This document shows positions 1 to 37,988 of a stretch of DNA of 37,988 bases, in pieces. The notes beneath the pieces were generated by a model. The model searched no databases, was not told the origin of the DNA, and saw only the letters and a program-made list of their open reading frames with translations. The stretch lies in IMG/VR virus record IMGVR_UViG_3300034524_000189, positions 1 to 37,988 of that record. One strand, 5' to 3'. A program made the position numbers and the translations under genes. This DNA comes from a virus. Position 1 is the first letter of the stretch. Each line of letters opens with the position of its first letter.

Positions 1-444
1 CTATGCGGTTTGTTCGCTGCAGCTGATAAAAAGGGCATGCAGCAAGAGGGAGAGGAAGTGGCCTTTACCGCTTCGATCATCGGCTTGCCCGAAATTTGGG
101 CTTGCCGTGAGGAACGCCTTGGTGAAAGTCTGAGCTTCGCGCTCATCATACCCAAGGCCGCGGAAGCCAAGATAGAGATAACCTTCCGGATCCATCTGCT
201 GCTGCTCGATCACCCGGTAGCCGGCTGCCTTGAGGAGCATTTCGGGTTCGACACGCAGACAGGAGGCCAGACGGTTCAGGGTATCCCTGCTGGGGCGCTG
301 GCGCTTGCCGTTTTCAATACGTGATAGCTCTGCGGCGCTGATATCCGCTTTTTCGGCCAGTTGCCTTAAACTCCATCCTCTGCTCTCGCGCAGTTCCCTG
401 ATAAGATAACCGACGTGGGGAAAATCCTGTGCAAAGGTTGCCAC
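1..444 (-). CDS. XRE-family phage repressor (CI-like)
   Basis: Likely the lysogeny repressor, a DNA-binding protein that shuts off the rightward early genes. Residues ~11-65 form a classic XRE/Cro-CI helix-turn-helix (RESRGWSLRQLAEKADIS, then ELSRIENGKRQRPSRDTL). The remaining ~80 residues carry no recognised domain and no LexA-type Ser/Lys peptidase motif, so induction may not be by RecA-driven self-cleavage. The start is GTG at 444 on the minus strand, behind AAAGGAGGG; the stop codon lies at the very edge of the window, so the gene is complete. It is divergent from the Cro-like gene at 615, the usual layout of a temperate switch. Naming it the repressor rests on position and fold; an immR-type regulator is the alternative. 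Confidence 0.85.
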   Translation of the reverse strand: MATFAQDFPHVGYLIRELRESRGWSLRQLAEKADISAAELSRIENGKRQRPSRDTLNRLASCLRVEPEMLLKAAGYRVIEQQQMDPEGYLYLGFRGLGYDEREAQTFTKAFLTASPNFGQADDRSGKGHFLSLLLHALFISCSEQTA

Positions 445-476
445 CGTTTTCCCTCCTTTCGTTTTGGGCTACCTGT

Positions 477-506
477 ATTATAACACGGCACCGTTCCCAG
501 GAGCAA
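477..506 (-). promoter_or_regulatory. Leftward promoter of the repressor gene (extended -10)
   Basis: On the minus strand TGTTATAAT (485-477) is a perfect extended -10 element (TGn followed by TATAAT). The -35 region at about 506-501 reads TTGCTC, a weak match to TTGACA at 18-bp spacing, which suits an extended -10 promoter. It lies about 33 bp upstream of the GTG start of the repressor. Confidence 0.65.
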
Positions 507-581
507 CATTGTTCCCCAAAAAGATATAAAAAGTGTTGACACATGAAACGCAACATGGTAAAATGTTTCCGTAGACAACGG
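491..581. promoter_or_regulatory. Candidate operator region of the lysogeny switch
   Basis: The space between the divergent promoters holds several short symmetric sequences: AACATTGTT at 505-513, the half-site GCAACAT twice (503-509 and 550-556), AACAT...ATGTT (552-556 and 563-567) across the rightward -10, GTTCCC twice in direct orientation (493-498 and 511-516), and CCGT...ACGG (569-572 and 578-581) just downstream of the -10. Such clusters fit operators for the two XRE proteins encoded on each side. The exact binding sites are not resolved by eye. Confidence 0.4.
536..564 (+). promoter_or_regulatory. Rightward early promoter
   Basis: TTGACA at 536-541 and TAAAAT at 559-564 are separated by exactly 17 bp, a near-consensus housekeeping sigma promoter. 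It reads toward the Cro-like gene at 615 and probably drives the early operon that follows. Confidence 0.8.
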
Positions 582-614
582 AGGAAAATTTAGCCACGGA
601 CGGAGGGAACCATT

Positions 615-932
615 GTGGATATTAAACTCGACGAACTTATGATGCTGATGAAAAAGCCATTTAACAGGCAAGTTCTGGCAAACTATCTCGAAGAGAAAGA
701 ATTAAGTTTGTCTGAGTTTGCCAGAAGGTCGGGTCTGGGCAAAGCTACCCTATCGCGGATCATTTCTGGTTCTCGCCGTCCCAGCCCTGGTGTTGTCATG
801 AAAATTCTGGCGGCCTGTGAAGATGTAAAACCAGCGGACTTTTTTATGCCCTACTGTTACCAGGAGCAACAGGAGCAGATAGATGTTGCGGACGGTAATA
901 TTACCCACCGCGCCGCCGAGCCACGTAACTGA
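615..932 (+). CDS. Cro-like XRE regulator
   Basis: A 105-residue DNA-binding protein with an XRE helix-turn-helix at residues ~22-72 (LSLSEFARRSGLGKATLSR, then IISGSRRPSP). Being the first rightward gene, opposite the repressor, it most likely acts as the Cro/antirepressor partner that favours lytic growth. The start is GTG at 615 behind CGGAGGGAAC. The ~35-residue C-terminal tail is acidic and Gln-rich with no known domain. It precedes the replication genes by only 14 bp, so it is probably the promoter-proximal gene of the early operon. Confidence 0.8.
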   Translation: MDIKLDELMMLMKKPFNRQVLANYLEEKELSLSEFARRSGLGKATLSRIISGSRRPSPGVVMKILAACEDVKPADFFMPYCYQEQQEQIDVADGNITHRAAEPRN

Positions 933-946
933 ATGGAGGCGCGGAT

Positions 947-1951
947 ATGCGTCTACATAACCGCATGGTGCGAGCTACCTTTTGGAATGATCCGGACCTG
1001 CTTCAGCAACCACGAGAACTAAGATGGTTTTACCAAGGTCTCTGGCATCTTGCTGACGACTCGGCGTGCCTTGAGGATTCGCCTGTTGCCTTTAAGGTAA
1101 ATTTATTTCCTGGTCCTCTCGATAACGATATAACTCCAGAATTATTGGCCGGTTATCGCGATATTCTCATTTCTTTGCGTAAACTGGTCCCATATACAGT
1201 AAATGGAAAACGTTGCCTATACCTTGTTAATTTCCATCGCCATCAAACCATTCCTACTCCTTCTCCACCCGGCAAAGACAGCGTTCCGCTTCCACCTTGG
1301 GTTAGATGGCAACCCGGTCCCACCAGGGGCAAAAGTCGGTATATTGTAGATGAGCAAGCCCTCTTAACGGCTATGAAAGCCCTGCATAGTCAAACGACGG
1401 ATAAACTTGCCGGGGCTGAGACGGCGGATATTCTTGCGCCTCCGTTACCTGAGGTAACACCACCAAACAAGGCTCCAGCGAAAGAAACCGACCCGGGCAT
1501 TAAAGAACCCAATAATCAACAGCTTATTGCAGAACTGGTAGACAATCATTATAGGCTTATTGAGGGCGTAAAACCAGCTAAAGGCGATTATGCCTTTATG
1601 GGGGCCCTTTATAACGAGTATGGCTATGAACAGGTGGTGATGGCGCTTAATCAATTGGCAATGGCGATGGCTGTAGAGCCAAAGGATAAGCCTTTAGTTT
1701 ACCTTAAGGGTATTCTCAAACGACAATCACAGGAGGGAGCGATTAACCATGATGCAAGAGCAGCCCCACCAGGGCCAACCGGTACGAATAGGCAATATCG
1801 CAGGCAGTCTACTGGCGGCAATGGAGGAAAGAAAGAAATTGAGGGAGGCCAAGGTAAGAGACGCGATTACTCAAGCGGGATCCTTGGCCAGCGCGCTCTC
1901 CGCGACATTCCCGCTGCTGCTGAAGAAGATGGCGGATACGGTAACCATTGA
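947..1951 (+). CDS. Replisome organiser / replication initiation protein
   Basis: Probably the phage origin-binding or replisome-organiser protein that recruits the helicase loader encoded next. The N-terminal ~120 residues show the pattern of phage replication proteins with a winged-helix head: FWNDPDLL, an aromatic segment, LEDSP, an LFPGPLDNDIT stretch, and GKRCLYLVNFHRHQ. Residues ~200-265 resemble a DnaD-like helical segment (GDYAFMGALYNEYGYEQVV). The last ~68 residues, from about 1749 to the stop, lie over the start of the helicase-loader gene in another frame, are Gly/Arg-rich and of low complexity, and may contribute little. The start is ATG at 947 behind GGAGGCG. Function is inferred from N-terminal similarity and from the adjacent DnaC-like gene. 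Confidence 0.65.
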   Translation: MRLHNRMVRATFWNDPDLLQQPRELRWFYQGLWHLADDSACLEDSPVAFKVNLFPGPLDNDITPELLAGYRDILISLRKLVPYTVNGKRCLYLVNFHRHQTIPTPSPPGKDSVPLPPWVRWQPGPTRGKSRYIVDEQALLTAMKALHSQTTDKLAGAETADILAPPLPEVTPPNKAPAKETDPGIKEPNNQQLIAELVDNHYRLIEGVKPAKGDYAFMGALYNEYGYEQVVMALNQLAMAMAVEPKDKPLVYLKGILKRQSQEGAINHDARAAPPGPTGTNRQYRRQSTGGNGGKKEIEGGQGKRRDYSSGILGQRALRDIPAAAEEDGGYGNH

Positions 1952-2759
1952 AGTGGCAAACGAGCAGTGGGATGAATACGAGCGGGGCGAAAAACAATTG
2001 AGAAGCCAGTGTCGCGGGTGCCAAGGAGTAGGGTTATATGAGATCGGGACTTCGTTACCAGATCCGGATGCCTGCAAAAGGCCCGTGGTAGACAAGGATG
2101 GTCGGGTAAAATGGCAGCGCTGTCCGGTCCAAGAGGAGTATCGTCAGCGAGTTATAACCAAGCGACTCTTGGGGGAATCAAATCTACCGCGGCGGTTTCA
2201 GAGGCGCACCCTGGAAAATTTTATCCCGCGCAGCCATAAAAGCCGAGAGGCGCGCCTCGTAGCGCAGAAGTTTGTAGAAGAATTCGGGAGCGATGATCAG
2301 CAAGGTTTGTTAATAATGGGTCCAAACGGTACGGGCAAAACCCACTTGGCCGCCGGCATAATGATGGCTCTAATCCAAAAAGGCATACTCTGCAGGTTTT
2401 ATACCGCGCCTGACCTGCTGGCCACGCTCAGAGGAGCGGTAGCTGACAATAGAGTTCAGGAAACACTTACGGTTCTCGCAGGTCTGCCCTGCCTCGTAAT
2501 AGACGACCTGGGCAAGGAGCGGTTACGGCGGGGCGAAGGCGAAGATGTGGGCTGGGCAGACGAACTCTGGTTTACCCTAATCAACCGCCGATACGAGGAT
2601 GACAGGCCTACTATTTTCACCACAAATCTTAACGACCAGGAAATAATAGAACGCTATGGCATAGCCATTTACTCCCGCATTGTAGAAATGTGCAGGCCTA
2701 TCCTGCTAGATGAGGAGGACTTTAGAATATATGGACCCGGAGGCGGTCGGAATGCCTGA
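1749..2759 (+). CDS. DnaC-like AAA+ helicase loader
   Basis: An ATP-driven loader that delivers the host replicative helicase to the phage origin. The C-terminal half is a DnaC/IstB-type AAA+ domain: Walker A GPNGTGKT (residues 191-198), Walker B LVIDDLG (249-255), sensor-1 segment FTTNLND, and an Arg-finger-like YSRIVEMC. The N-terminal part holds a zinc-ribbon-like set of cysteines (C88, C91, C109, C125), common in phage DnaC proteins. The ATG at 1749 follows AGGAGGGAGC, which makes a 203-nt overlap with the preceding gene; an internal ATG at 1821 or 1929 is possible but less well supported. Confidence 0.85.
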   Translation: MMQEQPHQGQPVRIGNIAGSLLAAMEERKKLREAKVRDAITQAGSLASALSATFPLLLKKMADTVTIEVANEQWDEYERGEKQLRSQCRGCQGVGLYEIGTSLPDPDACKRPVVDKDGRVKWQRCPVQEEYRQRVITKRLLGESNLPRRFQRRTLENFIPRSHKSREARLVAQKFVEEFGSDDQQGLLIMGPNGTGKTHLAAGIMMALIQKGILCRFYTAPDLLATLRGAVADNRVQETLTVLAGLPCLVIDDLGKERLRRGEGEDVGWADELWFTLINRRYEDDRPTIFTTNLNDQEIIERYGIAIYSRIVEMCRPILLDEEDFRIYGPGGGRNA

Positions 2760-3690
2760 GTTAATAGAATTGCGGATAGAACAGATTAGGGTTAACCCCA
2801 AGAATGTGCGCGAAACCATTGAACAGGACGGCGTTGAGGAACTGGCCGAAAGCATCAGGTCAGTGGGGCTGTTAAATCCTGTAACGGTCTCTCCTGCCCC
2901 GGATGGTAATGGTTACGTTTTGATTGCCGGCGAGAGGCGCTTTCGGGCATGCGTTGAAGCAGGCATGGAAACCGTCCCCGCTATTGTGCGAGATCTCAAA
3001 CAGGATGAGCAAATATTGATTGGCATCCTGGAAAACGTGCAACGACAGGAACTACACCCTTTAGACGAAGCCAGGGCTTACAAGAAGCTTATGGATGAGT
3101 TTGGTTGGAGTCCCACCCAGATCGCCAAGCGGGTCGGCAAGTCACAACCCTACGTCAGTAACAGACTGCGGTTGCTTAAACTGCCAGAGGAAGGACTAGA
3201 GAAGCTGGCGACCGGTGAGATAACCCCCAGTCATGCCATGATAATCCTTCAGGAAAAAGACGAGGGTCGCCAACGGGTCCTCTTAGAAGAGGCCTCACGT
3301 CGGCCAGTGGAGGAACTGGAGAGAATGATCGGCAAAAGGGGCCGCCAAACGAAAAGCGAAGCGGAATCCGAAAAGGCGGTCAGAAAGAAGCGGCGTGAAG
3401 CAAATAAGAGCGATGGCAGCCCGGTTAAGGAAGCAGGTCCACAGCCTGGCCAGGTGGTCAACCTGTCTGAAATGCTTAAAGAGGTTCAGGACCCTTTGGC
3501 ATTGGAAGTCATCGAGATAATCCGCCGGGCCGGTAGGGATATTCAGGAGGCCATCGAGGAACTGCCAAAGGAAATGGGACCGACTTATTACCACGATCTT
3601 CTGAAAGCAGCGGAAGAAACGGCACAGATTGCGGCCGATGCACTCATGCAGGTGCGGGCAAGGCGGGCCCAAGTAGCAGGTGGTGATTGA
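2752..3690 (+). CDS. ParB-family DNA-binding protein
   Basis: A ParB/Spo0J-type protein. The N-terminal ~95 residues are the ParB nuclease/CTPase fold (IRSVGLLNPVTVSP, then the signature GERRFRA and ENVQRQELHPLDEA), followed by the HTH (PTQIAKRVGKSQPYVSNRLR). After residue ~200 comes a charged linker and a helical C-terminus. The start is taken as ATG 2752 (GGAGG eight bases upstream; MPELIELR is a usual ParB beginning); ATG 2731 is the alternative. It overlaps the DnaC-like stop by 8 nt. No parA is visible. It could serve plasmid-like partition of the prophage, or phage replication or transcription control. Confidence 0.85.
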   Translation: MPELIELRIEQIRVNPKNVRETIEQDGVEELAESIRSVGLLNPVTVSPAPDGNGYVLIAGERRFRACVEAGMETVPAIVRDLKQDEQILIGILENVQRQELHPLDEARAYKKLMDEFGWSPTQIAKRVGKSQPYVSNRLRLLKLPEEGLEKLATGEITPSHAMIILQEKDEGRQRVLLEEASRRPVEELERMIGKRGRQTKSEAESEKAVRKKRREANKSDGSPVKEAGPQPGQVVNLSEMLKEVQDPLALEVIEIIRRAGRDIQEAIEELPKEMGPTYYHDLLKAAEETAQIAADALMQVRARRAQVAGGD

Positions 3691-3691
3691 A

Positions 3692-4438
3692 ATGGCCGGT
3701 AAATCCGGGAAGTGCGGTATGTGTGGCAGAAGCATCTGGAATCCCGTTTCAGTGGCGGTCGGACTGGGCTGGTATCACCGGGCACAAATCGGAGTTTGTA
3801 AATACGGCGGCTTGAATGCGCTCTTTGGCCTCCAGTGGGGCACCGGCGATCCCGAGCCGTTCTACGACGCCTGTGAGAGTATTGAGAGAGCACTGCGTGC
3901 TCTTCAGTTGGTGACGGATAGCGGCACAAGGGCCAAAAAACGCCCTGACTATACCGAAGCCTTCAATATTCTGGCGGAACTCCGGGAGGAAGCTAGGAGC
4001 AAGGCGTCACCCATGTATGGTCTGGCCTGCTGCTGGCGGCTGGTAGGCGAATTACGCTTTAACCTGGAACCGGGATTGAAATACCTGCCGGCCAGGGCTG
4101 TTGAATTGCCTACCGAAGCCTTGCATGTCGCTTTTGGATGTGGGCCCGTTATTGAGCCGTCGAAGATCAAGCCCTACCCTCCCCTATGGGTCGAACAGGT
4201 ACCGGCGGCCGCTAACATTTACCAAGATATCCAGCGGATCATGTGCATGTTGGGAGCGGCGGCCGACGCCGTAGACCTTCGCCATATCCGCCGGGAAGAT
4301 CATAAAGTGCTGTCGCAGGGAGGGAGCCTTTACCGGAAGGCCGGCAAGGAGGTGATAAAAGGCGAAAAACGTTTGACAGAACAGGCTCACCATATTATTG
4401 AAAGCCGTTGGGAGGGAGAAGCATTTGGGACCGTCTAG
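3692..4438 (+). CDS. Uncharacterised protein with N-terminal zinc-knuckle
   Basis: I do not recognise this 248-residue protein. It begins with CGMCGRS, half of a possible zinc site, and has a second Cys near residue 36. The middle is helical and contains an Arg/Glu-rich segment (ILAELREEARSKASP), and a CCWRL pair lies near residue 110. Its place between parB and small early genes suggests a replication or partition accessory role, but that is position only. The ATG at 3692 sits 7 bases after AGGTGGT; GTG 3680 in the same frame would overlap parB by 11 nt. Confidence 0.6.
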   Translation: MAGKSGKCGMCGRSIWNPVSVAVGLGWYHRAQIGVCKYGGLNALFGLQWGTGDPEPFYDACESIERALRALQLVTDSGTRAKKRPDYTEAFNILAELREEARSKASPMYGLACCWRLVGELRFNLEPGLKYLPARAVELPTEALHVAFGCGPVIEPSKIKPYPPLWVEQVPAAANIYQDIQRIMCMLGAAADAVDLRHIRREDHKVLSQGGSLYRKAGKEVIKGEKRLTEQAHHIIESRWEGEAFGTV

Positions 4439-4766
4439 AAGCGAAAGCGCCTGCCTTTTACTAAAGGAAAGATGCGCACAGGACCCCGGTTTTCGAGAAG
4501 CATTGTTCTATGAGATGGATTTACAGCGCAAAGTTTGGAGTGTCTTCAACGCCAAGGTGCAGCAAAAAGTTGAGTTCCAATTCTATCCTGTAGACATGCT
4601 TAACCGCATTGGCACAGCTTTTTCTCAGTACGATAAAGAGTTTATGTTTGCACTCGGGAACGAATTCGGTTGGCTGGCGGTGGCCAAGGCCATGTGGTAC
4701 CTGTGGCAGGAAGAGCAGGAAATCAAGAATTTCGGAGAAAAACTCAAGTCTTTTTTCAATAAGTAA
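4425..4766 (+). CDS. Small uncharacterised early phage protein
   Basis: A ~113-residue, mostly helical protein of unknown function, rich in aromatic residues (GWLAVAKAMWYLWQEEQE). No signal peptide or clear transmembrane segment. The start is taken as TTG 4425 because GGAGGG at 4411-4416 is well placed; an upstream TTG at 4398 has no ribosome-binding site. It overlaps the previous gene by 14 nt, so it is translated from the same operon. Confidence 0.5.
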   Translation: MGPSRSESACLLLKERCAQDPGFREALFYEMDLQRKVWSVFNAKVQQKVEFQFYPVDMLNRIGTAFSQYDKEFMFALGNEFGWLAVAKAMWYLWQEEQEIKNFGEKLKSFFNK

Positions 4767-4806
4767 AGTGTTAGCGAACGGGCATGAAACGGACCAGCCG
4801 GCGGAC

Positions 4807-5208
4807 ATGCCCCTAACGGGGGTGAACTACTTGGTCGGCGAAAAGGAGGAATACAGTACAGGAGAAGTTGCGAAACTGGTAGGCCTGCGGTCTACCTGGT
4901 GGCTACGAAAGAAGATTAGATACGGCGAGGTATCCGCCCGCAAGGTTCCATCCCGTTACGGTGGCGGATTGGCATTTGAATACCGGATACCCGCCAGTGA
5001 AGTAAAGAGGGTGCTGGTGGAACGGTTGGTGAGGACGCTGAGCAGGAAAACGAGCCCTGGCAGAAAGGCAGAGAGGTTACAACCCCGAGCATTTGATCCT
5101 AAAAATACACCACCATGTCCCGAATGTGGGAAGCCTTCCGGATATCCACAGGGCGGCTTGTGTATTAAGTGCTACCGGAAGCGCCGGCGGGAGGCGGGTA
5201 AACGATGA
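4807..5208 (+). CDS. MerR/excisionase-like HTH protein with C-terminal zinc ribbon
   Basis: Residues ~16-70 resemble a MerR/AlpA-type helix-turn-helix (EYSTGEVAKLVGLRS, then a KIRYGEVSARKV wing-like segment and EYRIPASEVKRVL). The C-terminus carries a CPECGKPSG...CIKC zinc ribbon followed by a basic tail. This combination suits a sequence-specific DNA-binding regulator or excisionase-type factor. The start is uncertain: ATG 4807 or GTG 4822 (behind ACGGGG). Longer upstream reading in this frame overlaps the previous gene and looks non-coding. The stop overlaps the RecU start as ATGA. Confidence 0.6.
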   Translation: MPLTGVNYLVGEKEEYSTGEVAKLVGLRSTWWLRKKIRYGEVSARKVPSRYGGGLAFEYRIPASEVKRVLVERLVRTLSRKTSPGRKAERLQPRAFDPKNTPPCPECGKPSGYPQGGLCIKCYRKRRREAGKR

Positions 5209-5861
5209 GTTACGCTGGGAACCGCGGCAAGGGTTTGGAATTGATTATTGAACAGGCCTGCGCTTATTACATACAGCACCATATTGCGGTAATCCAGAAG
5301 GTACCCACCCCTATCGGCCGGTCATTGCGGAGGGTGCAGGGGCTGAGAGCGAATGAATTTGTGGCTTTCTACGAGAAGGACAGCACGGTTGACTTCATCG
5401 GTGTTATGCGGGGTGGCGTTGGCGTGGCCTTTGATGCCAAGGAAACTTCCGACGATAAGCGGTTTGATCTCAGGATTATTGTAGGCCGTCAAACCAGAAA
5501 ATGGCAACGAAACTGGTATCCAAACCAGCACCAGATGGATTTCCTAGAGGCCTGGACCGCAGCGGGTGGCAGGGCGTTTTACTTGGTCGGCAAGAGTGGT
5601 AACGGGAAGCCGTTAGTATTTCTTTGGCCGTACGAATCATTTCGGCGGGTTCTCAAAGAGGCCGAGGCGGGCGGTCATAAGTCGGTCACGTGGGAACAGA
5701 TGAAACAAATAGCACTGCCGGTGCCATGGGCCCCAGGCGTAGGATGTGATTTTTTGGCGCCGCTTATGCAGGACGGTGAGGGAAGATGGCCGGGGAACAA
5801 GCATCAGAACGATATATCCTCAATAATGAATGCTGGCGGCCAATTGCTGAAGCCCTCGTAA
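5205..5861 (+). CDS. recU: RecU-like Holliday junction resolvase
   Basis: Resolves recombination or replication intermediates of phage DNA. The RecU pattern is clear: GNRGKGLE at the N-terminus, KVPTPI near residue 32, the catalytic block STVDFIGV (D63) and FDAKET (D77, K79), then HQMDFLEAWTAAGGRAFYLV. The usual catalytic Glu of the FEAK motif is Asp (D77), a conservative change. The start ATG 5205 overlaps the previous stop as ATGA. The last ~25 residues overlap the next gene by 76 nt and are beyond the conserved fold. Confidence 0.85.
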   Translation: MSYAGNRGKGLELIIEQACAYYIQHHIAVIQKVPTPIGRSLRRVQGLRANEFVAFYEKDSTVDFIGVMRGGVGVAFDAKETSDDKRFDLRIIVGRQTRKWQRNWYPNQHQMDFLEAWTAAGGRAFYLVGKSGNGKPLVFLWPYESFRRVLKEAEAGGHKSVTWEQMKQIALPVPWAPGVGCDFLAPLMQDGEGRWPGNKHQNDISSIMNAGGQLLKPS

Positions 5862-6247
5862 GAAAGCACCAAATCATTAGCCATGTGGATCCAGAGGATA
5901 TCGCTTTTATTGAAAACCACTGGCTGGTTCCCAAACCTGGTCAACGTACCGCTCTGGCCACTATAACCAAGCTGCCCGAGAGGCTGCAGGTGCTATGCGG
6001 ATATTCATACGTACTGGAACTACGCATGAATGCCATAAGCTACATGACCCAGAACCAACTGAATCTCTTGATTTACCATGAGCTACGCCACATAGACCCA
6101 GACGGATCGGTACGAAAACATGACATTGAGGACTTCAAGGAAATCATTAATAATTTCGGGTTGGGATGGGCCAACCCGGGGGCGGAAATAAAGGACATTC
6201 TGGAAGTTAATTGCATGATGGAGGCGAACCCCGAAACCGGGGATTAA
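5786..6247 (+). CDS. Putative phage metallopeptidase (HELRH motif)
   Basis: A 153-residue protein with a zinc-metallopeptidase HExxH motif, H98-E99-L100-R101-H102, preceded by a hydrophobic helix (QLNLLIY), the layout of the 'putative phage metallopeptidase' family. The region after it is acidic (DPDGS, DIEDFKEIINNF), as in that family. Its target is unknown. ATG 5786 follows GAGGGAAG and starts inside recU. It is encoded in the early region rather than with lysis genes, so a role in turning over a host or phage protein is more likely than wall digestion; this is inference. Confidence 0.65.
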   Translation: MAGEQASERYILNNECWRPIAEALVRKHQIISHVDPEDIAFIENHWLVPKPGQRTALATITKLPERLQVLCGYSYVLELRMNAISYMTQNQLNLLIYHELRHIDPDGSVRKHDIEDFKEIINNFGLGWANPGAEIKDILEVNCMMEANPETGD

Positions 6248-6274
6248 GTCAAATTAAGAAAGGATGGTAATCAA

Positions 6275-7186
6275 ATGGTTAGAAGAGGCCCAAATTCAAA
6301 ACATTTTCAGGCGGCACTAGACGAGGCTGCAAGTGGCACCGGAACAATTATTTATGACCGCTTTGGCAAGCCGTCGCTGATGTTTGAGATACCGAGGTTT
6401 AATTTGAACGAAGTAATTGATGGCGCTCCAAATCTCCCGCACCCTGCTTTCATTGTCAATGGGAAGGTTAAGCCTGCCATCTATATTTCCATGTGGCAGA
6501 ACATTGTTCATGGCGACGCTGCCTATTCTCTGCCTGATTGTGAGCCCACCACAGGTATTGACTTCGACGAGGCCTATGAGTTGTGCCTTAACAAAGGCTA
6601 TGGCTGGCATTTATTAACTAATGCCGAATGGGCGGCCCTGGCGCTCTGGGAACTGAAGCATGGCCGGACAGCGGTACAGCGCGATTGGTGGGAATGGGTG
6701 GACGGCTTAAAGCTTGTCAATGGCCGCATATATGTCCACAAAGACAATAATTTCATGACCGGTAATAAGGCTGGTGACGTTACCGATTGGCAAGATACCG
6801 GAATCTATTTTGACGCCGAGGATCATGTTAATCCCAGAGACGATTTTGGCTGCAAGCCCATACTGAACAATAAAATAATCAATCAGATGAACCCTTCTGA
6901 TCCTAATAGCGATGATTATCTTGCCTATGCCAGCTGTCCCTTCCGGGAACTGAAGGCGGCCGAAGGGATAGAGATACCTGCGCTGCTTCAATACTTAGCC
7001 ATTGCTCCCCTGCCCTCTTACTCAGGACCAGAATATATTTGGGTCAGAAACTACGGCGAGCGCTTGCCGCTCCGCGGTGGCTATTGGGACAACGGTGCCA
7101 GCGCGGGTGTGTTCGCCCTGAACTTGATCTCCCCGCGGTCGAACGCGACTGCGAACATCGGCTTCCGCGCCGCTTATGTTGGATAA
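6275..7186 (+). CDS. C-type-lectin/FGE-fold protein with DGR-type variable C-terminus
   Basis: Looks like the variable target protein of a diversity-generating retroelement (DGR). Residues ~109-125 carry GYGWHLLTNAEWAALAL, a signature of the FGE-sulfatase/C-type-lectin fold found in DGR targets, and YIWVRNYGERLPLRGGYW (255-271) leads into the terminal RGG..N(G)..AGVFALNL..(P)RSN....NIGFR block (267-298). In DGR targets that block is the variable region, whose scattered Asn codons are randomised; here those positions read Y, D, A, S, I, S, A, T, A. The start ATG 6275 follows AAGGATGG. No signal peptide. It sits among early genes, not tail genes, with no reverse transcriptase, avd or template repeat in the window. 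A non-diversified FGE-like protein is the alternative. Confidence 0.75.
   Translation: MVRRGPNSKHFQAALDEAASGTGTIIYDRFGKPSLMFEIPRFNLNEVIDGAPNLPHPAFIVNGKVKPAIYISMWQNIVHGDAAYSLPDCEPTTGIDFDEAYELCLNKGYGWHLLTNAEWAALALWELKHGRTAVQRDWWEWVDGLKLVNGRIYVHKDNNFMTGNKAGDVTDWQDTGIYFDAEDHVNPRDDFGCKPILNNKIINQMNPSDPNSDDYLAYASCPFRELKAAEGIEIPALLQYLAIAPLPSYSGPEYIWVRNYGERLPLRGGYWDNGASAGVFALNLISPRSNATANIGFRAAYVG
7058..7183 (+). other. Candidate DGR variable repeat (VR)
   Basis: This is the 3' end of the lectin-fold gene. Its codons at the expected variable positions (TAT, GAC, GCC, AGC, ATC, TCC, ACT) are mostly reachable from AAC/AAT by changing adenines, while the intervening codons (GCGGGTGTGTTCGCCCTG and AACATCGGCTTCCGC) match the conserved DGR frame. 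ACT would also need a change at a C, so the fit is not perfect. No matching template repeat was found in this window. Confidence 0.5.
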
Positions 7187-7233
7187 CTGAATCCTGAATC
7201 CTGGGCCTCTGAGATTGGAGGTGACAACCGGCA

Positions 7234-7407
7234 ATGAATATCAAACAAAAATTGGGAGCGGTAGATGAGGGTTTATATCGGTTTGGCGAAAGACTCATAT
7301 TTAGCCGACGACTGGAAAAATGCGCTACCTGGTTCCTTGTAATCGCTATGGTCGGGTGGGCACTGATTGTAGCGGGGTGGGTTATCCATCAATGGAGAAC
7401 GTTCTAA
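7234..7407 (+). CDS. Small single-pass membrane protein
   Basis: A 57-residue protein. Residues ~31-53 form a hydrophobic transmembrane segment (TWFLVIAMVGWALIVAGWV), preceded by a charged amphipathic N-terminus and followed by a short tail. ATG 7234 follows a strong GGAGGTGA (7217-7224). It sits directly after the lectin-fold gene and before the 3D-domain gene. It could be a holin-like or membrane-tethering protein, but size and topology alone do not decide. Confidence 0.6.
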   Translation: MNIKQKLGAVDEGLYRFGERLIFSRRLEKCATWFLVIAMVGWALIVAGWVIHQWRTF

Positions 7408-7425
7408 CGAGAGGGGCGGTAAGGA

Positions 7426-7839
7426 ATGGCTAATGAAGCTTTGGTACTTCTCTATGCCCGCGTTTACGATAACGATGCCGAGTTATTTGCTTTGGAGACT
7501 GAGGCAAAGGGTATTTTGGCTAAAGCCCTGGAGTATGCCGAGAACATCGAAAGCGACCTCAGGTTTTACCGCGAAGTTCAAGGAATGCGCGTTGCCATGG
7601 ACACAATCAAAGATGCAAAGGCATTGGTATTGCTGTTAAAGGAGGCACAAAAGGACTGCCCGGAATGTCATCTATTCCAGGGGCAATCAAACAATAAGGC
7701 GAGGGATCTAAATGACCGGGAAAATGCAAGTAAAACCACGCGGTTATTTTCTACTGGGTGTGGCGATAACTCTTATAGTGTGGCTTTTGGCAGCGAAGAC
7801 CGGCGAAGGAGGTTCGGAGTCAGGAGCGCCCGGCAGTAG
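7426..7839 (+). CDS. Small helical protein, unknown
   Basis: The first ~90 residues are helical and acidic (EALVLLYARVYDNDAELFAL, then MDTIKDAKALVLLLKEAQ) and end with CPECH. The last ~42 residues overlap the next gene by 128 nt in another frame and look like unselected sequence (Arg/Ser/Asn-rich). The start ATG 7426 follows GAGGGGCGGTAAGG. Function unknown. The real protein may be functional only up to about residue 95. Confidence 0.5.
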   Translation: MANEALVLLYARVYDNDAELFALETEAKGILAKALEYAENIESDLRFYREVQGMRVAMDTIKDAKALVLLLKEAQKDCPECHLFQGQSNNKARDLNDRENASKTTRLFSTGCGDNSYSVAFGSEDRRRRFGVRSARQ

Positions 7840-8269
7840 CTTGGAAACTATATCTTCAGAGACATTCGCCAGCGGAAACGATCACTCCGCCGCCTTATCT
7901 AACCGTAATATCCATGCCCTTCTGTTACCTGAAGGAACAACGTTGATTATGGAGGCAACAGCCTATACTTCGGACTATGAAAGCACTGGGAAAAAACCTG
8001 GAGATCCGGACTATGGCATAACCTTTTCCGGGTTGCCGGCTATGCGGGGCGCTGTGGCGGTTGATCCCGATGTCATTCCCCTCCATTCTGTGCTATTGAT
8101 AGAAGGATATGGTTACGCGGTGGCGCTGGACACAGGTTCGGCCATTAAAGGCAACAGGTTGGACGTTTACTTTGATGACCCGCAAAAAGCCAAGGCCTGG
8201 GGTCGGCGGCAGGTCGAGGTTCGGCTAATTTCCCGTGGTGGGGTGAGGGAAAGCAATGGGCAAAGGTGA
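7712..8269 (+). CDS. Membrane-anchored 3D-domain protein (lytic transglycosylase-like)
   Basis: An N-terminal hydrophobic segment (residues ~11-27, GYFLLGVAITLIVWLLA) acts as a signal anchor; a Ser/Gly-rich linker follows; the C-terminal half is a 3D domain, named for three aspartates: TAYTSDYESTG, AVDPDVIPLHSVLLIEG and VALDTGSAIKGNRLDVYFDD. The fold is shared with MltA-type transglycosylases and Bacillus YabE/YuiC, so it may cut or remodel peptidoglycan outside the membrane, in lysis or as a cell-wall enzyme. ATG 7712 follows GGCGAGGGA, 128 nt inside the preceding gene. Confidence 0.75.
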   Translation: MTGKMQVKPRGYFLLGVAITLIVWLLAAKTGEGGSESGAPGSSLETISSETFASGNDHSAALSNRNIHALLLPEGTTLIMEATAYTSDYESTGKKPGDPDYGITFSGLPAMRGAVAVDPDVIPLHSVLLIEGYGYAVALDTGSAIKGNRLDVYFDDPQKAKAWGRRQVEVRLISRGGVRESNGQR

Positions 8270-8534
8270 TATGCAGCGACTTAAGTCACGCCTACGGGCG
8301 CTGCGCCAGCAATGCGACAACGAGAAGCAAGAGGCGGTTAAAGCAGGATTTCAAGCTGCCGTGATGATGGCCGGGGAGTACCTGATGAAGCACTACCATT
8401 GGGAGGAAAGCAAAATAAGGGAATTTATCCACGGGCTTATGAATTATACCTCTGCCAAATTGGAGAGGCGGGCCATTTCGCCCGAAATAGAAAATTCCAG
8501 CAAGGAGGGGATAACAGGTGAACGTGTTCTTTGA
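8256..8534 (+). CDS. Small helical protein, unknown
   Basis: A 92-residue basic, helical protein without recognised domains (RLKSRLRALRQQCDNEKQEA, then a hydrophobic AAVMMAGEYLMK). ATG 8256 follows GAGGG and overlaps the end of the 3D gene by 14 nt; its own end overlaps the next GTG start by 17 nt. It resembles the many small early proteins of phages and no function can be assigned. Confidence 0.5.
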   Translation: MGKGDMQRLKSRLRALRQQCDNEKQEAVKAGFQAAVMMAGEYLMKHYHWEESKIREFIHGLMNYTSAKLERRAISPEIENSSKEGITGERVL

Positions 8535-8913
8535 TGTAGACGGCACCATAGCGGCTCTACGGCCGCCACATTCTGTGAGGCCTGGTTGCCTGGAACTGTT
8601 CCGGCTGTTAAAAGCCGAGGGTCGTCGGGTTTTCCTCTGGTCCGGCGCCGGGGTAGAGCACGCCAGAAGATTTGCCCGTCTACACGGTTTGGATAAATAT
8701 CTTGACGGTTATTACGAAAAGGGCGCCCGGATCACACAGGGCGACAAGCCGCATGTTTGCATTGACGACCATCCTTATGACATACCCTTGGGAGTTGTAG
8801 GGGTGGTAGTAGAACCATTTCTTTTCCCTTCAGGCGAGGCGGAAGATAATCTTGTGCGGGCGGTGCGGTCTTTTCTCCAGGAGCTTAATCTTCCCGGGGA
8901 GGATATGGCATGA
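8518..8913 (+). CDS. HAD-family phosphatase
   Basis: A compact haloacid-dehalogenase hydrolase. Motif I is FFDVDGT (nucleophile D6 and acid/base D8), motif II is the LWSGAG serine, and the acidic Mg-binding motif is CIDDHPYD. There is no cap domain. It lies just upstream of dCMP deaminase and dNMP kinase, so nucleotide or 5'-phosphate hydrolysis is likely; a 3'-phosphatase of DNA or RNA ends is another possibility. GTG 8518 follows AAGGAGGGGATAACAG. Confidence 0.8.
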   Translation: MNVFFDVDGTIAALRPPHSVRPGCLELFRLLKAEGRRVFLWSGAGVEHARRFARLHGLDKYLDGYYEKGARITQGDKPHVCIDDHPYDIPLGVVGVVVEPFLFPSGEAEDNLVRAVRSFLQELNLPGEDMA

Positions 8914-9284
8914 AGTGCCCCAAGTGCGGGAAGGAAGCCAATAAGCTAACCTACGGAATGCAGCGCCAACCGGACCGCTACTTTTGCCCGGAGTGTTGTA
9001 TTGAGTTTACCAAGACTGTCATCTATAAGCTTACCGAGGACGGAGGCTATAAGAAAATGCTAATTAAAGAAGAACGTCTAGAGACCGTCGGCCGGACCTG
9101 CCTGATTATCAAGTACAGTAACGGTGACACCGAGACCGTTTCTGATGTGGAAAAACTGGGTAACGTTGGCGGGTGGATGGTCATACAGATGGCTGGTGGC
9201 GAACAGATGCTGATCAACGGGGATAACGTTTTCTCCATCACTGAAGTTAGGGCAATTTCCAATCGTCGTGTCAAAGGAGCTTAA
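8910..9284 (+). CDS. Zinc-ribbon protein, unknown
   Basis: A 124-residue protein. The N-terminus is a Cys4 zinc ribbon (CPKCG ... CPEC, residues 3-6 and ~26-29), typical of nucleic-acid-binding proteins. The remaining ~80 residues appear beta-rich (TCLIIKYSNGDTETV) without a known family. It overlaps the HAD stop as ATGA, indicating coupled translation. Confidence 0.6.
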   Translation: MKCPKCGKEANKLTYGMQRQPDRYFCPECCIEFTKTVIYKLTEDGGYKKMLIKEERLETVGRTCLIIKYSNGDTETVSDVEKLGNVGGWMVIQMAGGEQMLINGDNVFSITEVRAISNRRVKGA

Positions 9285-9286
9285 TC

Positions 9287-9751
9287 ATGGGACGGTATGA
9301 GGGCAGGCCTTCGTGGCGGGAGACTTTCATGGCCGTAGCCCGGACTATGGCGGCACGCAGTACCTGCCTCAGGCGCCGGGTTGGAGCGGTCCTGGTGATA
9401 GATAACAGACTGATAGCTACAGGATACAACGGCGCGCCCAAAGGACTCCCTCACTGCCGCGAGGTGGGTTGCCTACGGGATAAGTTAGGGGTCAATTCCG
9501 GCGAGAGGCACGAATTATGCCGGGGCGTACACGCCGAAGAGAACTGTATTATTCAGGCTGCCGTGTTCGGTGTTGGTACTCAGGGTGCCGAGATCTACGT
9601 CACCCATCAGCCCTGCAGCATGTGCGCTAAGACCCTGATAAACGCCGGCATAAAGGCCATCTACTTCGCCGACGGGTACCCGGACGATATGACGCAGCGG
9701 TTGTTGAGCGAGGCGGGAATTCACTTTGAACGGATCGAGGTGGACCGATAA
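9287..9751 (+). CDS. dCMP deaminase
   Basis: Deaminates dCMP to dUMP, feeding dTMP synthesis. The zinc/catalytic motif is H82-A-E84-E and P109-C110-S-M-C113; the substrate-side motif GYNGAPKGLPHC (46-57) is also typical. Extra His/Cys residues (H75, C78) match the second zinc site of phage and ComEB-type enzymes. 154 residues is a normal length. ATG 9287 is right after the previous gene, and its TAA overlaps the next ATG, so it is cotranslated with the dNMP kinase. Confidence 0.92.
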   Translation: MGRYEGRPSWRETFMAVARTMAARSTCLRRRVGAVLVIDNRLIATGYNGAPKGLPHCREVGCLRDKLGVNSGERHELCRGVHAEENCIIQAAVFGVGTQGAEIYVTHQPCSMCAKTLINAGIKAIYFADGYPDDMTQRLLSEAGIHFERIEVDR

Positions 9752-10317
9752 TGAGGATAATGCTTTTAGGTAAGGCCGGGGCGGGTAAAAGCACCACTGC
9801 GGAATATCTGGTTAAGAAATATAGTTTCGAGAGGTATGCTCTGTCTGATAAGCTCAAAGAGATTGCCCGCGAACTATTTCCCCATCATGGCAAAAACAGG
9901 ACCCTTTATCAGGACCTGGGGACCAAAATGCGGGAGATAGATCCGGAAGTCTGGATTAGATACCTTCACCGCAAGATTGAAGACGAAGCTTTTCCCGATG
10001 TTGTGGTTGAGGACATTAGGTATAGGAACGAATTCGAGTTTTTTGCCGGCCAGGGCTTTGAGCCGGTACGCTTGAACTGCAATTATGAGACCAGATTGGC
10101 CAGGCTTAAAAAGCGTGACGGCAAGGTGGATTTGGAGCGGCTTAACCATATCTCTGAAACTGAACTCGACCATTTGACGGTACTAGAAATTGACAATAAC
10201 GGGGAACTCCAAGATCTCTATCGTCAGATTGACACCTGGATGGGGCATTTCCACAACATGGTTCAAACAGTAAAGATGCCTTTCAAACATTCTAGAGTGA
10301 AACATGGCGGGAGGTAA
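9751..10317 (+). CDS. Deoxynucleoside monophosphate kinase-like P-loop protein
   Basis: A P-loop kinase that probably phosphorylates dNMPs. It has Walker A GKAGAGKST at residues 7-15, then YALSDKLKEIARELFP, the VVVEDIRYRNEFEFF segment typical of phage dNMP kinases and a lid-like KRDGK region. The pairing with dCMP deaminase supports a role in building the dNTP pool during replication. The start overlaps the previous stop (TAATG). The C-terminal ~20 residues (VKMPFKHSRVKHGGR) are a basic tail. Confidence 0.85.
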   Translation: MRIMLLGKAGAGKSTTAEYLVKKYSFERYALSDKLKEIARELFPHHGKNRTLYQDLGTKMREIDPEVWIRYLHRKIEDEAFPDVVVEDIRYRNEFEFFAGQGFEPVRLNCNYETRLARLKKRDGKVDLERLNHISETELDHLTVLEIDNNGELQDLYRQIDTWMGHFHNMVQTVKMPFKHSRVKHGGR

Positions 10318-10321
10318 TAGC

Positions 10322-10543
10322 ATGATCGAGATTATTAAGCGGCCCAATGGGCACGAGCATGTTAAGGAACGGCTTGCAGGTCAACGGGCCCAAGTAAGCT
10401 ACAACAGCGATGGCCATCTTGCAGTGAGACTCTTGGGATCTGACGGAGATATTCTGGTCGTGATGTCCAAGTCGGCTTCGGATGAGGTTATCGCATTCTG
10501 CCAAAAGCAGTTGGCCGGAAGGGAAAGACGATTCCCATTTTAA
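10322..10543 (+). CDS. Small protein, unknown
   Basis: A 73-residue protein with a likely beta-hairpin core (AQVSYNSDGHLAVRLLGSDGDILVVMS) and a C-terminal helix ending in a basic tail. ATG 10322 follows GGGAGGTAATAG. Similar short proteins are common between early phage genes and no function can be given. Confidence 0.55.
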   Translation: MIEIIKRPNGHEHVKERLAGQRAQVSYNSDGHLAVRLLGSDGDILVVMSKSASDEVIAFCQKQLAGRERRFPF

Positions 10544-10619
10544 GAGAGACCAGCGTGGTGATCATAAGATAGACATCAATCCGGGCAAACCCGAGGAACT
10601 AAGGTGGGGTTGTAAGGCC

Positions 10620-12152
10620 ATGACACAGGAATTTAGTGTGCTGCATTTATTCTGCGGTATCGGTGGAGCGGCCCTGGGTTTTCAGCAGGCGATATCAGAA
10701 TACAAGGGAGTGGTCGGCAGGTTTCGGACATTGGCCGGGGTAGACGTTGACGAGGAGGCCTGTCAGGATTTCGAGGCGTTGACCGGGGCGCCGGCCGCGC
10801 AGATTGACTTGTTCAGCCGGGATGATTATAAGGCTTTCCACGGTCATGAGCCGCCGGCAGACTGGCGGGAAGCTACCGCCGATGATCTCTTTGCAGCAAC
10901 AAGAGGCGAGTGCCCTGACGTGGTTTTTCTTTCGCCCCCATGTAAGGGTTTTAGCGGTCTACTCCCGGGCCAGAAAGCCACCAGCGCAAAGTATCAGGCA
11001 CTCAACCGCTTGGTGGTGCGTGGATTGCGGCTGACCATAGAAGCGTTCCAGGATGATTTACCATCGGTGATAATGCTGGAGAACGTCCCGAGGATTACCA
11101 GCCGCGGGCAAGGACTGCTGCAGGAAGTTAAACGCCTCCTGGGCGCCCACGGTTACCTATTCCACGAAGGATACCATGACTGTGGGGAAATCGGCGGCCT
11201 GGCGCAGAGACGCAAACGGTACCTATTGATCGCTCGAAACCAGCAAAAAATGAGTGCGATTGTTTATCGGCCTTCTATACGACGGGTGCGGGCCATCGGT
11301 GAGGTGTTGGGGCCGCTGCCCTTACCAGACGACCCGGCAATGGGCCTCATGCACCGCCTGCCCAGGCTTCAGTGGAAAACATGGGTTAGGTTGGCTCTTA
11401 TTCCTGCGGGCGGGGACTGGCGGGACCTTGATAAGATTGCACTCGACCAGTACCGGCTGGAGTATGTTCCACGGGATGGCGCTTTTCGGGTTGGACGGTG
11501 GAATGAGCCAGCTACAACAATCACCGGTTCGGCCAGCGTGCGGGGGAGTAACGCCATGGCCGCCATCGCAGACCCCCGCCTACCCCATAGAGATAACCGC
11601 CATCCGGCTGTTTACCAGGTAGTCAAGTGGGATAAGCCCGGACCCTGCGTGACGGGCACCAGGTTCGGAAGCGGAGCGCCGGCGGTGGCCGACCCAAGGC
11701 TTTCCTGCCGACCACGAAACGGCGCCTATAAGGTCCAGGCCTGGGACCAGCCATCGGCGACAGTTATTGGAGCTAACGATATCCACGCCGGTGCAGCAGC
11801 CGTGGCAGATCCCCGCATCCCGACTGATAATGAGAGGCCGGACCCGCCCCCAGTGATTATCGCCCTTGACGGGACATGGCACAGGCCCCTCACTACCTTG
11901 GAATTGGCGGTTCTCCAGGGGTTTCCGGCGGTTATGCCGGACGGCAAGCCCCTGATTTTGGCCGGGAATTCTGATGCCCGCTGGCGGGAGCGAATAGGCA
12001 ATGCGGTACCCCCGCCGGCTGCCCGGGCCATTGGAGAGCAGATACTTTTCGCCCTAATGGTGAGCGCCAAGGGCGAGTGGGCCTTGGGAAGCACAGGAAT
12101 TTGGGTCATTCCGAATAATGATGCCGAAATAAGGGATGTGGTAACGGCGTGA
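10620..12152 (+). CDS. DNA cytosine-5 methyltransferase with triplicated segment
   Basis: A 510-residue C5 methyltransferase that probably protects phage DNA from restriction. Motif I LHLFCGIGGAALGF (8-21), catalytic motif IV PPCKGFSG (106-113, C108), ENVP (154-157), motif VIII QRRKRYLLI (196-204) and motif X GNAVPPPAARAIG are all present. Between VIII and X lie three ~40-residue repeats (about 288-322, 330-361, 369-400), each of the form V..WD.P...TG......G..AVADPRL, in place of an ordinary target-recognition domain. The start is ATG 10620, preceded by GGTGGGG, directly before the conserved core; the in-frame sequence upstream to 10482 overlaps the previous gene. Confidence 0.92.
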   Translation: MTQEFSVLHLFCGIGGAALGFQQAISEYKGVVGRFRTLAGVDVDEEACQDFEALTGAPAAQIDLFSRDDYKAFHGHEPPADWREATADDLFAATRGECPDVVFLSPPCKGFSGLLPGQKATSAKYQALNRLVVRGLRLTIEAFQDDLPSVIMLENVPRITSRGQGLLQEVKRLLGAHGYLFHEGYHDCGEIGGLAQRRKRYLLIARNQQKMSAIVYRPSIRRVRAIGEVLGPLPLPDDPAMGLMHRLPRLQWKTWVRLALIPAGGDWRDLDKIALDQYRLEYVPRDGAFRVGRWNEPATTITGSASVRGSNAMAAIADPRLPHRDNRHPAVYQVVKWDKPGPCVTGTRFGSGAPAVADPRLSCRPRNGAYKVQAWDQPSATVIGANDIHAGAAAVADPRIPTDNERPDPPPVIIALDGTWHRPLTTLELAVLQGFPAVMPDGKPLILAGNSDARWRERIGNAVPPPAARAIGEQILFALMVSAKGEWALGSTGIWVIPNNDAEIRDVVTA

Positions 12153-12385
12153 TTGATTGGGTTAATCTTTCAGCTGAAGAAATAAGGACAAAAGGCCGGA
12201 AGATCATGGAACAGAGAACAGTTTTAGGCGGCGAATATGGGGTCTATCTTTACAAGGGTTATTTAGTGCAGATAGATGAGGTAGATGGCGATATAGTGAT
12301 TGCCCTAAAGGACGGTCAAGTGGTTTGGGTGCATCCTGTTACCGGCCGCGGCTTGAGTATCGCAAAAGCGGCAGGAATCGTTTAA
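12149..12385 (+). CDS. Small protein, unknown
   Basis: A 78-residue, probably beta-rich protein (GEYGVYLYKGYLVQIDEVDG) with no recognised family. Its GTG start overlaps the methyltransferase stop as GTGA, so it is translationally coupled to it and may be a partner of the enzyme or simply the next gene in the operon. A structured non-coding stretch begins 3 bp after it. Confidence 0.5.
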   Translation: MIDWVNLSAEEIRTKGRKIMEQRTVLGGEYGVYLYKGYLVQIDEVDGDIVIALKDGQVVWVHPVTGRGLSIAKAAGIV

Positions 12386-12387
12386 AT

Positions 12388-12513
12388 TCGGAGCGGCAGC
12401 GTGACGAGATAACGCGATCCCCGCAACGAGGGCAAGAGTATGATCCCGCCAGTGCTACGAAGTAGCGGGAGACGGCGCGAGGGGCCAGGAGGGGCAGGAC
12501 CTCCCCGCTCCGT
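12388..12513 (+). ncRNA. Structured RNA element (candidate, unnamed)
   Basis: A gene-free stretch that folds well by eye. The closing stem P1 is CGGAGCGG (12389-12396) with CCGCTCCG (12505-12512). Inside are hairpin P2 GCGT/ACGC (12399-12402/12412-12415); P3 GATC/GATC (12416-12419/12442-12445) enclosing CCC/GGG; P4 CCG/CGG (12446-12448/12473-12475) with CCA, then GCTAC-GAA-GTAGC; and P5 GGAGG/CCTCC (12488-12492/12500-12504). The layout of P2-P4 recurs at 35995-36094. I do not recognise the family; it could be a cis-regulatory element for the truncated methyltransferase or a stable small RNA. Confidence is in the fold, not in a function. Confidence 0.6.
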
Positions 12514-12546
12514 TTGATACCAGAAAAGTATTGGGAGATGGTGCCG

Positions 12547-12933
12547 GTGAAGCTACACCACAGGTTTTATCTTGGGGATTGTCGGTCGATTATGGCTGAC
12601 CTACCAGATGCTTGTGTGGACCTCGTTATTACCGATCCTCCCTATGGAGTGGCTAACGACACCGTGATTATGCGAAACAACGGTACGGTTTGGCATAGTC
12701 ATGATTTTGGTTGGTGGGATTACTTTAAGGACGATAGCGAGTTCATAGCATTTACTGATAGTTGGGTTAAGGAAGCGGCCAGGTTACTCCGGCCCTGCGG
12801 GTCCTTTTACTCATTTTTTCCTAAAGAAAAGATATACATTCTGGTACAACAGAAGTTACGGTGGGAAGTATCTGAACCAGAAGTCATTCCGGAGATACCC
12901 CGAAAAAAGGCGAAAGGAGATTATTATGAGTAA
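12547..12933 (+). CDS. Truncated DPPY DNA adenine methyltransferase
   Basis: The N-terminal part of an N6-adenine/N4-cytosine methyltransferase: FYLGDCRSIMADLPDACVDL, then the catalytic motif TDPPYG, then a helix and ARLLRPCGSFYSFFP. Intact enzymes are roughly 230-300 residues and end in an SAM-binding FxGxG motif; here only 128 residues remain, with a short basic tail, and no FxGxG is present. It is therefore probably inactive or a decayed gene. GTG 12547 has GGGAG at a good distance; TTG 12514 would add 11 residues. It lies directly after the structured RNA. Confidence 0.6.
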   Translation: MKLHHRFYLGDCRSIMADLPDACVDLVITDPPYGVANDTVIMRNNGTVWHSHDFGWWDYFKDDSEFIAFTDSWVKEAARLLRPCGSFYSFFPKEKIYILVQQKLRWEVSEPEVIPEIPRKKAKGDYYE

Positions 12934-13522
12934 TGCGGAAGAACGTATAAAACGATATCGTCCGATGGTCCAAAGGATTAGATTTAACGCGTTTGCTAAC
13001 CCGGTAGATGGGACCATGGAAAACCATATCCGATCGCTGCCGTTGCGCATGATGGATGTACCAGGCATTACATGTCCGGATGCCCTTGTCCGTGTAACAA
13101 TGGCCTTTGAAATAGGCCTGCATCAGTGCGGTTGGTGGAAAAATTCGGATTACGACCGAGCTTTGCACCTTGGGTTGTCTATCCAAGGAGTCATAACCCC
13201 TTTAGGTTCGCGTTACTACAAGCGCACCGGATTGATACCGTTAGACTACGAATCGGGGCGTAAGGCGCAATCATTCGGTTTGGAGGAACCACCCCGGGAA
13301 GAAGTAAGGCATTGGGCGGAGTTGGCTTTCTCTGATCTGCATCCCATGGCACTGCGATGGCTCTGGAAAGAACCGGCGGTAAATATTAAAGGTGTGGTAC
13401 ATCTGAGGTTATTTTTCAATAAACAGGGGCAGCCCATCCTGCCAGAGGGCGAAGTATATCACTTAAAGCCATGGAAGGATGGTACAAGCCCTGAAAAAGT
13501 ATTCAGTAGAGTGGGGACTTAA
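12926..13522 (+). CDS. Unknown phage protein
   Basis: A 198-residue protein I do not recognise. It is Trp/His-rich with a few Cys, no transmembrane segment and no obvious catalytic motif. It is not the missing C-terminal half of the upstream methyltransferase: no FxGxG or SAM-binding segment is present. ATG 12926 overlaps the preceding gene by 8 nt and follows AAAGGAGA. Confidence 0.55.
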   Translation: MSNAEERIKRYRPMVQRIRFNAFANPVDGTMENHIRSLPLRMMDVPGITCPDALVRVTMAFEIGLHQCGWWKNSDYDRALHLGLSIQGVITPLGSRYYKRTGLIPLDYESGRKAQSFGLEEPPREEVRHWAELAFSDLHPMALRWLWKEPAVNIKGVVHLRLFFNKQGQPILPEGEVYHLKPWKDGTSPEKVFSRVGT

Positions 13523-13555
13523 CCCCAAAGCGCATGATTTACGGAGGTAGAGAAC

Positions 13556-14563
13556 ATGAGAGGATCCAAAATAGAGTGGACTGATATGGTCTGGAACCCT
13601 ACTTCCGGCTGCAGCAAGGTCAGTGCGGGGTGCCAGAATTGCTATGCCGAGCGGTTTGCCCGGCGTCTGGCTGGCAGGTGCGGTTATCCGGCTAATAATC
13701 CATTTCAAGTAACATTGCACCCGAAGCGGTTAGAAGAGCCACTTCATTGGCGGAAGCCAAAACGAGTATTCGTTAACTCAATGGGTGACCTTTTTCATGA
13801 GGCCGTTGATGAGAAGTTTATCGCCAAGGTTTTTGCCATCATGGACTTGGCCAGGCAACATATCTATTGTATCCTCACAAAACGTCCTGGGCGGGCTTTT
13901 CAATTACTAACTGACGAGGATTTTCAATTCCATGTTGGCTGGTTTCAATCGCAGGTGGTAAGAGAATTTGGCCTACCAAAGCCGGAACAAGTCGGCCCCT
14001 GGCCTCTTCGCAATGTATGGCTTGGTGTAAGCGTAGAGAACCAAGAGGCCGCCGACGAGCGAATACCTCTGCTGCTCCAGACTCCTGCGGCGGTGCGGTT
14101 CATCAGCGCAGAGCCACTGCTTGGGCCAGTGGATTTAGAACTATACTTGCCTTACCATAATCATCCGCTTAAGGACGAATGGCACCGCAATGGTTACCAC
14201 ATTCGCCGGCTAAACATCGGTATAACCGAAGGAACCCTGGACTGGATCATATGTGGTGGAGAAACCGGCCCAGGTGCCCGCCCCATGCACCCGGATTGGG
14301 CGCGGATCTTACGAGATCAAGCAGTTACTGCAGGCATACCCTTTTTCTTCAAATCCTGGGGAGAATGGGTACCTTATCGAGACAACGGCCCATTGCCTCC
14401 TGAATGCAGTTATGTATCTTACGATGGGCAAATTCGGCCAGGGGATGCAGAAGATTTGGATACCGACGCCTGCATGGGGCGAGTTGGGAAAAAACGCGCC
14501 GGCCGCCTTCTTGACGGCCGGACGTGGGATGAGTACCCGATGGAAGGTGGCCCACTGCTATGA
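13556..14563 (+). CDS. DUF5131 (phage Gp37/Gp68 family) protein
   Basis: A member of the phage Gp37/Gp68 family (DUF5131). The hallmark is at the N-terminus: KIEWTDMVWNPTSGC followed by KVSAGCQNCYAE, placing C19, C26 and C29 in a C-x6-C-x2-C arrangement that could hold an Fe-S cluster. Later family marks are NSMGDLFHEAV, TKRPGRAFQLL, NVWLGVSVENQEAAD, ISAEPLLGPVDL and IICGGETGPGARPMHPDW. The family has no established reaction; a radical-SAM-like or nucleic-acid role is guesswork. ATG 13556 follows GGAGGTAGAGAAC. Confidence 0.9.
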   Translation: MRGSKIEWTDMVWNPTSGCSKVSAGCQNCYAERFARRLAGRCGYPANNPFQVTLHPKRLEEPLHWRKPKRVFVNSMGDLFHEAVDEKFIAKVFAIMDLARQHIYCILTKRPGRAFQLLTDEDFQFHVGWFQSQVVREFGLPKPEQVGPWPLRNVWLGVSVENQEAADERIPLLLQTPAAVRFISAEPLLGPVDLELYLPYHNHPLKDEWHRNGYHIRRLNIGITEGTLDWIICGGETGPGARPMHPDWARILRDQAVTAGIPFFFKSWGEWVPYRDNGPLPPECSYVSYDGQIRPGDAEDLDTDACMGRVGKKRAGRLLDGRTWDEYPMEGGPLL

Positions 14564-14715
14564 ACGATTTCACCTCATGGACGATGTTTAACGTGTTCTG
14601 GGCAATCCCAATAATAATGCTGCTCGTCATTGCAAGTCAATTGCAGGATTGGCAGAACAGACCGCAAAAACCGCTGAGAGGCAGGCGGAAATACCGTCGT
14701 AAATCCTGGAACTGA
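14560..14715 (+). CDS. Small membrane protein
   Basis: A 51-residue protein whose start overlaps the DUF5131 stop as ATGA. Residues ~10-26 are hydrophobic (FNVFWAIPIIMLLVIAS), a likely single transmembrane helix, and the C-terminus is very basic (RGRRKYRRKSWN). The positive tail suggests it stays in the cytoplasm. It could be a small membrane effector or holin-like peptide. No family recognised. Confidence 0.5.
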   Translation: MNDFTSWTMFNVFWAIPIIMLLVIASQLQDWQNRPQKPLRGRRKYRRKSWN

Positions 14716-14781
14716 ATCTGCGAAGGAGAGAAGGAGAATGGCGAATGAAAGGGCATTACTGGACCTAGGAGGAATTTCCCG

Positions 14782-15006
14782 ATGGGCTTACGGGAACGCG
14801 CAACAGATGACGCCCAGCTTTTTCTCGGGGCGAACGGGCATGATTATGTAGTGTCCAGGCGCCGGGAGGCAGTTGCCGAGGTAGCCAAAGCCATCGGACG
14901 CAGAAGCGGGATTTACTACCGTGCGGATTTTGATGTGTGGGCAATAAGGATCAGGAACAAACGCGACAAGAAGGCGGTGCGTAATTTATTTGGCAAGGGT
15001 GAATAA
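14782..15006 (+). CDS. Small basic protein, unknown
   Basis: A 74-residue basic protein (SRRREAVAEVAKAIGRRSGIYY) of unknown function. ATG 14782 follows CTAGGAGGAATTTCCCG. Its size and charge suit a nucleic-acid-binding accessory protein. It stops two bases before the methyltransferase start at 15009, so it probably shares its message. Confidence 0.5.
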   Translation: MGLRERATDDAQLFLGANGHDYVVSRRREAVAEVAKAIGRRSGIYYRADFDVWAIRIRNKRDKKAVRNLFGKGE

Positions 15007-15008
15007 GA

Positions 15009-16238
15009 ATGGGGGTTATAACCAAGACACATCATATATTCTACTGCGGCGATGCCTTGCAGGTACTGCGGAAACTCCCCGAGGAAAGTGTCCATTGTTG
15101 TATTACCTCTCCCCCCTATTGGGGCCTTCGCGACTACGGTATTAACGGCCAATATGGATTAGAGGCAACACCCGAGGAATATGTGGATCGAATGGTGGAG
15201 GTTTTTCGTGAGGTAAAGCGTGTCCTAAGAAAAGACGGGACCCTATGGTTAAATTTAGGAGATAGCTTTGCGAGTCCGGGTAAGGGTGGCAAATGGGATA
15301 AAGGGCGAAGACAAAAAGGCACAGGCAGACACCTGTACAATAATCAATCGAATAGAGGTGATTTTTTCGGGTTTAAGCATAAGGACTTAATAGGCATTCC
15401 CTGGCGTGTGGCCTTTGCTCTGCAGGCCGACGGTTGGTATTTAAGAAGCGACATCATATGGGCGAAGCCCAATCCGATGCCTGAAAGCGTAACCGACCGG
15501 CCCACCAGAGCGCACGAATATATCTTTCTTGTGGCTAAAAGCAGGACCTATTATTACGATGCCGAGGCGATAAAGGAAGAGGCCGTTACCCACCTTTACG
15601 ATAAGCGTTATGGCCCTGAATCCAGAGGCCGTGACAGGTCTAACGAGCCCTGGAATACACAGGGAGCAATGCAGCCACATAAGGGCTTCAAGACACTTGA
15701 TACTACAAATGGCCGCAATCGGCGGGATGTGTGGACTATATCGCCGGAGCCATTTCCCGGAGCTCATTTCGCTACCTTTCCCCGCGCCTTGGTGGAACCA
15801 TGTATTTTAGCTGGGACAAGCCCAATGGCCTGCCCGAAATGTGGGTCGCCATGGAAAAGGGTAACAGGCGAACCCCGGCCGGTGCCAGGCAAAGGTAGCG
15901 GCAACAAAGAACGCAAACTCGGAAGCAGCGATAGAACGAATAACCACTTGGGCAGCAGTGTTCCCTGGCGGCCTACCATAACGGAAACCCAAGGATGGTT
16001 CCCTACATGTTCTTGTTCCGAGAATGATGGTTCCGGGTCGTGCGTTGTTCTCGACTGTTTTGGAGGAGCGGGTACGGTGACATTAGTAGCTAAAAGATTA
16101 GGTCGCAGCAGTATTTATGTGGATCTTAATCCTAACTACCTTAAGATGGCAGTAGAGCGCGCTGGCTTTAACCTTAGAGAATTGTTTGCCGAGCATACCT
16201 ATGAGATTTGTTACATGGAGCAGGCAAAGGCTGAATAA
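15009..16238 (+). CDS. SPPY-type DNA methyltransferase (N4-C/N6-A)
   Basis: A full-length beta-class amino-methyltransferase of 409 residues. Catalytic motif SPPYWGLRDYG is near residue 34, the order IV-then-I is seen, and motif I VVLDCFGGAGTV lies near residue 350. The SPPY form is commoner in N4-cytosine enzymes, but N6-adenine specificity cannot be ruled out. A CPKCG ... CSCS cysteine set (residues ~275-340) may bind zinc in an inserted recognition region. No restriction endonuclease lies next to it, so it appears to be a solitary phage methyltransferase used against host restriction or for packaging or replication control. Confidence 0.9.
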   Translation: MGVITKTHHIFYCGDALQVLRKLPEESVHCCITSPPYWGLRDYGINGQYGLEATPEEYVDRMVEVFREVKRVLRKDGTLWLNLGDSFASPGKGGKWDKGRRQKGTGRHLYNNQSNRGDFFGFKHKDLIGIPWRVAFALQADGWYLRSDIIWAKPNPMPESVTDRPTRAHEYIFLVAKSRTYYYDAEAIKEEAVTHLYDKRYGPESRGRDRSNEPWNTQGAMQPHKGFKTLDTTNGRNRRDVWTISPEPFPGAHFATFPRALVEPCILAGTSPMACPKCGSPWKRVTGEPRPVPGKGSGNKERKLGSSDRTNNHLGSSVPWRPTITETQGWFPTCSCSENDGSGSCVVLDCFGGAGTVTLVAKRLGRSSIYVDLNPNYLKMAVERAGFNLRELFAEHTYEICYMEQAKAE

Positions 16239-16252
16239 AGGAGGAACAGATA

Positions 16253-16600
16253 ATGAACTTCGCATGGATAATCGTAGCGGCAATTCTAGGAGGGATGGCC
16301 GGTTTCTTTGTGGCGGCATTATTGGCCGTAGGAAAACGGGGCGAAGAACCTATAACCGGATCAGATCTGCTTTTTGACGCGGCGTTCTCCGATATTGTCA
16401 TGCAAGGTAGATCGTTGGTGGCTGGTTTCTTTAATAGGACTGATCTAAGAATAGGTTCCCGTTTTCGGATACCTGGGGTCATTGGGACTAAGCGGGTTGT
16501 AGGAGTTAGGCGGATCCTCATGGTGGAAGATGATGAGGCTTCAGTAGGTGAGGTGCCACCGCAAAAACATATAGCGGAAATGAGGGAAAAACATGTATGA
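16253..16600 (+). CDS. Membrane-anchored small protein
   Basis: A 115-residue protein with an N-terminal transmembrane helix (residues ~3-26, AWIIVAAILGGMAGFFVAAL) and a soluble, probably cytoplasmic remainder rich in basic residues and Val. No known domain. ATG 16253 follows AAAGGAGGAACAG. Confidence 0.55.
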   Translation: MNFAWIIVAAILGGMAGFFVAALLAVGKRGEEPITGSDLLFDAAFSDIVMQGRSLVAGFFNRTDLRIGSRFRIPGVIGTKRVVGVRRILMVEDDEASVGEVPPQKHIAEMREKHV

Positions 16601-16934
16601 CGAAGGACGGGTGATAAGATGGGGTTTTATAGATCCCGCCCTGGCGGAAGCGCTCAATGGCCTAGCGGCGGCTGAAAACCGTTTCAATGCGGCGTCGGGC
16701 GCCGAAGAAGTAGACGCCGCCATTCTTGACCTGAAGGCGGCCGAACTGCACCTGCGGGCTGTATTACAAAGGGCCCGGATCGAAGCCACACGAAAGGAGG
16801 CGCTACCATGTTTGAAAAGGTCGCCGTTTACCGTATTCAGAAGGCCGAACTTGAAAAACCAGAGAGTTACCGCCTTAAGATCAAACCCAGCGGCGACTTT
16901 GGCCCGGAAATATACGGAGACAGAGCAGGGTTGA
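16593..16934 (+). CDS. Small helical protein, unknown
   Basis: The first ~65 residues are helical and Ala/Glu-rich (AALNGLAAAENRF-type segments) and look like a normal small phage protein. The last ~42 residues overlap the start of the next gene by 127 nt in another frame and are basic and irregular. ATG 16593 overlaps the preceding gene by 8 nt. No function is assigned. Confidence 0.45.
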   Translation: MYDEGRVIRWGFIDPALAEALNGLAAAENRFNAASGAEEVDAAILDLKAAELHLRAVLQRARIEATRKEALPCLKRSPFTVFRRPNLKNQRVTALRSNPAATLARKYTETEQG

Positions 16935-17080
16935 CCTATCTGCGGGACAGTCTTTCGGAGCTTTTGGAAGACCCGGAAGGTCTCGGATACCATATCCATC
17001 TTGTAACAGTTGACGACGCCGGCAAGGCGGACCCCAATGGTCTGTTCATTGGCCTGCTTGTTGGAATTATAGACAATTAG
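16808..17080 (+). CDS. Small protein, unknown
   Basis: A 90-residue protein. ATG 16808 sits behind a very good GAAAGGAGG, inside the previous gene. Composition is ordinary for a soluble alpha/beta protein (FEKVAVYRIQ; LHLVTVDDAGKADPNG-like end; hydrophobic LFIGLLVGIIDN tail). The stronger ribosome-binding site and more regular sequence suggest this, rather than the overlapping tail upstream, is the selected reading frame. Confidence 0.55.
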   Translation: MFEKVAVYRIQKAELEKPESYRLKIKPSGDFGPEIYGDRAGLTYLRDSLSELLEDPEGLGYHIHLVTVDDAGKADPNGLFIGLLVGIIDN

Positions 17081-17091
17081 AGGCGAGCACC

Positions 17092-17316
17092 ATGGAGTAT
17101 TTCATAATACCTGGAGACGTGGTGCAGATCTGGGTGGATGGGAACATGGTACACGAAACCATCTCAGACCAAATTATACAGCGACTGTGCGAAGGCGATA
17201 TCATCAAGGTTGAAACGAGAGACAAGCTTTACGAGGTCCAAAATGTTCGGATTGATGAAGAGTTCAATGTCGTGGAGATTGACTGCAAAGAGATCGAAGC
17301 AGATTATTGTTTCTGA
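17092..17316 (+). CDS. Small beta-rich protein, unknown
   Basis: A 74-residue acidic protein with repeated Val/Ile strands (EYFIIPGDVVQIWVDG; DIIKVETRDKLYEVQNV). No known family. ATG 17092 follows GAGGCGAG, 11 bp after the previous stop. Confidence 0.5.
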   Translation: MEYFIIPGDVVQIWVDGNMVHETISDQIIQRLCEGDIIKVETRDKLYEVQNVRIDEEFNVVEIDCKEIEADYCF

Positions 17317-17327
17317 GGAGGGATACC

Positions 17328-17870
17328 ATGGTTGAGCAATATAACGGCCAGGCTTTAAGTCCCAGCGGTGAAAGCGTTTCTGAAAGTGTAAAACAAAACC
17401 CCACAGAATTGGCCGAATTGGAAGTTGCAGCCATGAGGCTGGCGATAGAAGGCGTGCTGGCAATCATCCGAGAGAGCTGCGGGGTGGCCGGATGGCATTT
17501 AAATGGTGAGATCGCCGCCTGGTCCGAATTCAATTACCCGGAAGAATTGGAAGCTGCTATTGACAACGAGGCTGGACTAGCGTTATTGACACACCTTCGC
17601 CGTGTTACGGCCGAGCGTGATTGGTTGCGCGAGAGGGCTAAGAAGGCCGGCAGTTGCATATTTAGCGAGGAACGCGATGTCGGCGTTAGTTCAAACGCAA
17701 TGGTTGAGTATGCTCTTGGAGGCCCCGAACCCTCTCCTGATCAGTACCCACTTGACCGCTGGGATTTGGCCGCGTGCGAACGGTGCCGGGATGGAGCGCC
17801 GGAACACCTACGCCCGAAGATGGATGAGGTCTTGGTAAAGTACAGGCAGGCGCTGTGGCAAAGAAGGTGA
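17328..17870 (+). CDS. Unknown phage protein
   Basis: A ~180-residue acidic protein with a helical N-terminal half and a CERCRDGAPEH segment late in the chain. No recognised domain. The start is ATG 17328 (strong GAGGAGGG); the upstream in-frame start at 17307 overlaps the previous gene. It sits directly before the nuclease/helicase pair, so an accessory role in DNA processing is possible but unproven. Confidence 0.5.
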   Translation: MVEQYNGQALSPSGESVSESVKQNPTELAELEVAAMRLAIEGVLAIIRESCGVAGWHLNGEIAAWSEFNYPEELEAAIDNEAGLALLTHLRRVTAERDWLRERAKKAGSCIFSEERDVGVSSNAMVEYALGGPEPSPDQYPLDRWDLAACERCRDGAPEHLRPKMDEVLVKYRQALWQRR

Positions 17871-17875
17871 GAGCA

Positions 17876-18274
17876 ATGGAACAAATGGCAATTTTGGGGG
17901 GTACCGGACATTCCCTGGACGAGGTATTGCGGGCCCTTTCCGATATACGGGTAGAGGTGACCCTGGAGGAATATGACCTTCAAATGGTGGTTGCCGAGCG
18001 GCTTACTTCTGCAGGCATATGTTACCACAGGGAACATTATTTAGGACCAAGGAACAGGATAGATTTTCTTGTGGACGGAGGAATAGGCATCGAAGTCAAG
18101 AAAGGCAAGCCGGCCAGGGCCAAGGTAATGCGGCAACTTCAGCGCTATACTTCTTCTCCTGAGATCAAGGCTGTTATCTTGGTGGTAGAACGCAATGTAA
18201 ACATTTCGCGCGAAATGAATGGAAAACCATGTATATCTTTTGGCCTGAACAAGCTATGGGGTGTTGCGCTTTGA
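17876..18274 (+). CDS. PD-(D/E)XK-type nuclease (VRR-NUC-like)
   Basis: A ~132-residue nuclease-fold protein. The catalytic pattern is RIDFLVDGGIGIEVKKGK: an Asp in IDF, then Glu-x-Lys in IEVK, as in PD-(D/E)XK enzymes, preceded by GICYHREHYLGPRN. It immediately precedes the SNF2 helicase, a pairing seen in many Firmicute phages where the nuclease is of VRR-NUC type. ATG 17876 follows AAGGTGAGAGCA; GTG 17855 is possible. Likely acts with the helicase on branched phage DNA. Confidence 0.75.
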   Translation: MEQMAILGGTGHSLDEVLRALSDIRVEVTLEEYDLQMVVAERLTSAGICYHREHYLGPRNRIDFLVDGGIGIEVKKGKPARAKVMRQLQRYTSSPEIKAVILVVERNVNISREMNGKPCISFGLNKLWGVAL

Positions 18275-20244
18275 TTGAAACCAAACAATTGCCTGCCTAC
18301 CTTCGCCCGCCCGGGCCGGCGAGCAGATATTATGGAACATTGAGGTACGATGAACAGGACAACTCCTGGGTTATTGAAGGCGAGCCCTGCGTTATTGAAA
18401 TGGCCAAGAGGTTATTTCCGGGCAGTGACGGGCGGCGGCCGGGCCAGGCCAGATTTCACAATAACCGGCGGGCCAATGGCGACCTGAACTGGTTAATGCT
18501 GCGGTACCCTCTACAAATAATGGAGCCGGAAAAATGGCGAGCGGCCCTGGAGGATGCCACGGAACACGTGTTGAAGCGGGAGGAGATTTACCTGCGCCCA
18601 CAGAAGGCCCTCCCGCCCCCAACTTTCAAAGGGGAACTGCGGCCATTCCAGCAAGAAGGCTTGGCATTTCTCCTTAATAACCGTCGCTGTTTGCTGGCCG
18701 ACGAAATGGGTCTGGGTAAGACTGTGCAGGCGCTGGCATTCCTGGCAGCCGCGGAGGACTTTCCGGCTTTGATTGTGGTGCCGCCCCATTTGGTTATCAA
18801 CTGGACAAAAGAAATCAGGCGTTTTCTGGTCCCCCCCGCCCCGCCTGGGCAAATTGTAACGCTCTTTGAAGGCGAGTACAACATGAACGACCGGGTGCAT
18901 GTTATCCAGGGTCTCAAACCGTATGATCTGCCGCCAGCCAGTATCTATATCATTCACTACTTGCTTCTGCGCGGCTGGAAAAAGTACCTGCCCGACTTCG
19001 GTTTTAAGGCGGTGATCTTCGATGAGATCCAGGAATTGCGCCATAAGGGCACCGAAAAGTACAGCGCCGCTTCTCTCCTGGCTCAGAATACAGCGGACGT
19101 GATAGGGCTTTCGGGAACTCCCATCTATAACCGCGGGGGCGAGATTTGGAACGTACTGAATATCCTCGAATACCACTGCCTGGGCGATTGGGACTCCTTC
19201 ACCAGGGAATGGTGCTACGGTTATGGCTCTGATATCGTGGTAAAACCCGAACTGCTGGGTGATTACCTGAAACGTGAGGGTCTGATGCTTCGCCGGACAA
19301 AAGAACAGGTGCTCAAGGAATTGCCACCGAAGCGCCGTGTAGTCCAGACAGTTGATTGTGACCGGGGTGTATACGGAAAGTTGATCCAGGAGGCTGTAGA
19401 AAAGGCTGGTATGCTGGATACCATTAAAGACGCTTTCGAGAGAGGACGAACTACCAGGGAAATAGTGAATAGTGCCCGTCAGGCCACCGGCATTGCAAAA
19501 GCAGGGTGTGTTGCGGCCTTTGTAAAGATGCTGCTGGAGGCGGGCGAAAAGGTACTACTGTTTGCCTACCATCATGCAGTATTTGATATTTATGCGGAAG
19601 AATTAAAAGAATTTAAGCCGGTGCGGATTACGGGCAAAGAAAGCCCTAAAGAAAAGGAACAGGCCGTTGAAGCGTTTATGCAAGACCGATCCCCGGTGGT
19701 TATCATCTCCCTGCGGGCCGCCGCTGGCCTGAATCTGCACAAGGCCACCTGTGTGGTATTTGGCGAATTGGACTGGTCCCCGGCTATTCACTCCCAGGCG
19801 GAAGACCGGGCCCACCGCATTGGCCAAGAGGATTCGGTGCTTTGTTACTACCTGGTGTGCGACGAGGGATCAGACGAAAGCATCCAGGAGGCGCTGGGTC
19901 TCAAAGTAAGCCAATTTGTAGGGTTGATGGGGGACAAGGCCGAGAGCGAGGAGGACCGGGCTCTGGCCCAGGTGGTGGCGACCGAACATATGAATCGGAT
20001 TGTTGAAAAACTGAAGGCAAGAGGCAAGAAGGAGGCTGAACGGATGGAGCAACAAAGTGCGGATAATCGCCAATTCGTCTTTGAGGCTGGCTACTGGTGG
20101 CATGTCCCTTGTAGCGATCCAATGGAATTCCCACGGCGTGGGAAGATGATCCCGTCAACCATTATTACTGACGAAGAAAGAACTTGGACCTGCGCGGATT
20201 GCGGGATAGTGGCTAGTGAACGGGAAATGAAGGTGAAACGATGA
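18271..20244 (+). CDS. SNF2-family helicase/ATPase
   Basis: A ~657-residue SNF2 ATPase. From the N-terminus: a ~110-residue module; helicase motif I LLADEMGLGKTVQAL; motif II FDEIQ (in place of DEAH); motif III GLSGTPIYNR; then the C-terminal lobe with ISLRAAAGLNLHKA and QAEDRAHRIGQ (motif VI). A C-terminal zinc-ribbon-like WHVPC ... CADCG follows. It translocates on DNA; with the upstream nuclease it probably remodels replication intermediates. The start is uncertain: TTG 18271 overlaps the nuclease stop as TTGA with GGGGTG before it; ATG 18256 is the alternative. Confidence 0.88.
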   Translation: MIETKQLPAYLRPPGPASRYYGTLRYDEQDNSWVIEGEPCVIEMAKRLFPGSDGRRPGQARFHNNRRANGDLNWLMLRYPLQIMEPEKWRAALEDATEHVLKREEIYLRPQKALPPPTFKGELRPFQQEGLAFLLNNRRCLLADEMGLGKTVQALAFLAAAEDFPALIVVPPHLVINWTKEIRRFLVPPAPPGQIVTLFEGEYNMNDRVHVIQGLKPYDLPPASIYIIHYLLLRGWKKYLPDFGFKAVIFDEIQELRHKGTEKYSAASLLAQNTADVIGLSGTPIYNRGGEIWNVLNILEYHCLGDWDSFTREWCYGYGSDIVVKPELLGDYLKREGLMLRRTKEQVLKELPPKRRVVQTVDCDRGVYGKLIQEAVEKAGMLDTIKDAFERGRTTREIVNSARQATGIAKAGCVAAFVKMLLEAGEKVLLFAYHHAVFDIYAEELKEFKPVRITGKESPKEKEQAVEAFMQDRSPVVIISLRAAAGLNLHKATCVVFGELDWSPAIHSQAEDRAHRIGQEDSVLCYYLVCDEGSDESIQEALGLKVSQFVGLMGDKAESEEDRALAQVVATEHMNRIVEKLKARGKKEAERMEQQSADNRQFVFEAGYWWHVPCSDPMEFPRRGKMIPSTIITDEERTWTCADCGIVASEREMKVKR

Positions 20245-20522
20245 GCCGCGGGAATATAGAGGCTCGTTTGAAGTCTGCTGGGATTGAAAACTATATCATT
20301 GATCGCGAGCGTGAAGTAATAGTCATCTTTTACCATTCTCGACCGGAGGACGCAGAGAAATTGATCAATAAGTGTAATAACTGCATTAGAGCCGATAAGG
20401 AGCGGAACCGCTGTAGGGAGTTCTATGAGCCCTGGCGGATGTGGCAGTATTCCAGAAATGGGCGATGCTATGGATATCATCCCCGCGAGGTGAAATCGTT
20501 CATATGGAAAGGAGAGGCTTGA
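20241..20522 (+). CDS. Small Cys-containing protein, unknown
   Basis: A 93-residue basic protein with Cys residues (CNNC, RCREF, RCYGYH) that might hold a metal. ATG 20241 overlaps the helicase stop as ATGA, so it is translationally coupled to it. No recognised family. About 100 bp without a gene follows (20523-20623), in which I see nothing distinctive. Confidence 0.5.
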   Translation: MSRGNIEARLKSAGIENYIIDREREVIVIFYHSRPEDAEKLINKCNNCIRADKERNRCREFYEPWRMWQYSRNGRCYGYHPREVKSFIWKGEA

Positions 20523-20623
20523 ATAGTTCTATAGGAAGCTAACTACGTGGCGGCCGTTACGAGAGAAAGGCAGCATCAAAAGCGCACGGACAGGAGTTAG
20601 TCTCAAGGAGTGGGCCAATCATT

Positions 20624-20812
20624 ATGGATGAGCACGATGTTATAAGAGAGATTGGGCGGTTCCCTGATAGGATCAACCCTAAGGAGCGCATTAAATCCAG
20701 GGCCTGGCGTTGCGCCAGGTGCGGTGCGGTATATCATTTTTCCGAGGAAGTTACCCTACCCTCTTATCCTTGTTACTGCGGTAGCAGGTTTTGGTTGAAA
20801 ATAACCGGCTAA
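20624..20812 (+). CDS. Small zinc-ribbon protein
   Basis: A 62-residue protein: an acidic N-terminus, then a Cys4 ribbon with WRCARCGAVYHF and YPCYCGSRFWL. Such ribbons bind nucleic acid or stabilise small phage regulators. Being the last gene before the packaging genes it could be a late-transcription or packaging accessory, as small proteins at this place often are; this is inference. The ATG at 20624 has only a modest ribosome-binding site (AAGGAG well upstream). Confidence 0.5.
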   Translation: MDEHDVIREIGRFPDRINPKERIKSRAWRCARCGAVYHFSEEVTLPSYPCYCGSRFWLKITG

Positions 20813-20815
20813 TAA

Positions 20816-20839
20816 ATGCAAATAGCATGCTATTTGCAT
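20816..20839. repeat. Perfect 24-bp palindrome before the packaging genes
   Basis: ATGCAAATAGCA followed directly by its exact reverse complement TGCTATTTGCAT, with no spacer and no mismatch. Two more TGCATG-type words follow at once (GCATG at 20836-20840 and 20846-20850). It lies 3 bp after a gene stop and 140 bp before terS, in non-coding DNA. It may be an operator for late transcription, a packaging or recombination site, or a bidirectional hairpin terminator-like element without a T-tract. Confidence 0.85.
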
Positions 20840-20910
20840 GTAACTGCATGGCATAGGCAGGCTTATACTTGAATTTGCGAGACATTTAGCCTTGCGACTT
20901 GACTTTACAC

Positions 20911-20950
20911 GGCGGCAGTTTTAGCGTGGAAGTAGGAAAATATTGCCGCC
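20911..20950. repeat. Inverted repeat upstream of terS
   Basis: GGCGGCA (20911-20917) pairs with TGCCGCC (20944-20950), and inside them TTTT and AAAA also face each other, so an mRNA hairpin with a loop of about 17-18 bases is possible 29 bp before the terS start. Together with the palindrome at 20816 it makes the 20813-20978 gap unusually symmetric. Confidence 0.5.
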
Positions 20951-20978
20951 AGGAGGCCCTGACAGGGAGAGATGTGCT

Positions 20979-21611
20979 ATGGCGGCCAAAAAGAAGAAGC
21001 GGCGGAAAATATCCGTAGAAACCGCAAGAGACCTCAATAATAACTTTCCGCCCAATGTACTCAAATTTATTCAATTCATGGCGGCCGGCAAGGAATGGAA
21101 CGGCGTCAAGATGACGCAGGAACAATTTGCAATTGAGGTGTTGAAGGTCCGGCCGGAAACCGTGACCCGGTACAAGCAACTTCCTGGGTTTAAAGAAGCG
21201 GTCAATGCTTTGGTAGACGAATACCTCTGGTCGGAAACGCCAGCCGCCATCAAGGCCCTGGCCAAGCGGATGCGTATGGGCGATGTAAAGGCCATTGAAA
21301 TTGGCTTAAAACAGTCCGGCAGGTGGAATCATGTTGAAAAAATAGATGCCAACTTTACCGGCAATATGCAAGCGACGGTGACCCTGGATGAGCGAGCCAG
21401 CCAGACAATTGACAGAGCAATTGCAGCTGCTCTCACGGGACTTGCCGCGGTCCTACAAGGCGGCACTCCAGGAACAGGCAGCAAACCTGGTGCGGCAAAT
21501 GCAGCAATTACCGCAGCTCTGGCAAGACTGGCCGATGGCCTGGAAGCTGGAACTACTGCGGAAAGTCAGGAATCTGGCGCGCCAAGCGAGGGTCCAGAGG
21601 GGGAAAACTGA
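20979..21611 (+). CDS. Terminase small subunit-like protein
   Basis: The DNA-recognition subunit of the packaging motor. It has a basic start (AAKKKKRRKISVETA), a helix-turn-helix-like region (KMTQEQFAIEVLKVRPETVTR and an AIKALAKRMRMGDVKAIEI segment as in phBC6A51-type small terminases), and an Ala/Gly-rich C-terminal tail. ATG 20979 follows GGGAGAG; the in-frame sequence upstream to 20943 looks non-coding. The last ~75 residues overlap terL by 224 nt in another frame. Assignment rests on position before terL and on the HTH pattern. Confidence 0.7.
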   Translation: MAAKKKKRRKISVETARDLNNNFPPNVLKFIQFMAAGKEWNGVKMTQEQFAIEVLKVRPETVTRYKQLPGFKEAVNALVDEYLWSETPAAIKALAKRMRMGDVKAIEIGLKQSGRWNHVEKIDANFTGNMQATVTLDERASQTIDRAIAAALTGLAAVLQGGTPGTGSKPGAANAAITAALARLADGLEAGTTAESQESGAPSEGPEGEN

Positions 21612-23076
21612 CCTAGAGTTTTTTGCCCGGTACTATTTTCCCCATATCTTCCGGGACGAAACACCAGAGTTCCATTTTGAGTTAGATGATTTAGTAGCCG
21701 AGGCTCAGGAAAAAAGGGCCCGCGGAGAGAAAAAGGGACTGATTGTAGCCGCCCCCCGCGGGTTTGCCAAGTCTACGAGGATCACTTTCCTGCATCTTAT
21801 TCATGCCCTGTGTTACCAGAAGAAACGTTTTGCCGTAATTATTTCCAATCGAGCAACAGCGGCGGAGCAGTTCCTGGTAGACATCCGTAAGGAAATAGAG
21901 GAAAACGAAAGACTGCAAGAAGACTTCGGCGATCTAAGGGGTGATCTCTACGGGGAGCGGTGGACCAACACCGATATCGTGGTGGTCCACTGCAAGCGTG
22001 ATGAAGACGGCCGGCCGATACTCTCCCCGCGCGGTAAGCCGGTAGTTGTTTGGCGGACCAGGGTAACGGTCCGCGGCACCGGTACCCAGCTGCGCGGTAT
22101 GAAATACCGGAGCTATCGGCCAGACCTGGCAATCCTTGACGATGTTGAGAACGACGATCATGTTATTACCGAGGATGCCCGGGCCAAGGCATGGGCATGG
22201 TTCAACGCCGTAGTAGTGCCTATGCTAGATCCGGTGGAGGGTGATCTGATTGTTATAGGCACTATCCTCCACTATGATAGCCTGCTGGCCAAACTGCTGA
22301 ACCCTAAAGCCGAACATGCCTCGGTCTATATTCAGAAGATATACCGGGCTGTCAAAGAAGACGGATCACCTCTCTGGCCGACTCGTTTTCCACTTGAGGC
22401 GCTGCGCCAGATACGAGTGCAGATAGGTACCCTGAAATTTAATCAGGAGTACATGAACCAGCCCATAGACGAAACGACACAGATTTTCCCGCCCAAGTGG
22501 TGGCGGTTCTATACCAGGCAGGACCTGGAGTACAAAGGAAACAAATGGTATTTTAAGGGCCAACCATTGGAGATCTTCCAGGGAGTTGATCCGGCAATAG
22601 AGGAAACGGCAAGCGCCCACTATTTTGCCCATGTAACCATTGGGATCACTAAGGCGAAAGATATCGTTATTCTCTGGCCGTACGCCGGTAAAATAGACTT
22701 TCCCAGGCAAGTGCGCCTGATCATCGAACAGGCCAACACCTGGAAGCCGCGGAAGATAGGGATTGAAAAGCAGGGGTATCAAAAGGCGCTGGCCCAGGGC
22801 GTGACCATGCTGGCGAAGGCGGTTCTGCCAATCAAAAAGCTGAGCAATACAGGTGCCAAATTCAGCCGGATTACCGCCCTTTCAGTGTATTTCGAGAACG
22901 GGCAGGTCTGGATTAAGGGTGATCCAAATACCCGACAGCCGGACCCCTACTTCCAGCAGTTTTATGATGAGGCAATCCAGTACCCGAACAGTCCGGCCGA
23001 TGACTTGCTGGACGCTTTCGAGAACGCCATTCAATGCGCCAGCGGCGGGAAAAAGGCATTCGAGGAGTGGTTTTAA
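21388..23076 (+). CDS. Terminase large subunit
   Basis: The ATP-driven packaging motor and nuclease. Key marks: LEFFARYYFPHIF, Walker A APRGFAKST (~residues 123-131), Walker B LAILDDVEND (~248-257) with catalytic acid, coupling segment IGTILHYDSLL, and the RNase-H-like nuclease domain starting at QGVDPAIEE (~400) and ending with the SPADDLLDAFENA motif. The N-terminal ~75 residues are Gln/Leu-rich and lie over the end of the small subunit gene. ATG 21388 has no strong ribosome-binding site, so translation may be coupled to terS, or start later at ATG 21532. Confidence 0.92.
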   Translation: MSEPARQLTEQLQLLSRDLPRSYKAALQEQAANLVRQMQQLPQLWQDWPMAWKLELLRKVRNLARQARVQRGKTDLEFFARYYFPHIFRDETPEFHFELDDLVAEAQEKRARGEKKGLIVAAPRGFAKSTRITFLHLIHALCYQKKRFAVIISNRATAAEQFLVDIRKEIEENERLQEDFGDLRGDLYGERWTNTDIVVVHCKRDEDGRPILSPRGKPVVVWRTRVTVRGTGTQLRGMKYRSYRPDLAILDDVENDDHVITEDARAKAWAWFNAVVVPMLDPVEGDLIVIGTILHYDSLLAKLLNPKAEHASVYIQKIYRAVKEDGSPLWPTRFPLEALRQIRVQIGTLKFNQEYMNQPIDETTQIFPPKWWRFYTRQDLEYKGNKWYFKGQPLEIFQGVDPAIEETASAHYFAHVTIGITKAKDIVILWPYAGKIDFPRQVRLIIEQANTWKPRKIGIEKQGYQKALAQGVTMLAKAVLPIKKLSNTGAKFSRITALSVYFENGQVWIKGDPNTRQPDPYFQQFYDEAIQYPNSPADDLLDAFENAIQCASGGKKAFEEWF

Positions 23077-23316
23077 GTGTTTAATCCTTATCGCTTAGCT
23101 CTATGGCAAGAAGTAGAGAGTAGTGAGCCATATCGGTGCGGCCGGTGCGCCAATCGGATTGCGGATGGTCCCCGCTATGTGTTGGTGCAGTTCGGCCAGG
23201 TCAAGGATATTCGCTGCCCTGACTGCTACAATGGCAAACAGCGTGCGGAATTGGAACGCATGGAACGGGCCCTGGCGCCGAAACCGGAACAAAGAGGTGC
23301 TGGCTTATGGCCTTAA
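23077..23316 (+). CDS. Small zinc-ribbon phage protein
   Basis: A 79-residue protein with two CxxC pairs (YRCGRCANRI and IRCPDC), a zinc-ribbon fold, of the kind often found between terminase and portal genes. GTG 23077 follows GAGGAG and abuts the terL stop; the end overlaps the portal start by 10 nt. Function unknown. Confidence 0.55.
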   Translation: MFNPYRLALWQEVESSEPYRCGRCANRIADGPRYVLVQFGQVKDIRCPDCYNGKQRAELERMERALAPKPEQRGAGLWP

Positions 23317-25001
23317 TACCCGGATACACCCAACTAAAAAGCGGAATCCTGGTCCCGGATGGGACGTGGGAGCTAATGAAAGCCAAGTCCGAAGAAATCG
23401 AGCGAAAAAAGAGAGGCCGCTTCTTTAGCAATTATAACCGCTGGCGTCATACCGCCCTGTACGGCCAGGAAAAGCCCATCCGTACTCCATCTTTCGCTTT
23501 CCTACGGGAAGTAGCCAAAGCGTCGCCCATAGACAAAGTGATTATCGCCGCCCGGGTGGTCCAGATCAGGCGCATGGCCCAACGGGCGCTCAATGAGCGG
23601 CAATTGGGATTCAGGGTGGTCCATGACAGATGGAATGACCCGAACTTCAAGCCCACCCCTTCCGAACTAAAGGACATTGAAAAGCGCTGCGACGAAGTTG
23701 AGCGTATTCTGGAAACCCCGACGCGGGAAATACATCCTACTGTAAAACATTTCTTTGTGGAAGCTGTCAAAGACGAGTTGATCCTGGACCGTAAGGCAAT
23801 CGTGATCTACCGAGACCGCCGCGGCCGGCCGGTGCAGTTCCATTACATAGATCCCGCCACCATCCGCCCCCGCCTGCAGGTCCTGCTCCCCTGGATGGTA
23901 GAAAACGGCGAAACCAATATCGACAGGGCTGCCGAGCGTATGTCCTACGCCAATGGCATTGACCTTACGAAGGCGGCCTGGGTGCAGGTTATCGACGAGC
24001 AAATAGTGGCAGCTTGGACCGAAGACGAAATGTCTGTAGATATCACTAACCCTGTTTCAGAGGTTGATTATTGGGGCTATGGCGTTTCGGCTCTAGAGCA
24101 GAGTTTGGAGTTCACCGACGCCTTCATCCAGGCCTGGCGTTACAACACGGAACTTTTTAAGCAAAACTATCCCGAAGCTATCTTGGTTCTCCTGGGTGAC
24201 TATGATCCGGAAGGGCTCGAAGCCTTCAAGCGCCAGATCCTCGGTGAGGTAGGTCCAGGTCAAAACTGGCGGCTGCCAGTGGTGCCTGGCGGCGATAAGG
24301 AATCCTTTGACGGGAAGCTATTGAAGCTGAGAGACACGCCGAAGGATATGCAATTTGCCGAACTTATACGCATCGTTATTAATCTCAAGGCGGCGGCCTA
24401 CCGGATGCACCCGGGCATCATCAACTTCAGCACCGACGCCGGCAGCGGCCAGGCGATTTTCAGCCACCAGAACGCCGAAGCCCTGATCAACCTTTCCCAA
24501 GACGAAGGGCTGGGCGACATTCTGGAGAACATGGCCGAATGGCTGACCAGGGCGATTATTAAGCCACGATATCCAGACCTGCGTATGATCTGGACGGGTC
24601 TGAATGCGGAGGACCAAAAGGCCATTGTAGACCGCCTCAATGTTGAAAGCCAAACCTATCTGACGGTAGACGAAGTACGGGCCCGCCAGGGATTAAGCAA
24701 ATTACCCAACGGCGCTGGCCAGTACATTAACAGTCCCTACTACTTCCAGGCTCAAGCCATGGCGGCCGCACAACAACAAGGCCAACCTGGGCAGGGACAG
24801 GCGGAAGGCGCCCAGGATGAAACGGAAGAGCGATCCGGCGGGGACGGTAATTACCAGCCGGATGTGGGCCAACCGGGTGGCGATAAGAAAGACGATGAAG
24901 TAGCCATAACGAACAATAAGGACGAGCATAAGGCCGAAACCGTCAACAAGAGCAGGTCGGCTAGGCAAGAAAAATATTTGGAGATCAGGTTGGTGAGTTA
25001 G
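23307..25001 (+). CDS. Portal protein
   Basis: The dodecameric portal ring through which DNA enters the head and to which the neck attaches. Supporting patterns: VKHFFVEAVKDELILDRKAI, FHYIDPATIRPRL, SEVDYWGYGVSALEQSL, ELFKQNYPEAILVL, PKDMQFAELIRIVINLKAAAYRMHP and SGQAIFSHQNAEAL, all typical of HK97/SPP1-type portals. After residue ~485 comes a low-complexity Gln/Glu/Asp-rich tail. ATG 23307 overlaps the preceding gene; size (564) is normal for the tail-extended class. Confidence 0.88.
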   Translation: MALIPGYTQLKSGILVPDGTWELMKAKSEEIERKKRGRFFSNYNRWRHTALYGQEKPIRTPSFAFLREVAKASPIDKVIIAARVVQIRRMAQRALNERQLGFRVVHDRWNDPNFKPTPSELKDIEKRCDEVERILETPTREIHPTVKHFFVEAVKDELILDRKAIVIYRDRRGRPVQFHYIDPATIRPRLQVLLPWMVENGETNIDRAAERMSYANGIDLTKAAWVQVIDEQIVAAWTEDEMSVDITNPVSEVDYWGYGVSALEQSLEFTDAFIQAWRYNTELFKQNYPEAILVLLGDYDPEGLEAFKRQILGEVGPGQNWRLPVVPGGDKESFDGKLLKLRDTPKDMQFAELIRIVINLKAAAYRMHPGIINFSTDAGSGQAIFSHQNAEALINLSQDEGLGDILENMAEWLTRAIIKPRYPDLRMIWTGLNAEDQKAIVDRLNVESQTYLTVDEVRARQGLSKLPNGAGQYINSPYYFQAQAMAAAQQQGQPGQGQAEGAQDETEERSGGDGNYQPDVGQPGGDKKDDEVAITNNKDEHKAETVNKSRSARQEKYLEIRLVS

Positions 25002-25002
25002 G

Positions 25003-25440
25003 ATGGCTGATTACAGGCGTCTTGGTGCTTGCCGACGATGCGGCAGTTGTTGTATCGGATTTGTGCTTTGGCTTAACGGCAGTCCGCTCACTTACGAAGC
25101 CGCTGTTGAAGCCCTGGCAAGATATAAATTGCCTTTAGACGTGGCGATCTATGAGTCCAGCCAGGAACAGAGAGGCAAGCCTCAGAGAGAACTACCGGGG
25201 CAGCAGGATCTGAATGGTCGTAAACTGGGCACGGATTACCACCTTCTGCGCTGCCGGCATCTTATTGATGAAAATGGGAATGAGGTGACGGTATGGACAC
25301 CAGGATTAAAAACCCGCTGTGCTATTTATGCCTCCAGGCCCGAATTATGCCGTGAGTTTCCCACTCCTTATGCTTGGAGGGATGAGCGCTGCGGTTATTC
25401 CTTTGTGAAAATCGCTGAAACTCAAATAGCCGGCGCGTAG
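25003..25440 (+). CDS. YkgJ-type cysteine-cluster protein
   Basis: A 145-residue protein of the YkgJ (UPF0153) cysteine-cluster class: GACRRCGSCC at residues 8-17, then a second half with CAIYASRPELCREFPTP and a final CGYSF, together a likely metal- or Fe-S-binding site. The role in a phage is not established. It begins one base after the portal stop, in the late operon but outside the normal head-gene set, so it is probably an accessory insertion. Confidence 0.8.
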   Translation: MADYRRLGACRRCGSCCIGFVLWLNGSPLTYEAAVEALARYKLPLDVAIYESSQEQRGKPQRELPGQQDLNGRKLGTDYHLLRCRHLIDENGNEVTVWTPGLKTRCAIYASRPELCREFPTPYAWRDERCGYSFVKIAETQIAGA

Positions 25441-25457
25441 TGGCGGGGGTGGACGCC

Positions 25458-25781
25458 ATGCGCATCTATTTAGGGAATAAGGAGTGGAAGACAAGCCACC
25501 ATGCCATTGATCAATACATCGAACGAATAGATAGAAAGGCCAGCCGCGGCCATGCGGAGTTAATCATTCTAGCTTTACTTTGCCGATCTCTGGAAGTGCT
25601 CCATGACGAAGGAGATGTAAAAGAGGTCTGGAGTGAGGAACATGAAATTGCCGCCGTGGTGGATCTAAAGAAACACGTAGTGATTACTCTATATCCCAAG
25701 AGCGTAAAAGAAGTGGCTCTTGAACGGTGGGAAGCCCGGCAGCGACGCCGGGATATGGCCAAATATATTGCTTTAATGTAA
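25458..25781 (+). CDS. Unknown protein
   Basis: A ~107-residue protein with SHHAIDQYIERI at its start and a basic C-terminus (ALERWEARQRRRDMAK). The HAIDQYIERI pattern and strand-helix rhythm (EVWSEEHEIAAVVDLKKHVVITLYP) are reminiscent of small RelE-like or regulatory proteins, but I cannot assign a family. ATG 25458 has GGGGGTGG six bases upstream; GTG 25440 would overlap the previous stop. Confidence 0.5.
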   Translation: MRIYLGNKEWKTSHHAIDQYIERIDRKASRGHAELIILALLCRSLEVLHDEGDVKEVWSEEHEIAAVVDLKKHVVITLYPKSVKEVALERWEARQRRRDMAKYIALM

Positions 25782-25800
25782 CCGCGGGAGGATTGCGAAC

Positions 25801-26838
25801 ATGGGATTAAAGCGGGTTTTGAACGGCGAAGAAGCTTACGAATACGCGCGGCAAGTCGGTTACACGGAGCCGGTCAGGATCCGGGCGCTGGTGGCGAAAT
25901 ATGGCCCGCTGGTTCTAACCCGTGTTCCCATGTCCAAGATCAATGTATGGGATAGCTACCTGGCCGCTCTGGAATATGCCACTGAGGGCAAAATTGATTG
26001 GGATGGTTTTCATTTTGTGAGCACTAATCCGCAAACGAAAGCACAGAGGCAGGCAGTTATCAAGGCGATCAAGACCGAGTTAACTCGACCTCTCGATAAG
26101 GAACGTCTGGCCTATTACCGCGAGCACGGCGGGAAAGTCCGGGAGCAGGTTAATCATCTGGATTTTCATATTTTCAAGTTCCGCCGGTTGCTAAAGCATC
26201 TGAAGGATAAAGGACCGGTTACACCGGCCATCGCCGATGCGCTCTATGACAATGGCAAACTGGGCCTGGCGGACGGCAATCACCGGGCGGCGGTTTATTA
26301 CATCCAAGGGAAACCCTCAATGCGGGTATATGTACCACAACAACTTTTGGAATATCTGACGGCAGGCGCAGAGAATAGGAACGATTTGCCAAAGGCTGGG
26401 GTCGGCAAGTTGGGAAAAGGTATCCGGGCAGTACTCAAAAAGCGGCAACCGACCGCGGCCCATCAGAAAGAACGCCATATCGCTGAACTGCTTGCCGGCA
26501 TGTCTGATGGCAGCCTGAACATTTCGTCCGAAATCCTGGCCAGGGCCGTTGAGGATCACCGCCTGCCGAAAAAGGTGGCCACTAACCGCCAGGCTCTCAA
26601 GGCGTGGCTGCTCGGTACGGCCCGGGATACGCTGGAGAAAATGCCGGCCGAAATGGTTCTGAATATACGGCTCCTGCAATACGACCCGCGGGAATCGGCG
26701 CCCTTTCGAACAAAGAACGGGACTGTAACTCTTGGACCAGAAGGTATGTTGCCGGATCGGTCGGGCCGCTTGGCCTCCCTTTGGCAGGCAGTACGAGTGA
26801 TCGAAAGAGATAACGCCATGCGAGAGGGGGCGACATGA
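25801..26838 (+). CDS. ParB/Srx-fold-like protein (predicted)
   Basis: A 345-residue protein encoded between portal and MuF genes. Residues ~115-180 contain a ParB/sulfiredoxin-like signature: HIFKFRRLLKHLKD, then LGLADGNHRAAVYYIQGKP, with MRVYVPQQL after it; the DGNHRA box is the nucleotide-binding part of that fold. The remaining C-terminal ~160 residues are helical and unknown. It is not a partition ParB: no HTH follows. Being inserted in the head block, it may be a virion-borne or accessory enzyme. Start ATG 25801 follows GGGAGGATTGCGAAC. Confidence 0.55.
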   Translation: MGLKRVLNGEEAYEYARQVGYTEPVRIRALVAKYGPLVLTRVPMSKINVWDSYLAALEYATEGKIDWDGFHFVSTNPQTKAQRQAVIKAIKTELTRPLDKERLAYYREHGGKVREQVNHLDFHIFKFRRLLKHLKDKGPVTPAIADALYDNGKLGLADGNHRAAVYYIQGKPSMRVYVPQQLLEYLTAGAENRNDLPKAGVGKLGKGIRAVLKKRQPTAAHQKERHIAELLAGMSDGSLNISSEILARAVEDHRLPKKVATNRQALKAWLLGTARDTLEKMPAEMVLNIRLLQYDPRESAPFRTKNGTVTLGPEGMLPDRSGRLASLWQAVRVIERDNAMREGAT

Positions 26839-28058
26839 CTGTGAAAATCGAGGTACGGCACAATCTCTCCGATCTAGAACTGGCGAAAAGTTTGGCAACG
26901 GTTGCCCTGGCCGAAGACGTGGCCGCCCCCGTGATGGAGATACTGGCCAAGTCATGGCGGGAGTACGAGATTCCGGACCGCTACATGCGCGAAATTGTGG
27001 AATCCATGACGCGACGGTTAAGAACAATATTAGAGGTCTTGGGGCGCAACCTCGAAAAATGGTTCGCTTATCGCTTCCGCTCTGACATGAATAAGAGTTG
27101 GCTACGGAAATCCCCTCCCCGCCCTCCCTTGCTCCTGTCGCAAGCCGAAATAGACGAGCTAAAGCGGCTGATCGAACTGCACTTTAAGAAAGCCATGGGG
27201 CTGGGAATCAAGGGTACGGAGCGGTGGAACATCCCGAAAGATATCGAGGAACGCTGGAAGCGGGCCGGTATCATCCTCCCGGACGTTAATCTGTCCGCCG
27301 GCATTCAGGATGCATATATCGCCGGCCGGCTGTACCAGGTCCTGCGGGACGGGGATAGCTATGAACACATGAAGCAAATGGCCCGGCAGCTTCCTATGAC
27401 CAGGGCAGACCAGCTGGCTATTGAAATTGCACGGGGCAATGCGGCTACCTATATAACTGGTTATGGCGAACAACTGGCAAAACAGGCGGAAACCATGGTG
27501 CTCAACCATAATAAGCGCATCCTACGGGAGATAGTCACCAAGTATTTATCCAGGGATTTGAGGCAGATGCCCTTTGCCCCTGAGGGATTGCTGACCCTTA
27601 ACTGGGCCGAACTTAAAGCCCTGCCTACGGATAAGATAGCGACCTCCTGGCGCCAGCTGGCAACCGAAATATACAATGCCTTCCGGCAGGAGGATCCTAC
27701 CCGCGACTGGCATCGGGTGGCCGTCAGCGAAACGAGATATAGTCAGAACTTGGGTACCCTGCAATCTCTGCAGGAAAGTGGCGTTGAAGAAATTTACTAC
27801 TTAGTTCAACCCGATGCATGCAAGCATTGCAAGGCGTTGTACCTGGAACCTGACGGCGTTACGCCTAAAATTTTTAAGTTAAAAGATATCCTGCAGATTA
27901 TCACGATTACCGGCGGTATGAACGTGGGACGTAAGGCCTCCAAAATCGGGGATCCGGATGAAGGATGGATGCCGGGGGCTCTTGTACATCCATGGTGCAG
28001 GTGCCGACCGCGGCCGGTGGTTCCGGGCATGAAACCGATTAGCCTCCAATTTACTTAA
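26835..28058 (+). CDS. MuF/SPP1 gp7-like head morphogenesis protein
   Basis: A minor head protein that joins portal and capsid during assembly. Its C-terminal domain (~297-400) has the MuF pattern: HRVAVSETRYSQNLGTL, YLVQPDACKHCKALYL, and the ending LVHPWCRCRPRPV with the characteristic H-P-W-C-R-C-R. The N-terminal ~290 residues are helical. It overlaps the previous gene as ATGA, and it follows the portal as in SPP1-like phages, apart from the three inserted genes. Confidence 0.85.
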   Translation: MTVKIEVRHNLSDLELAKSLATVALAEDVAAPVMEILAKSWREYEIPDRYMREIVESMTRRLRTILEVLGRNLEKWFAYRFRSDMNKSWLRKSPPRPPLLLSQAEIDELKRLIELHFKKAMGLGIKGTERWNIPKDIEERWKRAGIILPDVNLSAGIQDAYIAGRLYQVLRDGDSYEHMKQMARQLPMTRADQLAIEIARGNAATYITGYGEQLAKQAETMVLNHNKRILREIVTKYLSRDLRQMPFAPEGLLTLNWAELKALPTDKIATSWRQLATEIYNAFRQEDPTRDWHRVAVSETRYSQNLGTLQSLQESGVEEIYYLVQPDACKHCKALYLEPDGVTPKIFKLKDILQIITITGGMNVGRKASKIGDPDEGWMPGALVHPWCRCRPRPVVPGMKPISLQFT

Positions 28059-28072
28059 AGGGGGATACGGTC

Positions 28073-28273
28073 ATGACTCATGAAGAAATGGTAGTACTGC
28101 TGGAACGGTGCGGTTGTGATGACTACCATATAGACCCAACGAAACGGCAAGTCACCTTAAGGCAGTTGAGCGACTTTGAGAAGGTAGCAAAGTGCTTGGG
28201 CATAGTGATGTGGGAACCTGTCAAGCTTATGGTGCAGGCCCAGGGATGGCGCCTTACCTGGCCGGCTGCATGA
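28073..28273 (+). CDS. Small protein, unknown
   Basis: A 66-residue protein with two Cys near its start (ERCGCDDYH) and a mixed alpha/beta pattern. It follows GGGGGATACGG. No known family; probably a minor late protein. Confidence 0.45.
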   Translation: MTHEEMVVLLERCGCDDYHIDPTKRQVTLRQLSDFEKVAKCLGIVMWEPVKLMVQAQGWRLTWPAA

Positions 28274-28285
28274 AGGAGGATAACG

Positions 28286-30043
28286 ATGGGGATTTTCTTG
28301 AAAGCGTCAAAACCCATACCTGCCGGGGCGCGGTGGATTACTATTTCTAAAGAAAAGCACCCCGATAGTCCCCTGGCTGGCCGGCACATCCTTATATCAG
28401 AGGATGGCCGAATCATTGGTGGGAAAGTGCCGCGGAAATTTTACGACCGGCACATTACTAGTTTTTGGCGAGATGATACGCCCGCGACGCAAACACAGAC
28501 GTGGCATGAAGATCGGTCAGTTGCAACGGAGGCTCACAAAAAACGTCAGGAAAAACGCCAAGGAAGCGTGAGTAAAAGGCAAACTAACCGTACGGGACCC
28601 AGGTCATCTAAGACGCAGCGCGTGGACTATGAGAAGCAACTTAAAGGTAAGAGCACCCTGCGCTTAAAATTGAAGCGTGAAGGGTCCCTCATGGTACCCC
28701 GAGCCAAGGTAACAGGGCCAGACGATGTGGCCACGATCTTTGAAGGCATTGCCGACATGGACCGGGAGCAGGCATGGGTGCTCAATTTGGATGAAAATGA
28801 CAACATCCTCAATGTGCATCTGGCCTCGATTGGCACATTGAACTCTGCCATGATGCACCCTCGTGAGGTGCTTAAAACCAGCGTATTGTCCAACGCCAAG
28901 AAGATCTGGGTTCTGCATAATCACCCCAGTGGTAACAGTAGTCCGTCGCAGGAGGATATTGCAGTTACCCACAGGTTGAATAAGGTTGCTGATACTTTGG
29001 GCATAGAATTTGCCGGCCACCTGGTCATCGGTAAGGGCGAATTTACTCATGTGGGTGTTGATAAAACATATGACCGGCCATATATCGCACATGACAGAAT
29101 TCCCATTCCTGCATTTCAAGGCCGACGGACCGAACGGGTGAAAAAAGTCGGCGTTAGACAAGGCCTCCCCAGATCCAAAAAAGAACTTCTGGAAAAGAAG
29201 CGAATAACCCAGCCTCATGAGGCCGCGGCTCTCGCGCAAGAGGTTTTAGGCAATAAGACGGGACAGGTGATGCTTCTAACTCTAAACACAAAGAACGAAG
29301 TTAACTCAGTTAGATACATTACTGCCACCGAACCCAGGGATATAGCCAGGGAAGTAGCCAGATATTCCATTGAGGACAATGCGGCTGCCACGATTCTTGC
29401 GGCAGGCCAGGAACCGCCGTCGGCGGTGGCCAACAACCCCGTGCTCAACAACATCCTGCAGCATTTGCGCGAGCCTATGGCCCAGGCCGGGATTGAGATC
29501 CTTGATGTCATAGGAGTGGCCAAAGATGGTTACGCAAGTTTCCGCGAGCAGGGATTACCGGTAATGAAATCCTTAATCATGACCGTTTTGAGCATTTTAC
29601 CTTTGTCCAAATCCAAAAGGACCGTATTGAAGGTCTGGCGCTCCCTGCCGGAAATCGCCGCGGATGAGAAGCCGTATACCATAAGGAAGGTAGCCAAGAC
29701 CCGTCAAGGCATGCTCTGGCGGGTTAACGACGGTTGGGGAGAGCGCTACTTTTTGGAGGCACCCGGCCAGAAGCCGCGCCGGATCGCCCAAAAGATGCCT
29801 GACGTAGGCGCCTACTGGCTGGAGGATTCCCTTAGGGCCGCATTAGGCGTGAGCAGGGAAAACTTCAAGGAAGTGCTGGGTTGGAGCGACGAGAAATGGG
29901 ATCGCGTGCTGGCCCGGGCGCTAGACGGCGAGATAAGTAAGGCCAGAACTCAGATCCCGGAAGGTGCCCACTGGGTTACTATACCCACCAAAGAGCAGAA
30001 TCCGGAGCCGGATGCCAGCCGCCGGCGGAACGGGGGAATGTAA
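28286..30043 (+). CDS. Tandem RadC/JAMM-domain protein of the head region
   Basis: A 585-residue multi-domain protein. An N-terminal module (IPAGARWITISKEKHPDSP, then ILISEDGRIIGG) is repeated in part at the very C-terminus (IPEGAHWVTIPTKEQNPEPD). Residues ~125-265 are a RadC-type MPN+ domain with an intact JAMM zinc-protease site: H211-N-H213-PSGNSSP-S221-QE-D224. Residues ~300-420 form a second RadC-like domain in which the HxH site has become ILAAGQEPPS, so it is inactive. This may be a zinc isopeptidase or peptidase carried with, or acting on, the head. Start ATG 28286 follows GAAGGAGGATAACG. Confidence 0.75.
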   Translation: MGIFLKASKPIPAGARWITISKEKHPDSPLAGRHILISEDGRIIGGKVPRKFYDRHITSFWRDDTPATQTQTWHEDRSVATEAHKKRQEKRQGSVSKRQTNRTGPRSSKTQRVDYEKQLKGKSTLRLKLKREGSLMVPRAKVTGPDDVATIFEGIADMDREQAWVLNLDENDNILNVHLASIGTLNSAMMHPREVLKTSVLSNAKKIWVLHNHPSGNSSPSQEDIAVTHRLNKVADTLGIEFAGHLVIGKGEFTHVGVDKTYDRPYIAHDRIPIPAFQGRRTERVKKVGVRQGLPRSKKELLEKKRITQPHEAAALAQEVLGNKTGQVMLLTLNTKNEVNSVRYITATEPRDIAREVARYSIEDNAAATILAAGQEPPSAVANNPVLNNILQHLREPMAQAGIEILDVIGVAKDGYASFREQGLPVMKSLIMTVLSILPLSKSKRTVLKVWRSLPEIAADEKPYTIRKVAKTRQGMLWRVNDGWGERYFLEAPGQKPRRIAQKMPDVGAYWLEDSLRAALGVSRENFKEVLGWSDEKWDRVLARALDGEISKARTQIPEGAHWVTIPTKEQNPEPDASRRRNGGM

Positions 30044-30044
30044 A

Positions 30045-30251
30045 ATGCAGGCGAAAACCATCAGCACCTTAATAGCATCTGAAGCCAAGGCAATTGAAGA
30101 TTACAGCGCATTTTTGGGATCGCAGGACCTTTCGGCAAAAGACCGAAGGATAATAGCCCATATCTTGCAAGATGAACAGGAGCATTTGAAGCTCTTGCAG
30201 GATATGGCGAGACGCCATGCAGCGAAAGGTGGTGAAGCCGATGGGCGCTGA
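30045..30251 (+). CDS. Mini ferritin-like protein
   Basis: A 68-residue helical protein. The first helix has EAKAIEDY and the second has QDEQEHLKLL, giving E...E and E-x-x-H (EQEH) ligands like the diiron site of ferritin/rubrerythrin-type proteins, but only two of the four helices are present; a dimer could build a full bundle. Start ATG 30045. It is unusual in a phage head block; redox or structural roles are open. Confidence 0.5.
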   Translation: MQAKTISTLIASEAKAIEDYSAFLGSQDLSAKDRRIIAHILQDEQEHLKLLQDMARRHAAKGGEADGR

Positions 30252-30618
30252 ATTTTACCGAATAATTGCCAGGTCTATTCCCGGTGGTCAGGTTATGGTT
30301 TTTAACCAGGTTTTGACCAGACAGGAGATTGAAAACATGGTGGTACTGACCGCTCCTCCTACCGTTTCCCATGATTATTTGCAGCTGGTAGCCAAACAGT
30401 TTGTTCCTCAAATTGAACGAGCCACCGGGAAAAAGGCGTTAATCCTTGCCGGCGGCTGGGAGATCTACGGCGCAGAGATGGTAAACTGCCGGGAATGTTC
30501 CCTCTTCCCTTGCCTGGCCAGCGAGGAAGCGGGCACTGAACCGGACGAGAAGGCCTATGAGCGCGTACCTTGCGGTGGGGTCCATTTCGTGCGAAATACT
30601 AATGAGGTGAAACATTAG
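30241..30618 (+). CDS. Unknown phage protein
   Basis: A 125-residue protein with three Cys in CRECSLFPC, a likely metal-binding cluster near the C-terminus. The N-terminal half is mixed alpha/beta (GGQVMVFNQVLTRQEIENMV). ATG 30241 follows AAAGGTGGTGAAGCCG and overlaps the previous gene by 11 nt. Unknown function; conserved minor head or connector proteins of this size are common in this position. Confidence 0.5.
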   Translation: MGAEFYRIIARSIPGGQVMVFNQVLTRQEIENMVVLTAPPTVSHDYLQLVAKQFVPQIERATGKKALILAGGWEIYGAEMVNCRECSLFPCLASEEAGTEPDEKAYERVPCGGVHFVRNTNEVKH

Positions 30619-30635
30619 AAAGGGGGTACCGGCCT

Positions 30636-31478
30636 ATGCCGGCCAATGTAGTTAAGACCGAACATGATGAGCAACTGTGGGAACGGGCCAAAGACATTGT
30701 GCGCAAGCAGTACAAAGGCATTGAGGAAGGCAGCAAGCGGTTTTATCGGCTGGTCATGGGTATTTACCAACGCATGAAGGGCGACAAAAGCATGACCCGG
30801 AGCCTGGCTAAGGGACGGGATGGGCAACTGTATATGATCAGGAATTTCCAGAAATCCGGGCTGTTTGTAGGCGGCCATGAGTGGTCACTAAAGACATCGG
30901 GGCCCGAGATGGGCCTGGAAGAATTCCGAAGGGCCTTAGAACTGGCCATTCGGCAGTATATGGGCCCTGCCAGGGATAAAGGCGCAAGCAGAGAACTTGC
31001 CGAAGAACCATATCCCTGGATAGAAGATATTTTCCCAGGCTATGTCATTGTGCGCAAAGATCCCAAACGGTACAAAGTGTTCTATAAAATAATTAATGGC
31101 AAGGTGGAGGTAGGCCCTAAAATAGAAGTGCGGGCGGTTTACGTGCCGGTGGAGAAAAGCAGGGTGAAGAACATTCACCAAACCCCACCGAAAGAATACC
31201 GGGAAGAAGGCGCCACTGAACGGGAAGACTACGCTGACCCCGAAAACTATAAATACCCGCTGCACACCGAAAAGAACGTGAGAGCGGCCATGGCCTATTT
31301 CTCCAGGCCAAAGAATTATCTGCAGTACACCCCGGAAAAGCGCAAGGAGATCTGGCGCCGTATTTTGAGAGCAGCCAAAAAGTATGGCATCGAGGTTTCA
31401 GAAGAAGTAAAGGAACGTGGCGAGACCAAGAAGAGTTTAGGCATCAGGGATTACCTGCACAAGATGCGGAATGAATAG
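30636..31478 (+). CDS. DUF6582-type head morphogenesis protein (scaffold or protease region)
   Basis: A 280-residue protein built from modules of phage prohead proteins. The start QLWERAKDIVRKQY and YRLVMGIYQRMKG is a common N-terminal module; the middle (PWIEDIFPGYVIVRKDPKRYKVFY, then KVEVGPKIEVRAVYVPVE) resembles a scaffold/protease region; the end carries the DUF6582 motif YPLHTEKNVRAAMAYFSRP followed by TPEKRKEIWRRIL. No complete Ser or Cys protease motif was found. Probable role: assembly chaperone or scaffold with the capsid. Start ATG 30636 follows GAAAGGGGG. Confidence 0.6.
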   Translation: MPANVVKTEHDEQLWERAKDIVRKQYKGIEEGSKRFYRLVMGIYQRMKGDKSMTRSLAKGRDGQLYMIRNFQKSGLFVGGHEWSLKTSGPEMGLEEFRRALELAIRQYMGPARDKGASRELAEEPYPWIEDIFPGYVIVRKDPKRYKVFYKIINGKVEVGPKIEVRAVYVPVEKSRVKNIHQTPPKEYREEGATEREDYADPENYKYPLHTEKNVRAAMAYFSRPKNYLQYTPEKRKEIWRRILRAAKKYGIEVSEEVKERGETKKSLGIRDYLHKMRNE

Positions 31479-31500
31479 CAAACGATGGGAGGGGTAGCCG

Positions 31501-31722
31501 TTGCGTTGTCCAGTCTGCCGAGAAAAGTTAACTAAAGAGATCGAAGGTGGCCAGCTCCTGCTGCGCAACCGCTATCTTCTCCTAAAATCCGATGGCAGTC
31601 TGGTTTTGATATGTCCAAAATGTCGCAGTGAAGTTCCGCCTGATTCAGAGGTTGGGGAACGCCTGCGGAGATCTATATTGCTTAAGGCCTCCAAGGGGGT
31701 GAGGACTGGTGCCAATCAGTAG
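31501..31722 (+). CDS. Zinc-ribbon phage protein
   Basis: A 73-residue protein with CPVCREKL and a second CPKC pair, a complete Cys4 zinc ribbon. TTG 31501 is the start behind GGGAGGGG. It overlaps the next gene by 14 nt. Function unknown. Confidence 0.5.
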   Translation: MRCPVCREKLTKEIEGGQLLLRNRYLLLKSDGSLVLICPKCRSEVPPDSEVGERLRRSILLKASKGVRTGANQ

Positions 31723-33121
31723 TCTGAGTATCAAGCTGGACCGAAAAGAATATTCTCGTTATGGGGCGGCATCACAAGCTAATATCATCCGCGCACGCGT
31801 TACTCCTCTGCCGACAACCGGCCTGACTGGAGAAATATTGCGCTGCCGCATATACAAAATTAACCCGCGTGGTAACCGCGAATTATTGATTGCGGAGCAG
31901 CAGGCAACCCTTGATGCGGCTGACTATTCGCGCGGCTACATTTTTTCTTTTGACCTGAACTCTATCCGCGATAGCCACGGCATTCCGATGGTGACGCAGG
32001 GATTCTACCGGGTCGAAGCTGATAGCCCAACAAGTCTGAGCGCCCTGCCGGTTGAACAGGTTGTCCCTGTTTCCATTATCACAGTAAAAGAATTAAGATC
32101 TCAATGGTTATTCGGAGCCCCGTTGCGAGCCCACGAAGTACTATTACCGCAAAATCAACCCTCCAATGTGGCAGGAGTTTCCATTGAGTATGTCGAACAA
32201 AATCATGATATAGGCACTTTTCTATTGAAGTGGGATCCGGTTGCTCGCTCTCTTTCGTGGGCTGAAGGGCCTGGAGTAATTGTGCCAGACGATGAATCCG
32301 AACTGATTTTAAAAGACCGCCGTAATCAGAGTTATATTAAAGCAACCGTAATACCTTTTGATTTGCCAGCCAATCCGGCACAGGATGAAATTTTGATTGA
32401 CCACGCCGAAATGACCGATGATGTTTTACGAGACTGGCTTTGGAAAGCTAAACCCTGGCTGGAAACTCAAATCAATATTTTCTTAGAGCCAACCATCATT
32501 GTTACGGATATCCAAGACGAGGAATACTATGATGAGCGGCGGGAAACGGTGGCGTACTATCGACCACGTAACCGGCTGCAGTGGGTGAGCATCCAACTTC
32601 CCTACCGGCCATTGCTGTTCCTCGAACGGCTTGAGGGATGGTTTCAGGATAGCCGGGTAGTTAATATACCGTCTGAGTGGCATACCTGGACCGAGAAAAC
32701 AGGACAAATATCCCTGGTACCCCGGCGAGGAGCAGCCATCAACTGGCAGTTTTATGGGGCGGCTGTATTTCAGCTATTCTATACCTATGATTACGTACCA
32801 GATTTTTGGCATTTTAAAGGGATCTTTGGCCTACGGGATCTATACGGAGAACGAGAAATAATTAGAGAAGCAATTGCCCGGAAAGCAACAATGAGTATAT
32901 TAGATGTAGCTGGATCAGCATACAGAGCGGGTTATTCTTCTGAATCTATTGGTCGAGATAATATATCCGAAGCTGTGACCTATACTTCTTCGGCAACGTT
33001 TGGTATTTACTCGGCCCATATTGCCGAACATCAAAAGTGGTTTTATGGTGAGCGCGTTGGCGAGGGCAACCTGCGCCGGCTCAAACAAAAATTCGGGGGG
33101 ATTCCGGTGGTGGTACTGTGA
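31709..33121 (+). CDS. Large probable neck/adaptor structural protein
   Basis: A 470-residue, mostly beta-structured protein with a helical C-terminus. The last ~130 residues (FYTYDYVPDFWHFKGIF; then EIIREAIARKATMSILDVAG; then SIGRDNISEAVTYTSSATFG; then IAEHQKWFYGER) match a pattern I associate with phage head-tail connector or structural proteins of large virions; that family call is tentative. GTG 31709 follows AAGGGGGTGAGG. Not a recognisable HK97 major capsid. Confidence 0.5.
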   Translation: MPISSLSIKLDRKEYSRYGAASQANIIRARVTPLPTTGLTGEILRCRIYKINPRGNRELLIAEQQATLDAADYSRGYIFSFDLNSIRDSHGIPMVTQGFYRVEADSPTSLSALPVEQVVPVSIITVKELRSQWLFGAPLRAHEVLLPQNQPSNVAGVSIEYVEQNHDIGTFLLKWDPVARSLSWAEGPGVIVPDDESELILKDRRNQSYIKATVIPFDLPANPAQDEILIDHAEMTDDVLRDWLWKAKPWLETQINIFLEPTIIVTDIQDEEYYDERRETVAYYRPRNRLQWVSIQLPYRPLLFLERLEGWFQDSRVVNIPSEWHTWTEKTGQISLVPRRGAAINWQFYGAAVFQLFYTYDYVPDFWHFKGIFGLRDLYGEREIIREAIARKATMSILDVAGSAYRAGYSSESIGRDNISEAVTYTSSATFGIYSAHIAEHQKWFYGERVGEGNLRRLKQKFGGIPVVVL

Positions 33122-33672
33122 AGCGCTTTATCCTACTTCTGTGCGTTTTATTTATGCTTGCTCTGATTGGATGCGGTAGCGCGGCCAATAAGCCTAATGG
33201 TCCAAACAAAACCGAAGTAATACAGGTTGATCCCAATGTCGATCTGGACTTAGTAACAGTCAAAGAGCCATATGATACCCTGCTGCGGACTACCGACAAT
33301 GTGGGCAAGACAGTGCGGGTGAGACTTACTGTGGATAAGATACGCGAGGTCGATATCAACGGAAACAAAGTTACCGTGGCCTACGGTAACCCGGGCAAGA
33401 GCATCGGCGATAGGATAGCAATAGTGGCATTCGGGTCGGCCTGGGAAAATATATCCAAGGGCCAAGCCATCGAAGAGGTGGGACTTGTAGCCTATGTGGA
33501 CGGCCATGACGGTCACGAAACGCCGGCCATGAAGCGACTATCCAACGAAGCTTTGCAGCAAATAATCGTAGCCATAATCGCCAGCAAAAAGGCATTGTCT
33601 TTCCTTCCCCACGCCGTGATCATGATTCCTCCTAATGAAGCACCGAAGGTAGCTGGCGGGCAGACTATCTGA
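33118..33672 (+). CDS. Lipoprotein
   Basis: A 184-residue secreted lipoprotein. It starts MKRFILLLCVLFMLALIGC, a signal peptide ending in a lipobox (LIGC, lipid-bearing C19), then a mature domain with VTVAYGNPGKSIGDRIAIVAF. GTG 33118 overlaps the previous stop. It would be on the cell surface or membrane. A lipoprotein in a phage late block suggests a superinfection-exclusion or cell-surface role, but the family is not recognised. Confidence 0.75.
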   Translation: MKRFILLLCVLFMLALIGCGSAANKPNGPNKTEVIQVDPNVDLDLVTVKEPYDTLLRTTDNVGKTVRVRLTVDKIREVDINGNKVTVAYGNPGKSIGDRIAIVAFGSAWENISKGQAIEEVGLVAYVDGHDGHETPAMKRLSNEALQQIIVAIIASKKALSFLPHAVIMIPPNEAPKVAGGQTI

Positions 33673-33686
33673 GGCGGTGACGGCCA

Positions 33687-34355
33687 ATGCGCAATACCAG
33701 GATTAACCTGCCCAAGCAGCGGGACCTTATCCGGCGCCGTGGGGATTGGGTAGTTCACTATCTCGGGATGAAGTGTCCCTGCTCCACCACTGGCGACGCC
33801 AACAGGGCACAAGTAAGCTGCCCGGCCTGCGGGGGGACGGGATGGCTGTATCGGGACCCTGTAGAAATAAGGGGGATTATTGTCGGCATCCAGGGGCAAA
33901 AGGACCTTGCCGAAACAGGAATCGCTCGCCCAGGCGATTGCGTTTTTATTCCCGACCTGGCGGCCCGGCAGCCCGGTGATTATGACCTGATCAAATTCAC
34001 CTGGACGCAAGGCGAGCCATGGGAAGGAGAACTTATTAGACGGGGTACCGGGGCCACTGATGAACTTTATTATGAGGCGGCCGAGGTACTGGCCTGCGTG
34101 ACTGTGGATGTGGCCACGGGAGCGGTCACTTCGTATACCCCTGGCCTTGATTTTACGGTTTCCGGCCGGACTATCACTTGGCTTACAGGCAGGCCCCAGC
34201 CGGCGCCAGGTGGTCTATACTCGGTCAAGTACAATGCCTTTTTCGAGTGGGTTTGCTTCGTACCGCCTGGCATCCGCTTCGAGCGCGGCGATTACCTTGG
34301 TGAGCGGGTGTTGCTACGGCGCCGGCATCTAGTCTTCCCGCGGGAGGTGGCATAA
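33687..34355 (+). CDS. Probable head-completion/neck protein with zinc finger
   Basis: A 222-residue protein whose N-terminus contains CPC...CPACGGTGWLYRDP, a zinc-finger module I associate with phage head-tail joining proteins, and whose C-terminal half is a beta-rich domain (FTVSGRTITWLTGRPQPAPGG, FERGDYLGERVLLRRRH). ATG 33687 follows GAGGCGGTGACGG. It is followed immediately by a second structural gene. Confidence 0.6.
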   Translation: MRNTRINLPKQRDLIRRRGDWVVHYLGMKCPCSTTGDANRAQVSCPACGGTGWLYRDPVEIRGIIVGIQGQKDLAETGIARPGDCVFIPDLAARQPGDYDLIKFTWTQGEPWEGELIRRGTGATDELYYEAAEVLACVTVDVATGAVTSYTPGLDFTVSGRTITWLTGRPQPAPGGLYSVKYNAFFEWVCFVPPGIRFERGDYLGERVLLRRRHLVFPREVA

Positions 34356-35216
34356 GTGTTCGGGTTAATCGTGGATATTTCGGAATTAGTAAGGGCAGCT
34401 GAAAACATAGATACAAGCTGGTCTAACCTTAAAACCCAAATAGCCGTCGAAACCCGCCGGGTCCAGGCGGTTTGGCAGGCCGCGGTTTACGGGATGCTTC
34501 TACCGGGGATGACCAAGCCGGTGTTTTCGGACGGCTACTATGCAAGCCTGACCACTCCTGACGCCTTTCAGTATCCTTTTAACGGTGACGCCTTTGCTGG
34601 CGCGGTAATAAGCACATATCCCCGGGCTATGATGATCGAGGAGGGTTACGCCAGTTTTGACATGAAGCCAGGCCTACTAAATGGGCCGAAATCCCGCCCA
34701 AAGAAAGACGGCGGCCGCTATAACATCGTGCCTTTCAGGTATCTTCTGCCAAATAAGCAATACCGGAACCGCCACTTTCCCACTATGCCGGTGTCCATTG
34801 CCCGGCTTGTAACCGCTAAAAGCTTCGCGCCTTCAATTCAGGACCAACCTGGCGGAAAGGTGCAGTGGGGATCCAGATTAGAACTTCCCGCAGGCGAGTA
34901 TCCGGGAGCCATCAAGAACCCATTCTATACCGCCGCCGAAGCGGAGCGCCGGGGGAAAGAAAACCCGATGACTGATGTTTACGCGTGGAAGTCCAGCCCG
35001 TTCGCCGGCATGGTACGGATACAGAAGACGTATGAGCAGCGGAAGCAGAGCATTTATCTGACTTTCCGAACGGTGAGCGACCAAAGCGACCCGAATTCCT
35101 GGATCCACCCTGGTCAGCCCCCCAACCCTGTAGTAGACGCCGTAGCTAATTACGTGCGCAAAGAGGTTGAGGATAATCTGAGCGCAGCGGCAGCGAGAGA
35201 TATAGGCGCCCAATAA
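34356..35216 (+). CDS. Probable neck/tail-completion protein
   Basis: A 286-residue protein whose C-terminal half (MVRIQKTYEQRKQSIYLTFR, TVSDQSDPNSWIHPGQPPN, then VVDAVANYVRKEVEDNL) is typical of phage proteins that finish the neck or tail interface (HK97 gp10-like place and pattern, 'SW.hPG' region). It is the last late structural gene in the window and is followed by an intrinsic terminator. GTG 34356 follows GGGAGGTGGCATAA. Confidence 0.55.
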   Translation: MFGLIVDISELVRAAENIDTSWSNLKTQIAVETRRVQAVWQAAVYGMLLPGMTKPVFSDGYYASLTTPDAFQYPFNGDAFAGAVISTYPRAMMIEEGYASFDMKPGLLNGPKSRPKKDGGRYNIVPFRYLLPNKQYRNRHFPTMPVSIARLVTAKSFAPSIQDQPGGKVQWGSRLELPAGEYPGAIKNPFYTAAEAERRGKENPMTDVYAWKSSPFAGMVRIQKTYEQRKQSIYLTFRTVSDQSDPNSWIHPGQPPNPVVDAVANYVRKEVEDNLSAAAARDIGAQ

Positions 35217-35230
35217 TATCAGTCTTTAGT

Positions 35231-35258
35231 CCTGGCCAACCGCCAGGATTTTTATTTT
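35231..35258 (+). terminator. Intrinsic terminator ending the head/neck block
   Basis: CCTGGC (35231-35236) pairs with GCCAGG (35242-35247) around a CAACC loop, then a run of T residues with one A (35249-35258). It lies 15 bp after the last neck gene and fits a rho-independent terminator. Confidence 0.85.
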
Positions 35259-35264
35259 AGATAA

Positions 35265-35293
35265 TTGACATCATGGGTGCACCTATGATATTC
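35265..35293 (+). promoter_or_regulatory. Promoter with embedded palindromic operator
   Basis: TTGACA at 35265-35270 is a perfect -35. The -10 is GATATT (35287-35292), a 4-of-6 match at 16-bp spacing. The spacer is TCATGGGTGCACCTATGA (35271-35288), a near-perfect inverted repeat around GGTGCACC with one mismatched pair. A dimeric regulator bound there would block RNA polymerase. This drives the small-gene cassette that starts at 35348. Confidence 0.65.
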
Positions 35294-35347
35294 TTCTTCT
35301 TAAGAAGGACCAAGACGAATCGAACAACGTTGAAAGGAGAGGCCAAC

Positions 35348-35383
35348 ATGACATACGCCCAAAGCGTGCCGGAATGGGCATGA
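35348..35383 (+). CDS. Possible 11-residue leader peptide
   Basis: ATG 35348 is preceded by GAAAGGAGAGG and encodes MTYAQSVPEWA, then TGA. The next gene's ribosome-binding site (GAGGAGGTG) begins at the stop codon, so the two are probably translationally coupled. It may be no more than a translation leader. No protein family. Confidence 0.3.
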   Translation: MTYAQSVPEWA

Positions 35384-35396
35384 GGAGGTGAAAGTG

Positions 35397-35552
35397 ATGC
35401 CCAAATTTATTGTAACCTCACCAGGCGGGCGCACTATAACCGTAGAGGCTAAAAATTCAACCCAGGCCAAACGGAAAGCATGCAAGATATGGGAACTTAA
35501 GCCTACAGATTATTGGTGCGGAATAACTTCATTAAAAGCCAGGAAGATTTAG
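35397..35552 (+). CDS. Small phage protein, 51 residues
   Basis: Starts at ATG 35397 behind GAGGAGGTGAAAGTG and ends at TAG 35552. It has the pattern FIVTSPGGRTITVEA, then QAKRKACKIWELKP and DYWCGITS, a short basic protein type that is recurrent in phage early and accessory regions. Function unknown. It is the first sizeable gene of the cassette after the terminator. Confidence 0.6.
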   Translation: MPKFIVTSPGGRTITVEAKNSTQAKRKACKIWELKPTDYWCGITSLKARKI

Positions 35553-35640
35553 AGAGAATGAAAAGCGGGATGAGAACCTGCCATTAACCACAAGCTAACC
35601 GCCTTAGGTTAATCTCATTTTATGGAAGGAGGTAAAACAG

Positions 35641-35979
35641 ATGCCCGTATTACATTGCGACGAAACTCAATGCGTGGCCAGGTTTCCTGCTGGAGTATGT
35701 AAGTGCTTTGACCAGCAACCCCCGATGAAGAATGGCCGTTGCTCTATGTTCTGGCCCCGAAAGGAGTGGAGGCTTTACAGTTTCGATATCGGCGACAAAG
35801 TTCGCGTAACACTTCTCGGTGAGAACGAAGGCCGAATCGGCGAGGTAGTCAGCAAAGAGCAGCCGAAACCTGGAGTGGTAAAATATTGGGTAAGGTTTAT
35901 GGGGCAACACCCCACCATCGGCGAGGTTTGGGACTACTACGGCGACGAACTTGAACCTGCCCAAGAAAGTAAATCATGA
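35641..35979 (+). CDS. Cys-rich protein, unknown
   Basis: A 112-residue protein. Several Cys occur in the first 35 residues (LHCDETQC, GVCKCFD, GRCSMF), likely binding zinc or an Fe-S cluster; the rest is a beta-rich domain of SH3-like flavour (FDIGDKVRVTLLGENEGRIG, then VKYWVRFMGQHPTIGEVWDYYG). ATG 35641 follows a consensus GAAGGAGGTAAAACAG. Function unknown. A short inverted repeat region (35573-35618, TGAGA..TCTCA and TTAACC..GGTTAA) lies just upstream. Confidence 0.55.
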   Translation: MPVLHCDETQCVARFPAGVCKCFDQQPPMKNGRCSMFWPRKEWRLYSFDIGDKVRVTLLGENEGRIGEVVSKEQPKPGVVKYWVRFMGQHPTIGEVWDYYGDELEPAQESKS

Positions 35980-35994
35980 ATATGTGATATAGTA

Positions 35995-36094
35995 ACATCA
36001 GGCGGCGCCGCTGAAATAAGCGGAGCGCTATCGGAGCCGGGACAACCTGGCAATGCTCACGGCCAGTGCCAAGCACGGAACCGCCGCCCGATGT
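35995..36094 (+). ncRNA. Structured RNA element, second copy of the 12388 type (candidate)
   Basis: Fold by eye. P1 is ACATC + GGCGGC (35995-35999, 36001-36006) with GCCGCC + GATGT (36083-36088, 36090-36094) and one A/C mismatch. P2 is CCGCT/AGCGG (36008-36012/36019-36023) with a GAAATA loop. P3 is GAGC/GCTC (36034-36037/36055-36058) around a CGGG-ACAA-CCTG hairpin. P4 is CGG/CCG (36060-36062/36081-36083; its last G competes with P1) with CCA, then GTGC-CAA-GCAC, then GGAA. The order and loops match the RNA at 12388, with different base pairs. No start or stop is needed here; the next gene begins at 36128. Confidence 0.6.
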
Positions 36095-36127
36095 GAATAT
36101 TTTGTTTAGAAAAGGAGGATTAATTTT

Positions 36128-36358
36128 GTGCCATACTACGAAGCTAAACCTAAAAACGGCAGATTAACAGGTCGGCATAAAAAAGAGTTGCAAAAAGCCG
36201 GTTTTGGGTGGACAGGGTTAGGGTGGATTACATTCGCCGAACGCCCCCCTAAAGTTTGGGGGTGCACTGTTAGAGCTATTAGGCCGAAATCTCGCACAAC
36301 GGTAGTAAAAACAGAACAAGACTGGTATAAATTTCTCAAGGAAACATTTGGCTTTTAA
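36128..36358 (+). CDS. Small basic protein, unknown
   Basis: A 76-residue basic protein (RHKKELQKAGFGWTGLGWITF, then a Lys/Arg-rich end). GTG 36128 follows AAAAGGAGGATTAATTTT. Unknown function; Trp/Gly-rich composition suggests a small folded domain. Confidence 0.5.
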   Translation: MPYYEAKPKNGRLTGRHKKELQKAGFGWTGLGWITFAERPPKVWGCTVRAIRPKSRTTVVKTEQDWYKFLKETFGF

Positions 36359-36391
36359 GTTAGCAATATACATTCCAAAGGAAGTGCTAAT

Positions 36392-36622
36392 ATGAGATTT
36401 AATGATGAGCGATACCAGAAAATGTATGAAAATATCAAGCGTGATGCAATGAAAGAGGGTTACTCTGAGGAAGATTTAGAGAAGCCCTACCTTGACAAAC
36501 TAAGTAAGCAAACCAAATCTGTGCGGATTATGAAAATGATTAGGTTAGCTTATTGGCTTGGATGGCTTCGGGGAATAAAGTTTTGTGATGAAATGCTAAA
36601 TGCCAAAATAACCTTGAGATAG
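36392..36622 (+). CDS. Small protein, unknown
   Basis: A 76-residue helical protein with Lys-rich stretches (QKMYENIKRDAMKEGYSEEDL; SKQTKSVRIMKMIRLAYWLG). No recognised family. It follows AAAGGAAGTGC and is part of the cassette of small genes after the terminator. Confidence 0.5.
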   Translation: MRFNDERYQKMYENIKRDAMKEGYSEEDLEKPYLDKLSKQTKSVRIMKMIRLAYWLGWLRGIKFCDEMLNAKITLR

Positions 36623-36644
36623 CATAGAGGAAGGAAGGGTTATT

Positions 36645-36833
36645 GTGCTTTCTAAAGATGAACAAAAGTTTATTAGACAAAAGTGCAAAGTTATACGTAG
36701 GCATTTAAATGAATTGTTGCCTATAGCGGAACAGGTGGAAGAACGCGCTCCTAAAGTAACCGAATTTGCGTTTGCTATTAACTTAGATCTTAATGATCTA
36801 GAACAAGCATTAAAGAAGAGCGTTAATCAATAA
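36645..36833 (+). CDS. Small helical protein, unknown
   Basis: A 62-residue protein. GTG 36645 follows GGAAGGAAGGG. Mostly helical (DEQKFIRQKCKVIRRHLNEL). Function unknown; may be a small regulator or antitoxin-like helix bundle, without a diagnostic motif. Confidence 0.45.
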   Translation: MLSKDEQKFIRQKCKVIRRHLNELLPIAEQVEERAPKVTEFAFAINLDLNDLEQALKKSVNQ

Positions 36834-36881
36834 CCACACACACCAAAGAAGATAACCATTTAAAAGGAGCAATAAAACACA

Positions 36882-37112
36882 ATGCGAAAACCGAGGATTA
36901 ATATCGACCTACCTGCTGATGTACTCGAAGAAGTGGAAAGAGAAGCGGCCCGACTCAAGATCAGTCGCAATGAAGCCATAACTAGGCTTCTGCGTGCGGG
37001 CCTGGGGCAGAAAGAGGTCTACTTCTGCCCTTTTTGCCATGCCGAATGCCGGCCAGGCGTTAAGTCGTGCATTCACTTTGACCCAAAAGAAGTCACCTGG
37101 AGGAGAGTGTAG
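36882..37112 (+). CDS. Ribbon-helix-helix protein with C-terminal zinc motif
   Basis: Residues ~4-42 form a ribbon-helix-helix (Arc/CopG-type) DNA-binding domain: RINIDLPADVLEEVEREAAR, then KISRNEAITRLLRAG. The tail has CPFCHAEC, then C, suggesting a zinc site. This could bind the palindromic operator at 35271-35288, though that is only an inference from its presence in the same cassette. ATG 36882 follows AAAAGGAGCAATAAAACACA. Confidence 0.7.
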   Translation: MRKPRINIDLPADVLEEVEREAARLKISRNEAITRLLRAGLGQKEVYFCPFCHAECRPGVKSCIHFDPKEVTWRRV

Positions 37113-37178
37113 GCAATTTAATCGCCAGAGGAGGATGGACTATTGTTAATCCGGATATCGCTTAAGGAGGTGATTTCA

Positions 37179-37445
37179 TTGACCGAAATTCCCGTAGTGG
37201 TGCGGCACACCAAATTAACAGATGAGGAACAGGAAGTTTCGTTGAATTATGATGATCAGGAAAGCTGGGAGAGAAGTCTGCCACGACAATTCGTTCCACG
37301 AGAAAAGTTTGTCGATTTCCTTGAACAGTGCAGCCGCAAGACAGAACGCCTCGAAGATCCTAAGAAAAGAGTAGACCTAATCGTCAGTTTTGATTATTGG
37401 CCGGAGTTTGTACTCGTTCAGATATACGATGACTATATAGAATAA
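37179..37445 (+). CDS. Small protein, unknown
   Basis: An 89-residue acidic protein. TTG 37179 stands behind the perfect site AAGGAGGTGATTTCA, which decides the start; the track-like longer frame begins at TTG 37143. Mixed alpha/beta (TEIPVVVRHTKL; PKKRVDLIVSFDYWPEF). No known family. Confidence 0.5.
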   Translation: MTEIPVVVRHTKLTDEEQEVSLNYDDQESWERSLPRQFVPREKFVDFLEQCSRKTERLEDPKKRVDLIVSFDYWPEFVLVQIYDDYIE

Positions 37446-37529
37446 GAAGCGGCTTTTGGGTTGCAAAATCTATCACTAGGGCACCCTCCAATGAGAGTGC
37501 TCGACGTTTTGAAAGGGGATGGCAAATTT

Positions 37530-37988
37530 ATGAGTAAGAACTTTCCACATTGGTTGACAGCAGATATAATTCTTCCCCAACTAGTAGAACGATATTGCCG
37601 GCTTGCGATTGAGAGCAATGAGAATGATGTTAATATCGGCCTTCTTGACCCGGAAATTATTTGGTTAGTGCCTCCGGAGGATAGGGAAAAATTCCAACAA
37701 ATTTACATTGAATTTGCTAGTTTAATGATGCAACTACTCGAACCCATGCTAGACAGATATATTGGCACCACCAATGAGCCTAAAAACATTCATTGCTTGA
37801 AGGCAGACGTGGAAAATGTATTGCAATCTTTGAAGCAGCATTGCGGATATACGTATAAAGATATTCTGCTCATGATGCTCCTTGAAGGCGAAGAGGAGCG
37901 AAAACAGATTATCAGCATGGTTTTGCAGTTGCAACCAGTGCCGATATTTCACCTTCGGGGTTGTTGGGAATTAAAGCCAGTCCCCTAA
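37530..37988 (+). CDS. Helical protein, unknown
   Basis: A ~152-residue, mostly helical acidic protein. The start is taken as ATG 37530 (GAAAGGGGATGGC upstream); TTG 37461 and ATG 37491 in frame have no ribosome-binding site. Strong helical segments (IYIEFASLMMQLLEPMLDRY; then LLMMLLEGEEERKQI). No known family. It ends exactly at the window edge with TAA, so it is complete. Confidence 0.5.
   Translation: MSKNFPHWLTADIILPQLVERYCRLAIESNENDVNIGLLDPEIIWLVPPEDREKFQQIYIEFASLMMQLLEPMLDRYIGTTNEPKNIHCLKADVENVLQSLKQHCGYTYKDILLMMLLEGEEERKQIISMVLQLQPVPIFHLRGCWELKPVP

Follow-up and report, generated by a model that had tools for sequence, protein, structure and literature searches.

A putative distal second target of a DGR in the early region of a phage

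The window analysed here, i.e., the whole of a linear virus record in IMG/VR (37,988 bases), contains a gene (6275-7186, plus strand) for a 303-residue variable protein (VP2), which is a target of a diversity-generating retroelement (DGR) and is probably the distal second target of a DGR of the type found on contig L016 (IMGVR_UViG_3300034524_000194). We consider VP2 a real DGR target because its variable region (VR) differs from a template repeat (TR) at adenines only, the 5' boundary of the match is sharp, the body of the gene comes from a different VP lineage, and the protein is predicted to have a C-type-lectin fold. An error-prone reverse transcriptase (RT) of the L016 type would copy the TR, misreading its adenines, and the cDNA would replace the 3'-terminal VR of VP2 and also that of the tail-located variable protein (VP1). 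The DGR would belong to the tail module of VP2's own phage lineage, which would make VP2 its distal second target, and homing would continue at a lower rate without the hairpin that this site has lost. The role of VP2 may then be that of another hypervariable binding protein besides VP1, in the simplest case a second adhesin, given that it shares the VP1 fold and lacks an evident signal peptide.

The variable protein, its variable region and the matching template

A preliminary description of this DNA had delimited the open reading frame and the conserved C-terminal VR frame as they are given here, had considered the product a DGR-type variable protein, and had proposed a search for a near-copy differing only at template adenines. 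By scanning a 21-base pattern from the constant VR core over 2.9 million viral contigs, we found one matching contig, L016, which was hit at two sites 602 bp apart and carries a complete DGR (VP1-Avd-TR-RT) together with baseplate genes. Its TR (1997-1881, minus strand) is such a near-copy on a separate contig: the VR of VP2 (117 bp, 7059-7175, plus strand) is identical to it at 94/94 non-adenine positions, and all eight differences fall on TR adenines, of which there are 23 (P=7.2e-7, or about 1.5e-6, calculated by hand, when the 21-base search pattern is excluded). The VR of VP2 thus departs from the TR at TR adenines alone, as expected of a DGR target, and the gene is not the "orphan" that it had been called, for a matching TR-RT cassette exists. 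The residues changed are L266, Y270, D272, S276, I285, S286, and T292 (numbered by hand from the coordinates). The VR of L016 VP1 likewise differs from its own TR at adenines only (11/11), and the 14 sites that distinguish it from the window VR are all TR adenines.

The adenine-free 3' end of the VR (7158-7175, plus strand), identical in the L016 TR, the VP1 VR, and the window VR, resembles an initiation of mutagenic homing (IMH) site and was named as such by its position only. Compared with the L016 TR, 11 non-adenine positions are changed in the TR of L020, a cassette whose RT is 98% identical, and the TR of L259 mismatches the window VR at 9/93 such positions. The complete non-adenine identity between the window VR and the L016 TR, while these sibling TRs have drifted, implies that the window VR was written recently from an L016-like template. 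A second VP2 allele was not found among the matches listed in direct searches of viral and genome contigs with the window protein, from which near copies of the window record were possibly left out. Elsewhere among the loci, L243, L249, and L254 have several additional TR/VR-like stretches between Avd and RT.

VP2 matches PHROG 2889 (phrog_2889; E 4.5e-81) and has no match in Pfam; a brief match to a reverse-transcriptase family was also observed, the N-terminus of that family being apparently read-through TR. Its closest solved relative is TaqVP (5vf4; phmmer E=4e-46), from a Thermus aquaticus prophage DGR (PDB 5VF4, PMC6328139), which has the same fold and its VR at the same C-terminal site; unlike VP2, TaqVP adjoins its own DGR, and VP2 is without an internal segment of more than 50 residues present in TaqVP. 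An AlphaFold2 (AF2) model built with 52 relatives reached a pLDDT of 91.8, and Foldseek returned TaqVP as the clear best match (TM 0.87, E 7e-29), with Mtd, TvpA, and FGE-like enzymes far below. The C-type-lectin/FGE-type fold suggested earlier is thus borne out by structure prediction, and the modelled protein has the ligand-binding fold of DGR targets, a C-type lectin in which the variable residues would be displayed. The relatives of VP2 often carry SUMF1/EgtB/PvdO annotations, which would fit an ordinary formylglycine-generating or EgtB-type enzyme with no link to DGRs. However, several isolate relatives adjoin Avd and RT: these genes follow the VP genes of the isolated phages BalMu-1 and FP_Lagaffe, as also in Dulem virus 37, and an RT lies nearby in VHML and Bise. 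The adenine-only TR match and the Foldseek ranking, in which enzymes score at 2e-3 or worse, led us to reject the enzyme identity, which is scarcely credible; neither by fold nor by sequence is VP2 closest to these enzymes.

Genomic context and probable location of the DGR

In the window, a repressor, cro, replication genes, ParB (a ParB-like protein, 2710-3690), the RecU Holliday-junction resolvase (5205-5861), and, immediately 5' of the VP2 gene, a phage metallopeptidase (5786-6247) mark an early region; a 3D-domain protein (7712-8269), dCMP deaminase, methylase-like genes, the large terminase (21388-23076), and portal lie 3' of it (all coordinates plus strand; genes without a matching search were named by eye). 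Using the terminase as a query, we found the related phages L001-L004 (92% amino acid identity). The last open reading frame of the window resembles one of L018, in which protease and capsid genes come next, and L001/L017, L002/L018, and L100 extend beyond the right end of the window through protease and capsid, L100 continuing further through the sheath to the tape measure. The record is therefore a fragment that ends before the capsid and tail genes. At its end, the stretch 35200-37988 drops in G+C to about 42-44%; this is an accessory stretch, and a seeming counterpart precedes the head genes in L018.

Neither an RT nor a template repeat was found in the 37,988 bases of the window, and a canonical cassette, with TR, Avd, and RT adjoining the target on one molecule, is not present in this fragment. 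This agrees with the preliminary description, which had also placed the gene far from tail genes; but because the capsid and tail genes lie beyond the end of the record, the absence of an RT from 38 kb says little about the whole phage. Clade DGR cassettes and contigs of window-type phages co-occur in three metagenomes: L016 and L100 in 3300034524, L020 and L003 in 3300005101, and L259 and L001 in 3300010236 (the DGR named first in each pair). Between 3300034524 and 3300010236, the DGRs are 80.4% identical and the phage backbones 80.8%. The sequence of L100 ends within the tape-measure gene and that of L016 opens in the baseplate, which is the expected order. On account of the co-occurrence, the like divergence, and this gene order, it is probable that the DGR sits in the tail module, missing from the window, of the same phage lineage. 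The earlier proposal of diversification from elsewhere thus holds insofar as the template lies outside the contig and the changes are adenine-only, but a host or other-prophage origin of the cassette is less likely than its placement in the tail module that this phage lineage is missing here.

Bridging searches yielded no contig joining VP2 and a DGR, and a tape-measure search for contigs linking head genes to a DGR gave none besides L100 and L213; the DnaC-like gene of the window as a query found no relatives. Tetranucleotide usage is compatible with linkage but not discriminating (L016 ranks 6 and L020 ranks 2 of 119). The co-occurrence could also arise from related communities, and modules of related phages may reassort, which counts against a single-lineage linkage. 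The host was not found, either by a TR search of 113 genomes of Desulfovirgula's class, which gave diverged TRs only (best 85%), or by a terminase search of 398 genomes of Desulfovirgula's phylum, which gave distant matches only.

Histories of the variable region and its flank, and alternative explanations

The match between the window and L016 VP1 has its 5' edge no more than about 5 bp from the TR start. In the 100 bp upstream of the VR, the two genes are only 42% identical, and their bodies are about 47% identical. In a phylogenetic tree of 53 VPs from which the VR had been removed, the window body falls inside a 17-row clade (97/93), whereas L016 VP1 pairs with L259 VP1 elsewhere; the terminal branch of the window body is long (1.62) and its exact placement unsure. 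Since the VR matches that of VP1 but the body belongs to another VP lineage, the VR and the body have had separate histories. Judging from these comparisons, the window VR appears to have been overwritten separately and not inherited with the gene body, and retrohoming predicts such split histories.

The match to VP1 extends 3' of the VR over a target flank (7176-7211, plus strand) with 35/36 bases in common, which is absent from the TR. Judging by its sequence, this flank is not TR-derived and must reflect common ancestry, recombination, or a conserved target site. It ends in CCTCTG (7206-7211, plus strand), a left-arm remnant of the hairpin that normally follows a VR; the loop and right arm are gone. 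In L016, the stem of this hairpin measures 13 bp (DNA fold z -4.8), and in L259 the stem and loop are still recognizable, with changes, whereas no hairpin or cruciform follows the VR in the window (z +0.35). A simple scan detected a stem of at least 7 bp in 116/172 VR/TR pairs, some of them overlapping, implying that such hairpins are common but not universal. The post-VR hairpins of this clade, seen in L016 (2415-2470) and L259 (about 3925-3965), have an 8-nt loop (CGCAACCA) and not the GRNA tetraloop known from phage DGRs; another longer loop, CACCAAA, is present in L035-L044. Spaced CTG/AATCTG repeats, e.g., TAACTGAATCCTGAATCCTGG, were observed between VR and hairpin in L016, L038, L220, L285, and L293, and such repeats, present in many cassettes, possibly belong to the target site.

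The flank and the truncated hairpin bear on whether VP2 is still a target. VP2 might be a retired target, as the preliminary description had also suggested, that is, a frozen VR copy recombined from VP1 together with the 36-bp flank, with the hairpin lost afterwards. The flank in common with VP1, which the TR could not have supplied, would fit such an event, and the truncated hairpin is the sole sign pointing to retirement: in BPP-1, where the hairpin is needed for efficient homing, disruption of the stem cuts tropism switching more than 1000-fold (PMC3240598). However, the shared block begins close to the TR start, and the lack of any drift at the 94 non-adenine positions, as against the 9-11 such positions at which the sibling TRs differ, speaks against a long retirement. 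Moreover, the distal VP of L287 has no 3' flank in common with L246 VP1, yet its VR fits the L246 TR (13/15 differences at adenines); the second VR of FP_Lagaffe is equally hairpin-less and reportedly varies at adenines (PMC11792537); and in a 2026 reconstitution of a DGR the stem-loop was important but not strictly required (PMC12875486). We therefore regard retirement as unlikely, with continued rewriting of VP2 as a distal second target being the preferred reading.

Alternatively, VP2 might belong to a phage lacking its own DGR, and the DGR of a different phage or prophage sharing the cell might rewrite it in trans. The RT is absent from the window and from the records of its relatives, tail-placed VPs occur in other RT-less records (e.g., L220, whose changes from the L028 TR are all at adenines, 13/13), and DGRs function with a target on a separate plasmid (PMC12875486). 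All of the RT-less records concerned are fragments, however. A single lineage is favoured by the three-metagenome co-occurrence and by the comparable divergence of DGR and backbone, and a distal second VP lies on the DGR molecule itself in L038, L281, FP_Lagaffe, and Dulem virus 37. Rewriting in trans thus seems rather improbable. The 158-bp repeat common to the two genes could also have misled an assembler into joining the VR block of VP1 into another gene. Such a chimera would require two in-frame misjoins within 158 bp, the block departs from the L016 VP1 VR at 14 sites that are all TR adenines, and the same arrangement is present in an isolate genome; we give this explanation very little credence.

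Distal second targets in other phages

A distal second target of a DGR is an already known kind of element, published in 2024-2025. In the isolated Faecalibacterium phage FP_Lagaffe, two VRs with adenine-specific variation at both were described in 2024 (PMC11792537), and the second target, gp40 (NC_047911.1 31798-33060), is, like VP2, a homologous VP encoded in the early region. Its VR lies 9.5 kb from the TR, with 11/11 mismatches at adenines, and a hairpin follows the first VR but not the second, just as the window VR has none. Unlike the window, FP_Lagaffe has its DGR on the same genome; gp40 extends beyond the VR and is next to an exonuclease, whereas VP2 comes after RecU and the metallopeptidase. 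A 2025 study of gut prophages reports four inducible species in which a second VR is remote from the RT cassette and close to DNA methyltransferases (PMC12629997); going by that description, the window is comparable, as its methylase-like genes, annotated by eye, lie some kilobases downstream of VP2. Mtd of BPP-1 (PMC3240598) resembles VP2 in being a C-type-lectin protein whose C-terminal VR is mutagenized at adenines, but mtd stands beside avd-TR-brt with a functional hairpin, neither of which is seen in the window. The L016 cassette, whose TR has no mismatch to the window VR outside adenines, is on a separate contig, and its VP1 belongs to another clade. To this known kind, the window adds a case in which the target body comes from a VP lineage other than that of L016 VP1 and the hairpin of the target site is lost.

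We scanned all fetched loci for distal second VPs. In L038, to which L042 is closely similar, a second VR lies 8.5 kb from its own TR on the same molecule (13/14 changes at adenines), and distal VPs on the DGR molecule were also found in L281 (9/11) and Dulem virus 37 (16/20), besides FP_Lagaffe gp40. L287 and the L246 TR come from one metagenome. The distal VR is without a hairpin in L038, FP_Lagaffe, and L287 (the hairpin of L246 VP1 being likewise weak or absent), and in L281 and Dulem virus 37 the hairpin was copied together with the VR. The L287 VP is directly 5' of a ParA/ParB pair, and those of L038 and FP_Lagaffe are directly 5' of an exonuclease. The four early VPs in the tree require three changes, suggesting that they are not one lineage, as far as four VPs with long branches can indicate. 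The second VPs of L038, L281, and FP_Lagaffe (gp40) have no counterpart of the N-terminal stretch, of about 10-20 residues or more, found in their respective VP1; in the window VP this stretch is retained, and it might be a baseplate attachment. VPs in RT-less records, several of them tail-placed, were observed in L220 (10001-11062), L221, L253, L285, L217, L222, and L264-L266. The L220 VR and the L028 TR, both from metagenome 3300033998, agree at 94/94 non-adenine positions, with the hairpin intact, which may reflect use of another phage's DGR or simply fragment ends.

It is conceivable, though we hold it doubtful, that phage DGRs repeatedly capture a second VP of the early region as an early-made hypervariable binder, e.g., of host defence proteins, and not as a tail adhesin, with rewriting independent of the hairpin and VP2 as one of several independent cases. 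Surveys of DGRs search mostly near the RT. Targets not adjoining an RT would escape the survey of Roux et al. 2021 (PMC8144416). The present case indicates that an "orphan" VP can be paired with its template across contigs through non-adenine identity. Considered along with FP_Lagaffe, L038, and L287, it suggests that second targets at a distance from the DGR, often lacking the hairpin, have several origins, and that they stay matched to the TR as their gene bodies diverge. Two questions thereby become testable: whether homing at these sites proceeds independently of the hairpin, and why a phage diversifies an early-gene protein.
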